From Fibrobacterota bacterium (GTDB lineage Bacteria; Fibrobacterota; Chitinivibrionia; Chitinivibrionales; Chitinispirillaceae), in contig PLTF01000123.1 of NCBI GenBank assembly GCA_003164335.1, forward strand, positions 3,558 through 46,735: 43,178 nt of DNA, in the 5' to 3' direction. Positions 1 through 43,178 of the stretch are shown piece after piece. Numbering within the stretch: the first letter of the stretch is position 1; each line of letters opens with the position of its first letter. The translations under genes were made by a program, and so were the position numbers. A model generated the notes under the pieces. That model did no database searches, had not been told where the DNA came from, and saw nothing but the letters and a program-made list of their open reading frames with translations.

Positions 1-799
1 TGATCTGCTCCACCGCCTTGTCGAGTGCGGATGCCATGGCCTCATGCATGGGTCCGGGTTCGTGACCCTCGACAAAATATGGAGTCCAGCCGTAGCCCCG
101 GAACAGCTGTTCCAGCTCCTCGTGGGTGATGCGGGCGAGGATCGTGGGGTTGGAAATCTTGTAGCCGTTCAGATGCAGGATCGGCAGGACAGCTCCGTCG
201 GTAATCGGATCGAGGAATTTGTTGGATTGCCAGGCGGTCGCCAGCGGCCCGGTTTCCGCTTCACCGTCACCCACCACACACGCCATGATCAGGTCCGGAT
301 TGTCAAATACCGCCCCGAAGGAGTGGCTGATTGAATACCCCAGCTCTCCCCCTTCGTGAATCGAGCCCGGACATTCGGGCGATGCGTGGCTCGGAATACC
401 CCCGGGAAAGGAAAACTGCAGGAAGAGCTTCCGCAGCCCGGCCTCATCCCGGCTGATATTCGGATAAACCTCGCTGTAGGTTCCTTCGAGATAGGTGTTG
501 GCAACGACGGCCGGCCCCCCGTGGCCGGGGCCCGAGACATAGACCATATCGAGGTCGTACTTTTTGATGATCCGGTTGAGGTGCACATAGATGAAGTTCT
601 GCCCCGGGGTCGTGCCCCAGTGCCCCAGCAGCATGTGCTTTACATCGGCGAGTATGAGGGGGCGCTTCAGGAGCGGGTTGTCATAGAGATAGATCTGGCC
701 GACCGACAGGTAGTTGGCGGCACGCCAGTAGGCGTCCATCTTCGCAAGCAACTCCGGAGACAGGGTTGCATCCGCAGGTGCTTCGGTAGCGCTGTTCAT
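1..799 (-). CDS. xfp: Phosphoketolase (xylulose-5-phosphate/fructose-6-phosphate), N-terminal part
   Basis: Thiamine-diphosphate enzyme that splits xylulose 5-phosphate (and usually fructose 6-phosphate) with phosphate into acetyl phosphate plus glyceraldehyde 3-phosphate or erythrose 4-phosphate, in the cytosol. The frame is open from the ATG at 797-799 to the window edge, about 266 codons, so about two thirds of a typical 790-residue family member is missing. Family signatures are plain: [55 protein letters not shown] and the cofactor motif [14 protein letters not shown]. An AAGGACG ribosome site precedes the start. It lies 68 bases downstream of the PRC-barrel gene on the same strand and may end the long minus-strand operon. 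Assignment is firm; substrate preference (Xu5P alone or with F6P) cannot be read from this part. Confidence 0.96.
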
Positions 800-867
800 G
801 AGTTCGTCCTTTTGGTGAGCCGGGGGAATGATCCCGGGCTTGAATGGAAATGCGAATAAACTTCCCG

Positions 868-1581
868 CTACTGGTGACTCTTCGGATCCCGGTACACTGT
901 TTCCGCTGAATCGAATTCAGGACTGTTCTTGACCGCGTCCCGCGAGCGATCCAGGTAGACGCTGGAATCGGCCCAGTTCACCTGCTTGATCCATTGGGGC
1001 GAAATGAGCACATTTTTTCCCGGCAGCCAGTTCCCGGTATTCACCACCAGGTACCGGATGGTCCATTTTTCATCGTCAACGATATAATCGACCACATGCC
1101 CGATCTCGCCGTCGGTCGCATGGATATGGTACCCCGCCACATGCCGGGTGCTGCGCAGATGAGGATCGCCCCGCCGCTTTGATTCGGGAGATTGCACCGG
1201 CAGCGAACTCTCGAAGAGGGGGTACGGGGTTATGCCGAGCGTACCGCCGAAACCGCCCTGCCAGTACATCGGCCACTCGTAATACTTGTGGATCTCCTCC
1301 TCATGCTGCCGATACACCGGCCTCTCGGTATCGATTTCCGGGCTGTTGCGGACCTGGGCGCAGCTGAGATTTACCGATAACGCATGAGACGCGGTATCGA
1401 GGTTCCTCAGGGCAACCAGCGAAATGAGTACCTTGCGTCCGAGCAGCCAGTTTCCCGTCTCCGCGACCATATAGCGGATGGTCCAGGTTGCATCGTCGAA
1501 ATAAAACTCGTTTACCTTGCCCAGGTCGCCGTCGGTGGCCCGGATTACATTACCGATCATGGTACTGATACGATGTTGCAT
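868..1581 (-). CDS. Protein with two tandem PRC-barrel domains
   Basis: A 237-residue cytosolic protein made of two copies of a PRC-barrel-like domain, about residues 5-75 and 140-215. The duplicated core reads [20 protein letters not shown] in the first copy and [20 protein letters not shown] in the second, each preceded by a [15 protein letters not shown] or [18 protein letters not shown] strand. PRC-barrels occur in photosynthetic reaction centre subunit H and in RimM; free-standing double-PRC proteins of this size are common in soil and sediment bacteria and are often linked to stress, with no defined reaction. The linker is Pro/Ser-rich. GGAGGAG stands 5-6 bases before the ATG. It sits between mlaD and phosphoketolase on the same strand. 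Domain call is firm, function unknown. Confidence 0.9.
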
Positions 1582-1680
1582 GGTGCTCCTCCGCTTTGTA
1601 AGGTATGCCTGCCCTGCCGGTGAAATTATCGCAATGGGTCATCTTGTTATATGAGAATTCCCGAACCGTTCCGGGGCATC

Positions 1681-2409
1681 TCACTTCTTCAGCTCGTCAG
1701 CCTTCTTTTTTTCAAGACTATCCTTTGCCTTTTGCTCCGCTTTTTCCTTCTTCTTAAAAAATCCCCACAACAGGAAGTTGCTTTGCGCGGCATGGATATC
1801 CTCGTTCAATCCCTTGCTCCCCTTTTTGAGACTCACGATAGTCTGGCCGATATTATTCGCCATCGTCGAATCTTCGATCAATTTCCAGAGGGTACCGTGC
1901 CCGTTATTGATTTTGGTCATCATATCCGCCAGCTGCCCCGAAATAACGGCAGCATTCTCCGCGGTAACTTTCAGTTTTGCGATGATGGCGTCGGTTTCAA
2001 CCGGCTCCAGGGAGCCGATCTCCTGGCCGTCCTGCACCATTGCCGCGCCGTTGCTGCCCTGCGTTATATTCAGCAGCCGGTCGCCGATTATTCCGGCGGA
2101 TCCTATGCCCACCTGACAATCGGTTTTTATGAACGGCCGGACGCTCTTTTTAATCAGCATTGCGACCCGAACCGTCGAATCGTTGATAATAGTGATATTA
2201 TCGACGGTGCCCACGTTTATTCCCGAAAACCGGACATTGCTGCCGACCTGTAACCCGCCGACATTATGGAACGTTGCGGTAAGTTTGAAAACGGGATTGA
2301 ACATATTCTTCTGTTTCCCGATGATGAATATGCCGGCCACAAACAGCGCGAGGCCGCCCGCAATAAACAATCCCAGCCGTATTTTGTAGTGGGAAGTCGG
2401 TGAATTCAT
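1681..2409 (-). CDS. mlaD: MlaD-like MCE-domain lipid-transport protein
   Basis: Substrate-binding subunit of an Mla-type ABC system that moves phospholipids between inner and outer membrane. The 242-residue protein has one N-terminal membrane helix (about residues 10-30, IRLGLFIAGGLALFVAGIFI) and then one MCE domain (about 38-115) with FHNVGGLQVGSNVRFSGINV and VGIGSAGIIGDRLLNI. After it comes a helical region, and the tail is very rich in Lys and Glu (KKKEKAEQKAKDSLEKKKAD), which is unusual and probably periplasmic. It follows mlaF after 34 bases and mlaE before it, so the three form one transcription unit. No mlaC or mlaB is next to them. Strong family call; the transported lipid and direction are inferred. 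Confidence 0.93.
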   Translation of the reverse strand: MNSPTSHYKIRLGLFIAGGLALFVAGIFIIGKQKNMFNPVFKLTATFHNVGGLQVGSNVRFSGINVGTVDNITIINDSTVRVAMLIKKSVRPFIKTDCQVGIGSAGIIGDRLLNITQGSNGAAMVQDGQEIGSLEPVETDAIIAKLKVTAENAAVISGQLADMMTKINNGHGTLWKLIEDSTMANNIGQTIVSLKKGSKGLNEDIHAAQSNFLLWGFFKKKEKAEQKAKDSLEKKKADELKK

Positions 2410-2443
2410 GGTGTTAAGTCCCGGTTTCAGGATAGAGTCATGG

Positions 2444-3223
2444 CTATTTGAAGAATGCTTTTATTGCCCCATCGGTTGAGTTCTCAAAAGTTTCAAAGGT
2501 CCCTTCAAGATAAACTTTTCCGTCCAGCAGCATGATCATGCGGTCCGCGGTCGCGCGGGCGCAGGCGATATCGTGCGTGATAATGATGGACGAGGTTTTG
2601 TATTTTTTCCGCGAATCATTGATGAGAACGCTTATTTCATCCGAGGTCACCGGGTCAAGACCGGTTGTCGGTTCGTCATACAGCATGATCACCGGGTCCA
2701 CGACAATGGTCCGCGCAAGGCTTATCCGCTTGAGCATGCCCCCGGAAAGCTGCGAGGGCATCTTATCGATAGCCTCGTAAAGGCCGACATGGTCCAGGAC
2801 CTCCTTGATTTTTGCATCCCTTTGCTCCTGTGTAAGACTTCTCCTGATTCTTCGCAGGGGGAATTCCAGGTTCTCACGCACGGTCATGGAGTCGTAGAGC
2901 GCGCCGCTCTGGAACAGGAACCCGATTTTCTTGCGCAGCTCTCCCAGGCCATCGCTGTTCAGCGTTTCCACATTTTCTCCCAGAACGGTGATGGTCCCGG
3001 CATCGGGATCCAGCAGGCGCACGATGCATTGTATGAGGACGGATTTTCCCGAACCCGATTTTCCCAGTATGGCAAGATTTTCACCTTCGTAAAGATTGAG
3101 CGAAACGCCCTTCAATACTTCCTGGCTGCCGAATCCCTTGACGAGACCGTTTATGGCGACGGCCTCTTTCCGGCTGTCTGCCGGGCCTCGGTCGCCGGGT
3201 ACAGGTTGAGTAACGGGTGCCAT
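2444..3223 (-). CDS. mlaF: MlaF-like ABC transporter ATP-binding protein
   Basis: ATPase subunit of the Mla-type lipid transporter, acting at the cytosolic face of the inner membrane with the MlaE permease. All nucleotide-binding motifs are present in the 259 residues: Walker A GKSGSGKS (54-61), Q-loop FLFQSGALYDSMTV, signature LSGGM (159-163), Walker B IMLYDEPTTGLDP (180-191) and H-loop THD (His217). The FQSGALYDSMTV and LSGGMLKR segments are typical of the Mla/Ttg2A subfamily rather than importers of small solutes. The first 20 residues are Pro/Asp-rich and not part of the fold. A candidate AAGGAA site is about 11 bases before the ATG. It lies 74 bases after mlaE. Confidence 0.95.
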   Translation of the reverse strand: MAPVTQPVPGDRGPADSRKEAVAINGLVKGFGSQEVLKGVSLNLYEGENLAILGKSGSGKSVLIQCIVRLLDPDAGTITVLGENVETLNSDGLGELRKKIGFLFQSGALYDSMTVRENLEFPLRRIRRSLTQEQRDAKIKEVLDHVGLYEAIDKMPSQLSGGMLKRISLARTIVVDPVIMLYDEPTTGLDPVTSDEISVLINDSRKKYKTSSIIITHDIACARATADRMIMLLDGKVYLEGTFETFENSTDGAIKAFFK

Positions 3224-3297
3224 TATTCGCCGAAGTTCCTTATAGCCATGTCAGAGGGTTTCGCCCATGCCGCACCGTGACGCGTGATGCGCCAGCC

Positions 3298-4098
3298 TCA
3301 CAGCAAATCGGTAATCTGTACGGCAATCATATCGACAATGATCACCAGCCCCGAGGATATCACCACCGCCGAATTGGCCGCAATGCCGACGCTCTCCGTT
3401 CCGCGCCCGGCGGTATATCCCTTGTAACATCCGACAAGACCGATCGCAGCGCCGAAAAAAAACGATTTAACCACTGCCGGCAGGAAGTCCATAAACTTAA
3501 CCTGGGCGAACGCCTGGGAGAAAAACAGGACAAAGGTGATATCCCCCTTGATATTTGCACCCGCCCAGCTTCCGACGATGCCGAGTCCGTCGGCATACAG
3601 GATCAGGAGCGGAATCATGATCGTGGCCGCCAATACCCGGGGGACAACCAGGAATTTTATGGGGTTGGTAGCCGATACTTCCATGGCATCGATCTGCTCG
3701 GTTACCCTCATCGACCCGAGTTCCGCTCCCATGCTCGAGCCGATCTTTCCCGCGCAGAGCAGTGCGGTAATGACCGGCGCGATCTCCCGTATGAGCGATA
3801 TGGCCACCATGCCGGGAAGCATGGCAACCGCCCCGAAACCGGCGAGCGCGGGACGCGACTGGATGGTAAGGACGAGACCCATGATGATCCCGGTTACCGA
3901 AATAAGCGGCAGGGATTTATAGCCGATCTGGAAACACTGCCGTAAGAATTCCCTGAATTCAAAATCGCGGGAAAAGGTTTCCCTGAGGATACGCGTCAGG
4001 AATAACGCGACATCGGCGATTGCGGATAACAGCCGGAGAGCGGCTCTTCCGGTTCCGGAAACGTTCCTGCCGGTACTCGTGGGTTGTTTTGTCGTCAT
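3298..4098 (-). CDS. mlaE: MlaE-like ABC transporter permease
   Basis: Inner-membrane permease of the Mla-type lipid transporter, 266 residues. Hydrophobic segments and the conserved family blocks SLPLISVTGIIMGLVLTIQS, REIAPVITALLCAGKIGSSM, AELGSMRVTEQIDAMEV and VPRVLAATIMIPLL are all visible, as is the C-terminal GCYKGYTAGRGTESVGIAA block. The reading frame stays open upstream to 4344, but that part runs through the 3' end of the GH130 gene in another frame, so the ATG at 4098 (MTTKQPTS) was chosen; it begins 35 bases after the GH130 stop. With mlaF and mlaD downstream it makes a complete core transporter. Confidence 0.94.
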   Translation of the reverse strand: MTTKQPTSTGRNVSGTGRAALRLLSAIADVALFLTRILRETFSRDFEFREFLRQCFQIGYKSLPLISVTGIIMGLVLTIQSRPALAGFGAVAMLPGMVAISLIREIAPVITALLCAGKIGSSMGAELGSMRVTEQIDAMEVSATNPIKFLVVPRVLAATIMIPLLILYADGLGIVGSWAGANIKGDITFVLFFSQAFAQVKFMDFLPAVVKSFFFGAAIGLVGCYKGYTAGRGTESVGIAANSAVVISSGLVIIVDMIAVQITDLL

Positions 4099-4133
4099 GT
4101 ATCGCGCTACCGGTGCAGGCGGGTCTCCCCGCG

Positions 4134-5075
4134 CTATGCCCTTTGGTCCAGCCACTCCAGCATGGCACGGATACTGCCCGTGGCAAGGGCTATGCTCGAA
4201 TCCGCCGCACCGTAGTAAATGTTCAGGGTATCGCCGTCGGAATTGACGGTATACCCGCATGGGAAAACGACATTGTCGACATCTCCCTGGCGTTCGTACG
4301 GTTCTTCGGGACCGAAAACCCACTCGTCTCCCCGCTTCAGGCACTTCTCCGGCGTGTGAAGATCAAACAGCGCCAGCCCGAGCCGGTAGATGCACCCTGC
4401 GCCGGTTATCTTTACTCCATGATAAATAACCAGCCAGCCCCGCGCTGTTTCGACGGGCGGGGTCGAAAGACCGATTTTATTGGCATCCCACCAGGAACCG
4501 CGCCGCGCCGCGAGCATGATCTTGTGACTTCCCCAGTGACGCAGGTCCGATGAGTAGGATATCCAGATGTTCGCTTCGGGGCCGTTTACCGGGCGATGGA
4601 TGAGCGCCCAGTAATCGCCGAGCCGGCTGGGCATGAGCGCCGCATCCTTGTCATCAGGCGACATGATTTCGCCGAATCGCTCGAAGGAGTGAAAATCTTC
4701 GGTAAGCGCCAGCGCCACCCCCGGGCCTTCACGGCTGAAGGTGGTAAAGACAACGGCGAATTTCCTGAGTTCTGGAACCCACGTTATGCGCGGGTCCTCT
4801 ATTCCCCACAGCTCTTCGGGGAAGTGCACGGGGTCGGGTCGAAGGGTCGGCTCGGCATCGATCTTCCAGCCATCCACCCCGTTGGCCGACCGTGCAGCGC
4901 ACAGGTGCGAATGGCCGCGCCGGTCCTCGACCCTGCAGAGAAGCAGCGTCGTTCCGTCCGGCAGCAGGGCTGCGCCGGGGTTGAAGACGCTGTTGACCGG
5001 ATAGGGCCAATCCGCAGCGGTCAAAATCGGATTGAGCTTATGCCGGTGAAAGAGTTCGGGATGCTGGTTGCTCAT
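4134..5075 (-). CDS. GH130-type glycosidase/phosphorylase
   Basis: Five-bladed beta-propeller enzyme of glycoside hydrolase family 130, which contains beta-mannoside phosphorylases and some hydrolases. In the 313-residue protein the family signatures are FNPGAALLPDGTTLLLCRVEDRRGHSHL, WGIEDPRIT with the likely proton-donor Asp94, DAALMPSRLGDYWALIHRP, and the C-terminal DNVVFPCGYTVNSDGDTLNIYYGAAD. There are two candidate starts: ATG at 5084 overlaps the upstream stop as ATGA but has GGAGG only one base away, while ATG at 5075 has the same GGAGG ten bases away and was preferred. No signal peptide, so cytosolic. It directly follows a GT4 enzyme, so both probably act on the same mannose- or glucose-containing glycan. 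Substrate not determinable. Confidence 0.9.
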   Translation of the reverse strand: MSNQHPELFHRHKLNPILTAADWPYPVNSVFNPGAALLPDGTTLLLCRVEDRRGHSHLCAARSANGVDGWKIDAEPTLRPDPVHFPEELWGIEDPRITWVPELRKFAVVFTTFSREGPGVALALTEDFHSFERFGEIMSPDDKDAALMPSRLGDYWALIHRPVNGPEANIWISYSSDLRHWGSHKIMLAARRGSWWDANKIGLSTPPVETARGWLVIYHGVKITGAGCIYRLGLALFDLHTPEKCLKRGDEWVFGPEEPYERQGDVDNVVFPCGYTVNSDGDTLNIYYGAADSSIALATGSIRAMLEWLDQRA

Positions 5076-5080
5076 AGCGA

Positions 5081-7387
5081 TCATGCCTCCGCTGAGGGCA
5101 GGGTGTTTTCCGCCAGCCGCAGCTCCATGAGCGCCTGCAGGAAGGCGAGCGTCGATTCGGCACCCTGATTTTCGTTTGGCCGGTCGGGGTGCAGGCCGTC
5201 GCGGCATCCGCCCGTCGTCGGATCGTAAATGGGTATGTTCAGGTCGTTGCGTCCGAGAAACCACTCGAAGGCCCGCCGTGCTTCACGGTGCCAGCGTTTG
5301 TCTCCGGAGATCTTATACGCCTCAAGGCAGGCGGAAACCATGGCCTGCGCTTCCACCGGCTGCTGGTCGAAGCGCACCCGTTCTCCTCCCCGCTTGTAAA
5401 AGCCGTTGGAGCCGATGGGGACGAAGTGTCCCCCTTCCTTGTCGGCGCGCTGCAAATCGGCAAGCCAGCTCAGCGATTCAAATCCCGCCTCCATCATGGT
5501 GGGATTCGGGATCCACCGTCCGGACATGATAAGCGCATGCGATAGCGCGGCGTTGCAATAGGTCAGCGAGTCTTCGAACCATCGCCAATCGTCGGCGCGG
5601 TTTTGCCGGTACAGTGACAATAGCCGATTGCCCAGCTCCTCACGAACCTGGTTGGCTTCGCTGGCGCCGGCAAAACGCCGGAGATACTCGTGGATGCCGA
5701 TGAGCGCGAAGGCCCATGCCCGCGGGCTGGTCGTTTTTAAAATCGCCGGCAGCGCCTGTTCGAACATCCACCCGGCCATGTTATGCAAGGCGATCGAGGT
5801 TGAGCGCCCAAGCACCATGCCGAGCGACCACAGGGTTCTGCCGTGACTGTCGTCGGTAATGCCCTCCTTGAGCCAGCGGCGCTGGTAATCCATGACATTG
5901 CGAAAGCCCCCGGTTTCGGTATCGAAGGCATACCAGACAAAAGCCAGATAGCGCGATGCAAGATCGAAAGCCACGCCGCTGCCCGCCTCCTCCAGGAGGG
6001 CGCTTACCATGAGCGCCCGGGCATTGTCGTCGGTCGTATAGCCTTCGCGGTAATTTGGTACCGTAAAGACGGCATGCTGGAGCATGCCGGTCTCATCGGT
6101 CATATGGCGCAGGTGATCGAGCTTGAGGGGCGGCAGGTCGCCAAAGCTTTTGTCAAGCGCCTTCGCCGTAAAACCGGGCGCCGAATAGTGGCGGCGCTCG
6201 GACCGGGCGCGCTCAAAACTATCCCAGTAGCGCTCCGCCACCCGCGGCCAGATCATGGACCTGCCGTACAGGTAGGCCCGCTTGCGCATGGCATGGCGTT
6301 TCGCATCGTTGCCGAGCAGGTCGTTTACCTGTGATGCCAGGGCGGCGGGGTCGTGAAACGGCACCAGCACGCCCCGTTCATCGGCCAGGAGTTCCTCGGC
6401 ATACCAGTAAGGCGTCGAAACCACGGCTTTTCCGGCGCCAAGGGTATAGGCCAGCGTGCCCGACGTAATCTGTGCCGCGTTCAGGTAGGGTGTAATGTAA
6501 ATGTCCGCGGCGCTGATGAACTCGATGAGTTCTTCAAGGCTGACAAAACGGTTGTAGAAAATCACCTGACCTTCCACGCCTCTCTCCTGGGCAAGCCACT
6601 GGAGCGACAAACGGTAGGATTCCCCCTCGTTTTTCAGCACGTGCGGATGCGTTGCCCCGAGAATGATGTACACCACATTGGGGTGTTCCGCAAGAATGGC
6701 AGGCAGGGCATTGATGACGTTTTCGATGCCCTTATTGGCCGATAACAGCCCGAAGCTCAGCAGGACGGTTTTTCCTTCGACACCGAACAGGTCCTTATGG
6801 AAGCTCGGGTCGACAAATGGGACATCGGGAATGCCGTGCGGGATGACGTCGATCTTGTCGCTGGATATAGTATAAATTTCCCGCAGAAATTTTGCCCCCA
6901 GATCGCTCATAACCACAAGACGGTCCGAAATCGCGGCGATCTCTTTGAGCACCAGCATCTGATCGGGATTCGGGTCGTCCAGAATGGTATGGAGGGTCGT
7001 GACAATCGGCATGCGCAATTCCTGCAGCAGCGCGAGGAGGTGGCTGCCCGCCCGCCCGCCATATATGCCGAACTCGTGCTGCAGGCAGACAAGATCGATG
7101 TTGTTGATATTAAGGAAGTCCGCGGCACGGCTGTAGGAGCGGATGTCCTTTTCAGTCAGCTCGAACCGGACCCGGGGCGGATACGCGTAGCCGCCCTCGA
7201 TATCATTGACCGGCAGGGCGATACACGAAGTATCCGGGTGAGCGGCCGCGACGGCTTCGCACAGGTCGGTGGTAAAGGTGGCGATACCGCACTGACGCGG
7301 CAGGTAGTCGCCGACAAAGGCAACGCGTTTGATCGTGCCCCCGGTCGCAGCACGCGTTACGATATCTACTCCCGTATCATCCGTCAT
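5081..7387 (-). CDS. GT4 glycosyltransferase with C-terminal alpha/alpha-barrel-like region
   Basis: A 768-residue protein, about twice the usual length of GT4 enzymes. Residues about 20-400 form a GT-B glycosyltransferase: VAFVGDYLPRQCGIATF at the N-terminus, VIPHGIPD, the donor-site strand SFGLLSANKGIENVI and the AAQITSGTLAYTLGAGKAVV segment. Residues about 415-760 are helical with repeated Trp and Tyr, including YTTDDNARALMVSALLE, GITDDSHGRTLWSLGMV and RPNENQGAESTLAFL; this resembles alpha/alpha-toroid glycosidase or lyase-like domains, but I cannot name its family. The start at 7387 (MTDDTG) has GGGGAG six bases upstream and overlaps the preceding gene by 11 bases. It overlaps or abuts the GH130 gene. 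A transferase plus processing-domain fusion is inferred. Confidence 0.88.
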   Translation of the reverse strand: MTDDTGVDIVTRAATGGTIKRVAFVGDYLPRQCGIATFTTDLCEAVAAAHPDTSCIALPVNDIEGGYAYPPRVRFELTEKDIRSYSRAADFLNINNIDLVCLQHEFGIYGGRAGSHLLALLQELRMPIVTTLHTILDDPNPDQMLVLKEIAAISDRLVVMSDLGAKFLREIYTISSDKIDVIPHGIPDVPFVDPSFHKDLFGVEGKTVLLSFGLLSANKGIENVINALPAILAEHPNVVYIILGATHPHVLKNEGESYRLSLQWLAQERGVEGQVIFYNRFVSLEELIEFISAADIYITPYLNAAQITSGTLAYTLGAGKAVVSTPYWYAEELLADERGVLVPFHDPAALASQVNDLLGNDAKRHAMRKRAYLYGRSMIWPRVAERYWDSFERARSERRHYSAPGFTAKALDKSFGDLPPLKLDHLRHMTDETGMLQHAVFTVPNYREGYTTDDNARALMVSALLEEAGSGVAFDLASRYLAFVWYAFDTETGGFRNVMDYQRRWLKEGITDDSHGRTLWSLGMVLGRSTSIALHNMAGWMFEQALPAILKTTSPRAWAFALIGIHEYLRRFAGASEANQVREELGNRLLSLYRQNRADDWRWFEDSLTYCNAALSHALIMSGRWIPNPTMMEAGFESLSWLADLQRADKEGGHFVPIGSNGFYKRGGERVRFDQQPVEAQAMVSACLEAYKISGDKRWHREARRAFEWFLGRNDLNIPIYDPTTGGCRDGLHPDRPNENQGAESTLAFLQALMELRLAENTLPSAEA

Positions 7388-7808
7388 GATGCTCCCCGGC
7401 TTTTCTATCGTGAAAGTATTTTCGGACTTTTGCCGCAAGCTGCGGAACGGTCATTTTGTCGGCTGTTTCGACTCCCGCGACGAGCCCTCCGAGGTGATGC
7501 TTTTCAAGCCGTTTCTTCAGCTCTCCCTTCGCCTCACCGGGGCCGCAGAGAAGTATCGATTCAGCATCCCTGATCGATGCAAGCACCTCATCGTAATAAC
7601 CGCTGAGCCCGGCGGTGAACTCACGTTCCTGGGCATCATCCGCCGGTATATTCTGCGCTTCGTGCGGGGTTACGGAGCGTATTCCTGCGATACGTCCGTG
7701 CTGTTTTTCAACGTTCGATCGAAGCTCCTTTATTTCTTCGCCATTGCCGGTGAGACCCACGACAACCGCCTTCCGGTGGTCAATCCACACTCCTGTTTTT
7801 AATCCCAT
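7377..7808 (-). CDS. Small eRF1-domain-like protein of unknown function
   Basis: A 143-residue cytosolic protein beginning MGLKTGVWIDHRKAVVVGL, then a charged middle, then SILLCGPGEAKGELKKRLEK and VETADKMTVPQLAAKVRKYF. This plan (VWIDHRKA, ILLCGPGEAK, VGVETADKMT-like) is known from short bacterial proteins related to the third domain of peptide release factor eRF1 and to Host_attach-type proteins; no activity is established for the short bacterial versions. GGGAGAG stands before the ATG at 7808; the upstream codons to 7853 lack a better site. It is the first gene of the long minus-strand unit and overlaps the glycosyltransferase start by 11 bases, which suggests coupled translation. Confidence 0.75.
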   Translation of the reverse strand: MGLKTGVWIDHRKAVVVGLTGNGEEIKELRSNVEKQHGRIAGIRSVTPHEAQNIPADDAQEREFTAGLSGYYDEVLASIRDAESILLCGPGEAKGELKKRLEKHHLGGLVAGVETADKMTVPQLAAKVRKYFHDRKAGEHHDG

Positions 7809-7855
7809 GTAGCTCTCCCTGTTACTCGTTAGGTCCGCCTGCCTTCGATGCATTC

Positions 7856-8782
7856 TCAGTTCAGGGAGACATTGACTGCAATTCCAATGCCGGGATAATT
7901 CTGATTGTACATATAATAGCCGCCGTTGTAATAATTAATGTATACATCGTCATTATCGTACCAGTCGCCCGGCCAGGTTTCAGGCCATGGGTCAAGCATA
8001 CTGAACCAGAAACCATTGCAATAAAATCGGGGGTGCCCGCCATATATCGCCAGTGAGAAGCCGGACATCCGGAACCCGTGCCTCGGACCGAAGTAACCGT
8101 CGAAACGATCCTGGGGGATACGGTAGCCGTCGTACCCGCCGCGCTGCTGCCAGGTGCGATGCTCGGCCTGCCAGTCATGGGCGCGATGCTGCTGCCAGAC
8201 TGCCTGCCGCTGTTCCTGCGGTACCGGCTGCCCGCGCTGTGCAGACCGGCCGGCCGGCGCCTGTTGCGATCTGGGATGCTGACCCTGCTGCTGCTGAGGC
8301 CTTGCCTGCTGCTGAGGCCTTGCCTGCTGCTGAGGTCTGGCCTGCTGCTGGTGCTGACCTTGCTGCTGCTGAGGTCTGGCCTGCTGCTGCTGAGGTCTGG
8401 CCTGCTGCTGGTGCTGACCTTGCTGCTGCTGAGGTCTGGCCTGCTGCTGATGCTGACCTTGCTGCTGCTGAGGCCTTGCCTGCTGCTGACCCTGCTGCTG
8501 CTGAGGTCTTGCCTGCTGCTGCCCCTGCTGCTGCTGAGGCCTTGCCTGCTGCTGCTGAGGTCTGGCCTGCTGCTGGTGCTGCTGGCCCTGAGGTGCATTA
8601 GCCTGGTACTGCTGACCCTGCTGTTGCGGCTTGGTCTGCTGTGGGTGCTGACCCTGCTGCTGTTGTGGTTTGGCCTCCTCCTGATGCTGCTCCTGCGCAT
8701 AGCGCGGAGCAACGGTTGCCACCAGTAGTAGAATCCCCAAACGAGCCGTCATAACCATTGCCCCACGACTGAATTTGCTCAT
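7856..8782 (-). CDS. Secreted Gln-rich repeat protein
   Basis: A 308-residue exported protein. A signal peptide (about residues 1-29, ending PRYA before QEQHQEE) is followed by about 140 residues of low-complexity repeats based on ARPQQQQ and GQHQQQ units, then RSQQAPAGRSAQ and a folded C-terminal part with many aromatic residues (WQQHRAHDWQAEHRTWQQRG, YCNGFWFSMLDPWPETWP, DDVYINYYNGGYYMYN and a final PGIGIAVNVSL). The aromatic C-terminal block resembles short surface or periplasmic proteins found in Acidobacteria and Proteobacteria, of unknown role. GGAGGG lies seven bases before the ATG at 8782. Repeat number is probably unstable. A strong-looking antisense ORF over the repeats is a shadow of the CTG/CAG periodicity. 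Confidence 0.8.
   Translation of the reverse strand: MSKFSRGAMVMTARLGILLLVATVAPRYAQEQHQEEAKPQQQQGQHPQQTKPQQQGQQYQANAPQGQQHQQQARPQQQQARPQQQQGQQQARPQQQQGQQQARPQQQQGQHQQQARPQQQQGQHQQQARPQQQQARPQQQQGQHQQQARPQQQARPQQQARPQQQQGQHPRSQQAPAGRSAQRGQPVPQEQRQAVWQQHRAHDWQAEHRTWQQRGGYDGYRIPQDRFDGYFGPRHGFRMSGFSLAIYGGHPRFYCNGFWFSMLDPWPETWPGDWYDNDDVYINYYNGGYYMYNQNYPGIGIAVNVSLN
8265..8700 (-). repeat. CTG/CAG-rich minisatellite inside the Gln-rich gene
   Basis: Tandem repeats of 21-bp (encoding ARPQQQQ) and longer combined units, with near-identical copies such as gaggtctggcctgctgctg recurring many times. All changes keep the reading frame. Such arrays expand and contract by slippage or recombination, so copy number may differ between strains or be miscounted in assembly. 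Confidence 0.9.
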
Positions 8783-8966
8783 ATCTGCACCCTCCATTTT
8801 AAGGAAAATCGAATAATTTCAGGTAATAATTCGGGAGTTATCCTATAGAATCGGTAAGGCAATGCTGTTCCCGTCTTTGCCTGCAGAAGAGAGCGCCACC
8901 CTATTATTATAGGTATTTCCGGATAAAAGGAGCAAATTGCCCGGAATTGCCCTGCCGGATCCCTGT

Positions 8967-9133
8967 TACTAATCAGTTCATAAAGTATGATCACAGAAAA
9001 ACTGCCGCTCGCCCTGAGCCTGTTGAAGGGTGAGCTCTAAACACGCACCGCTCATGGTTTGCTTCGACAGGCTCAGCACAGGCTTGCTCACCACGAACGG
9101 CTGGATGTAACCCTACTTATGAACTGCTGAGTA
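8967..9133. mobile_element. MITE-like element, copy 1
   Basis: About 167 bases starting TACTAATCAGTTCATAAAGTA and ending in its approximate inverse ACTTATGAACTGCTGAGTA. The interior carries the family core: gccctgagcctgttgaaggg near the left and cgacaggctcag with ccacgaacgg near the right, which pair as an inner inverted repeat. TA is present at both ends, as expected for elements moved by IS630/Tc1-mariner-type transposases. It has no coding capacity. Its right end supplies the 3' end of the neighbouring lipoprotein gene. Confidence 0.7.
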
Positions 9134-9769
9134 TTTCCCTGACCTGATGATTTTTTCCTTCGTCAGCTCGTCGGTTACCAATGCGGCAATCCCGCTCTGC
9201 AGATCGGTCACTGAGGCAGGGTCGGGGGTCCGGCTCGTTGCGCTCCAGACCATGTGGCTGTTCTTTCCGGTAGTGGCGACATCAATGGTGCGAATACCGA
9301 CCGTCTGGGAGTCGATGTATCCCGGATGCTGCACCACCGTATAGTAGGTCCAGTAGGTCGGCCAGAAATAGCTGTAATCATTATGGCTGACTATGGTGGT
9401 ATGTTCCGGAACATAACGGATGTCGGTTTCCATCGGTTGCCTGAGAATGACCATGATGCCGTCGAACCCGTTCGCCTGCACGGTCGCTATAACCTCATTG
9501 GTATCCGGCGGCAGATCCGGGAATAGCGAATACGATGCCGTTGCAGCCACTCCACGCCGCACAAGCTGGCCCACAAAAGCATCCTCCCAGATGCGCCTTT
9601 TCGCGGCATCCTTTCTCACGGCAATAACCAGCATCTTCCCGAGCGGAGGGGACTGATAGGCAGGATCATGCCATTCGTGGACAAGGCTGGAAGACGATAC
9701 GCAGCCGGACATGCCGCTTAGTAAGTATCCTAGCACCAGTACCGCAACCGTTTTTCCCGGAAAATTCAT
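9113..9769 (-). CDS. DUF4136-like lipoprotein
   Basis: A 218-residue predicted lipoprotein. The start at 9769 (MNFPGKTVAV) follows AGGAG; the longer open frame upstream runs into repeat DNA and is rejected. The signal peptide ends in MSGC (Cys23). The mature part begins SSSSLVHEWHDPAYQSPPLGKMLVIAV, then REIWEDAF-like KRRIWEDAFVGQLVRRGV, and later FDGIMVILRQ, a plan seen in DUF4136 and related small lipoproteins. A central aromatic stretch HNDYSYFWPTYWTYYTVV is notable. The last residues (YSAVHK) and the TAG stop are read from the inverted repeat of the MITE-like element, so the native C-terminus may have been replaced. Function unknown. Confidence 0.78.
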   Translation of the reverse strand: MNFPGKTVAVLVLGYLLSGMSGCVSSSSLVHEWHDPAYQSPPLGKMLVIAVRKDAAKRRIWEDAFVGQLVRRGVAATASYSLFPDLPPDTNEVIATVQANGFDGIMVILRQPMETDIRYVPEHTTIVSHNDYSYFWPTYWTYYTVVQHPGYIDSQTVGIRTIDVATTGKNSHMVWSATSRTPDPASVTDLQSGIAALVTDELTKEKIIRSGKYSAVHK

Positions 9770-9810
9770 ACGCTCCTCATTTCTCTTATAAATTTTATTG
9801 AAGACCTCAA

Positions 9811-9967
9811 ACCGTTCATGGTGATCCAAGCATGTACTGAGCTTGTCGAAGTAAACCATGATCATCCGATTGCTGCAGCTCGCCCTTCGCCGGGCTCAGG
9901 GCGAACGGAAATCGCTTAAATCCGGCGAAAACAGCCGTTCGTGGAGAGCCTGTCGAACCATGAACGG
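9811..9967. repeat. Degenerate copies of the MITE core
   Basis: Two partial copies of the dispersed core without clear terminal repeats: 9811-9908 from accgttcatggtgatcc to gggctcagggcgaacgg, and 9932-9967 with gccgttcgtggagagcctg and tgaacgg. They lie in the leader region upstream of the lipoprotein gene at 9769 and could form long hairpins in its transcript. Confidence 0.65.
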
Positions 9968-9983
9968 AATCTTTAGAGGTTCC

Positions 9984-10133
9984 CTAGAGTATTTTTTCGC
10001 GGCGGATGATCCTCACCAGGATGACGATGACGGCAATAACCAGGAGAAGGTGAATGAACCCTCCCATGGTATAGGAAGTTACCAGCCCTAAAACCCACAA
10101 CAATATGAGTACGACCGCTATCGCGTAAAGCAT
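9984..10133 (-). CDS. Lmo0937-family small membrane protein
   Basis: A 49-residue protein. Two hydrophobic helices, MLYAIAVVLILLWVLGLV and FIHLLLVIAVIVILVRII, are separated by the turn TSYTMGG and end in a basic tail RRE. This matches the lmo0937/DUF5670 family of tiny membrane proteins (LWxLGLxxxxTxGGxIHxLLVIAxIxxxxR). Their function is unknown; they are often found among stress-response genes. The ATG is preceded by GGAGAAGGAGCGG, a strong ribosome site. It lies with other small proteins of the same strand. Confidence 0.88.
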   Translation of the reverse strand: MLYAIAVVLILLWVLGLVTSYTMGGFIHLLLVIAVIVILVRIIRREKIL

Positions 10134-10193
10134 AACCCGCTCCTTCTCCATTCGTAAGCTATCCCGGAAAGCCTTGTATTTTCCGGGGAAAGT

Positions 10194-10445
10194 TTACCGG
10201 TTCAATGCTCCCTGTTTAACGGCAGCCTTACCGGCAGATATCGTGAGTTCTCGTCCGCGATTCTGCAAAGCCTCCAGAACATTGCTTTTTTCAATACGGG
10301 CCGCGTTCACCTTGCGGACTTCCTTTTCCGCCTTCAACCAGTCTTCGAGCGGACTTCCGTCCTCTCCCTTCCGTTCAACATACAAATTGTAAGCCAATGC
10401 CCTGATAATTCCGAGATCATTGTTCACAAAATGCTCCTTTGTCAT
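10194..10445 (-). CDS. DUF2934 protein
   Basis: An 83-residue cytosolic protein. Residues about 12-43 match the DUF2934 pattern: an RALAYNLYVERKG helix followed by SPLEDWLKAEKEV, with the conserved Tyr, DW and AE residues. The rest is a basic helical tail. DUF2934 proteins occur in one or many copies in Geobacter-like, acidobacterial and other genomes; no function is established. AAGGAG stands before the ATG. Spacing of 60 bases to the lmo0937 gene allows co-transcription. Confidence 0.85.
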   Translation of the reverse strand: MTKEHFVNNDLGIIRALAYNLYVERKGEDGSPLEDWLKAEKEVRKVNAARIEKSNVLEALQNRGRELTISAGKAAVKQGALNR

Positions 10446-10498
10446 ATTGTTTCCATTCCGGTGTTCATTGAAATCCGGCGTTCCGGCAAAACCGTTCT

Positions 10499-10723
10499 TT
10501 ATATATCCACGTCATCGATCCCTTCGAGATGTTCGATATCGAACCAGATGAATTTCCTGTTTTTATCGATAACCAGCAGTTCCGTCTTATCGCCGGTTAC
10601 GCGCATGGCGTAGGCATGCGAATGGTACTCCTGGTCATCCTTGACATGGACGCGCAGCGAAACCTGCGCTACAATGGGCGTTTCTACCCTCTTCCTGAGT
10701 AACGGCAATATTTTCATTTTCAT
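10499..10723 (-). CDS. Small protein of unknown function
   Basis: A 74-residue protein starting MKMKILPLLRKRVETPIVAQ. After a basic N-terminus it has alternating hydrophobic strands (VAQVSLRVHV, AYAMRVTG, KTELLVID, KFIWFDIEHLEGI) that suggest a small beta fold, and it ends in an acidic IDDVDI tail. I do not recognise the family. GGAGGAGACT before the ATG at 10723 is a strong ribosome site and supports it as a real gene. It is 53 bases upstream of the DUF2934 gene on the same strand, so the three small genes 10723-9984 probably form one unit. Confidence 0.65.
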   Translation of the reverse strand: MKMKILPLLRKRVETPIVAQVSLRVHVKDDQEYHSHAYAMRVTGDKTELLVIDKNRKFIWFDIEHLEGIDDVDI

Positions 10724-10939
10724 AGTCTCCTCCGACGCACCAATATCCCGCAAAATGCATGCCGCGCTTTTTCTTCGATACAAGGTCAAAATAACGCCCT
10801 ATCCGTCGAAATGGGTTGGAACGGCGCCTGTAACCCTGTTTCCCGGTTATACTATTATATGGTCGGCAAATGTCTTTTCCATTCATATCTTATAAACAGT
10901 AACCGGAGTCCTATTAATGAGATTTATTGCTGCCATAGC

Positions 10940-11095
10940 GGAGGAACCGGGCTTAAATCAAAGGCCTTTGATGGGGGAACCTCACCCCGGCCCAAAGGGG
11001 CCGGACCTCTCCGCCAGGAGAGGTATAATAAAATCAAAAAAATCCAAACCATTCCGCAAGCGCTCGCCCACTCCCGCAACGCTCACATTAGGTAG
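10940..11095 (+). repeat. Dispersed repeat family 2, short copy
   Basis: From gcttaaatcaaaggcctttga through ctcaccccggccc, ggccggacctctccgcc and gagaggtataataaaa to cccgcaacgctcacattagg. The same series of blocks occurs in reverse orientation at about 28045-28340, with about 130 extra bases in the middle. No ORF spans both copies, so it is taken as non-coding. The larger stretch 10724-11666 holds no gene that I can support. Confidence 0.7.
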
Positions 11096-11276
11096 AAAAC
11101 ATAAGGGTAAAAAAATCATTCCTGCTTCTATGCTTCTACGCATAAACGCATCTATTTTTCTTTCAATTTTTTCCCGCTTCTATGCTTCTACGATTTTTAT
11201 GTTCTTTTCGCAGAGGCCTCGTGGGTCCCCGCCGCAGGGTGCTTATTATGAAGCACTCCCACATCGTGCGGGTGAC

Positions 11277-11416
11277 CCGGCTCAGCCATCCAAAAGAATT
11301 TGACTTTGCCTTTTCTTTTGGATTCCGGCTCAGCCATCCAAAAGCATTTGAAGTTTCTTCTGCTTTTGGATTCCGGCTCAGCCATCCGAATGAAGTTGAC
11401 TTTGATTTTGAATTTG
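11277..11416. repeat. 48-bp tandem repeat, about three units
   Basis: Units begin ccggctcagccatcc at 11277, 11325 and 11373. Each of the first two contains a hairpin of ccaaaag and cttttgg around an A/T-rich loop. As 48 is a multiple of three, the minus strand stays open with a 16-residue repeat (FGWLSRNPK...), but there is no ribosome site or plausible protein around it, so it is not called as a gene. Confidence 0.75.
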
Positions 11417-11666
11417 TAAGTAGTGGCATGGTTATTGCGCAGATTACTATTTGGAAATTAACCGGAAGCATGCAGGCCATTAATTCCCCGCAAGCAAATT
11501 CCTGCCCGTATGGCGAGCGTTCGACGAGATCGGTTACATAGTGGGGTCGGTATATTGTGCGCTTCAAGGCGGTTGCTTTTGAAAAACAAACGGTAATGAT
11601 GGTGACACGGTAAGTTCCCTGGGCCTAGCTCTTGGCCTTTTACAACATACAACCAGAGGAGGTTTT

Positions 11667-12200
11667 ATGAAACGTATCTGCATTGCTGCGGTTGTTGCAT
11701 CAACCATTGCCCTCAGCGGATGCATCGGTTCCTTTACCCTTACCAACCATGTCTACCGTTGGAATGAGAAGGCGACCGACAACAAATATGTCAACAGCGC
11801 CATTCTATGGGTGCTGCTGATTGTGCCGGTCTATGATGTGACGCTGTTCGTCGATTTCGTCGCTTTAAATACCATAGAATTCTGGACCGGGAAAAATCCC
11901 GTAGCATTCAGCGGCCCGGAAAAACTTGAAAAGGTGGTACTATCGCACGGCAAGACCTGCAGGGTTACGATGGGCAATAATGTCCTTACCATCGACCGGC
12001 TTGATGGGTTATCCCCTGGAAGGGAGCTTACCATTCGTTATGATACTGCAACCAAAAACTTTTTGATGGTTGATGGCCAGGGTGTTACGACGAAGGTCGC
12101 ATCGATCGATCAATCGATGCTGACGCTCTTTTCACCAAACGGCCGGATAACCACGCGGTCACTCGATCAAAAACAGCTGCCGCTCGCTTGTGCGCGCTGA
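11667..12200 (+). CDS. DUF3332 lipoprotein
   Basis: A 177-residue predicted lipoprotein. The signal peptide MKRICIAAVVASTIALSGC has the lipobox LSGC with Cys19. The mature part begins IGSFTLTNHVYRWNEKATDNKYVNSAI and has a hydrophobic stretch LWVLLIVPVYDVTLFVDFV then LNTIEFWTGKNPV, which is the DUF3332 pattern. The second half is beta-rich and polar. No function is known for this family. Its ribosome site is AGAGGAGG just before the ATG. It is a single plus-strand gene that shares a terminator with the converging histidine kinase gene. Confidence 0.88.
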   Translation: MKRICIAAVVASTIALSGCIGSFTLTNHVYRWNEKATDNKYVNSAILWVLLIVPVYDVTLFVDFVALNTIEFWTGKNPVAFSGPEKLEKVVLSHGKTCRVTMGNNVLTIDRLDGLSPGRELTIRYDTATKNFLMVDGQGVTTKVASIDQSMLTLFSPNGRITTRSLDQKQLPLACAR

Positions 12201-12228
12201 AAATATAAGAATCAACACGGTCCTCTTT

Positions 12229-12270
12229 AAAAAAATGCCCCCCGGTAAAGAGTCATCGGAGGGCATTTTT
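12229..12270. terminator. Bidirectional rho-independent terminator
   Basis: A stem aaaaatgccccccgg / tcggagggcattttt with a 9-12 base loop and an A-tract on one side, T-tract on the other. It lies between the ends of the converging DUF3332 gene (stop 12200) and histidine kinase gene (stop 12300) and can serve both. Confidence 0.88.
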
Positions 12271-12299
12271 CATGGCGGAAGCACTTTCAGAAGGACAGG

Positions 12300-14027
12300 T
12301 CACCTTTCAGCGGGATTGATCTCCCTTGCTTTGAAATAGATTCGGACTTTATCGATAAGCTCATTTGCATGATACGGCTTCGGCAGACTGCCGTTAAATC
12401 CGTATTCTCCCGGATTCGCCATAATCGGGTGGTCGGAATAACCGCTCGATGCAATGACTGCAAGATCGGGATCGATGAGCCGCAGATCATGGATTGTCTC
12501 CGCTCCGCCGCGCCCGCCGGGTATACTGAGATCGAGGATGGCTCCAATAAAGGGCGTTCCCGAATGGAGCGCAGCTTTTAAGCAATCAATTGCCTCGTCG
12601 CCATTTCGCACTTCCACGATGCCGTAGCCGGTTTTTAAAAGAACTGCCGATGCGACCTCGCGTATGGAATCCTCATCATCCATGATGAGGATTGTTCCCT
12701 GTCCCGGGGATTCCTCCGGACAGAAGGCATCGTCCTTTTCAAAGAGAACTGCTGCCGCATCCTGCAATGCGGGAAGGTAGAGGTGAAACGTCGTTCCTGC
12801 CGACACCATGGACTCGACCTCGATCATACCGTGATGTTTTTTGACAATAGAGTCGCTTATGGCGAGGCCCAATCCGCTTCCCGCTCCCTTGGTGGTAAAA
12901 AACGGGTCGAAAATGCGCTGCATATCATGCGAATTAATACCGGCACCATGGTCGCGAATGGATATTTTAAGGAATTTTTCAGTCGGCGGCAGCGATGAAG
13001 GACCTTGATCAGGAGGCACATTGCTTATGGTAATCTCAATGCTCCCGCTTCCGGGCATGGCCTGGCGTGCATTCAACACGATGTTGTGAATGACCTGCGA
13101 TATCTGATTTTCATCGATCAAACACGACCGGAGATTCTCCTCAATGGAAAAATGAGCGGCAATAGATGAGCCGCTCAATGCAAAATCCACACACTCTTCA
13201 ACCAGATCTTCAATAGATTGCGCTTTTAAGACCGGCGCGCCGCCTTTTGAAAAGGTAAGCAGCCGCTGTGTAAGGTACTTTGCACGATCGAATATATGCC
13301 GCGTTTTCACGAGCGTCTGGAAGGCCTGTCGAGCGCCTCCATCCTCGGCATAACTTTGCGCGAGATCGACATACCCGATGATCCCGGACAGGAGATTATT
13401 GAAATCATGGGCAAGGCCGCCGGCAAGAACCCCCAGCGATTCGAGTTTCTCGGCCCGTTGCATAATTTCTTCGCTTTTTTTCTGCAGGGTAATGTCAAAA
13501 ACGGCCGTCAGAATTTCCGCAGACCCGTCGTCTGCCCCGCGAAGCAGGATGCTGGCCAGATGTGCAAAAAAAACCTCTCCGTTCCTCTTTTTCAGCCTGA
13601 TTTCACACGATTGCGATAGTCCCCGGCTAAGCGTCTGCCGATGACGATGGAACAAATCTTTGTCATCTCCATGGACAAAAACATTAAATGGCTTGCCGAT
13701 CAGTTCGCTTCGTTCGAACTCAAGGAGTTGCGAGGCGGTCAGGTTGGCTTCGGTTATCCTGCTGGTTCGATCCATCGACACATAGCCGACGGGCGCGAAA
13801 TCATAGAGGTCGGAATATCGCTTGTTGGAACGCGCAAGAGAGGCATGCGATTGCCGCAACTCCTCATTCTGCACCTCAAGTTCGATCTGATGAACCTGTA
13901 ATTCACGATTCAGTGCCTTGATGTCGAAATCCGAGGGCTCATACGGTCCCGATTTGGCGGCAAGCAGCGCTTCCGCCTTCCTGCGGAGCGCGGATTCCCT
14001 GTCCCGGCTGGGTTTATTCGCTTTCAT
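12300..14027 (-). CDS. PAS-domain hybrid histidine kinase with receiver
   Basis: A 575-residue cytosolic sensor kinase without membrane helices. Order: N-terminal coiled coil (about 35-65, LNRELQVHQIELEVQNEELR), PAS domain (about 70-185, FAPVGYVSMDRTSRITEANL), HisKA with GGLAHDFNNLL and the phospho-accepting His207, HATPase_c with N319 (N box), DHGAGI (G1, from Asp359), DPFFTTK and GSGLGL, and a receiver with acidic pair Asp450/Asp451, phospho-acceptor Asp499 (AILDLSIPGG) and Lys550 (LPKPY). The HDFNNLL type and the fused receiver fit a phosphorelay, so an outside Hpt or second receiver is expected; none is adjacent. AGGA lies eight bases before the ATG. Signal sensed is unknown. Confidence 0.95.
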   Translation of the reverse strand: MKANKPSRDRESALRRKAEALLAAKSGPYEPSDFDIKALNRELQVHQIELEVQNEELRQSHASLARSNKRYSDLYDFAPVGYVSMDRTSRITEANLTASQLLEFERSELIGKPFNVFVHGDDKDLFHRHRQTLSRGLSQSCEIRLKKRNGEVFFAHLASILLRGADDGSAEILTAVFDITLQKKSEEIMQRAEKLESLGVLAGGLAHDFNNLLSGIIGYVDLAQSYAEDGGARQAFQTLVKTRHIFDRAKYLTQRLLTFSKGGAPVLKAQSIEDLVEECVDFALSGSSIAAHFSIEENLRSCLIDENQISQVIHNIVLNARQAMPGSGSIEITISNVPPDQGPSSLPPTEKFLKISIRDHGAGINSHDMQRIFDPFFTTKGAGSGLGLAISDSIVKKHHGMIEVESMVSAGTTFHLYLPALQDAAAVLFEKDDAFCPEESPGQGTILIMDDEDSIREVASAVLLKTGYGIVEVRNGDEAIDCLKAALHSGTPFIGAILDLSIPGGRGGAETIHDLRLIDPDLAVIASSGYSDHPIMANPGEYGFNGSLPKPYHANELIDKVRIYFKAREINPAER

Positions 14028-14143
14028 GGATTATCCTGTCAATCGACGAACCTTCGTTCGCCGAATATATTCCTGTATAGATCGGGCAAATCGCCTGTTT
14101 TGCTTCCCACCATGGCACATAAGTGATTACCTTCCCCGCTTTC

Positions 14144-15019
14144 TTAGAGGAAGTAACCTATTACTTCAATAATATTCAGCCCGAAAAAAAGCTGAGGAGA
14201 TTTGAACTCATGGAGATTGATGATGACGCCGCCTGATATTCCATAGAGCCAGGAAACGCCTATGCCGATATTTTCAAGGCTAAATATGTTTTCCGCGGTA
14301 GTTGCGTTTGTGTCAACCATCACGACATTGTTGAATATTATCACACTCGGCGAAAAGAGGTAGTTGTCGTAGGTCCCGGTTGCGTAGGGTGTAACCGCCA
14401 ATCCGATACCCCAGCCAAATGCGTACTTGCCGTAGTTTTTTCCTACGGGATAAATCGTCGGCCCGGAGTAGGCTGCTGCCTTGGGATACGGCATATTTAT
14501 GGTAAATTGCTTCATAAACCGGTATGCGCCCTGCACTATTTTATATAAGGTAAAGTAGTATTTTTTACCTGGTTGCGGATTTATGTCAATTTCCGAACCG
14601 GCGTGCATTTCCTGGTCCATGATCAGGGTTTCGGCATTCAGGTCATCGACGGATACGATCTTTAACCGGTACCGGTCGGTCGCCAGGGTATCGATGCAGG
14701 TAACGGTGAGCTGTCTCTTATTGGATGCCTGCGGGGACCATATATACTTGCTCTTGATTTCCTCTATCGTATCATGATCCTTGCATTGCACATAGTAGAG
14801 GATCGGTTTCCGGATCTTTGCAGAATGCCAGTATGTAAGCTTGAAGACGCTGTCATCGGGATTGCATTCGATCGCCGGGATTCCATTCGAGGCTGTCGCC
14901 AAAGGTGCCGCAATGCCGGTTTTTTCGAGCGAGGCATGCAGGTTAATAAGGGGAACCTGCGTGCATCCCGCAATCCATAGTATCATCGCAAATAAAATGG
15001 AGAATACTTTCATTTTCAT
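14144..15019 (-). CDS. Lipoprotein of unknown function
   Basis: A 291-residue predicted lipoprotein. The start MKMKVFSILFAMILWIAGC has the lipobox IAGC with Cys19 and is preceded by AAAAAGGG; the upstream extension to 15076 lacks a signal. The middle has polar beta-type segments (KRQLTVTCIDTLATDRYRLKIVSVDD, YYFTLYKIVQGAYRFMKQF). The C-terminal third is glycine- and aromatic-rich with alternating strands (KYAFGWGIGLAVTPYATG, ENIGIGVSWLYGISGGVIIN, LFFGLNIIEVIGYFL) and ends in Leu, which suggests a membrane or surface beta-structure. I do not recognise the family. It is 116 bases upstream of the kinase start, on the same strand. Confidence 0.72.
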   Translation of the reverse strand: MKMKVFSILFAMILWIAGCTQVPLINLHASLEKTGIAAPLATASNGIPAIECNPDDSVFKLTYWHSAKIRKPILYYVQCKDHDTIEEIKSKYIWSPQASNKRQLTVTCIDTLATDRYRLKIVSVDDLNAETLIMDQEMHAGSEIDINPQPGKKYYFTLYKIVQGAYRFMKQFTINMPYPKAAAYSGPTIYPVGKNYGKYAFGWGIGLAVTPYATGTYDNYLFSPSVIIFNNVVMVDTNATTAENIFSLENIGIGVSWLYGISGGVIINLHEFKSPQLFFGLNIIEVIGYFL

Positions 15020-15179
15020 GGCGCCCTTTTTACAGTATCTGCGAAAAGAATGGCTTTCGTCCGGGAGTAGTGCCAAAAAACGACCTTACTATTGTTAATG
15101 AGGCATTTGTCACGTTGTCCGAATTCTCCAATATGATTGTGTTCTTCCCAAACAGGTCAAAAGCAGCATTGCATCCCGC

Positions 15180-15293
15180 CGTTCGTGGTGAGCCGGTAGA
15201 ACCATGAACAGTGCAACTCCACAAATCGCCCTTCCATAAGCTCAGAGCGAACGGCAGTTTTTTCCAGGGTCATCCTTATGAACCTATTACTAA
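15180..15293. repeat. Degenerate MITE copy
   Basis: Core ccgttcgtggtgagcc...gaaccatgaac then cgcccttccataagctcag and gcgaacgg, followed by ccttatgaacctattactaa resembling the right terminal repeat. No clear left end. The wider gap 15020-15726 holds no convincing gene on either strand. Confidence 0.55.
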
Positions 15294-15726
15294 TTCGCAA
15301 TAAGCATGCCATAGCTTATCCATTCGGACTCCTTCGCCACAGGATTTCCCCAAAATGCTCCCGTCTGCGGTGTTCTTTATCGACCAGAATAACTCCCTGA
15401 GAATACTATTTCCTGTTTTCGGGATGGTCTGTCTTAAATATGAGATTTTTCGGTCGGAATGATCGGAGGCCGGCCCGGGCAATAGTGCAATCTGAACAGG
15501 GGGGAATGCCGTGCACATAACGAGCATAAGTCCCGCGGGGCGCTGTCTGCAGCGAAGTTCCACCGCATTAGCTGCTTAATTAATATTGATGGGCACGGTA
15601 ATTGCATTGAAAGATTAAGAATCTGTTCCAATCGGTTAGAGGCCAGTCGACGACCGGAAGAAAATTGCCCAGCCCGCCGTGAATTTAAAGCCGGGAATCA
15701 CTTTTCACCAGTAACGGAGGTTTCAT

Positions 15727-17178
15727 ATGAGTAAGATTGTAACCTGCATGCTCGCCTTTATGGCGCTTGCTACCATCAGTTTTGCCGGAGACAGTACCGA
15801 AAGTACAACGTACGGCGAACGGGCCGGGGCATTTTCAATCTCACCATTTGTGGGATGGTACAACTACGACGAAACCCAGCTCCTGTACACGCGGCCTGTT
15901 TATGGTGCGCGGCTGGGCTATGACATCACCAACCATTTCGGCGTGGAGGCGGTTTTTAACTACAATGCCACAGAATACCCGATTTCCAACGGATCGTCGG
16001 AAGATGCAAGCGCCTTTAATTACCGCCTGGACTTCCTCTATAATTTTATTCCCTGTGGACCCGTGGATCCCTACATCGCCGCAGGCCCGGGTGCAACTCG
16101 CCTTTACTCAATATACCCGGGAGTTGTCGATCCGGGAGCCGCGGGTGAATCGACCAATAATGACTTCACTCTTAACGTCGGCGGCGGGCTGAAATGGTTC
16201 CTGTCTGAATCCTTTGCCCTGAGGGCCGATGTCCGCCATTTGTGGCTTTTTGATAATGTAAAAGTAACCGATAACACAATCCGTAACAACTGGGAGTACA
16301 CTGCAGGTGTGGATTTCCTGTTCGGCGGTAAAAAATATAAAAAGGTCCCGGAGGCAATGGCGACCGAAGCTCCGGCACCGGCAATAGTAGCAGCGCCCGA
16401 AGCACCGCTCGAACCAATTCCGGCCTATGAACCGACTCCGGAAAAGACCAAATACTTTGTTTACCTGAATGTCGAGTTCGACATCGCGAAGGCCAATATC
16501 CGGCCGCAATACCGCGATTCGATAGCAAGGGTCGGCGACTTCATGAAGAAATATCCCGGCACCAACGCCGTTATCGAAGGATACACCGACTCGGTAGGCG
16601 GCGATGAATACAACATGAAGCTCTCGCAGGAGCGAGCCGACAGCGTCGTGAAATCCCTTGAAGTCAATTTCGGCATAGACCCCTCCCGCCTTACCGCCAA
16701 GGGGTACGGCAAAACGATGCCGGTGGCTACCAATGCAACCTGGGCAGGGAGACAGGCAAACCGGCATATCAGGGCCATTATCGACGGTGCCCTCGATGTC
16801 GCCGGGTTAACCACACCCCCGGACATGCTTGCCATGTCCCTGAACGTTGAGTTCAATTCGGCTAGCGCCGAGATCCAGCCGGCCTATTTCGACAAAATCA
16901 ACAAAGTCGGCGATTTTATGAAGCAGTACCCGGCCACCAACGCCATTATCGAAGGGCATACGGACAACGACGGCACTGATGAGCAACTCATGGCGCTCTC
17001 CCAGCAGCGCGCCGAAAGCGTGGTAGCCTACCTCGTGGATAAATACGGGATCGATCGCTCCCGCTTTACAGCCAAAGGATATGGGAACACCCGCCGCATC
17101 TCCTATAATAAAACCGCCGAAGGAAGACAGAGGAACAGGAGAATCGACGCCATCATCGAATTCCCCCTTGCTAAGTAA
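15727..17178 (+). CDS. OmpA-type outer-membrane protein with two OmpA C-terminal domains
   Basis: A 483-residue protein that should link the outer membrane to peptidoglycan. Order: signal peptide (1-20, ending SFA before GDS), an eight-strand-type beta-barrel (about 30-205, from FSISPFVGWYNYDE to YTAGVDFLFGG), a Pro/Ala hinge (about 215-238), and two OmpA C-terminal domains at about 241-357 and 360-478. Both carry the peptidoglycan contacts: GYTDSVGG with LSQERAD and NRHIRAII in the first, GHTDNDGT with LSQQRAE and NRRIDAII in the second. Two binding domains in one polypeptide are unusual. GGAGG stands before the ATG and a strong terminator follows. Monocistronic. Confidence 0.93.
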   Translation: MSKIVTCMLAFMALATISFAGDSTESTTYGERAGAFSISPFVGWYNYDETQLLYTRPVYGARLGYDITNHFGVEAVFNYNATEYPISNGSSEDASAFNYRLDFLYNFIPCGPVDPYIAAGPGATRLYSIYPGVVDPGAAGESTNNDFTLNVGGGLKWFLSESFALRADVRHLWLFDNVKVTDNTIRNNWEYTAGVDFLFGGKKYKKVPEAMATEAPAPAIVAAPEAPLEPIPAYEPTPEKTKYFVYLNVEFDIAKANIRPQYRDSIARVGDFMKKYPGTNAVIEGYTDSVGGDEYNMKLSQERADSVVKSLEVNFGIDPSRLTAKGYGKTMPVATNATWAGRQANRHIRAIIDGALDVAGLTTPPDMLAMSLNVEFNSASAEIQPAYFDKINKVGDFMKQYPATNAIIEGHTDNDGTDEQLMALSQQRAESVVAYLVDKYGIDRSRFTAKGYGNTRRISYNKTAEGRQRNRRIDAIIEFPLAK

Positions 17179-17200
17179 CAAAGCAGCATTGCGCTTAACG

Positions 17201-17252
17201 GTCAGGAAGTCCCGGGAAGAGATCTCTCCGGGATTTCCTGACTTTTCATTTT
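17201..17252 (+). terminator. Rho-independent terminator of the OmpA-type gene
   Basis: Near-perfect stem gtcaggaagtcccggga / tctccgggatttcctgac around a short agaga-type loop, followed by ttttcatttt. It starts 22 bases after the stop codon. Confidence 0.9.
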
Positions 17253-17281
17253 CAGGGGCAGATTAATATTAATTTCGTTCT

Positions 17282-17426
17282 TAACTAAGCAGTTCATAAG
17301 TAATACCACAAAAACCGTTCATGGTGAGCCTGTCGAACCATGATCATCCGAATTTCCGGTACTCGCCCTTCGACAGGCTCAGGGCGAACGGCGTTTGCTG
17401 TAACTTACTTATGAACTGATTAGTAA
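17282..17426 (-). mobile_element. MITE-like element, copy 2 (inverted orientation)
   Basis: Left end taactaagcagttcataagta, right end ttacttatgaactgattagtaa, close inverse partners of about 20 bases. The core is in the opposite orientation to copies 1, 3 and 4: the ccgttcatggtgagcctg arm comes first and the cgcccttcgacaggctcag arm last. It lies just upstream of the hendecad-repeat gene cluster. Confidence 0.75.
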
Positions 17427-17556
17427 CTATTTATCCCGGCTTAAGATCGGTCAAATATCACGTCGCCATTGGATCGCTTTGAGTTAACCGGCATGCTTTT
17501 TGCTGAGAATACACAGATAGATACTTGAAATTGAGACCTTGTAAAAGGAAATTACC

Positions 17557-18444
17557 ATGTTGAAAAAAGAACTATCGGTCGCTCTCATTGGAATTGCTTG
17601 TCTGGCGATATTCTATCTCTCCTTTGGCCAGTTTACCAGGGATACCGCCCGGGGTACGCCGGACGAGAAGATAATTCAGAATAATTCAGAAGGTGTTTCA
17701 GACAGGGCTCAGGCAAAGGGTGCCGCCGGTACCCTGCAGGCCGGCCAGAAGGATAAAGCGGATTCCGTTCTGTTTAAGGCGCAGGGTACTGCCGCGACGT
17801 TGCGGGGTAAAGCCCAGGGTACGGCAGATTCGGTACTGGATAAAGCGCAGGGTTCTGCTACAACGCTGCGGGGAAAAGCCCGGAGTACCGCCGATTCATT
17901 GCGGGCCAAACAGAAGGGTACGGCGGATTCGGTGCTGAACAAAGCGCAAGGCACCGCCACGACACTGCGGGCCAACCAGAGAGACACCGCCGATTCAGTG
18001 CTCTCTAAAGCGCAGGGGACAGCTACAACGTTGCGGGCCAACCAGAAGAGTACGGCAGATTCAGGGCTGACAAAGGCCCAGGGTACCGCCACGACATTGC
18101 GGGCTAAACAGAAGGGTACCGCAGATTCAGTGCTTTCTAAAGCGCAGGGAACAGCTACTGCCTTGCGGGGTGAAGCTCTTGGTACGGCGGATTCAGTATT
18201 GTCCAAAGCGCAGGGTACCGCGTCTTCATTGCGGACCAACCAGAAGGGTATTGCCGATTCATTGCTGTCAAAAGCGCAGGGTACCGCAGATTCGGTCCTG
18301 TCAAAAGCGCAGAATACCGCCACTTCTTTGCGGGCCAACCAGAAGGGTTCGGCAGATTCATTGCGGGCTGCTGAAGCGCAGGCCCCGGCGGATTCGGTGC
18401 GGGAAAATCCGGAGAAACTGTCAGGGAGCAATAGCAAAAAATAG
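17557..18444 (+). CDS. Secreted hendecad-repeat rod protein (no barrel domain)
   Basis: A 295-residue exported protein. A signal peptide (about 1-24, ending LSFG before QFTRDT) is followed by a short linker and then 20 unbroken 11-residue units at residues 51-270, one further unit with a one-residue insertion, and a short tail ending SNSKK. Consensus x-[KN]-[AQ]-[QK]-G-T-A-[DT]-[ST]-[VL]-[LR], with units alternating ADSVL and ATTLR so that the higher-order period is 22. Small and aliphatic residues recur at i, i+3, i+7, as in 11/3 helices of LEA and apolipoprotein type. It shares the QFTRDT..GT..EKI mature start with the next two proteins but lacks their C-terminal domain. AAAAGGAAA precedes the ATG. 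Structural or membrane-coating role is inferred. Confidence 0.82.
   Translation: MLKKELSVALIGIACLAIFYLSFGQFTRDTARGTPDEKIIQNNSEGVSDRAQAKGAAGTLQAGQKDKADSVLFKAQGTAATLRGKAQGTADSVLDKAQGSATTLRGKARSTADSLRAKQKGTADSVLNKAQGTATTLRANQRDTADSVLSKAQGTATTLRANQKSTADSGLTKAQGTATTLRAKQKGTADSVLSKAQGTATALRGEALGTADSVLSKAQGTASSLRTNQKGIADSLLSKAQGTADSVLSKAQNTATSLRANQKGSADSLRAAEAQAPADSVRENPEKLSGSNSKK
17707..18366 (+). repeat. 33-bp coding tandem repeats, 20 units
   Basis: Twenty in-frame 33-base units without any gap encode the 11-mers of the first rod protein. Copies such as aaagcgcagggtaccgcc recur with mostly synonymous or conservative changes. Regular spacing may mislead CRISPR finders, but there are no unique spacers. 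Confidence 0.9.
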
Positions 18445-18480
18445 CTCCCTGCAACGAGTGCAAAAATATAGGAAAACGTC

Positions 18481-20610
18481 GTGATAAAAAACTGGAAAAC
18501 TCGTACCGCCGGCATGATGATTACTTTTTTAATTATGTCTTCTTTCTGCTACGGCCAGTTTACCAGGGATACCTCCGGCGGTACGCAAAACGAGAAGATA
18601 GTCCAGAAAGTATCCGCGGGAGATTCAGCGCGAGCTGCGGCCCAGGGTACTGCAGACTCGGTGCTGGCTAAAGCGAAGGATACCGCTGCGGCACTGCGGA
18701 CCTTGCAAAGGGGTACCGCCGATACGTTACGGAACAAAGCGCAAGGTACCGCCGATTCGGTGCTGTCCAAGGCTCAGGGCAGCGCCACTTCATTGCGCGC
18801 AAACGAGAAGGTTACGGCGGATTCGGTACTGAATAAAGCGCAGGGTACCGCAACTTCATTACGGATTAACGAAAAGGGTACTGCAGATTCAGTGCTTCAT
18901 AAGGCGCAGGATACTGCAGCCTCCCTGCAGGTCAATGCGAAGGGTACTGCGGATTCCATCCTATCCAGAGAGCGCGGTACCGCAACTTCCCTGCGGGCTA
19001 ACGAGCAGGGTACCGCGGATTCAGTACGTGCCAGCGAGAAGGGCACTGCCGATTCATTGCGGGAAGGCGCTCAAGGTACCGCCAAATCATTGCGGGCCGA
19101 CGAACAGGATACCGCCAATTCACTGCGTGCCAGCGAACGAGGCACCGCAAAGGCATTACGCGCTGATGAGAAGGGTACCGCCGATTCACTGCGGGCCAGC
19201 GAGCGGGGTACCGCGGATTCGGTGCGCGCAGCCTCTGATCTGTCAATTAAGGAGCATCAGACTAAATCCAAGGACTCTACCAAGTTCGATATGTTCGGCG
19301 ATTTATTGCAGGACGACTCGGGCTATAACAGAAAAAGGCCGCTATGGATACCTATTGCCGAAATTCCGCCAGTAGAAGTTGCAACATGGGCCGACGACCG
19401 GTATGTTTCAAATGCAAATTGGGCGCGGATTAGTTTTACGACATGGTCTGAAAATGTCAAAGGACCCTGGAGTTGGGACACCGACCGGTTTGGAGAGAAT
19501 TTTCTGTTGCATCCTTATGGAGGCAACCTGAGTTTTGTCGATGCCAGGTCTAACGGTTATAATTTCTGGGAATCAAGCCTGTTTCCGGTAGGGTCAAGTT
19601 TAATGTGGGAATATTTCGGTGAAAACACTTCCCCTTCATATAATGATGAAATTAACACGGCTTTATCCGGCGCATTCCTGGGAGAAGTGCTGTATCGGCT
19701 GAGCTCAAATGTATTGGATGACCGGACAATCGGAACGGAGAGATTTATCCGGGAATTCGGCGCAGCGGTACTCTGCCCTACCAGGTTTCTTAACCGGGCT
19801 ATCCAGGGAAAACTTTCGAGTGTAACGGATAGCGAAGTATATCAGAAAGCCCCGATCAATATAGAGTTGTCATTAGGCAATCGATGGAAAAATAATGGAA
19901 GCAACTTCGGAACCGGTTCCCAAAACCCAACCATAAACGCGTTGTTTGAATATGGATATCCCTTCGAAATAAAGGATTGGAAACCTTTTGATTATTTCAG
20001 TCTTCGCGCGGATTTAAATTTCGGCGTGGGCAGGAAAATACTCGACAATATTACAGGATATGGAATCCTGTTCGGAAAAAATATCCCGTCAATGGATAAT
20101 AGCCTTCAAATTCTTCTGGGGATATTCCAGCATTATAACTACTTTGATAATTCGACGTTCGAACTCGGGACCATAGCATACGGCCCGGGAATAATGTCGC
20201 AATATAAAATATCCAAATCGACCTTCCTTTTCACTAATTTCCATGTCGCCGCAATACCGCTGGCAGGGAACAGCACCCAATTCGGACCCAATACCGATAC
20301 CGCCAGAGATTACAATTTTGGCGACGGGGCGGAAACGAAGCTGGAATGCGGTCTGAATCTCGGGTGGGGAAGCCTCCAATTTATCGGCAATTATTATTGG
20401 ATTTACACTTATGTCGGGGAAGCGGGCAATAATTTTATCGGTATCATAAGGCCCAGAATTACCATCAGGCTTTATCATAACCTGAACATTGGGGCCGAGG
20501 AATTGCTCTATATGACGGATAGATATACCTCTGATAATGGCAATTTCCATGTCGCCAGAACCGAACAGCGAATTTATCTTATGGGGAATGTTGGAAATTT
20601 CAAACTCTGA
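18481..20610 (+). CDS. Hendecad-repeat rod fused to DUF3943-like outer-membrane domain (copy 1)
   Basis: A 709-residue protein with a GTG start, AGGA nearby and 36 bases after the previous stop. Signal peptide about 1-25 (ending FCYG before QFTRDT); 18 consecutive 11-mers at residues 52-249, consensus x-[AN]-[EA]-[QKR]-G-T-A-D-S-[VL]-[LR]; a linker SIKEHQTKSKDSTKFDMFGDLL; then a DUF3943-type domain (about 290-450) with DTDRFGENFLLHPYGG, ARSNGYNFWESS, WEYFGENTSPSYND, GEVLYRLSSNVLDD and REFGAAVL, and beta-strand-rich segments to the end (RTEQRIYLMGNVGNFKL), consistent with an outer-membrane barrel. The helix should be periplasmic and about 30 nm if straight. Role unknown; a spacer or tether between outer membrane and a deeper partner is inferred. 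Confidence 0.84.
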   Translation: MIKNWKTRTAGMMITFLIMSSFCYGQFTRDTSGGTQNEKIVQKVSAGDSARAAAQGTADSVLAKAKDTAAALRTLQRGTADTLRNKAQGTADSVLSKAQGSATSLRANEKVTADSVLNKAQGTATSLRINEKGTADSVLHKAQDTAASLQVNAKGTADSILSRERGTATSLRANEQGTADSVRASEKGTADSLREGAQGTAKSLRADEQDTANSLRASERGTAKALRADEKGTADSLRASERGTADSVRAASDLSIKEHQTKSKDSTKFDMFGDLLQDDSGYNRKRPLWIPIAEIPPVEVATWADDRYVSNANWARISFTTWSENVKGPWSWDTDRFGENFLLHPYGGNLSFVDARSNGYNFWESSLFPVGSSLMWEYFGENTSPSYNDEINTALSGAFLGEVLYRLSSNVLDDRTIGTERFIREFGAAVLCPTRFLNRAIQGKLSSVTDSEVYQKAPINIELSLGNRWKNNGSNFGTGSQNPTINALFEYGYPFEIKDWKPFDYFSLRADLNFGVGRKILDNITGYGILFGKNIPSMDNSLQILLGIFQHYNYFDNSTFELGTIAYGPGIMSQYKISKSTFLFTNFHVAAIPLAGNSTQFGPNTDTARDYNFGDGAETKLECGLNLGWGSLQFIGNYYWIYTYVGEAGNNFIGIIRPRITIRLYHNLNIGAEELLYMTDRYTSDNGNFHVARTEQRIYLMGNVGNFKL
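18634..19227 (+). repeat. 33-bp coding tandem repeats, 18 units
   Basis: Eighteen contiguous 33-base units, no insertion or deletion, encoding residues 52-249 of the first fusion protein. The first half alternates ADSVL and ATSLR units, the second half is richer in ASER/ADEQ units ending SLR, so there are two repeat sub-types in order. Confidence 0.9.
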
Positions 20611-20638
20611 AGGCTGTGCAGGAATTACGGAAAATAAC

Positions 20639-22783
20639 GTGCTTAAAAACAGGAATCAATGTGCCGCCGGCATGGGGTTCACTCTTTTAATTATGTCAAC
20701 TCTCTGCTATAGCCAGCTTGCCAGGGATACCGCCGGAGGAACGCCGGACGAGAAGATAGTCCAAAAAATATCCGCGGGAGATTCAGCGCGAGCTGCGGCC
20801 CAGGGTACTGCAGACTCTGTGCTGGCTAAAGCGAAGGATACCGCTGCGGCACTGCGGACCTTGCAAAGGGGCACCGCCGATTCGTTACGGAACAAAGCGC
20901 AAGGTACCGCCGATTCGGTGCTGTCCAAGGCCAAGGGCAGCGCCACTTCATTGCGCGCAAACGAGAAGGTTACGGCGGATTCGGTGCTGAATAACGCGCA
21001 AGGAACCGCAGCCTCATTACGAATTAACGAAAAGGGGACTGCAGATGCAGTCCTTCATAAAGCGCAGGATACTGCCGCCTCCTTGCAGATCAACGCGAAG
21101 GGAACTGCGGATTCCATGCTGTCCAAGGAGCGGAGTACCGCAACTTCCCTGCGGGCTAACGAGCTGGGTACCGCGGATTCAATACGTGCCAGCGAGAAGG
21201 GCACTGCCGATTCGCTGCGGGCAGGCGCGCAAGATACCGCCAAATCATTGCGGGCCGACGAGCAGGATACCGCCAATTCACTGCGTGCCAGCGAACGAGG
21301 CACTGCAAAATCATTACGCGCTGATGAGCGGGGTACTGCGGATTCTCTGCGGGCCAATCAGCGCAGCACAGCCGATTCAGTGCGGGCTATGTCGGAACTG
21401 TCAATTAAGGAGCATCAGATTAAATCCAAGGACTCCACCAGATTCGATATGTTCGGTGATTTATTGAAGGACGATTCGGCCTATAACGGAAAAAGGCCGT
21501 TGTGGATACCACTTGTCGAGGTGCCGGCCGGCGATTTTATAACATGGTCGCTGGACCGGTATGTCGCTAAAGAGAAATTCGCATTGAGTACCTGGGACAC
21601 TTTGAAATTTAAATTAAGAGGCGAATGGTGGCAATGGGACTTTGACAAATTCGGCATGGGTTTCTGGGCCCATCCCTATTCCGGCTCGATAAGTTATTTA
21701 GATGCCCGGTCCAATGGTTATAATTTCTGGGAATCCTATCTTTTTTCGTTTGAGGGGAGTATACTGTGGGAATATTTTGGCGAAAATACCCCTCCGACGC
21801 CGAATGATCTGCTCAGCACCTCCATAAACGGACCGTTCTATGGAGAGATACTGTACCGGTTAAGCTCTAACGTTCTGGACGACAGGACCATAGGAACCGA
21901 GAGATTTTTCAGGGAATTCGGCGCCGCGGTTCTCAGTCCGACAAGATTTTTCAACCGGCTCATTCAGGGGAAACTTACCAGTGTAACGGATACCGAAGTA
22001 TACCAGAAAGCACCGCTTAACATAGAGTTGGCAGCGGGTTTCCGAAGGGAAAATTATGGGGCCAAATTCGGGTCGGACACGGTCCAGAGTGTATTGTTCA
22101 ATATGCAGCTTGATTATGGATATCCCTTCGAAACAAGGGAATGGAGGCCCTTCGATTACTTCACTCTTCGGGCGGACGTAAATTTAGGAGCCGGGAAAAA
22201 AATACTCGACAATGTAATCGGACAGGGAATATTATTCGGCAAGAATCTCGATTATGGCGATAACCTTAAAATACTGCTCGGGATATTCCAACACTATGAC
22301 TACTTCGATAATACGACCTTCGAGCTCGGCACCATTGCCTTCGGCGGTGGAATTATGACGCAATATACCATAGCAAAATCGACCTATCTTTTTACCACGC
22401 TCCACGTCGCCGGGATACCCCTGGCGGAGAATACGACGCAAACGGGTCCATCCGATACTTCTCAAGTCAGGGATTTCAATTATGGCGACGGAATTGAAAC
22501 AAAGTTTAAATGCGGCCTTAATTTCGGCTGGGGATGCATCGAAATCCCCATTTATTATTACTGGATCAATACCTATGTCGGACTATCAGGTCTTAATAGG
22601 GGGGAAAATTATATCGGTATAATGAGGCCGAGAATTACCGTGAGGCTCTATCATAATCTTAACCTTGGAGCCGAAGAAATGATATATCTGACCGACAGGT
22701 TTACCCCGATCGGGGACTTTCATGCCGATAGAACCGAGCAGAGGGCTTACCTTATGCTCAATGTTGGAAATTTCAAACTCTAA
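20639..22783 (+). CDS. Hendecad-repeat rod fused to DUF3943-like outer-membrane domain (copy 2)
   Basis: Paralogue of the preceding gene, 714 residues. The GTG at 20639 was chosen because it aligns with the GTG start of copy 1 and gives a signal peptide (MLKNRNQCAAGMGFTLLIMS, then TLCYSQLARDT); the open frame reaches back into the previous gene. Eighteen 11-mers again occupy residues 52-249, in the same order of variants as copy 1, followed by the same SIKEHQ..FDMFGDLL linker. The DUF3943-like part keeps FWAHPYSG, ARSNGYNFWESY, WEYFGENTPP, GEILYRLSSNVLDDRTIGTE and NVGNFKL but is clearly more diverged than the rod. So the rod is more conserved between paralogues than the barrel. Tandem duplication, 28 bases after the previous stop. 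Confidence 0.84.
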   Translation: MLKNRNQCAAGMGFTLLIMSTLCYSQLARDTAGGTPDEKIVQKISAGDSARAAAQGTADSVLAKAKDTAAALRTLQRGTADSLRNKAQGTADSVLSKAKGSATSLRANEKVTADSVLNNAQGTAASLRINEKGTADAVLHKAQDTAASLQINAKGTADSMLSKERSTATSLRANELGTADSIRASEKGTADSLRAGAQDTAKSLRADEQDTANSLRASERGTAKSLRADERGTADSLRANQRSTADSVRAMSELSIKEHQIKSKDSTRFDMFGDLLKDDSAYNGKRPLWIPLVEVPAGDFITWSLDRYVAKEKFALSTWDTLKFKLRGEWWQWDFDKFGMGFWAHPYSGSISYLDARSNGYNFWESYLFSFEGSILWEYFGENTPPTPNDLLSTSINGPFYGEILYRLSSNVLDDRTIGTERFFREFGAAVLSPTRFFNRLIQGKLTSVTDTEVYQKAPLNIELAAGFRRENYGAKFGSDTVQSVLFNMQLDYGYPFETREWRPFDYFTLRADVNLGAGKKILDNVIGQGILFGKNLDYGDNLKILLGIFQHYDYFDNTTFELGTIAFGGGIMTQYTIAKSTYLFTTLHVAGIPLAENTTQTGPSDTSQVRDFNYGDGIETKFKCGLNFGWGCIEIPIYYYWINTYVGLSGLNRGENYIGIMRPRITVRLYHNLNLGAEEMIYLTDRFTPIGDFHADRTEQRAYLMLNVGNFKL
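20792..21385 (+). repeat. 33-bp coding tandem repeats, 18 units
   Basis: Eighteen contiguous 33-base units, nearly identical to those of the preceding paralogue position by position (for example gcagactcggtgctggctaa against gcagactctgtgctggctaa). This suggests recent duplication or gene conversion of the rod part. Confidence 0.9.
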
Positions 22784-22866
22784 GGGCTCGCAGGAACTCG
22801 GTTGGCCTCATAACCGTTTGTAAAACCGATAGTATCCGGGTCGTCGCTTTTAAAGGAGTAATTCAG

Positions 22867-23742
22867 ATGAATAGCAAGGCCTTTACTAAAACCTGCCTCC
22901 CTGCCTTGATAATGCTTACGCTCGCGGGCGGCATTTGTTTTGCAGACGAGACGCAACCCCAATCCGCCTCCTCCGATAGTTCGTTTCACCCGTTTAAGGA
23001 GAATCTCTGGGTCAGCGGCGGAATCCTTGGAGCGGGACTCATCTCCGACTACTTTTTGGTGCGGACGATACTCCATAAACCGAGCATTGACAGTTCAGTG
23101 TTGGCCGGATTGAACACCAATGCCTACGAAAACTGGTTCGACCGGTGGGCGCTGAAACTGGACCCTTCGCAGAGAAACACCTTTGAGACGTACTCCTCCA
23201 ACCTGGCTCTTGCCATCTATTGCCTGCCGGCCTTCCTGGCTCTTGACGAAAGTATCAGGCGCGACTGGGTGGACATGCTCGGGATGTATCTCGAAACCCA
23301 ATCGATTACCTTCAGCGTTTACAATATCAGTCCCCTGGGGCCTAATTTTCAAGGTAAATACCGGCCGCTTGCCTATTATAATCTGCCGGATAACCAGAGA
23401 AATTCGGGAAACAATCGCAATTCGTTTTACAGCGGGCATACCGCCTCGGCCACGACCGCAACCTTTTTCATGACCAAGGTCTATCTCGATTACCATCCGG
23501 ATCTGGGGTGGGGAAAATATCTGTTGTACGGGGCCGCATCGGTTCCGCCGCTTTTCATGGGATATCTGCGGGTACGGGCGCTCGATCATTTCCCGTCCGA
23601 TATCGCGGCCGGCTTCGTCATCGGGGCTTTGTGCGGCGTGCTTGACCCGGAACTTCATCGCATCAAGAACCGGAACATTTCGCTTGCAGGGTTATCCACA
23701 TCGAACGGCGGGACGGGACTCTGCATAAAATGGGGGCAATGA
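22867..23742 (+). CDS. PAP2-superfamily protein, divergent motif 1
   Basis: A 291-residue exported protein of the type 2 phosphatidic acid phosphatase superfamily, which removes phosphate from lipids such as phosphatidate, undecaprenyl pyrophosphate or lipid A. Signal peptide about 1-26 (ending CFA before DETQ). Motif 2 reads SFYSGHT (canonical PSGH has Pro; here Tyr) and motif 3 RVRALDHFPSD fits R-x5-H-x3-D with both catalytic His. Motif 1 is only GKYRPL: the Lys is two residues before RP rather than seven, so this site is altered. The Gly-rich first hydrophobic segment and LMGYLRVR region suggest membrane helices. GGAG precedes the ATG. It follows the rod-barrel genes by 83 bases and is probably co-transcribed. 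Confidence 0.85.
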   Translation: MNSKAFTKTCLPALIMLTLAGGICFADETQPQSASSDSSFHPFKENLWVSGGILGAGLISDYFLVRTILHKPSIDSSVLAGLNTNAYENWFDRWALKLDPSQRNTFETYSSNLALAIYCLPAFLALDESIRRDWVDMLGMYLETQSITFSVYNISPLGPNFQGKYRPLAYYNLPDNQRNSGNNRNSFYSGHTASATTATFFMTKVYLDYHPDLGWGKYLLYGAASVPPLFMGYLRVRALDHFPSDIAAGFVIGALCGVLDPELHRIKNRNISLAGLSTSNGGTGLCIKWGQ

Positions 23743-23807
23743 CACGGGATAATTCGTTCACCGCCGGATGGATTGATCCTTCCTATAATAAAGCAAGGTG
23801 CCGCGCC

Positions 23808-24584
23808 ATGAAACCTGCCTGTATTAAAACACTTATCGCCATTACCCTTGGCGGCACAACCCTCTTTGCCCAGAACAAATACGATGTAACCGAATTCAAG
23901 GACGAGACCATCCAATTCGTCGAGCAGCCCCTCAACTGGGAGGTCGGCGACTGGCTGAAATTCGGCCTGGTCGCCGGTGCAACCGTGGCTGCCACACAGG
24001 CCGACCAACCGGTCCGCAATATCGTGCAGAGAAATCCCGGCTATTTGAATTCGGTTCCGATCCAAGCCGGCTATTACTGGGGTGTCGGGTATCCAACGGC
24101 AATTTTAGGGGTGGGGTTCGGCCTCACCGGCTGGCTCGACGATTATACTCCGCTGAAAAAAATCGGCTTTGAAATAATCCAGGCGACGGCTTACGCCGAG
24201 CTCACTAAAAGCCTGTTTACCTATTCGGTCGGCAGGTCGCGACCCTATAACAACAAGGGACCGGGCGTTTTCAGGCCGTTCGATCTCCTCGACGGAGCCT
24301 ATCAATCCTTTCCCGGCGGCCATGCTACCGCAGCCTTTGCGCTTTCAACCGTTCTGGCGGAAAATACCAATTCCATCTGGCTTAAAATATTGTGCTATGT
24401 ACCCGCGGGACTGACCGACGTTGCCCGTGTCTATGAGGACTCCCACTGGACCTCGGACCAGGTTTTTGGCACCGCCATCGGCATTTTTGTGGCAAGCTGG
24501 GTCGTTAACCAGCATAAACCGGGTAAGAAGTCACGGGTAAAAATATCCTCGGTTTACCCGCCATCGGTAAGCGTTACCTTTTGA
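23808..24584 (+). CDS. PAP2-superfamily protein, altered motifs 1 and 2
   Basis: A 258-residue exported or membrane protein. The start MKPACIKTLIAITLGGTTLFAQ (23808) gives a signal peptide; the upstream open frame overlaps the previous gene and has no signal. Motif 1 is TYSVGRSRP, where the canonical Lys position holds Thr; motif 2 is SFPGGHATAAFA (Gly in place of Ser); motif 3 RVYEDSHWTSD fits R-x5-H-x3-D. Both His residues needed for phosphate transfer remain, so activity is possible. N-terminal region KYDVTEFKDETIQFVEQPLNW resembles periplasmic PAP2 proteins found with outer-membrane proteins. It is 65 bases after the first PAP2 gene and ends the five-gene block. Confidence 0.85.
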   Translation: MKPACIKTLIAITLGGTTLFAQNKYDVTEFKDETIQFVEQPLNWEVGDWLKFGLVAGATVAATQADQPVRNIVQRNPGYLNSVPIQAGYYWGVGYPTAILGVGFGLTGWLDDYTPLKKIGFEIIQATAYAELTKSLFTYSVGRSRPYNNKGPGVFRPFDLLDGAYQSFPGGHATAAFALSTVLAENTNSIWLKILCYVPAGLTDVARVYEDSHWTSDQVFGTAIGIFVASWVVNQHKPGKKSRVKISSVYPPSVSVTF

Positions 24585-24589
24585 AAGCC

Positions 24590-24618
24590 AAACCATAAAA
24601 CGGGCCTGCTATGGTTTT
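24590..24618 (+). terminator. Possible terminator hairpin after the second PAP2 gene
   Basis: aaaccata and tatggttt pair around a 12-base loop, followed by tt and then the MITE end. The stem is short and A/T-rich, so it is only a candidate. Confidence 0.4.
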
Positions 24619-24765
24619 ACTAATCTGTTCATAAGTTAAAGCTCATATGAGAACCGTTCGCCCTGAGCCTGTCGAAGGGTGAACAGCAAAACCGCACCGG
24701 TCATGGTTCGACAAGCTCACCACGAACGGCGTTTTACGAGATTACTTATGAACTGCTTAGTAAAA
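24615..24765 (+). mobile_element. MITE-like element, copy 3
   Basis: Left end ttttactaatctgttcataa and right end ttatgaactgcttagtaaaa are inverse partners with a perfect outer ttttactaa/ttagtaaaa. Core: accgttcgccctgagcctg, tcgaagggtgaac, then gtcatggttcgacaagctc and ccacgaacgg. It is oriented opposite to copy 2, and the two bracket the five-gene rod/PAP2 block. The rest of 24766-25012 shows no gene. Confidence 0.78.
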
Positions 24766-25012
24766 GACCGTTCGACCACCCTCTTCAATCCCTGCCCTCC
24801 CCTATCAGGAGCCACTCCTCTTTAAGGCGCGCTTCGTCGCAGTACAACTCCCGGCAAGTGCCGGAATTGACTCAAAATCGCCACCTATACCCGATTTCCG
24901 GGCAGCAACAAATTTATTTCCCCTTGTTTCGTATTCATTACGGCTGTTTTTTTAACCGCTTAAGTTGCGACTAAACAAGTATAAAATTTCTTCAGGGAAG
25001 GGAGACGTTGTT

Positions 25013-25603
25013 ATGAAACAGAAAAAATTCAGCGCTGCAACTATGACGCTCTCGTGTTGTCTCGCCTTATCACCGGCAGTTATCGGTTCAGCAAGGGCCG
25101 CAAATCTGGCGAATATGATGGGAATCTCCATGACCGCTAACCCGATAGAAAATTCAGGCAATATTCTGCTTTTGGCGCTGCCTGTCTCTGCCGTGGGATT
25201 ATCATTATTCCACGAGGATCTTACCGGATTATTTCAGTATGGAGCCTCCGCAGCGCTCACCGAAGGAACGACGCTCCTTCTGAAAAACAGCGTTCATGAG
25301 TTGCGGCCTAACGGCTCCAATTACCTCTCATTTCCATCGGGCCATTCATCGACGACTTTTGCCGCGGCGGCATTTATTCAGAGACGCTACGGATGGGGAC
25401 TCGGGATTGCCGCCTATGCGCTTGCGGCATTTACCGGCTATTCCCGCGTTGAATCGAAAGAGCATTATTTTCATGATGTTGCGGTCGGAGCCGCGATCGG
25501 CGTCGGCAGCAGCTACCTGTTCACCAAGCCATTCCATAACTTTAATATTCAGCCGACAACCGATGGAAAGCATGTGGGCGTTACCGTGAGCACGGCTTTC
25601 TAA
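25013..25603 (+). CDS. PAP2-superfamily phosphatase, canonical motifs
   Basis: A 196-residue protein with all three PAP2 motifs in standard form: KNSVHELRP (K-x6-RP), FPSGHSS and SRVESKEHYFHD (SR-x5-H-x3-D). A signal peptide or first membrane helix covers about residues 1-33 (ending GSARA before ANLAN). Hydrophobic segments LLLALPVSAVGLSLF and GWGLGIAAYALAAFTGY fit a small membrane phosphatase; the length is like LpxE/PgpB-type short members. GGGAG stands eight bases before the ATG at 25013. The 3' end overlaps the converging glycosyltransferase gene by four bases. It is separated from the other two PAP2 genes by a MITE copy and may have its own promoter. Confidence 0.9.
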   Translation: MKQKKFSAATMTLSCCLALSPAVIGSARAANLANMMGISMTANPIENSGNILLLALPVSAVGLSLFHEDLTGLFQYGASAALTEGTTLLLKNSVHELRPNGSNYLSFPSGHSSTTFAAAAFIQRRYGWGLGIAAYALAAFTGYSRVESKEHYFHDVAVGAAIGVGSSYLFTKPFHNFNIQPTTDGKHVGVTVSTAF

Positions 25604-26688
25604 GCGGGAAGAGCTGCCCGGACCGGTCGCTCTTGTTGCGCGGGTTGCAGCGGATTTTCCTGAAGTACTTTTCTATATAAACTTACCAGCTGTCTGCGGA
25701 TTTCGTTTTCATCGAACTGCCTCATAAGGTTTCCGGACATGCCTATGGCTTCCACTTGAAATAGTGTATCGTCATGAATTTTATGGATCAGGTCTGCAAA
25801 TTCATCGGTTGTTTTGGCCTTCAAATAGGGACATCGATAGAGCTTTACATATTCCGGCAGGGCGCGGAAAATGACCGGAAGGCCCGCCGCTGCGGCCTCG
25901 ATGGGAACGAGCGGGCTGTTTTCCTGGAAACTCGGAAAAAGAAGAATGTCTGCGGCATTGTAAATAAGCGGCATCTGCTCCAAAGGAAAGCTGCCCGCCA
26001 ATTTCAAACGAGGGTTGGCAGCCGTGGCGGCTGCAATCCTGCGGTCAAGCCCGGCAACGCCTTCGGTCAACGGTCCGAACGGCCTCCCGCCGACCCAGAT
26101 AAAAGCAAGGTGCGGCAATTTTCCCGCAATCTCCAGGAAATCTTCCACGCCCTTCCGGGCTTCGAGCTGGCCGACGCCGAGTACCACAAAAGCATCCCCG
26201 TCGACATTCAACAACTTCCGCCCTGCCTCTCGTTTCCCGGCTTCGGGCAGGTACTTCCCGGCACGGATTGGGTTATCGATGCGGACAATGGGTGTCCTCA
26301 CGTCAAGCGAACGTATCGCCTCTTCGACCATAGGAGAGATTGCGATGCAGTAGTCTGCGAAGGAATAGACGATTCTGAAGTACCATCGCACAAACGGCAT
26401 GAGGAGGTGCCACGCCGGCAACGATCCTCGTATCGAATCGGGAATGACATGCACGGTCAGAATTTTTCTTCCGCGATACCGCCGCCTGAGGCCTTTCAGG
26501 AAAAAATAGGGACCGTACGAGTGCGCATGCAGAATATCTCCCCACCCCTCCTGGTTGACGATACATTCGACATCGTTACCGGCTTTTAAAATTGCGATAC
26601 AATCCAAAAATGCCGTGTGGACTCCCTGGCCTTTCATGAAAAAGGCAGTCTCGGAAATGACATGTATGCGTAAACGTTGCCCGTTCAT
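25600..26688 (-). CDS. GT4 glycosyltransferase
   Basis: A 362-residue GT-B retaining glycosyltransferase. The N-terminal acceptor half starts RIHVISETAFFMKGQGVHTAF with the short DILHAHSYGPYFFLKGL segment; the C-terminal donor half has VVLGVGQLEARKGVEDFLEI and the E-x7-E motif in FQENSPLVPIEAAAAGLPVI. The GVHTAF, HAHSYGP and QLEARKG features recall diacylglycerol glucosyltransferases of the alpha-MGS type, so a lipid acceptor is possible but not shown. A hydrophobic LLMPFVRWYFRIVYSFADY patch could bind membrane. GGAG lies five bases before the ATG. It converges with a PAP2 gene with four shared bases. Confidence 0.9.
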   Translation of the reverse strand: MNGQRLRIHVISETAFFMKGQGVHTAFLDCIAILKAGNDVECIVNQEGWGDILHAHSYGPYFFLKGLRRRYRGRKILTVHVIPDSIRGSLPAWHLLMPFVRWYFRIVYSFADYCIAISPMVEEAIRSLDVRTPIVRIDNPIRAGKYLPEAGKREAGRKLLNVDGDAFVVLGVGQLEARKGVEDFLEIAGKLPHLAFIWVGGRPFGPLTEGVAGLDRRIAAATAANPRLKLAGSFPLEQMPLIYNAADILLFPSFQENSPLVPIEAAAAGLPVIFRALPEYVKLYRCPYLKAKTTDEFADLIHKIHDDTLFQVEAIGMSGNLMRQFDENEIRRQLVSLYRKVLQENPLQPAQQERPVRAALPA

Positions 26689-26734
26689 GGTGCTCCGCGT
26701 CCGGACGTTGAAATCCGACCGACCGTTATTGAAA

Positions 26735-26780
26735 CTCTCCGCAGCAGGCTGCGGGGCATGCGCTCGCTATCTCTATTCAA
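26735..26780. repeat. Hairpin plus GCGYTCGCT repeat, copy 1
   Basis: ctccgcagcaggctgcggggcatgcgctcgctat: a short ccgcagc/gctgcgg hairpin and then the tail atgcgctcgct. The same plan occurs at about 30850 and 37970. It lies in the 84-base gap between two minus-strand genes. Confidence 0.5.
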
Positions 26781-27825
26781 ATCGCATCACTTCAAGGACT
26801 CCCACTTCCGCAGTATCGACGGGAGATTGAACAACCTGCGCCTGGTAGAAGCGGGTTACCGGATTCCCGATCGCTAACTTGATGATGCTGCCGAGAATCG
26901 GCCCCAGGTCCTCGATTACGGAAAATCTATAGAGCTCATACCGGCTCGTTATCGTAAAGGAGCTGTCAGGGGAAGAAACGACGACTGAGGTCATTTTCTT
27001 TCCGTCAATCACGGTCGACCCATACGTTACCTGCATGCCGGTTACCGGCTGCGGTTCAGGCTCATTGTCCTTCCATACCCAGCCGGCTACGGCTCCGGCG
27101 CCATGAGGGGGAAAGCGAAAATCGGCCAGAAAACGACATCCCGTCGGGCAGCCGTAATAATAGACCCATCCCCAGGAGAAATTTTTCGGGTACCCCACGG
27201 TGCGGCTGCGGACCATGATGCCTGAGCCTGATGACTCAATTTCCGGCTTTTCCCGAATGCGCATGGTGGCCTTCAGCGATGACCAGGGAATGAGCACCGT
27301 ATACGTATAAAAATTTGAAGAAGACTTACCCTGCTGCAAATCTTTTTCGGTGCCGACGTTGAGGGTTGAAGGCGTTTTAACCGGATTGACCGGTTCATTA
27401 AAAGAAACTACCACCGACGCATTTTTAAATGACATGGTGCAAACGGTCGAGCCGGCTGCCTGTTCGATCCGGCAATGACCGATGGATAATGCCTGGTTTG
27501 GCGTATCTGAATAGTTCCATTCGGTTTTGCCGAACCGTTTGGAATTGTTGAGCGGTGCATCTCCCTTGCGCAACACCAGAAGCTGGCAGACGGCATTGCT
27601 GTCCTTAAGCCCGATGTTGGTTACCATCATTTGTGTCTGAATGAATGTGCCGTCTTCAAGAACAGCGCTTATTTCGTATGCCTCGCTGTAACTGCCATTG
27701 GAAAGGAAAGTCGGTTGGAGGGGGTGAAGTGGTGGTTCAGGCAATGAATAGACCCTGCAGAATATGCATAGGGAAAAGCTCAGGACCATCAGGCCAAATC
27801 TATTCCAGACCGTTTTTTTTACCAC
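26773..27825 (-). CDS. Secreted protein, possibly CrtC/Svf1-like lipocalin fold
   Basis: A 350-residue exported protein. A GTG at 27825 was chosen (MVKKTVWNRFGLMVLSFSLC) because AAGGGG lies seven bases upstream; an ATG at 27855 is the alternative. Signal peptide about 1-28, ending RVYS before LPEPP. The body is beta-rich: ISAVLEDGTFIQTQMMVTNIGL, then SVVVSFNEPVNPVKTP, YTVLIPWSSLKATMRI and GFPKNF-like GYPKNFSWGWVYYYGCPTGC with ADFRFPPHGAGAVAGWVW. The pattern of a double lipocalin-like protein (hydroxyneurosporene dehydratase CrtC or Svf1 type) fits loosely. Two Cys in YYGCPTGCRF may form a disulfide. Substrate and role unknown. Confidence 0.62.
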   Translation of the reverse strand: MVKKTVWNRFGLMVLSFSLCIFCRVYSLPEPPLHPLQPTFLSNGSYSEAYEISAVLEDGTFIQTQMMVTNIGLKDSNAVCQLLVLRKGDAPLNNSKRFGKTEWNYSDTPNQALSIGHCRIEQAAGSTVCTMSFKNASVVVSFNEPVNPVKTPSTLNVGTEKDLQQGKSSSNFYTYTVLIPWSSLKATMRIREKPEIESSGSGIMVRSRTVGYPKNFSWGWVYYYGCPTGCRFLADFRFPPHGAGAVAGWVWKDNEPEPQPVTGMQVTYGSTVIDGKKMTSVVVSSPDSSFTITSRYELYRFSVIEDLGPILGSIIKLAIGNPVTRFYQAQVVQSPVDTAEVGVLEVMRFE

Positions 27826-27981
27826 TGCAATGCCCCTTGGATGGATTAATTTCATTTATTATACAGGAAATAGCAATAACCGTGCCCGGGATTATTGGTA
27901 GGTCATACTGAAGGTAAGGCGAGGGGATAGACATAGCGTAATCTGCATTGCTGAAAGAGATAGTTTGAATTCATATTTAGT

Positions 27982-28005
27982 AGGGGTTCAACATGTTGAA
28001 CCCCT
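27982..28005. repeat. 24-bp perfect palindrome
   Basis: aggggttcaaca followed directly by its exact inverse tgttgaacccct. It is followed within about 10 bases by ggggcaaccacatagggtcgcccctac, another inverted sequence (gggg..cccc). No gene overlaps it. It may be a repeat-element end, or an operator for a dimeric regulator. Confidence 0.6.
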
Positions 28006-28044
28006 GATGGGGCAACCACATAGGGTCGCCCCTACAAATCTTTC

Positions 28045-28340
28045 GTGTTTTTTCTACCTTGAAAGAGAGCGTTGCGGGAAGGGGAAGGCTTCTGCCAATG
28101 TTTGGATTTTTTTTGCTTTTATTATACCTCTCCGGGCGGAGAGGTCCGGCCGCTTCGCTTACTACTGAGGCTCTTAATAATGCGTTTCTTTTTTCCGGCT
28201 TTGCGGAAAAAAGGGGGGGCCGGGGTGAGGTAAGGGGTGTGCCTAAAGATGCGTGCCTTTCGCGGCTTCAGGCCAGGGGGAACCGCCTGAGCGGTTCCTC
28301 CCTCAAAGGCTGTTGATTTAAGCTCCGTTCCCCCACCAAA
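28045..28340 (-). repeat. Dispersed repeat family 2, long copy
   Basis: Read on the minus strand it contains ggagcttaaatcaacagcctttga, a ggaaccgc/gcggttcc hairpin, cctcaccccggccc, ggccggacctctccgcc, ggagaggtataataaaa, aaaaaaatccaaac and cccgcaacgctc, in the same order as at 10940-11095. The 130-base middle part here (including a long a/t-rich ttttttccg hairpin with cggaaaaaa) is absent from the other copy. No gene is seen in 27856-28358. Confidence 0.72.
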
Positions 28341-28360
28341 CAGGAAGCAAAAGGCCATTA

Positions 28361-29701
28361 TCAATATCCGATAACGTCTTTAACCCCGCTGCGGATAGAA
28401 AACCACAGGAACTGGAGGAACGTGGTATCCCGCTTCCTCGAAAAATCCACCTTGCCGATCTTCAGGGATCCGGATTTATCCGGCACGTTGCTCGTGCGGA
28501 TCTTGAAGTTGTTGGCGATAAACGAGACGATCCTGTTGGTCAATCCTTTTTCGCTTCCCGTATTCTTGTTGATGACCGCGAAATTGAGGTTTTCATAGAT
28601 TGCCCGAAGCGTGCCCGCGGCGCGTCCCGAATTAACTATAATATCGTACGTTGCCCCTTGGAGTACACCCGACTTGATTCGAATCTGTTCACCCGGCTCA
28701 AGGTAGGAATTAAGGGCGCTGATATTCATTCCGCTGAGCGAACCTGAATAGTGGATTGAAAATTCACGCGTCATTGCAGGAATTGTCATGAATACTTTCA
28801 TCGTTCCTGCATTCATGAATTTTGCCTGCCCGCGAATGACTATGCGTGACTTCGGATCGCCATGATTCGCTATTCCCTCCGCGGAAACATTCATAGCATC
28901 AAAAGTGACAAAGGCCGGTTCAGCACCGGCTGCAAACCTCTCGCCGTATTTGAGTTTTCCATCGGCAATAGCCAGCGAATCAACTTCTAATATTCCCTCA
29001 ATTGATGCGAGCGCCTCGTTGGGCATCAGGGGAATTGAAGTCTCCCGGGCGGCAGGTTTTTCCTTGTTAACCAGAATATCGAGCGCTGCGCCGAGGATGC
29101 GGATTTTCCGGGCACGATACCCCTTTCCCTGCAGCAATTCTGGAAATCCCAGCCCCAGCACCTTACATTGGGGGATAATAACCTTGAATCGCGTTCTTCT
29201 GAATGCAGACCCCTTGAAGAATTCCACATCGCCGGCAGGGGGATAATAGCGTATCGAATCGGCTTCTATCGATGAATCCGGCAGTGAGGCACGCAAGCGT
29301 TTGCAAAGAAACGCGTAGGGTGATCGGTTGCTCCCGATCCCAATGTTTTTCGCATCGAGTTTCGCTTTGGTAAGCCCTGCAAGCCCGTTTTTTCCTCCGG
29401 TAAACAAATAGAGCCGGTCGACCCCGCTCAGGGAGAGCCGGCCAACCGTTGCAGACAAATCGCCATTAACCGCATCGAGCGCCACGGAATCAAAGTCGAA
29501 GCAATTCTCCATAAAGCTATACCGTATATGGCCAATGGCTATCGAGTATGCCGGATAAGCTTTATGAATAGCATCGGTAACCTTTGGCTTGACAACCTTA
29601 TCCATGAAGGTATTGAAGCAATTTAAAAAAACTATCGCGCAGATCAGCACGAAAATGCCGATACCAAGGCCGGAAAGTGCCGCAATCTTCTTACTATTCA
29701 T
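28361..29701 (-). CDS. AsmA-like envelope protein
   Basis: A 446-residue protein with one N-terminal membrane helix (SGLGIGIFVLICAIVFL, about residues 9-30) and a large beta-rich part. The order of short strands, PAYSIAIGHIRYSFMENCFDFDSVAL near the N-terminus, VDSLAIADGKLKYGER in the middle, FDAMNVSAEGIAN, and the C-terminal FLQFLWFSIRSGVKDVIG, fits AsmA-like/DUF748-type proteins, which are thought to bridge membranes for lipid transport. The start MNSKKIAAL (29701) is chosen by the membrane helix; ribosome sites are weak for it and for the upstream ATG at 29761. No enzyme motif. The AsmA assignment is by pattern only. Confidence 0.62.
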   Translation of the reverse strand: MNSKKIAALSGLGIGIFVLICAIVFLNCFNTFMDKVVKPKVTDAIHKAYPAYSIAIGHIRYSFMENCFDFDSVALDAVNGDLSATVGRLSLSGVDRLYLFTGGKNGLAGLTKAKLDAKNIGIGSNRSPYAFLCKRLRASLPDSSIEADSIRYYPPAGDVEFFKGSAFRRTRFKVIIPQCKVLGLGFPELLQGKGYRARKIRILGAALDILVNKEKPAARETSIPLMPNEALASIEGILEVDSLAIADGKLKYGERFAAGAEPAFVTFDAMNVSAEGIANHGDPKSRIVIRGQAKFMNAGTMKVFMTIPAMTREFSIHYSGSLSGMNISALNSYLEPGEQIRIKSGVLQGATYDIIVNSGRAAGTLRAIYENLNFAVINKNTGSEKGLTNRIVSFIANNFKIRTSNVPDKSGSLKIGKVDFSRKRDTTFLQFLWFSIRSGVKDVIGY

Positions 29702-30240
29702 TGCAAACAAGATATTTTTTGCCCTCTCATGTCCTGAACATTCCCACGAATGAGCTTTCAAAAAAAATATAGACGTTACGGGCTATATTTGTCAAATTTA
29801 ATAAAGGAAGCACACATGAGGGCCGATGCCGGATAAGGCATTATAGAGCCTGTGTGATGCTGATTGCCTGATAGGGCAGGTCGCCTTCATTCTTGCTTTT
29901 AAGACATACACTCCTATAAACGGGAAGCGAGCCTGCAGCGAGGACAAGCCCGATTCCGTACAAGGCTCAACCAGGCGCCGGCCGCGCATCGCCATAGCGG
30001 AGGTAATCCAATTCAGAGGAAACGGCACCGATTGAAGGCGTTTCCTAATATGGCATAAATCTTGCAATCATCCTGAGAGCGCTCTTCTGCCAGCTCCTCT
30101 TTGCCCTGAGGAGGCAGTAGCTGGATATATACTTTTGCGGAATGACGGCTGAAACTGCCAGAGAGTGACTATTATGAGCGTTTCAAGCCTGTTTATCGGG
30201 GAAAAACAGCCGAGTCCAACAGGCGCGGGAGATACTATTG

Positions 30241-30837
30241 ATGAAAGTTACCGTGCCGGTTGCTCAATTTACTATGGTTGACAGGCAGCCGTCCGATGCC
30301 GTGATTAGTGATCATCCATTTGCTTATGCTAATTTCCATGAAGTCACTCCGGGAGTGCTCTATCGATCAAAACAGCTCACCGCCGAACAATTTAAACATT
30401 TTATCGGAAAATACCGGATAAAAACAATAATCAATCTCAGAGGGACATCATTGCGGGCGAAATGGTACCGAAACGAGATGGATGCTCTAACAGGCGACAG
30501 CATTACCCATTACGATGTGCCATTGTCGTCAACGCGATATGTTCCATCCCGTGTGCTCGACAGTTTACTCTCCATTTTCCGGCTGAGTCCTGAACCGATA
30601 CTCGTTCATTGCCAGGCCGGAGCCGATAGAACCGGCCTTTTTTGCGCCGCGTGGAAATTGAAAGTCGAGGGATTATCCCCGGAACAGGCATCCAGGCAAC
30701 TTTCAATCATCTATGGGCATTTTCCGCTTTTTAACGGCACACGGGCAATGGACAGCAGTTTTTATGATTACGCTCGTTTCCTGGGTTATGCATTGATAAA
30801 AGTTCATGGTAAAAGAACCTGGATAAAGAATCCCTAA
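30241..30837 (+). CDS. Tyrosine/dual-specificity protein phosphatase family
   Basis: A 198-residue cytosolic phosphatase. The CX5R(T) signature is HCQAGADRTGL with nucleophile Cys124 and Arg130, preceded by the short IKTIINLRG strand and by YDVPLSS, whose Asp could be the general acid. N-terminal FHEVTPGVLYRSKQLTAEQ (YRSxQ type) is typical of the Siw14/DUF442-like group that acts on inositol phosphates or phosphoproteins. Ribosome site GGGAG lies nine bases before ATG 30241; a TTG one codon earlier is also possible. It is a plus-strand gene between the minus-strand AsmA-like gene and rubredoxin. Substrate unknown. Confidence 0.86.
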   Translation: MKVTVPVAQFTMVDRQPSDAVISDHPFAYANFHEVTPGVLYRSKQLTAEQFKHFIGKYRIKTIINLRGTSLRAKWYRNEMDALTGDSITHYDVPLSSTRYVPSRVLDSLLSIFRLSPEPILVHCQAGADRTGLFCAAWKLKVEGLSPEQASRQLSIIYGHFPLFNGTRAMDSSFYDYARFLGYALIKVHGKRTWIKNP

Positions 30838-30849
30838 TAGCGGGCAGGC

Positions 30850-30945
30850 GCAATAGAAGATTTCCCGAAGCAGAGCTTCGGAAAATCTTCTATTGGAGAG
30901 GAAATATTGGTAATGCGCTCGCTGTGCCTGTTCAATGAGGAAAGA
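30850..30945. repeat. Long hairpin plus GCGYTCGCT repeat, copy 2
   Basis: caatagaagattt..ccgaagc and gcttcgg..aaatcttctattg form a stem of about 20 base pairs with one mismatch and a three-base loop (30852-30896). It is followed by taatgcgctcgctgtgcctgttcaa. It lacks a T-tract, so it is not a classical terminator; it may be an RNA-stability hairpin between phosphatase and rubredoxin genes. Confidence 0.65.
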
Positions 30946-30978
30946 ACCTTCACAATATGACTCGATAAGGAGAGTAAT

Positions 30979-31137
30979 ATGGATTTATGGCAATGCAGCG
31001 TTTGCGGCTATATCTACGACCCGGTTAAAGGCGACCCCGATCACGATGTGCCACTGGGCACAAAATTCGAAGATGTAACCGATTTCTGGGTCTGCCACCA
31101 ATGCGATGGGCGGAAGGATAATTTTGTCAAAATGTAA
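30979..31137 (+). CDS. Rubredoxin with a non-standard second metal motif
   Basis: A 52-residue electron carrier with one iron held by four Cys. First pair CSVCGYIYDPVKGDPDHDV matches rubredoxin exactly, with the DVP and DFWVC parts too. The second pair is CHQCDGRKDNF, where the family has CPxCGxxKxxF: Pro is His, Gly is Asp. All four Cys remain (6, 9, 39, 42), so metal binding is expected, but the redox potential or partner may differ. AAGGAG stands before the ATG. Too short for usual ORF lists. Likely linked to oxidative-stress reductases or oxygen scavenging, none of which is next to it. Confidence 0.92.
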   Translation: MDLWQCSVCGYIYDPVKGDPDHDVPLGTKFEDVTDFWVCHQCDGRKDNFVKM

Positions 31138-31183
31138 ACCGTCGGTCCGGCATGCAGCAGCGGTGCATGACAAACTGCGGTTT

Positions 31184-31528
31184 TTATGAGGACATCATCC
31201 TTTCGTTGCTCTTGTTCCCCGCATCGCTGAGCAGCTTCACAACTTCGGCATGGTTATTATTGGAAGCGACCTGCATCGCCGTAAGGCCGTCGTCGTTAAC
31301 GGCGTTGAGATCGGCGTTGGCATCAAGCAGGATCTTCACCATGTCCCCGCGGCCAAGACTCGCCGCTGCCATGAGTGCGGTATAGCCGTCTTCGCCTTTC
31401 GCATTTATGGCAACGCCCTCTGCCAATAGTTTCTTCAGCGTAGCGATGTCTCCCTTCAATACCGCATCGAATACGGTGTTGGGCTTTTCATTGGAAGGAT
31501 AACTCTGCCCGAAATTGAATCCAAACAT
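31184..31528 (-). CDS. Ankyrin-repeat protein
   Basis: A 114-residue cytosolic protein with about three ankyrin units: FDAVLKGDIATLKKLLAEGVAINAK, GEDGYTALMAAASLGRGDMVKILLDANADLNA and NDDGLTAMQVASNNNHAEVVKLLSDAGN. The DGxTAL..A...G..xxVxxLL..GADxN pattern is clear. Start MFGFNFGQSYPSNEK has GGAGGAG before it at 31528. No further domain, no signal peptide, so probably a protein-binding module. It converges with rubredoxin and starts within 40 bases of a MITE copy, which therefore lies in its promoter region. Confidence 0.9.
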   Translation of the reverse strand: MFGFNFGQSYPSNEKPNTVFDAVLKGDIATLKKLLAEGVAINAKGEDGYTALMAAASLGRGDMVKILLDANADLNAVNDDGLTAMQVASNNNHAEVVKLLSDAGNKSNERMMSS

Positions 31529-31568
31529 TTTACGCTCCTCCGCCCCATAACGGTTGATGCTCCTCACC

Positions 31569-31732
31569 TTACTAATCGGTCATTATTACCAGGCAGTTCA
31601 TAAGTATAGTCTTGTACGCGGACCGTTCGCCCTGAGCCCGTCGAAGGGCGAGCAGCAATTCCGCACCGTTCATGGTTCGACAGGCTCATCACGAACGGGT
31701 AGATATAACCCAACTTATGAACTGCATTAGTA
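31569..31732 (+). mobile_element. MITE-like element, copy 4
   Basis: Left end ttactaatcggtc, then a roughly 18-base insertion and ggcagttcataagtata; right end acttatgaactgcattagta. Core accgttcgccctgagcccg, tcgaagggcgagc, then cgttcatggttcgacaggc and tcacgaacgg. Orientation as copies 1 and 3. Confidence 0.75.
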
Positions 31733-31984
31733 TCATATGCTACCGATCACTATTGCTATTAAGCAAAAATCATGCGAAGTCCGAATAGGTCTCGTTATGA
31801 AGGTCGCCGTGATGACCGGGTTGCCTGCAGTCTCGTTCTTACCACAACCCGTCCCACAAACAAGAATCATGCGAAATTACCCGGCAAAGATGGCTTTAAA
31901 ACCTTGCCGATTACCGTGGCACGGCAATTGCAAGCTAAGATAATTGTCCTGGGAATTCAGCCTTTCAAAGGGAGTTTAAAAATC

Positions 31985-32203
31985 ATGACGATAATCTCCA
32001 TCCTTTTTGTTCTTATTATTATCGGGGTCGTTCTGTGGCTCATTAACAAGTTCATTCCCATGGACGGCAAAATAAAGTCCATACTGAACGTGCTGGTCGT
32101 TATCCTTGTAATACTCTGGCTGTTGAGTACGTTCGGCATTATAGGACCGTTATCAACCATGCATTTGCATAACATACGAATCGGCACTATAAAGCTGATG
32201 TAG
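31985..32203 (+). CDS. Thivi_2564-family small membrane protein
   Basis: A 72-residue membrane protein with two helices, SILFVLIIIGVVLWLINKFI and ILNVLVVILVILWLLSTFGI, joined by the short PMDGKIKS loop. This two-helix plan with LWLINxFIPMDxKIKxILN is the Thivi_2564/small integral membrane family seen in many Proteobacteria and other genomes; function unknown. AAGGGAG lies about ten bases before the ATG. The upstream open frame is not used because it has no ribosome site and reads through the MITE region. It is 50 bases ahead of the next small membrane gene. Confidence 0.88.
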   Translation: MTIISILFVLIIIGVVLWLINKFIPMDGKIKSILNVLVVILVILWLLSTFGIIGPLSTMHLHNIRIGTIKLM

Positions 32204-32253
32204 ATGAACTACTGCAGTGCCGGATATTTTTTTCTAAAGAAAAGAGGGGTATC

Positions 32254-32463
32254 ATGAAAAGTGTGACGAATTGTCTGTTTTTTGCCTTCGGGGTTGCTGC
32301 AACGGTCGCCGTAGCCCTGCTCTATTCACGGGGATCCTGTCGTCGCTCCGAAACCGTTGAAAAAGTGAAGGAAAACATTAAAGATATCGTGGACGAGGCG
32401 GCTCATACTATTGAAAAGGGAGCGGCAGTCGTTGAGGGCACACTGAAAAAATCCATGAAGTAA
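32254..32463 (+). CDS. Small YtxH-like membrane protein
   Basis: A 69-residue protein: one N-terminal membrane helix (LFFAFGVAATVAVALLYSRG, about 8-27) and then a charged amphipathic helix (VEKVKENIKDIVDEAAHTIEKGAAVVEG), as in YtxH-domain proteins. AGAGGGG stands before the ATG. The gap to the HPr gene contains two small hairpins. It is one of a run of small envelope proteins here that in other bacteria are connected with stress; no specific role can be read. Confidence 0.8.
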   Translation: MKSVTNCLFFAFGVAATVAVALLYSRGSCRRSETVEKVKENIKDIVDEAAHTIEKGAAVVEGTLKKSMK

Positions 32464-32471
32464 CGGATGTC

Positions 32472-32521
32472 GCCGGAAATGCTTTTCCGGCATCAGGATT
32501 TAAAGCCAAAGCGGCTTTGGC
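32472..32521 (+). promoter_or_regulatory. Two adjacent hairpins upstream of the HPr gene
   Basis: gccggaaa/ttttccggc (32472-32491) and gccaaagc/ggctttggc (32505-32521) are two clean stems in the gap between the YtxH-like gene and the HPr-like gene. There is no T-tract after either, so attenuation or RNA processing rather than plain termination is possible. Confidence 0.5.
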
Positions 32522-32558
32522 AGGCAAACCGATGTCTACCGATGTGAAAGGCTATTTA

Positions 32559-32804
32559 ATGTTGCGCAAAAAAGTTATTATCGATAATGTTTATGGGCTC
32601 CATATGCGACCTGCGCTTAAAATTGCCCTGGCGTGCCTCGGGATGGAGAGTAAAGTGCTGATCATGAATGGTTTGAAAAAGGCAAGTTGCTTCTCAATTC
32701 TTGAAATGCTGCTGCTCGAAGCCAAATTCGGGAGCGAAGTTGAAATCGTGGCCGAAGGGATCGATGAGGCGCTCGCTATGGAAACCGTTTCCGGGTTTTT
32801 CTAG
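32559..32804 (+). CDS. HPr-like phosphocarrier protein
   Basis: An 81-residue HPr homologue. With the ATG at 32559 (AAAGG seven bases upstream) the numbering equals that of standard HPr: active-site GLHMRPA with His15, and Ser46 in KASCFSILEM. His15 accepts phosphate from PEP-dependent enzyme I; Ser46 is the target of HPr kinase in bacteria that have it. The Ser46 segment has Phe45 and lacks the usual GKSIMG, so kinase recognition may be changed. No enzyme I, EII or HPr kinase gene is in the window, so it is an orphan. Middle strands SKVLIMNG and SEVEIVAEG agree with the fold. Confidence 0.9.
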   Translation: MLRKKVIIDNVYGLHMRPALKIALACLGMESKVLIMNGLKKASCFSILEMLLLEAKFGSEVEIVAEGIDEALAMETVSGFF

Positions 32805-32838
32805 GGGAATGTCGGTGAATTTTACAAGGGAGAATCTC

Positions 32839-33105
32839 ATGAAAAAAATCATTTGCCCGGTTGGGCGAATCAGGGCCGGCCTGACGATCGGACTATTGAC
32901 AGGGTGGTTGCTGGCCCTCTCAGGATGCTGGTGGGGAGGCGGGGGCGGTGGATATTATGATGGTGGTGTGTGGGTTGCCGAGCCCGATGTGTATCTATTC
33001 GGCGGCGGGTACGACCATGGACGGGACGTGCATAACTATAGTCACCGCGGAGCCGAAAGCCGCGGGGCTGCTCACTCCGGTGGGAATCATGGAGGCAGGA
33101 GATGA
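32839..33105 (+). CDS. Small Gly-rich lipoprotein
   Basis: An 88-residue predicted lipoprotein. Signal peptide with LLALSGC, lipobox LSGC, Cys30. The mature part is WWGGGGGGYYDGG, then VAEPDVYLFGGGYDHGRDVHNYSHRGAESRGAAHSGG, ending NHGGRR, rich in Gly, His, Tyr and Arg with no known fold. AAGGGAG precedes the ATG. Its stop overlaps the ATG of the DUF2950 gene (ATGA at 33102-33105), so translation is coupled. In other genomes DUF2950 genes often follow a DUF3300 gene with a His/Gly/Ser-rich tail; this short protein sits in that position and might be its remnant or analogue. Confidence 0.8.
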   Translation: MKKIICPVGRIRAGLTIGLLTGWLLALSGCWWGGGGGGYYDGGVWVAEPDVYLFGGGYDHGRDVHNYSHRGAESRGAAHSGGNHGGRR

Positions 33106-34094
33106 ACCAGACAATAGGGTTTTACCGGCTTTTGACTATCGTTTTGCTTGCAGGTTTTTGCACTATTTTCCCGGCGAATTTGTATGCACAAGCCAATGAT
33201 GCGCAGGACAAACAGGCCCTCGCTCCGCGGATGTTCGCATCGCCGGAAGTGGCCGCAAAAATGCTGCAGGCAGCTGTTAAGGCCGGGGATAAAGCGACCT
33301 TGCATGAGATTTTAGGTTCTGATGCCAAGGATCTATTAACCGGCGACAAGGTACAGGACTCGATCAATGCGCAGAAATTTGCCGCCCTCATGGCACAAGG
33401 CTACACGCTGGTGAAAGAAGGGAACGACACCGTCACCATAGAAGCCGGCCCGGATAACTGGCCGATGCCGATTCCGCTCATGCAGACAAACGGGCAATGG
33501 TATTTCAATACTGCGGCAGGTAAAGAAGAAATCATGAACCGCCACATCGGGAAAGATGAACTCCACGCCATAGGCGTTTGCAGGGCTTACGTGACGGCGC
33601 AACAGCAGTATGCCGGCATGAACCCGGATTCAAGCCACGGTGTGATGTATGCGATGAAATTCAAAAGTACGCACGGAAAAAAAGACGGTCTCTATTGGGC
33701 GACATCGGAGAACGAAGAGGCCAGCCCGTTCGGACCTCTGGTTGCGGAGGCTCGTGCCGAGGGTTTTTCCGGGAAGATGGGCACAGGCCCGCGACCGTTT
33801 CACGGCTATTTTTTCAGAATCCTTACCCGGCAGGGCAATGCTGCGCCCGGCGGGGAAATGGATTACGTGCACCATGGAGAATTGACGAAGGGCTTCGCCC
33901 TGGTGGCGTTCCCGGCGCGCTTTGACCAGTCGGGCATCATGACCTTCATCGTCAATCAGGATGGACGGGTTTTTCAGCGGAATTTAGGCGAAAATACCTC
34001 CCGGATTGCGAGGGGAATGAAAGAGTACAATCCGGATAGCGACTGGACGCTGGTAAAAGATGAGGGAGTTTTAAAGGCAGTGCTCGAAAAATAG
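33102..34094 (+). CDS. DUF2950 exported protein
   Basis: A 330-residue exported protein of the DUF2950 family. Signal peptide about 1-29 (ending LYA before QANDAQ). Family segments seen: FASPEVAAKMLQAAVKAGD, AKDLLTGDKVQD, WPMPIPLM, WYFNTAAGKEEIMNRHIG, ELHAIGVCRAYVTAQQQYA, DGLYWATSENEEASPFGPLV, PFHGYFFRILTRQG and GFALVAFPARFDQSGIMTFI. No catalytic role has been established for this family; proteins of this type are periplasmic or outer-membrane-associated. It starts inside the stop of the Gly-rich lipoprotein gene. A hairpin without T-tract follows at 34116-34149. Confidence 0.93.
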   Translation: MNQTIGFYRLLTIVLLAGFCTIFPANLYAQANDAQDKQALAPRMFASPEVAAKMLQAAVKAGDKATLHEILGSDAKDLLTGDKVQDSINAQKFAALMAQGYTLVKEGNDTVTIEAGPDNWPMPIPLMQTNGQWYFNTAAGKEEIMNRHIGKDELHAIGVCRAYVTAQQQYAGMNPDSSHGVMYAMKFKSTHGKKDGLYWATSENEEASPFGPLVAEARAEGFSGKMGTGPRPFHGYFFRILTRQGNAAPGGEMDYVHHGELTKGFALVAFPARFDQSGIMTFIVNQDGRVFQRNLGENTSRIARGMKEYNPDSDWTLVKDEGVLKAVLEK

Positions 34095-34115
34095 ATAGCA
34101 GGCTGTAACACCTCC

Positions 34116-34149
34116 GGTGAGGGAACCTCGCTTTGCGGGTTCCCCCACC
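34116..34149. terminator. Hairpin between converging genes
   Basis: ggtgagggaacc and ggttcccccacc pair (one mismatch) around a tcgctttgcg loop. It lies between the DUF2950 stop (34094) and the PPIase stop (34177). No clear T-tract, so it is a candidate only. Confidence 0.5.
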
Positions 34150-34176
34150 AGGAAACTTCGGAACTGATCATTCCAC

Positions 34177-36039
34177 TTAGTCTACATATATCTTATCAAC
34201 ATTCGACACGATCTTCTGGTTTGCCTTGTAATTCTTATACCACTGCGTATAGATCGACTGCCGCGTCTGGTTCATGAGCTGGCCGATGAGCGACTGGACC
34301 GGCGGCGTTCCCCACGGAAGCGCGGGAGCGGCAGGCCCCTTCCAGAGCGTGCGCACCAGATAGTAGCTGCCGTCGTTTTCAAAAATTTTCGAGCGCTTGC
34401 CGACCGGCAGGGCAAACGCGACGGCCGCGACCCGCGTGTCCGCACCGATACCGGGAATGCGGCTCATCCGCGTGACGGTGTCCGTCACGCCGGAAAGGAT
34501 CATTGCGGAGTCGCTCTTTTTCAGGTTTGCGAGCGGGGCATCCTCGGGAATGCCTGAGGCCCATGCCTCTGCCGCGCTGCGGATTGCCTGGCGGCGGAGC
34601 GAATCGACAAGGATCGGAATGATGCGCTGCTTGACCGCGGCAAACGGCGGTATTCCCTTGGCAACCCGCTGCTTCACACTAAAGAGGTAAAATGCCGACG
34701 GGTTTTCCAGGCGTTCGGAGATATTTTCGCTCTCTTTATCGGTGCCGAGCAGGAAATGGCCCAGCCCGGAGACGAAGCCGATGCCCGGAACCGGATTGGT
34801 ACGGGGAAACAGACCGGTGGAATCGAAAATAAAGGTTGGATCTTTCTGCACCGCATCGCGGGCAGCCTTGGCGAAACCGACCTCCTCCATATTCTTGCGC
34901 AGTGAGTCCGCCTTTTCCTGAAGGGCATCCAGCGTTTCACCGGTAGGAATGATCTTGCGGAGAATCTGGCATACCTTGACCATTACGACGCTGTCCCGTT
35001 TTTCCCGCTTCTCGACATAGATGAGTTGAATACCGAGGGGCGTTTTGATCGGATCGGAGATCGTGCCCGTATCGAGCGTAAAAGCAAGGGAATCAAGGGC
35101 AGGGGCCATGACGCCGCGCTTGATCCAGCCGAGATCGCCGCCATTTGGCGCCGACCGTTCATCGTCCGAGGAAACCTTTGCCTCTTCGGCAAAGGCCTGG
35201 GAACGCGGAATATCCTTTTCGCCGAGAATCTTGGTCTTGAGATCAACAAGTTCCTGGAAATAGGTCTGCTCGTCGCGTGCGGTCGGCGTCTTCAGGACCC
35301 GCACCGTATAGAGATCGACCTGTTCATCGGACTTGAACGAATCACGATGGTCGGCGTAGTACTTTGCCGCGGCATCATCCGTGATTTTGGAAAGGTCAAC
35401 CTTCACCGCATCGTTCTTCATTGAGGCATATTCGAAAACCGCCTTCTCATATTCGGACTTGAAAAGGTATTCCACTTCGGTCCGCGTCGGCAGCAGGGCG
35501 GCGTCGAGAAGCGTTTCAAGCTTCTGGCCTGGCACGATCTGCTGGCTGGCCTGCTGTTCGAGCGATCGCAGGCCGGGATTGCGTTCATAGTTCTGAGGAT
35601 CGTTCAGGAACTGGATATACTTGCTCGTGTCGAACACACCATTAGTCCGGAAAAACGAGGCAGTGTCGATTCCGGGAGGCGGATTGTGAACGAGGTAATC
35701 GAAGACCTCGTCGGCTGACCCGAAAAGACCGGCTTTCTTATAGAAATCATTCATGAGGGTCTGGTTGACGGTACGCTCCCACACCTCCTGTGGAAGCATA
35801 TGCATCTGGTACTGGTCTTCGGATACACCGTGTTCGACCCTCTGGCGTTCAACGTTCACCTCGTGGTCGAAAAGACTCATCGGGACTTCCTGCCCGTTGA
35901 TGATTCCCGCCGTTTGCGTTTTCGTCGTTCCCCCGGCGCCGCGATTCATGCCCCAGTTGAGGAAAATGGTTCCGATGACGAACGAAACCAGGATAACTAT
36001 CATGATCGGAAGGGTCCACTCGCGAATTTTGCTGATCAT
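34177..36039 (-). CDS. PpiD/SurA-like peptidyl-prolyl isomerase (membrane-anchored chaperone)
   Basis: A 620-residue periplasmic foldase. N-terminal membrane anchor (PIMIVILVSFVIGTIFLNWG, about 11-31); chaperone region with INGQEVPMSLFDHEVNVERQ; long helical part to about residue 240; parvulin/PpiC domain about 245-355 (VDLYTVRVLK, NGGDLGWIKRGVMAPALDSLAF, ISDPIKTPLGIQLIYVEKRE); then a second, more diverged rotamase-like region (VCQILRKIIPTGETLD, with FIFDSTGLFPRTNPVPGIG) and a helical end. It follows ctpA by 46 bases on the same strand. AAGGAG is about 15 bases before the ATG, a little far. Acts on outer-membrane or secreted clients (by family). Confidence 0.92.
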   Translation of the reverse strand: MISKIREWTLPIMIVILVSFVIGTIFLNWGMNRGAGGTTKTQTAGIINGQEVPMSLFDHEVNVERQRVEHGVSEDQYQMHMLPQEVWERTVNQTLMNDFYKKAGLFGSADEVFDYLVHNPPPGIDTASFFRTNGVFDTSKYIQFLNDPQNYERNPGLRSLEQQASQQIVPGQKLETLLDAALLPTRTEVEYLFKSEYEKAVFEYASMKNDAVKVDLSKITDDAAAKYYADHRDSFKSDEQVDLYTVRVLKTPTARDEQTYFQELVDLKTKILGEKDIPRSQAFAEEAKVSSDDERSAPNGGDLGWIKRGVMAPALDSLAFTLDTGTISDPIKTPLGIQLIYVEKREKRDSVVMVKVCQILRKIIPTGETLDALQEKADSLRKNMEEVGFAKAARDAVQKDPTFIFDSTGLFPRTNPVPGIGFVSGLGHFLLGTDKESENISERLENPSAFYLFSVKQRVAKGIPPFAAVKQRIIPILVDSLRRQAIRSAAEAWASGIPEDAPLANLKKSDSAMILSGVTDTVTRMSRIPGIGADTRVAAVAFALPVGKRSKIFENDGSYYLVRTLWKGPAAPALPWGTPPVQSLIGQLMNQTRQSIYTQWYKNYKANQKIVSNVDKIYVD

Positions 36040-36085
36040 AGGCGGTTCAATCTGCTCCTTGCTGATTGATGGTTCTTTTGCATCT

Positions 36086-37933
36086 TTATCGCATCGCGCC
36101 GCCGACGGTCTGCCGGGGTTTCAGCAGGGTCGCGTAGGCGCTGTTATGGGTTAAAAAACCGATTGCCGTCTTCAGCTGCGCGTCGTCCGACAATTTCCAT
36201 TGCCAGTAGAGTTCATCGTCCTGGCCGAACTGCCTCGTGAGAAAGGCCTCGGTAAGGTACTTCTTTACATCGCGCTCGTTATCCGCTATCGCCCGCTTGC
36301 TCTCCCGGGCCAGCATCGAATCGATGGCCGCCGACGTCTTCTTCAGGTCGCCAAGTTCACGATCGGTCCAGTTGGGCTTTTCACCGGGAATAATGAATCC
36401 CTTCTTCACGGAATCGGCTGAATCCCGGATGACCTTCGAGGCGCGCTTGAATTCCTCGAACTTCGTTTGCGCAATACTCTGGTAGGTAAATTTGATGGAG
36501 TCGAGATACCGGTAAAAGTCGTGCATGATTTCGTCGTCGATGACTATCCGTTCGGCTCCCACACGGTTTTTCGCCTTCAGCCGCGCATATTCGATATTTG
36601 CAAACCCGAAAAAAGCGTCCTTGCCGAAAAGCGAGCGGACCACCACATTGGGCAGTTCCATATGGACCACCGTATCCGGAATGATGCCGCCCCCCCCGAA
36701 GACCGTGCGACCGTTTGCGGTCCGGTAGTGCAGGGTGTCTTTCCTGGCGGGAGTTTTGTGCGCGGCGCTGTCGGCTCCCGCGCTGTCGCCGCCCTCTTCG
36801 GCGTCGTTATCCTCGGCCAATCCTCCGCGCACGCCGTTTTCCGGACGGTTGATGCAGCGTCCCGACGGGGTGTAGTAGTAGGCGGTTGTCAGCTTGATAT
36901 GGTGATCCGGATCCTGGGGAATCTGGAGCACCGTCTGCACCGAACCTTTGCCGAAGGTCGTATCGCCGACGATGATGCCGCGATCCCAGTCCTGGATGGC
37001 GCCGGTGACGATTTCCGCAGCGCTGGCGCTCGCATAATTGACCAGTACCGCAACCGGAATGGTGGTCGGCAGCACCGGCTCGTTCTCGGATTTATACTCG
37101 TGGTCCTGGTCCGGCGTGCGACCGCGCGTTGACACGATCAGCTTGCCCTTCGGCAGGAATTTTTCCGCAACTTCCTTTGCCTGCGGCAGAAGGCCTCCCG
37201 GATCGAACCGGAGATCGAAGACCAGTCCCTTGATGTTTCTCTTGACCAGCGCCCTGATCGCCTTCTCCACCGCATCCCCGGCATCCTCGGAGAAGGTAGC
37301 CAGGGTGATGTACCCTATAGAACTGTCAATAACACCATAGTAGGGAACCGGCTTGATCTGGATGATTTCACGGGTGATGGCATAGTCCATATCCTTGGAC
37401 TCGCCTTTGCGCCGCACGGTTATCGACACCTTGGTACCGGGTTCACCGCGCAATTTCGACACTGCCTTGTCGATTGAGATGCCGGCCGTCGGCTTGCCGT
37501 CGATCTTGATTATCTGGTCGCCGGACTGAATGCCGGCGCGCGAAGCGGGCGTCCCGGCAATGGGGGTCTGGACCGTCAGCACCTTGTCGCGAATGGATAT
37601 CTGTATGCCGAGCCCGCCGAACCGGCCTTCGGTATGCATCATCAGGTCCGCATACTGCTCGGAATTGAAATAGGTCGTATGCGGATCGAGAATCCGGATC
37701 ATCCCGGTTATCCCGTTGTCAATAAGCGTATCTACCTGGATATCTTCGACATAATTCTGGTGGATCTTCAGGGCGATGTTGTCGAGACGCTGCAGATCCG
37801 CGTAAAAGTTATCGTTCTGGCCCACGGCGTTTGAAACATCGATGAGCAGGCCGGAAAAAACAATGAAAAGAACAGCCATCCCGACAATATGCGGCTTGGC
37901 AAAAAACGGGCTTTCATTACTATTCATACTCAT
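36086..37933 (-). CDS. S41 family C-terminal processing peptidase (CtpA/Prc-like)
   Basis: A 615-residue periplasmic protease that trims or degrades envelope proteins from the C-terminus. N-terminal signal-anchor (about 15-37), helical region, PDZ domain (about 100-185, LGIQISIRDKVLTVQTPIAG and PASRAGIQSGDQIIKIDG), S41 domain with VFDLRFDPGGLL, VLVNYASASAAEI and FGKGSVQT. The Ser-Lys dyad is likely Ser304 and Lys329 (spacing 25 as in known members). The region after about 360 includes an acidic insertion (AEDNDAEEGGDSAGADS) and a long helical C-terminus of about 150 residues. GGGAG lies nine bases before the ATG. Co-transcribed with the PPIase. Confidence 0.94.
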   Translation of the reverse strand: MSMNSNESPFFAKPHIVGMAVLFIVFSGLLIDVSNAVGQNDNFYADLQRLDNIALKIHQNYVEDIQVDTLIDNGITGMIRILDPHTTYFNSEQYADLMMHTEGRFGGLGIQISIRDKVLTVQTPIAGTPASRAGIQSGDQIIKIDGKPTAGISIDKAVSKLRGEPGTKVSITVRRKGESKDMDYAITREIIQIKPVPYYGVIDSSIGYITLATFSEDAGDAVEKAIRALVKRNIKGLVFDLRFDPGGLLPQAKEVAEKFLPKGKLIVSTRGRTPDQDHEYKSENEPVLPTTIPVAVLVNYASASAAEIVTGAIQDWDRGIIVGDTTFGKGSVQTVLQIPQDPDHHIKLTTAYYYTPSGRCINRPENGVRGGLAEDNDAEEGGDSAGADSAAHKTPARKDTLHYRTANGRTVFGGGGIIPDTVVHMELPNVVVRSLFGKDAFFGFANIEYARLKAKNRVGAERIVIDDEIMHDFYRYLDSIKFTYQSIAQTKFEEFKRASKVIRDSADSVKKGFIIPGEKPNWTDRELGDLKKTSAAIDSMLARESKRAIADNERDVKKYLTEAFLTRQFGQDDELYWQWKLSDDAQLKTAIGFLTHNSAYATLLKPRQTVGGAMR

Positions 37934-37969
37934 CGTTGTAGGCTCCCGAAAATCATGTATTACTGCTGC

Positions 37970-38025
37970 ATCGAAGTTTCCCGGAGCAAGCTCCGGAAAA
38001 TGCGTTCGCTATGCCTGTTTTAGAT
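37970..38025. repeat. Hairpin plus GCGYTCGCT repeat, copy 3
   Basis: gaagtttcccggagcaagctccggaaaatgcgttcgctatgcctgttt: a ttcccggagc/gctccggaaa hairpin followed by the same tail as copy 2 (tgcgctcgctgtgcctgttc). It lies in the 156-base gap between the FHA gene end and the ctpA start. Confidence 0.65.
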
Positions 38026-38089
38026 AAATTAAAAATAAGGTTTAAAATATATCATGCAATAGAGGTACCCATTGAATCGCACAAACGGG

Positions 38090-39058
38090 TTATCGTGTTC
38101 CTCCGGCTGCCGGTTTCCCCTCCCCCCTGAAAATTTTACCGCTCTCGCCGATGAACTGATCGAGCGAGGAGGCGGGCGATAGCTTGCCGAATAACGGCTT
38201 GAGCGTATGGGAATAAACCGGGACCAGGCGATTTTCTCCGCTCTCCGCATGCTCGGATACGGCGATGGCCGCCACGACCCCGCCTCCGACGATGACCGAC
38301 ACGACGATCCGCCGCAGGTCGGGCGCGCCTCCCGCAAGGGTAATGCTTATGAAAAGCAGCAGCATCGAGAGCACGGCATCCCCGGCATACTGGAAGGCAT
38401 CGGCGACGGCCACATTCCCGGTAGCGTAATCGATGTATTCCACCAGGATCGATAGCGCCAGGTAACAGAGCAGGGCGCTGTTGCCGACCAATAGCTGGAG
38501 GCTGAACCGGGTTGTACGCCGGACAATAAACCCCGCAACCGCCCACAAACCCGCCCAGAGGAGCGGCACAGTCAGGAAGGGAATCGAGCCGGCAATAAGC
38601 GACGCCAGGGATGTCTGCTTTTCGGTGTCGAGGCGCTGCTGCAGCAGCATGATCCCGCTGGTGATGATGAGACTCGCCAGGGCCGCCGCCGGGGTCACCG
38701 CCCGCCGGGCAAAACCGCGGGGCGAGGGGAGGTGAAGCGTCGGCTCAACGGGATGGTCGGACGACCAGAGGCGCAGGATGGTCTTCCCGATGGTTATCCG
38801 GTCCCCGGAGCCGGCGCACATCGGGCCGGAGAGCTTATCGCCCCTGCCGACAAACGTGCCGTTTTCGCTTCCCAGGTCAATAAGCATCCAGGCATCCCCG
38901 CCATCGTCGATAATCAGATGGAGCGGCGAAACATAGGGATCGGCCAGAACGAGGTCATTTTCGAGCGACCTGCCTATCCGCAGCGGAAACCGGTCCACCG
39001 GATGATAGGAAAGGTGGGCGCCGCTTCGCGTGCACTCTTCAATGATCAGGCGCGGCAT
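38090..39058 (-). CDS. FHA-domain membrane protein
   Basis: A 322-residue inner-membrane protein. FHA domain at about 10-100 with all usual marks: RIGRSLENDLVLADPYVSPLHLII (phosphothreonine-binding GR...S..H) and DLGSENGTFVGRGDKLSG, IGKTILRLW. Then a short linker and about five membrane helices (AALASLIITSGIMLL, IPFLTVPLLWAGLWAVAGFIV, SALLCYLALSILVEYI, DAVLSMLLLFISITLAGG, IVVSVIVGGGVVAAIAVSE) and a polar tail (LDQFIGESGKIFRGEG). It should read phosphothreonine at the cytosolic face. Start ATG 39058 overlaps the end of the protease gene by 13 bases, so the two are translationally coupled and probably work together. No Ser/Thr kinase gene is nearby. Confidence 0.9.
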   Translation of the reverse strand: MPRLIIEECTRSGAHLSYHPVDRFPLRIGRSLENDLVLADPYVSPLHLIIDDGGDAWMLIDLGSENGTFVGRGDKLSGPMCAGSGDRITIGKTILRLWSSDHPVEPTLHLPSPRGFARRAVTPAAALASLIITSGIMLLQQRLDTEKQTSLASLIAGSIPFLTVPLLWAGLWAVAGFIVRRTTRFSLQLLVGNSALLCYLALSILVEYIDYATGNVAVADAFQYAGDAVLSMLLLFISITLAGGAPDLRRIVVSVIVGGGVVAAIAVSEHAESGENRLVPVYSHTLKPLFGKLSPASSLDQFIGESGKIFRGEGKPAAGGTR

Positions 39059-40329
39059 CGGAGTGCTCCCATGAATTTTTTGCAGAAGGCGAGTGCCTTT
39101 TCCTTGCTGACGCCGAGCAGCTTGAGTTCCACGATCATTGCACGCGATGACTTGTTAACCAGCGCCATCTTGAGCACGACATCGTTGAGCCGGGGGTACT
39201 TGCGATACTGCCAGGCGCACATCGTGGTTTTCCAGCGGGCGCCGGCTATGGAAACGAACCGCGTAATGGTCTGCGGTTCCTTGAGCTCATCCTTTGCCTC
39301 AACGTTCGGGATGTCGGTCTCGGCGTACTGGCGCTGCAATACCCGGTAGAAACGCTCACGACCCAGAGAACGGGTATCAAACCACCGATAACTGATGTCG
39401 ATGTCGCCGGTGGAGAAATCGGGCGACAGATAGATATCGTCGCTGTTCGAGCAGGAGACATAGGAAGTTGAATAAAGGACATCGGTGTCATGAGGCGTTT
39501 CGCCCCAGCACCTGAAACAGCCTCCCATTTCTCGCGGGACCAGGCAGTCTCCGAGGGTATCCTGCTTCCATTCGCCGGCGAGCAGCCGGTTCATGTAATC
39601 ATCCTGATTGTCATAGAGCTCCTGCTCGATTCTCGCGAGAAAATGCACTGAGTCTCCCGGCTTCCTCTGCCGGACGGTCGAGACAAGGTTCCTGAGATAC
39701 ATTGCCGGAACCAGAAAGCTGATCTCGTTTCCTGCGGTCGAAACATTGATCCCGATGACTGAGCCGGTCGTATCGATGGTCGGGCCGCCGCTCATGCCGG
39801 GATTAAGCGAGCCGGAAAAGAGGATTTTTTCGTAGAGCGACTCCTCGATGAGGCCGCTGTAGGTGCCTTCGATGATGGTCATACCCAGATCGAGAGGGTT
39901 GCCCATTGAGAAGATCCTGTTTCCCTTCTGCATCTGGACGGGGCGGAAGCTGAAGTACCCATCGCCCGATCGGTTCGAAACAGCGACGGCAAGGTCATGC
40001 ACGACATCGACATCGAGAACGCGCAGCGGTCCGGTTCGTCCGTCCGAGGCCACATATTCGAGGCGGAAACGTCCGGGTTCGATGACCGCATCTGAAACGA
40101 CGTGATAATTGGTGGCAATCAGGCCGTCCGCGCTTACCGAGAAGCCTGAACCGATGGCGAATTTTTTTCCCGAGGAGTTGTCGATCACCCGGACCTGGAA
40201 AACCTGTTTCTGGGATGCCGAAAAAAATTCATTGGCTCCCCCACCAGCGTGTTTGGCGGCATTCCCGGCTTCGGGGAAGAGAACCCCGATGAAGATCGCG
40301 GATACCAGGAAGAGCCAGTTAGAGGTCAT
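39046..40329 (-). CDS. Trypsin-like (DegP/S1C-type) periplasmic serine protease
   Basis: A 427-residue exported protease. The start MTSNWLFLVSAIFIG at 40329 gives a signal peptide (ending GNA before AKHAGG); the longer open frame upstream lacks one. Chymotrypsin-fold triad: His76 (IATNYHVVSD), Asp112 (VVHDLAVAV), Ser180 (LNPGMSGGPTI). Protein length beyond about residue 230 has no PDZ domain; instead a region of about 190 residues with six Cys (LGDCLVPREMGGCFRCWGE, SYVSCSNSDD, TTMCAWQYRK) and Tyr-rich strands follows, unrelated to DegP and unknown to me. Overlaps the FHA gene by 13 bases. AGGAA eight bases before the ATG. Confidence 0.9.
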   Translation of the reverse strand: MTSNWLFLVSAIFIGVLFPEAGNAAKHAGGGANEFFSASQKQVFQVRVIDNSSGKKFAIGSGFSVSADGLIATNYHVVSDAVIEPGRFRLEYVASDGRTGPLRVLDVDVVHDLAVAVSNRSGDGYFSFRPVQMQKGNRIFSMGNPLDLGMTIIEGTYSGLIEESLYEKILFSGSLNPGMSGGPTIDTTGSVIGINVSTAGNEISFLVPAMYLRNLVSTVRQRKPGDSVHFLARIEQELYDNQDDYMNRLLAGEWKQDTLGDCLVPREMGGCFRCWGETPHDTDVLYSTSYVSCSNSDDIYLSPDFSTGDIDISYRWFDTRSLGRERFYRVLQRQYAETDIPNVEAKDELKEPQTITRFVSIAGARWKTTMCAWQYRKYPRLNDVVLKMALVNKSSRAMIVELKLLGVSKEKALAFCKKFMGALRCRA

Positions 40330-40713
40330 TGGAAAATTCCTGTGGAAGGCACTCGATGCTCCCCTGCAACGCAGCCCGCCCGACGGCATCGATGACACAG
40401 GCGATACCGATTGCTGAGGGAGCAGGAGAACACTTTCAGAGCCGCATTCGGGGCACCCGGAGATGGGAGCGCTCAGGATAGCGGAACACCGGTGGAGCGG
40501 AAAAAGTATACGATCTAGAGCCTCAACCATGCAACAAGCGCTATTGGATAGCTGGGAAGATGGACGATAAAGTAATTTTATTGAAAGTCTAACCGTTTGG
40601 CGGACAATCCGTACCGCGCAAGCAGCGCCGGGCGTCTGCACCCTGCAACGGCAGGCAGTGCACCTTGCCGCGCCGGCAATGAAAAGATTTAAAATAAAGG
40701 ACAGCTTCGGGTC
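40330..40713. other. Divergent intergenic region
   Basis: 384 bases between the start of the protease gene (minus) and mcsA (plus). It must hold promoters for both operons. Two upstream-extended open frames read into it but show no signal peptide or family match. I see no CtsR-type direct heptad repeat or CIRCE element (inverted 9-mers) here, so control of the clp operon differs from the Bacillus type or is not visible to me. Confidence 0.5.
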
Positions 40714-41196
40714 ATGAGAGTATGCGAGGAGTGCGGGTGCCGCGTGGCGACCATTCATTTTATGCAGATTAACGGCGCCGACCAGAAATCGCTTTTTTTA
40801 TGCGAGGAGTGCGCAAGAAACCAGGGTATTCCCGTTGCAGCCGAAGACGCAGCAGACGAGGGCTCGGCTATTGACGACAATGGTGATTCGCGGAAAGTTG
40901 ACATGGAGTGTCCTTCATGCGACATGGCGCTTTCGGAATTCAGCCGCACCGGTCGCCTTGGATGCCCGGAGTGCTATGTGGCCTTTGCACCCGATATCGA
41001 AGCACTGCATCGGGAGGTCCACGGATCCGACCCCTATACCGGGAAGAAATACCGGGCCGCGGTTTTTGCGGAACGCTCCGGCGACTTGAAAAAGCTTGGA
41101 GTGGAACTGGCCGCCGCCATAAAAAATGAAGAGTTTGAGCGTGCGGCGCTGCTCCGCGATGCCATACTCAATCTGCACCGGCCGGAGCATGAATGA
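40714..41196 (+). CDS. mcsA: McsA-like zinc/UVR-motif activator protein
   Basis: A 160-residue cytosolic protein that activates McsB arginine kinase and serves as an adaptor for ClpC. Four CXXC pairs can bind two zinc ions: Cys4/Cys7, Cys30/Cys33, Cys66/Cys69 and Cys84/Cys87. The C-terminal UVR motif at about 124-155 is LKKLGVELAAAIKNEEFERAALLRDAI, as in UvrB/UvrC and McsA. Its stop overlaps the mcsB ATG (ATGA at 41193). Ribosome signal upstream is weak (AAGGA 12 bases away). First gene of mcsA-mcsB-clpC. No ctsR precedes it, unlike in Firmicutes. Confidence 0.93.
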   Translation: MRVCEECGCRVATIHFMQINGADQKSLFLCEECARNQGIPVAAEDAADEGSAIDDNGDSRKVDMECPSCDMALSEFSRTGRLGCPECYVAFAPDIEALHREVHGSDPYTGKKYRAAVFAERSGDLKKLGVELAAAIKNEEFERAALLRDAILNLHRPEHE

Positions 41197-42281
41197 CCGG
41201 AAAGCTGAGGGATGACAACGGTGGCCGCCTTGCTTCGCCGGAGTGGCTTTGTGCAGCCGGGCCGGACGCGGAAATTATCCTTTCAACCCGGGCCAGGCTT
41301 GCCCGGAATATTGCGGATCATCGCTTTACCCCCAGTGCTTCCCCTGCAGAACGCGGTGAAATTTTTGCTGAAATCGCCTCCTCTTTTGCAAAGGACTCGC
41401 GCCTTGCGGGATTCGACTGCACCAATTTCATCACCGCGACTTCTCTGAGCCGACGGCTTCTGGTGGAAAAAAGGATAGCGAGTCCGGAACTATTGTCGGG
41501 GCAGGGAGACCGCGGGGTAGCATGGAGCGGCACGCCATTCGCTTCTATCCTGATCAATGAGGAAGACCATCTTCGCATTCAGTGTATCGAGCCGGGTTGC
41601 AATCCGCTCAGTGCATGGAAAAGAGCCGATGAAATCGATGACCGGCTGGGCGGTAACCTTTCCTATGCTTACACCGAGCATCGGGGATACCTTACCTGTC
41701 GTCCCGACAATTCGGGTACCGGGCTGCGAATCTCCTTCCTGATGCACCTGCCGGGCCTCGTACTGACCAGGGCCATCGAGTCGGTTCTTTCCGGAGCGAG
41801 CAGAATGGGTATCGCAAGCAGGGGATTTTTCGGCGAGCACGAAGTTATCGGCAATTTCTTTCAGCTTTCGAACCGGGCCTCCCCTGCCCAGGATGAAAGC
41901 GCCTGCATTGAAGAGGCCCAAAAAATTATTCTGGAAGTTGCAGCCCACGAGCGCTCGGCGAGGCGGCGGCTCATGAAGGATGCGCGGATCGAGTTGACCG
42001 ATAAGGTTTTTCGGGCATGGGGAATCCTGCAGCACGCGAGAATGCTGTCCGTTGCCGAATTCATGAACCTTTCGTCTGCCCTCCGGCTGGGCATCGAGTG
42101 CGAAATTTTGCCGGTGAAGGCGCCTGGCGACCTTAACAAGGCGCTTATCCAGGTTTTGCCCGCGCATCTCCAGCACCGCGCTAAAAAAAGACTCGGTGAA
42201 ACCGATCTCGCCGTCATGCGGGCCGAAGTGGTAAGAACAATGGTGCTACGAAAAATACGAAAACCTCGTACGGAGACGTAA
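41193..42281 (+). CDS. mcsB: Protein-arginine kinase McsB
   Basis: A 362-residue phosphagen-kinase-like enzyme that phosphorylates arginine in proteins, which marks them for ClpCP. Nucleotide- and active-site segments: ILSTRARLARNI (Arg33/35 phosphate-binding), INEEDHLRIQ (Glu123/Glu124 catalytic region), TCRPDNSGTGLRIS (Cys169; standard is CPTNxGTGxR), and GFFGEHEVIGNFFQLSN (standard GxxGExSxxxGNxxQISN) with Glu215. The CRPDN replacement of CPTN and the HEV segment make it slightly unusual. Starts inside the mcsA stop; clpC follows after 44 bases. C-terminal phosphoarginine-binding pocket region is present by length (McsB is usually 350-360). Confidence 0.94.
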   Translation: MTGKLRDDNGGRLASPEWLCAAGPDAEIILSTRARLARNIADHRFTPSASPAERGEIFAEIASSFAKDSRLAGFDCTNFITATSLSRRLLVEKRIASPELLSGQGDRGVAWSGTPFASILINEEDHLRIQCIEPGCNPLSAWKRADEIDDRLGGNLSYAYTEHRGYLTCRPDNSGTGLRISFLMHLPGLVLTRAIESVLSGASRMGIASRGFFGEHEVIGNFFQLSNRASPAQDESACIEEAQKIILEVAAHERSARRRLMKDARIELTDKVFRAWGILQHARMLSVAEFMNLSSALRLGIECEILPVKAPGDLNKALIQVLPAHLQHRAKKRLGETDLAVMRAEVVRTMVLRKIRKPRTET

Positions 42282-42325
42282 TACATGAAGTTCGACCGTC
42301 ATGGAAGAGCGGAAGGGGTAACACG

Positions 42326-43178
42326 ATGATGAATGGAATGTTTACCGATCGCGTAAAAAAAGTAATGCAGATAGCCCGGGAGGAATCAATCCGCCTGGGT
42401 AACGACTACGTGGGAACGGAACACCTGCTGCTCGGCCTCATCAAGGAAGGCGACGGCGTGGCCGTCGCGGTGATGCGCAGCATGGGAGTCGACCTCGACG
42501 ATCTTTCGGCGACCATAGAGAAGACGATCACCTCAAGCGGCGGTATGATGACCATCGGGCAGATGCTGCCCTTTACGCCGCGTGCGAAGAAGGTGCTGGA
42601 GATCGCTGCGAATGAGGCGCGGTCCATGTCGCACAAGTATATAGGCACCGAACACCTGCTGCTGGCACTCATGAAGGATACGGAGTCGGCAGCGGCGAAC
42701 GCAATGGCGGCATCCGGCCTCGACTACGAGCGCGTCAAAGAGGAGATCAACCGGGTCCTGCGGGGCGGAGAGTCGCCCGGCGCAGCGAAGGAAAAGAGTA
42801 AAACGCCCTTTCTCGACCATTTCGGCCGCGACCTGACTGCGCTTGCGCGTGAAGGAAAGCTCGATCCGGTCATAGGCCGGGAAAAGGAAATCGAACGCGT
42901 CGTGCAGATCCTCTCGCGCCGCAAGAAGAACAACCCGGTTCTTATCGGCGAACCCGGCATCGGCAAGACCGCCATCGTCGAGGGGCTTTCGCAGAAGATC
43001 GTTGAGAAAAACATTCCGCAGGTACTCGAAAACAAACGGGTGATCAACCTCGACATGGCCTCCATGGTCGCCGGGACCAAATATCGCGGGCAGTTCGAGG
43101 AACGTCTGAAGGCCCTGATGGTCGAACTCGAAAAAAATGAAAATATCATCATTTTTATCGACGAGCTGCACACCATCG
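42326..43178 (+). CDS. clpC: ClpC ATP-dependent unfoldase, N-terminal part
   Basis: Hexameric AAA+ unfoldase that feeds substrates to ClpP. The frame is open to the window edge, about 284 residues of an expected 810-850. It begins [20 protein letters not shown] (start at 42326 with AAGGGG seven bases upstream; the next ATG at 42329 is equally possible), contains two Clp_N repeats (about 5-55 and 80-132, both with [22 protein letters not shown]), a linker, the D1 start [39 protein letters not shown], Walker A GEPGIGKT (about 211-218), and Walker [12 protein letters not shown] at the edge. The phosphoarginine-docking sites lie in the Clp_N part. Third gene of mcsA-mcsB-clpC. Confidence 0.95.

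Follow-up and report, generated by a model that had tools for sequence, protein, structure and literature searches.

A 43,178-nucleotide stretch of contig PLTF01000123.1 (assembly GCA_003164335.1, Fibrobacterota; positions 3,558 to 46,735), referred to here as the window, carries three adjacent genes with long 11-residue repeats, two of which continue into a DUF3943 domain and a predicted outer-membrane barrel. The locus seems to offer a natural example of an outer-membrane enzyme whose linker grew, in a single lineage, into a straight helical stalk some 30 nm long. On the best reading, the lipocone-barrel is of a known kind and carries a hendecad stalk. We lean towards the explanation that this stalk is lineage-specific, was added to a probably acquired lipocone-barrel, and oligomerises the proteins and/or spaces the enzyme-barrels in the periplasm. 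The genes and their parts, in window coordinates, are as follows.

15727..17178, + strand: upstream neighbour, OMP barrel with two OmpA peptidoglycan-binding domains, ending 378 bases upstream of gene 1
17557..18444, + strand: gene 1, putative signal peptide and free hendecad rod, without lipocone or barrel
17719-18378, + strand: rod of gene 1, 20 units
18481..20610, + strand: gene 2, putative signal peptide, hendecad rod, YfiM-Griddle lipocone (DUF3943) and predicted 12-strand outer-membrane barrel
18613..19239, + strand: rod of gene 2, residues 45-253, 19 x 11 residues
19345..19806, + strand: predicted helical lipocone region of gene 2, residues 289-442 (Pfam DUF3943 match at 330-433)
19855..20595, + strand: predicted beta barrel of gene 2, residues 459-705, 12 strands
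20639..22783, + strand: gene 3, paralogue of gene 2 with equal domain order by sequence
20771-21397, + strand: rod of gene 3, 11-mer repeats
21629-21940, + strand: Pfam DUF3943 match of gene 3
22867..23742, + strand: PAP2-superfamily phosphatase a, motifs YSGH and RVRALDHFPSD (KxxxxxxRP motif unmatched by the pattern used)
23730..24584, + strand: PAP2-superfamily phosphatase b, overlapping the end of phosphatase a
24965..25603, + strand: PAP2-superfamily phosphatase c, 380 bases after phosphatase b

The open reading frames of the rod genes span 17557-18444, 18481-20610 and 20537-22783. Since the GTG at 20639 lies opposite the GTG start codon of gene 2 in the alignment, gene 3 probably begins there and encodes a protein of 714 amino acids. 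Signal peptides of all three products were judged by eye.

Hendecad repeats and predicted fold of the rods

The 11-mers run without a single insertion or deletion through residues 55-274 of the gene 1 product (20 units) and residues 45-253 of the gene 2 and gene 3 products (19 units each, the first being degenerate in both). The initial annotation had counted 20, 18 and 18 units; the first figure stands, and the other two become 19 if the degenerate unit is included. Self-identity at a lag of 11 residues was 0.35, 0.44 and 0.46 in genes 1, 2 and 3, far above the maxima of 0.18, 0.21 and 0.19 among 2000 shuffles each, which confirms the long gap-free repeats described earlier for these three genes. 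At a lag of 22 residues it was higher (0.62, 0.56 and 0.54); adjacent units thus alternate, and the underlying repeat spans two of them (2 x 11 residues).

Alanine occupies repeat position 3 in 20/20, 18/19 and 18/19 units of genes 1, 2 and 3, position 6 is mostly leucine or valine, and position 10 mostly alanine, glutamate or glutamine. Positions 3, 6 and 10 have the 3-4-4 spacing of the a, d and h sites of a hendecad and carry its hydrophobic or small residues, so that, judged by sequence, the rods show the hendecad coiled-coil register. Alanine-rich cores have been described for such coiled coils in the available part of PMC9858780. The core is weak in part, since position 7 is arginine in 10-13 units and position 10 is glutamate or glutamine in 8-10. 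Hydrophobic periodicity peaks at 98.0-98.5 degrees, matching 11 residues in three turns, and the rods are rich in Ala, Thr, Ser, Lys, Asp and Gln. The top two NCBIfam matches of gene 1, DivIVA-like Wag31 (2e-11) and Scy (6e-9), were both far below cut-off.

AlphaFold modelled residues 46-275 of gene 1 as a helix, with pLDDT of at least 90 at 170 of 295 residues on a three-row alignment, and the gene 2 rod as helices 43-126 and 138-262 with a break at 127-137 and ten-residue mean pLDDT of 40-78. The straight helical rods proposed earlier are thus borne out by the predicted helix (confident in gene 1, weak in gene 2) together with the periodicity, and the proposed length of about 30 nm agrees with about 31 nm at full extension (209 x 0.15 nm) for a rod fused to an outer-membrane protein. 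The low confidence for the gene 2 rod, its break and the three-row alignment of gene 1 count against the stalk, and repeats with this much Ala, Thr, Ser and Gly might lack a fixed fold in solution even though AlphaFold draws them as helix. Sequence searches of solved structures with gene 1 and with the alignment of the region after the rod returned zero matches.

The lipocone-barrel, its gene neighbours and its relatives

PF13084 (DUF3943) matched genes 2 (5e-32, 110.4 bits) and 3 (1.7e-30, 105.5 bits) against a gathering cut-off of 27; the Pfam search gave no DUF3943 match for gene 1. DUF3943 corresponds to the "YfiM-Griddle" lipocone, predicted to be an outer-membrane enzyme acting on lipid head groups; the text available from PMC12419801 describes an outer-membrane role and a PAP2 context for it. 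The proposed active-site residues H344, E377/E381 and D389 are intact in both genes and occur in 62 (H344), 61 (E377), 63 (E381) and 63 (D389) of 63 alignment rows; these His, Glu and Asp residues were assigned to pocket helices H2, H3 and H4 from the text of that source, not from its figure. The "DUF3943-like barrel" of the initial annotation is two parts: in gene 2, AlphaFold predicts DUF3943 as a helical domain in front and a separate C-terminal barrel of 12 strands. All 50 PDB matches listed for this barrel are outer-membrane proteins, with low target-normalised TM-scores of 0.16-0.59. Genes 2 and 3 are predicted to encode YfiM-Griddle lipocone-barrel proteins with lipid head-group activity. 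No report of enzymatic activity was found in the portion of the DUF3943 literature at hand, and for HP0803 the available part of PMC3688963 notes only unexplained binding to a GTP-coated particle.

Among relatives, a PAP2 homologue lies at most 400 bases downstream of DUF3943 on the same strand in 20/67 cases and upstream in 1/68; the remaining 47/67 have no same-strand PAP2 downstream, nine of them having one on the other strand. Phosphatase b represents the commonest PAP2 neighbour, and homologues of phosphatase a adjoin DUF3943 too. The sole NCBIfam match of phosphatase c was the LpxE lipid A 1-phosphatase (1.1e-11, 44.8 bits vs a cut-off of 177).

Of 80 DUF3943 loci, 71 passed the length and 5'-end filter and 61 entered the alignments after omission of ten, namely L023 (poor start guess) and nine apparent near-copies by name. 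In a tree of 35 rows from 32 hand-chosen loci, 12 same-phylum rows and our own two, genes 2 and 3 joined two Ignavibacteriota rows with support of 100/97. No DUF3943 was found in 39 genomes drawn from its genus, family and order. Given the branch shared with Ignavibacteriota, the lipocone-barrel and PAP2 cassette was probably acquired. Mis-binning of the contig is thought unlikely, as the S41 peptidase it carries has long matches, at 54-67%, in genomes of the same genus and the same family. Viral contigs yielded no relative in the DUF3943 search.

At a threshold of 1e-8, the search of 166 further genomes from the phylum found no counterpart of the rod. Two weaker matches outside the genome were set aside: the first, L109 (1.9e-5), is an LEA-like protein encoded by a gene of its own, and the second, L100 (2.9e-4), lies on the strand opposite the KADAKAEKAAP repeat at the C-terminus of another ORF, which we take to be a peptidyl-prolyl isomerase. 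An 11-residue period occurred in 0/134 other DUF3943 ORFs; those with under ~32 residues before the core score 0 by construction and cannot hold a rod. A rod-barrel architecture recurring across lineages had been named earlier as supporting evidence, and absence outside this genome as a refutation; the fusion was seen nowhere else, which by that test counts against a general periplasm-spanning system. Among the titles listed on DUF3943, lipocones, coiled-coil tethers, Scy/FilP hendecads and hendecad or 11-residue-repeat envelope proteins, none described it.

Origin and possible roles of the stalk

Under the favoured explanation, an envelope-lipid cassette of outer-membrane lipocone-barrel proteins and PAP2 phosphatases was probably acquired, and the linker that joins signal peptide to lipocone, itself variable, would have become a straight hendecad coiled-coil stalk of ~31 nm. 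Duplication of the stalked gene would have given genes 2 and 3, gene 1 being a free stalk that shares their N-terminal half. The stalk would hang in the periplasm and most likely make the proteins oligomerise, with gene 1 possibly supplying a filler strand, and/or it would keep the enzyme-barrels spaced away from the other layers of the envelope. The 47/67 relatives without same-strand PAP2, the low barrel TM-scores and the free end of the rod, where Pfam listed no peptidoglycan-binding or inner-membrane domain (genes 1-3, E up to 1), count against this explanation. The bare free end also leaves the earlier claim of a defined periplasmic span without support.

A LEA- or apolipoprotein-like rod, one that is disordered in water and becomes an amphipathic helix when it meets membranes or dries out, could instead protect or coat the inner face of the outer membrane, which we regard as rather unlikely. 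The 11- and 22-residue periods and the composition agree with it, as do the weak similarity of gene 1 to the Pfam apolipoprotein domain (0.0039, below cut-off) and the protein at L109, a secreted-looking 11-mer product of a separate gene in one DUF3943-bearing Ignavibacteriota genome. However, mean hydrophobicity is 0.02-0.08 with a moment of about 0.2, and the core alanine is strictly kept in a-d-h register; the membrane coating suggested earlier is thus possible but less likely. No LEA family, LEA_4 included, was found for genes 1-3 in NCBIfam (E up to 0.01) or Pfam (E up to 1, although the filters of HMMER remove most hits weaker than about 0.1).

The rod could also be a merely tolerated linker, passively expanded by unequal exchange of 33/66-base units. 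The 134 rod-less DUF3943 ORFs and the linker before the lipocone, variable in length and sequence among relatives, fit this, as do the DNA arrays of 33, 66, 99 and 132 bases, the two gaps of exactly 11 residues by which the gene 1 rod differs from those of genes 2 and 3, and the recently homogenised N-terminal halves of the latter. Across whole units, pN/pS is 0.42-0.79, a moderate constraint only, which like the weak core counts against a stalk. However, between units pS is 0.53-0.69 vs a pN of 0-0.05 at the core alanine, which from these values is kept under constraint while synonymous sites are scrambled. Moreover, genes 2 and 3 align over 209 codons without an indel (dN 0.05, dS 0.26), and the free rod is a gene of its own. 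We consider passive expansion improbable.

A tether of the SlpA/OmpM type, joining the outer membrane to the cell wall or inner membrane and setting periplasm width, is very unlikely: the order of long N-terminal helix and C-terminal barrel is SlpA-like and the length near-equal (the coiled coil of Deinococcus SlpA, joined to a C-terminal barrel, measures ~28 nm in the part of PMC9388160 at hand), but in genes 1-3 Pfam (E up to 1) listed neither SLH nor any other domain that binds peptidoglycan ahead of the rod, only ~19 residues separate the cleavage site (by eye) from the rod, and the fusion was not found in relatives.

In a very unlikely extension of the stalk explanation, the three rods would co-assemble into a mixed hendecad stalk made of two enzyme-barrels and the free strand of gene 1, a molecular ruler that sets the distance of the outer-membrane lipid head-group enzymes from the neighbouring-gene PAP2 phosphatases, or their reach to them. 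If true, it would couple a lipid-phosphate step in one membrane to a step in the other. Stalk-less homologues, 58-59% identical, are available for comparison and offer a way to test the function of long periplasmic stalks, and the paralogues at the locus offer a setting to test the predicted head-group activity of the DUF3943 lipocone.

Comparison with known envelope systems

The FapF barrel is among the structural matches listed for the gene 2 barrel. FapF carries a periplasmic coiled coil before its barrel and, unlike genes 2 and 3, is not known to have a lipocone. Deinococcus SlpA and OmpM consist of SLH, a coiled coil and an outer-membrane barrel. They share with the proteins described here a long N-terminal helical segment of similar length and a C-terminal barrel (for SlpA, PMC9388160, available part), whereas here SLH is missing, hendecads take the place of mainly heptads, and a lipocone stands between the rod and the 12-strand barrel. 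Scy and FilP have the same 11-residue coiled-coil register and alanine-rich core (PMC9858780, available part), in line with the weak NCBIfam similarity of gene 1 to Scy, but they are Gram-positive cell-division proteins; the rods have a putative signal peptide and an outer-membrane fusion, and the score is far below the family cut-off. The YfiM-Griddle lipocone-OMP proteins have DUF3943, conserved His/Glu/Asp, a C-terminal barrel, tandem copies and PAP2 neighbours in common with this locus (PMC12419801, available part), which differs from them in that a 209-residue hendecad rod replaces the ordinary linker and a free-rod gene stands in the same gene row.

Gene layout and lipocone-barrel proteins

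The three adjacent genes encoding 11-residue-repeat rods were called as the following open reading frames:

17557–18444, same strand as g2 and g3: g1, rod alone
18481–20610, same strand as g1 and g3: g2, rod followed by DUF3943 and an outer-membrane barrel
20537–22783, same strand as g1 and g2: g3, paralogue of g2 with the same domain order

The start of g3 is most likely GTG at 20639, since this codon aligns with the start of g2. The g1–g2 and g2–g3 gaps are then 36 and 28 bases, and PAP2a, the first of three PAP2-superfamily phosphatase genes identified by Pfam downstream of g3, begins 83 bases after it. Judging by this spacing, g1-g2-g3-PAP2a appear to be arranged as in an operon. A promoter and terminator scan revealed 12 terminator-like sites versus 13.6 in shuffled sequences, i.e., no excess.

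Pfam DUF3943 was found in g2 and g3. A 2025 eLife paper (PMC12419801) assigns DUF3943 to the lipocone superfamily as its YfiM-Griddle family, for which activity on lipid head groups at the outer membrane is predicted. The paper also describes nearly obligate fusion or operonic association with outer-membrane barrels, up to three YfiM-Griddle proteins side by side, and operons that can include PAP2 phosphatases. The AlphaFold model of g2, with helices at residues 289–442 followed by 12 strands at 459–705, agrees with the lipocone and barrel described there. All 50 PDB matches listed for this model were outer-membrane proteins, with modest target-normalised TM-scores (0.16–0.59). Residues H344, E377, E381, and D389 were conserved in 62, 61, 63, and 63 of 63 aligned rows (g1 excluded) and are all present in g2 and g3.

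For 67 relatives, 1 kb or more of sequence was available after DUF3943. In 20 of these, a PAP2 homologue was located within 400 bases downstream on the same strand, in 9 there was one in that place on the opposite strand, and 34 had one anywhere in the locus; it was just upstream in 1 of 68. The contig carrying this lipid cassette also contains an Mla-type lipid transport operon (adjacent MlaD, ABC ATPase, and MlaE genes; 1681–4344, minus strand). A single ORF at 15727–17178 encodes an OMP barrel with two consecutive OmpA peptidoglycan-binding domains. The protein encoded at 7856–8797 (minus strand) contains a long stretch of Gln-rich QQQARPQQQQGQ repeats, and its C-terminal part is rich in aromatic residues; it has no Pfam matches at 1e-5. 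A 48-base direct repeat (2.7 copies) occupies 11277–11404, in a stretch lacking ORFs of at least 150 aa.

Repeat structure of the rods

The g1 rod consists of 20 gap-free 11-mers, the number initially annotated, here placed at residues 55–274; g2 and g3 have 19 each (residues 45–253) rather than the 18 reported earlier. Lag-11 self-identity in g1, g2, and g3 was 0.35, 0.44, and 0.46, versus maxima of 0.18, 0.21, and 0.19 among 2000 shuffles each. Lag-22 identity was higher (0.62, 0.56, and 0.54); therefore, the units alternate. Ala occupies position 3 in 20/20, 18/19, and 18/19 units, Leu or Val occupies position 6 in 19, 17, and 16, and in most units position 7 is Arg or Leu and position 10 is Ala, Glu, or Gln. 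Positions 3, 6, and 10 are thus spaced 3-4-4, and hydrophobic periodicity is maximal at 98.0–98.5 degrees, matching 11 residues per three turns. AlphaFold predicted a single helix in g1 (46–275; 170 residues with pLDDT of at least 90, from a three-row alignment) and two helices in the g2 rod (43–126 and 138–262; ten-residue mean pLDDT 40–78).

The g2 and g3 rods differ by no gaps in 209 codons (dN 0.05, dS 0.26), and downstream of the rod dN is 0.24 and dS 1.29. The lower dS points to recent copying between the N-terminal halves of the two genes. Adjacent and next-adjacent units within each rod showed pS of 0.53–0.69 and pN of 0.25–0.42 (ratio 0.42–0.79), and unit-to-unit pN at the core alanine was 0–0.05. 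These codon comparisons indicate that the rod core is under purifying selection and the rest of the unit is only moderately constrained.

Distribution and origin

The initial annotation envisaged a general periplasm-spanning rod-barrel system. Searchable data did not bear this out, since none of 134 other distinct DUF3943 ORFs from the loci examined (131 with an upstream stop codon) had an 11-residue period before the DUF3943 core. The highest lag-11 identity in this region was 0.17, versus 0.36 in g2 and 0.37 in g3. DUF3943 was present in 86 of 391 genomes of the class to which the genome of one relative (L015) belongs, a set partly overlapping the genomes already sampled; the longest open frame among those listed (642 residues) lacked the rod. 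The g1 rod had no match at 1e-8 in 166 other genomes of the phylum; among 59 relatives searched at 1e-3, a single one had a match, which was weak and antisense. Matches in its own genome were limited to g1, g2, and g3. In 14 genomes of DUF3943 relatives, the only match, a weak one, was a LEA-like protein with KAKSTKDKAES-type 11-mers (L109, 1297–2127, minus strand), separate from DUF3943, in an Ignavibacteriota genome also bearing DUF3943. The fusion may occur outside the loci and genomes covered here, for instance in metagenome contigs.

Outside this genome, 12 of 59 relatives carried DUF3943. All 12 belong to the same phylum but to different families from this genome, and none of 39 genomes sharing its genus, family, or order had DUF3943. 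A tree of 49 rows placed g2 and g3 as sisters (support 100/100), joining two Ignavibacteriota rows (100/97). Eleven of the 12 same-phylum rows formed a separate clade, and the twelfth (L003) was on a long branch of unsure position. The GC content is 47%–55% at about 9–33 kb versus 51%–62% in the flanks, a soft contrast, and the S41 peptidase of the contig matches genomes of the genus and family. Therefore, the contig probably belongs to this genome, and the lipid cassette was probably acquired.

Possible role of the rods

Since the rod is N-terminal to an even-stranded C-terminal barrel, it is presumably periplasmic. We lean towards a hendecad stalk that would oligomerise and space the predicted outer-membrane lipocone-barrel enzyme, with g1 serving as a free strand. 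A LEA- or apolipoprotein-like rod seems rather unlikely; mean hydrophobicity is about 0 with a moment of about 0.2. The g1 matches to Pfam DivIVA (0.00028) and apolipoprotein (0.0039) were both under the cut-off. The top two of five NCBIfam families matching g1, Wag31 (2e-11) and Scy (6e-9), were among matches all far under the cut-off. Two DUF3943 relatives (L015 and L016) align to the parts of g2 that flank the rod, the signal peptide region and KSxDSTxFxMFGxLL, with a shorter linker between them, suggesting that the rod either took the place of a linker or expanded from one. That it is only a tolerated linker expansion appears less probable still than a LEA- or apolipoprotein-like rod. A true tether is the most doubtful reading. 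Taking 0.15 nm per residue, rod length would come to about 31–33 nm.

The spacing of rod positions 3, 6, and 10 matches the a-d-h register of hendecad coiled coils described in PMC9858780, where Ala-rich hendecad cores are also reported for FilP and Scy. The rod length is close to that of the SlpA coiled coil, given as about 28 nm in PMC9388160.
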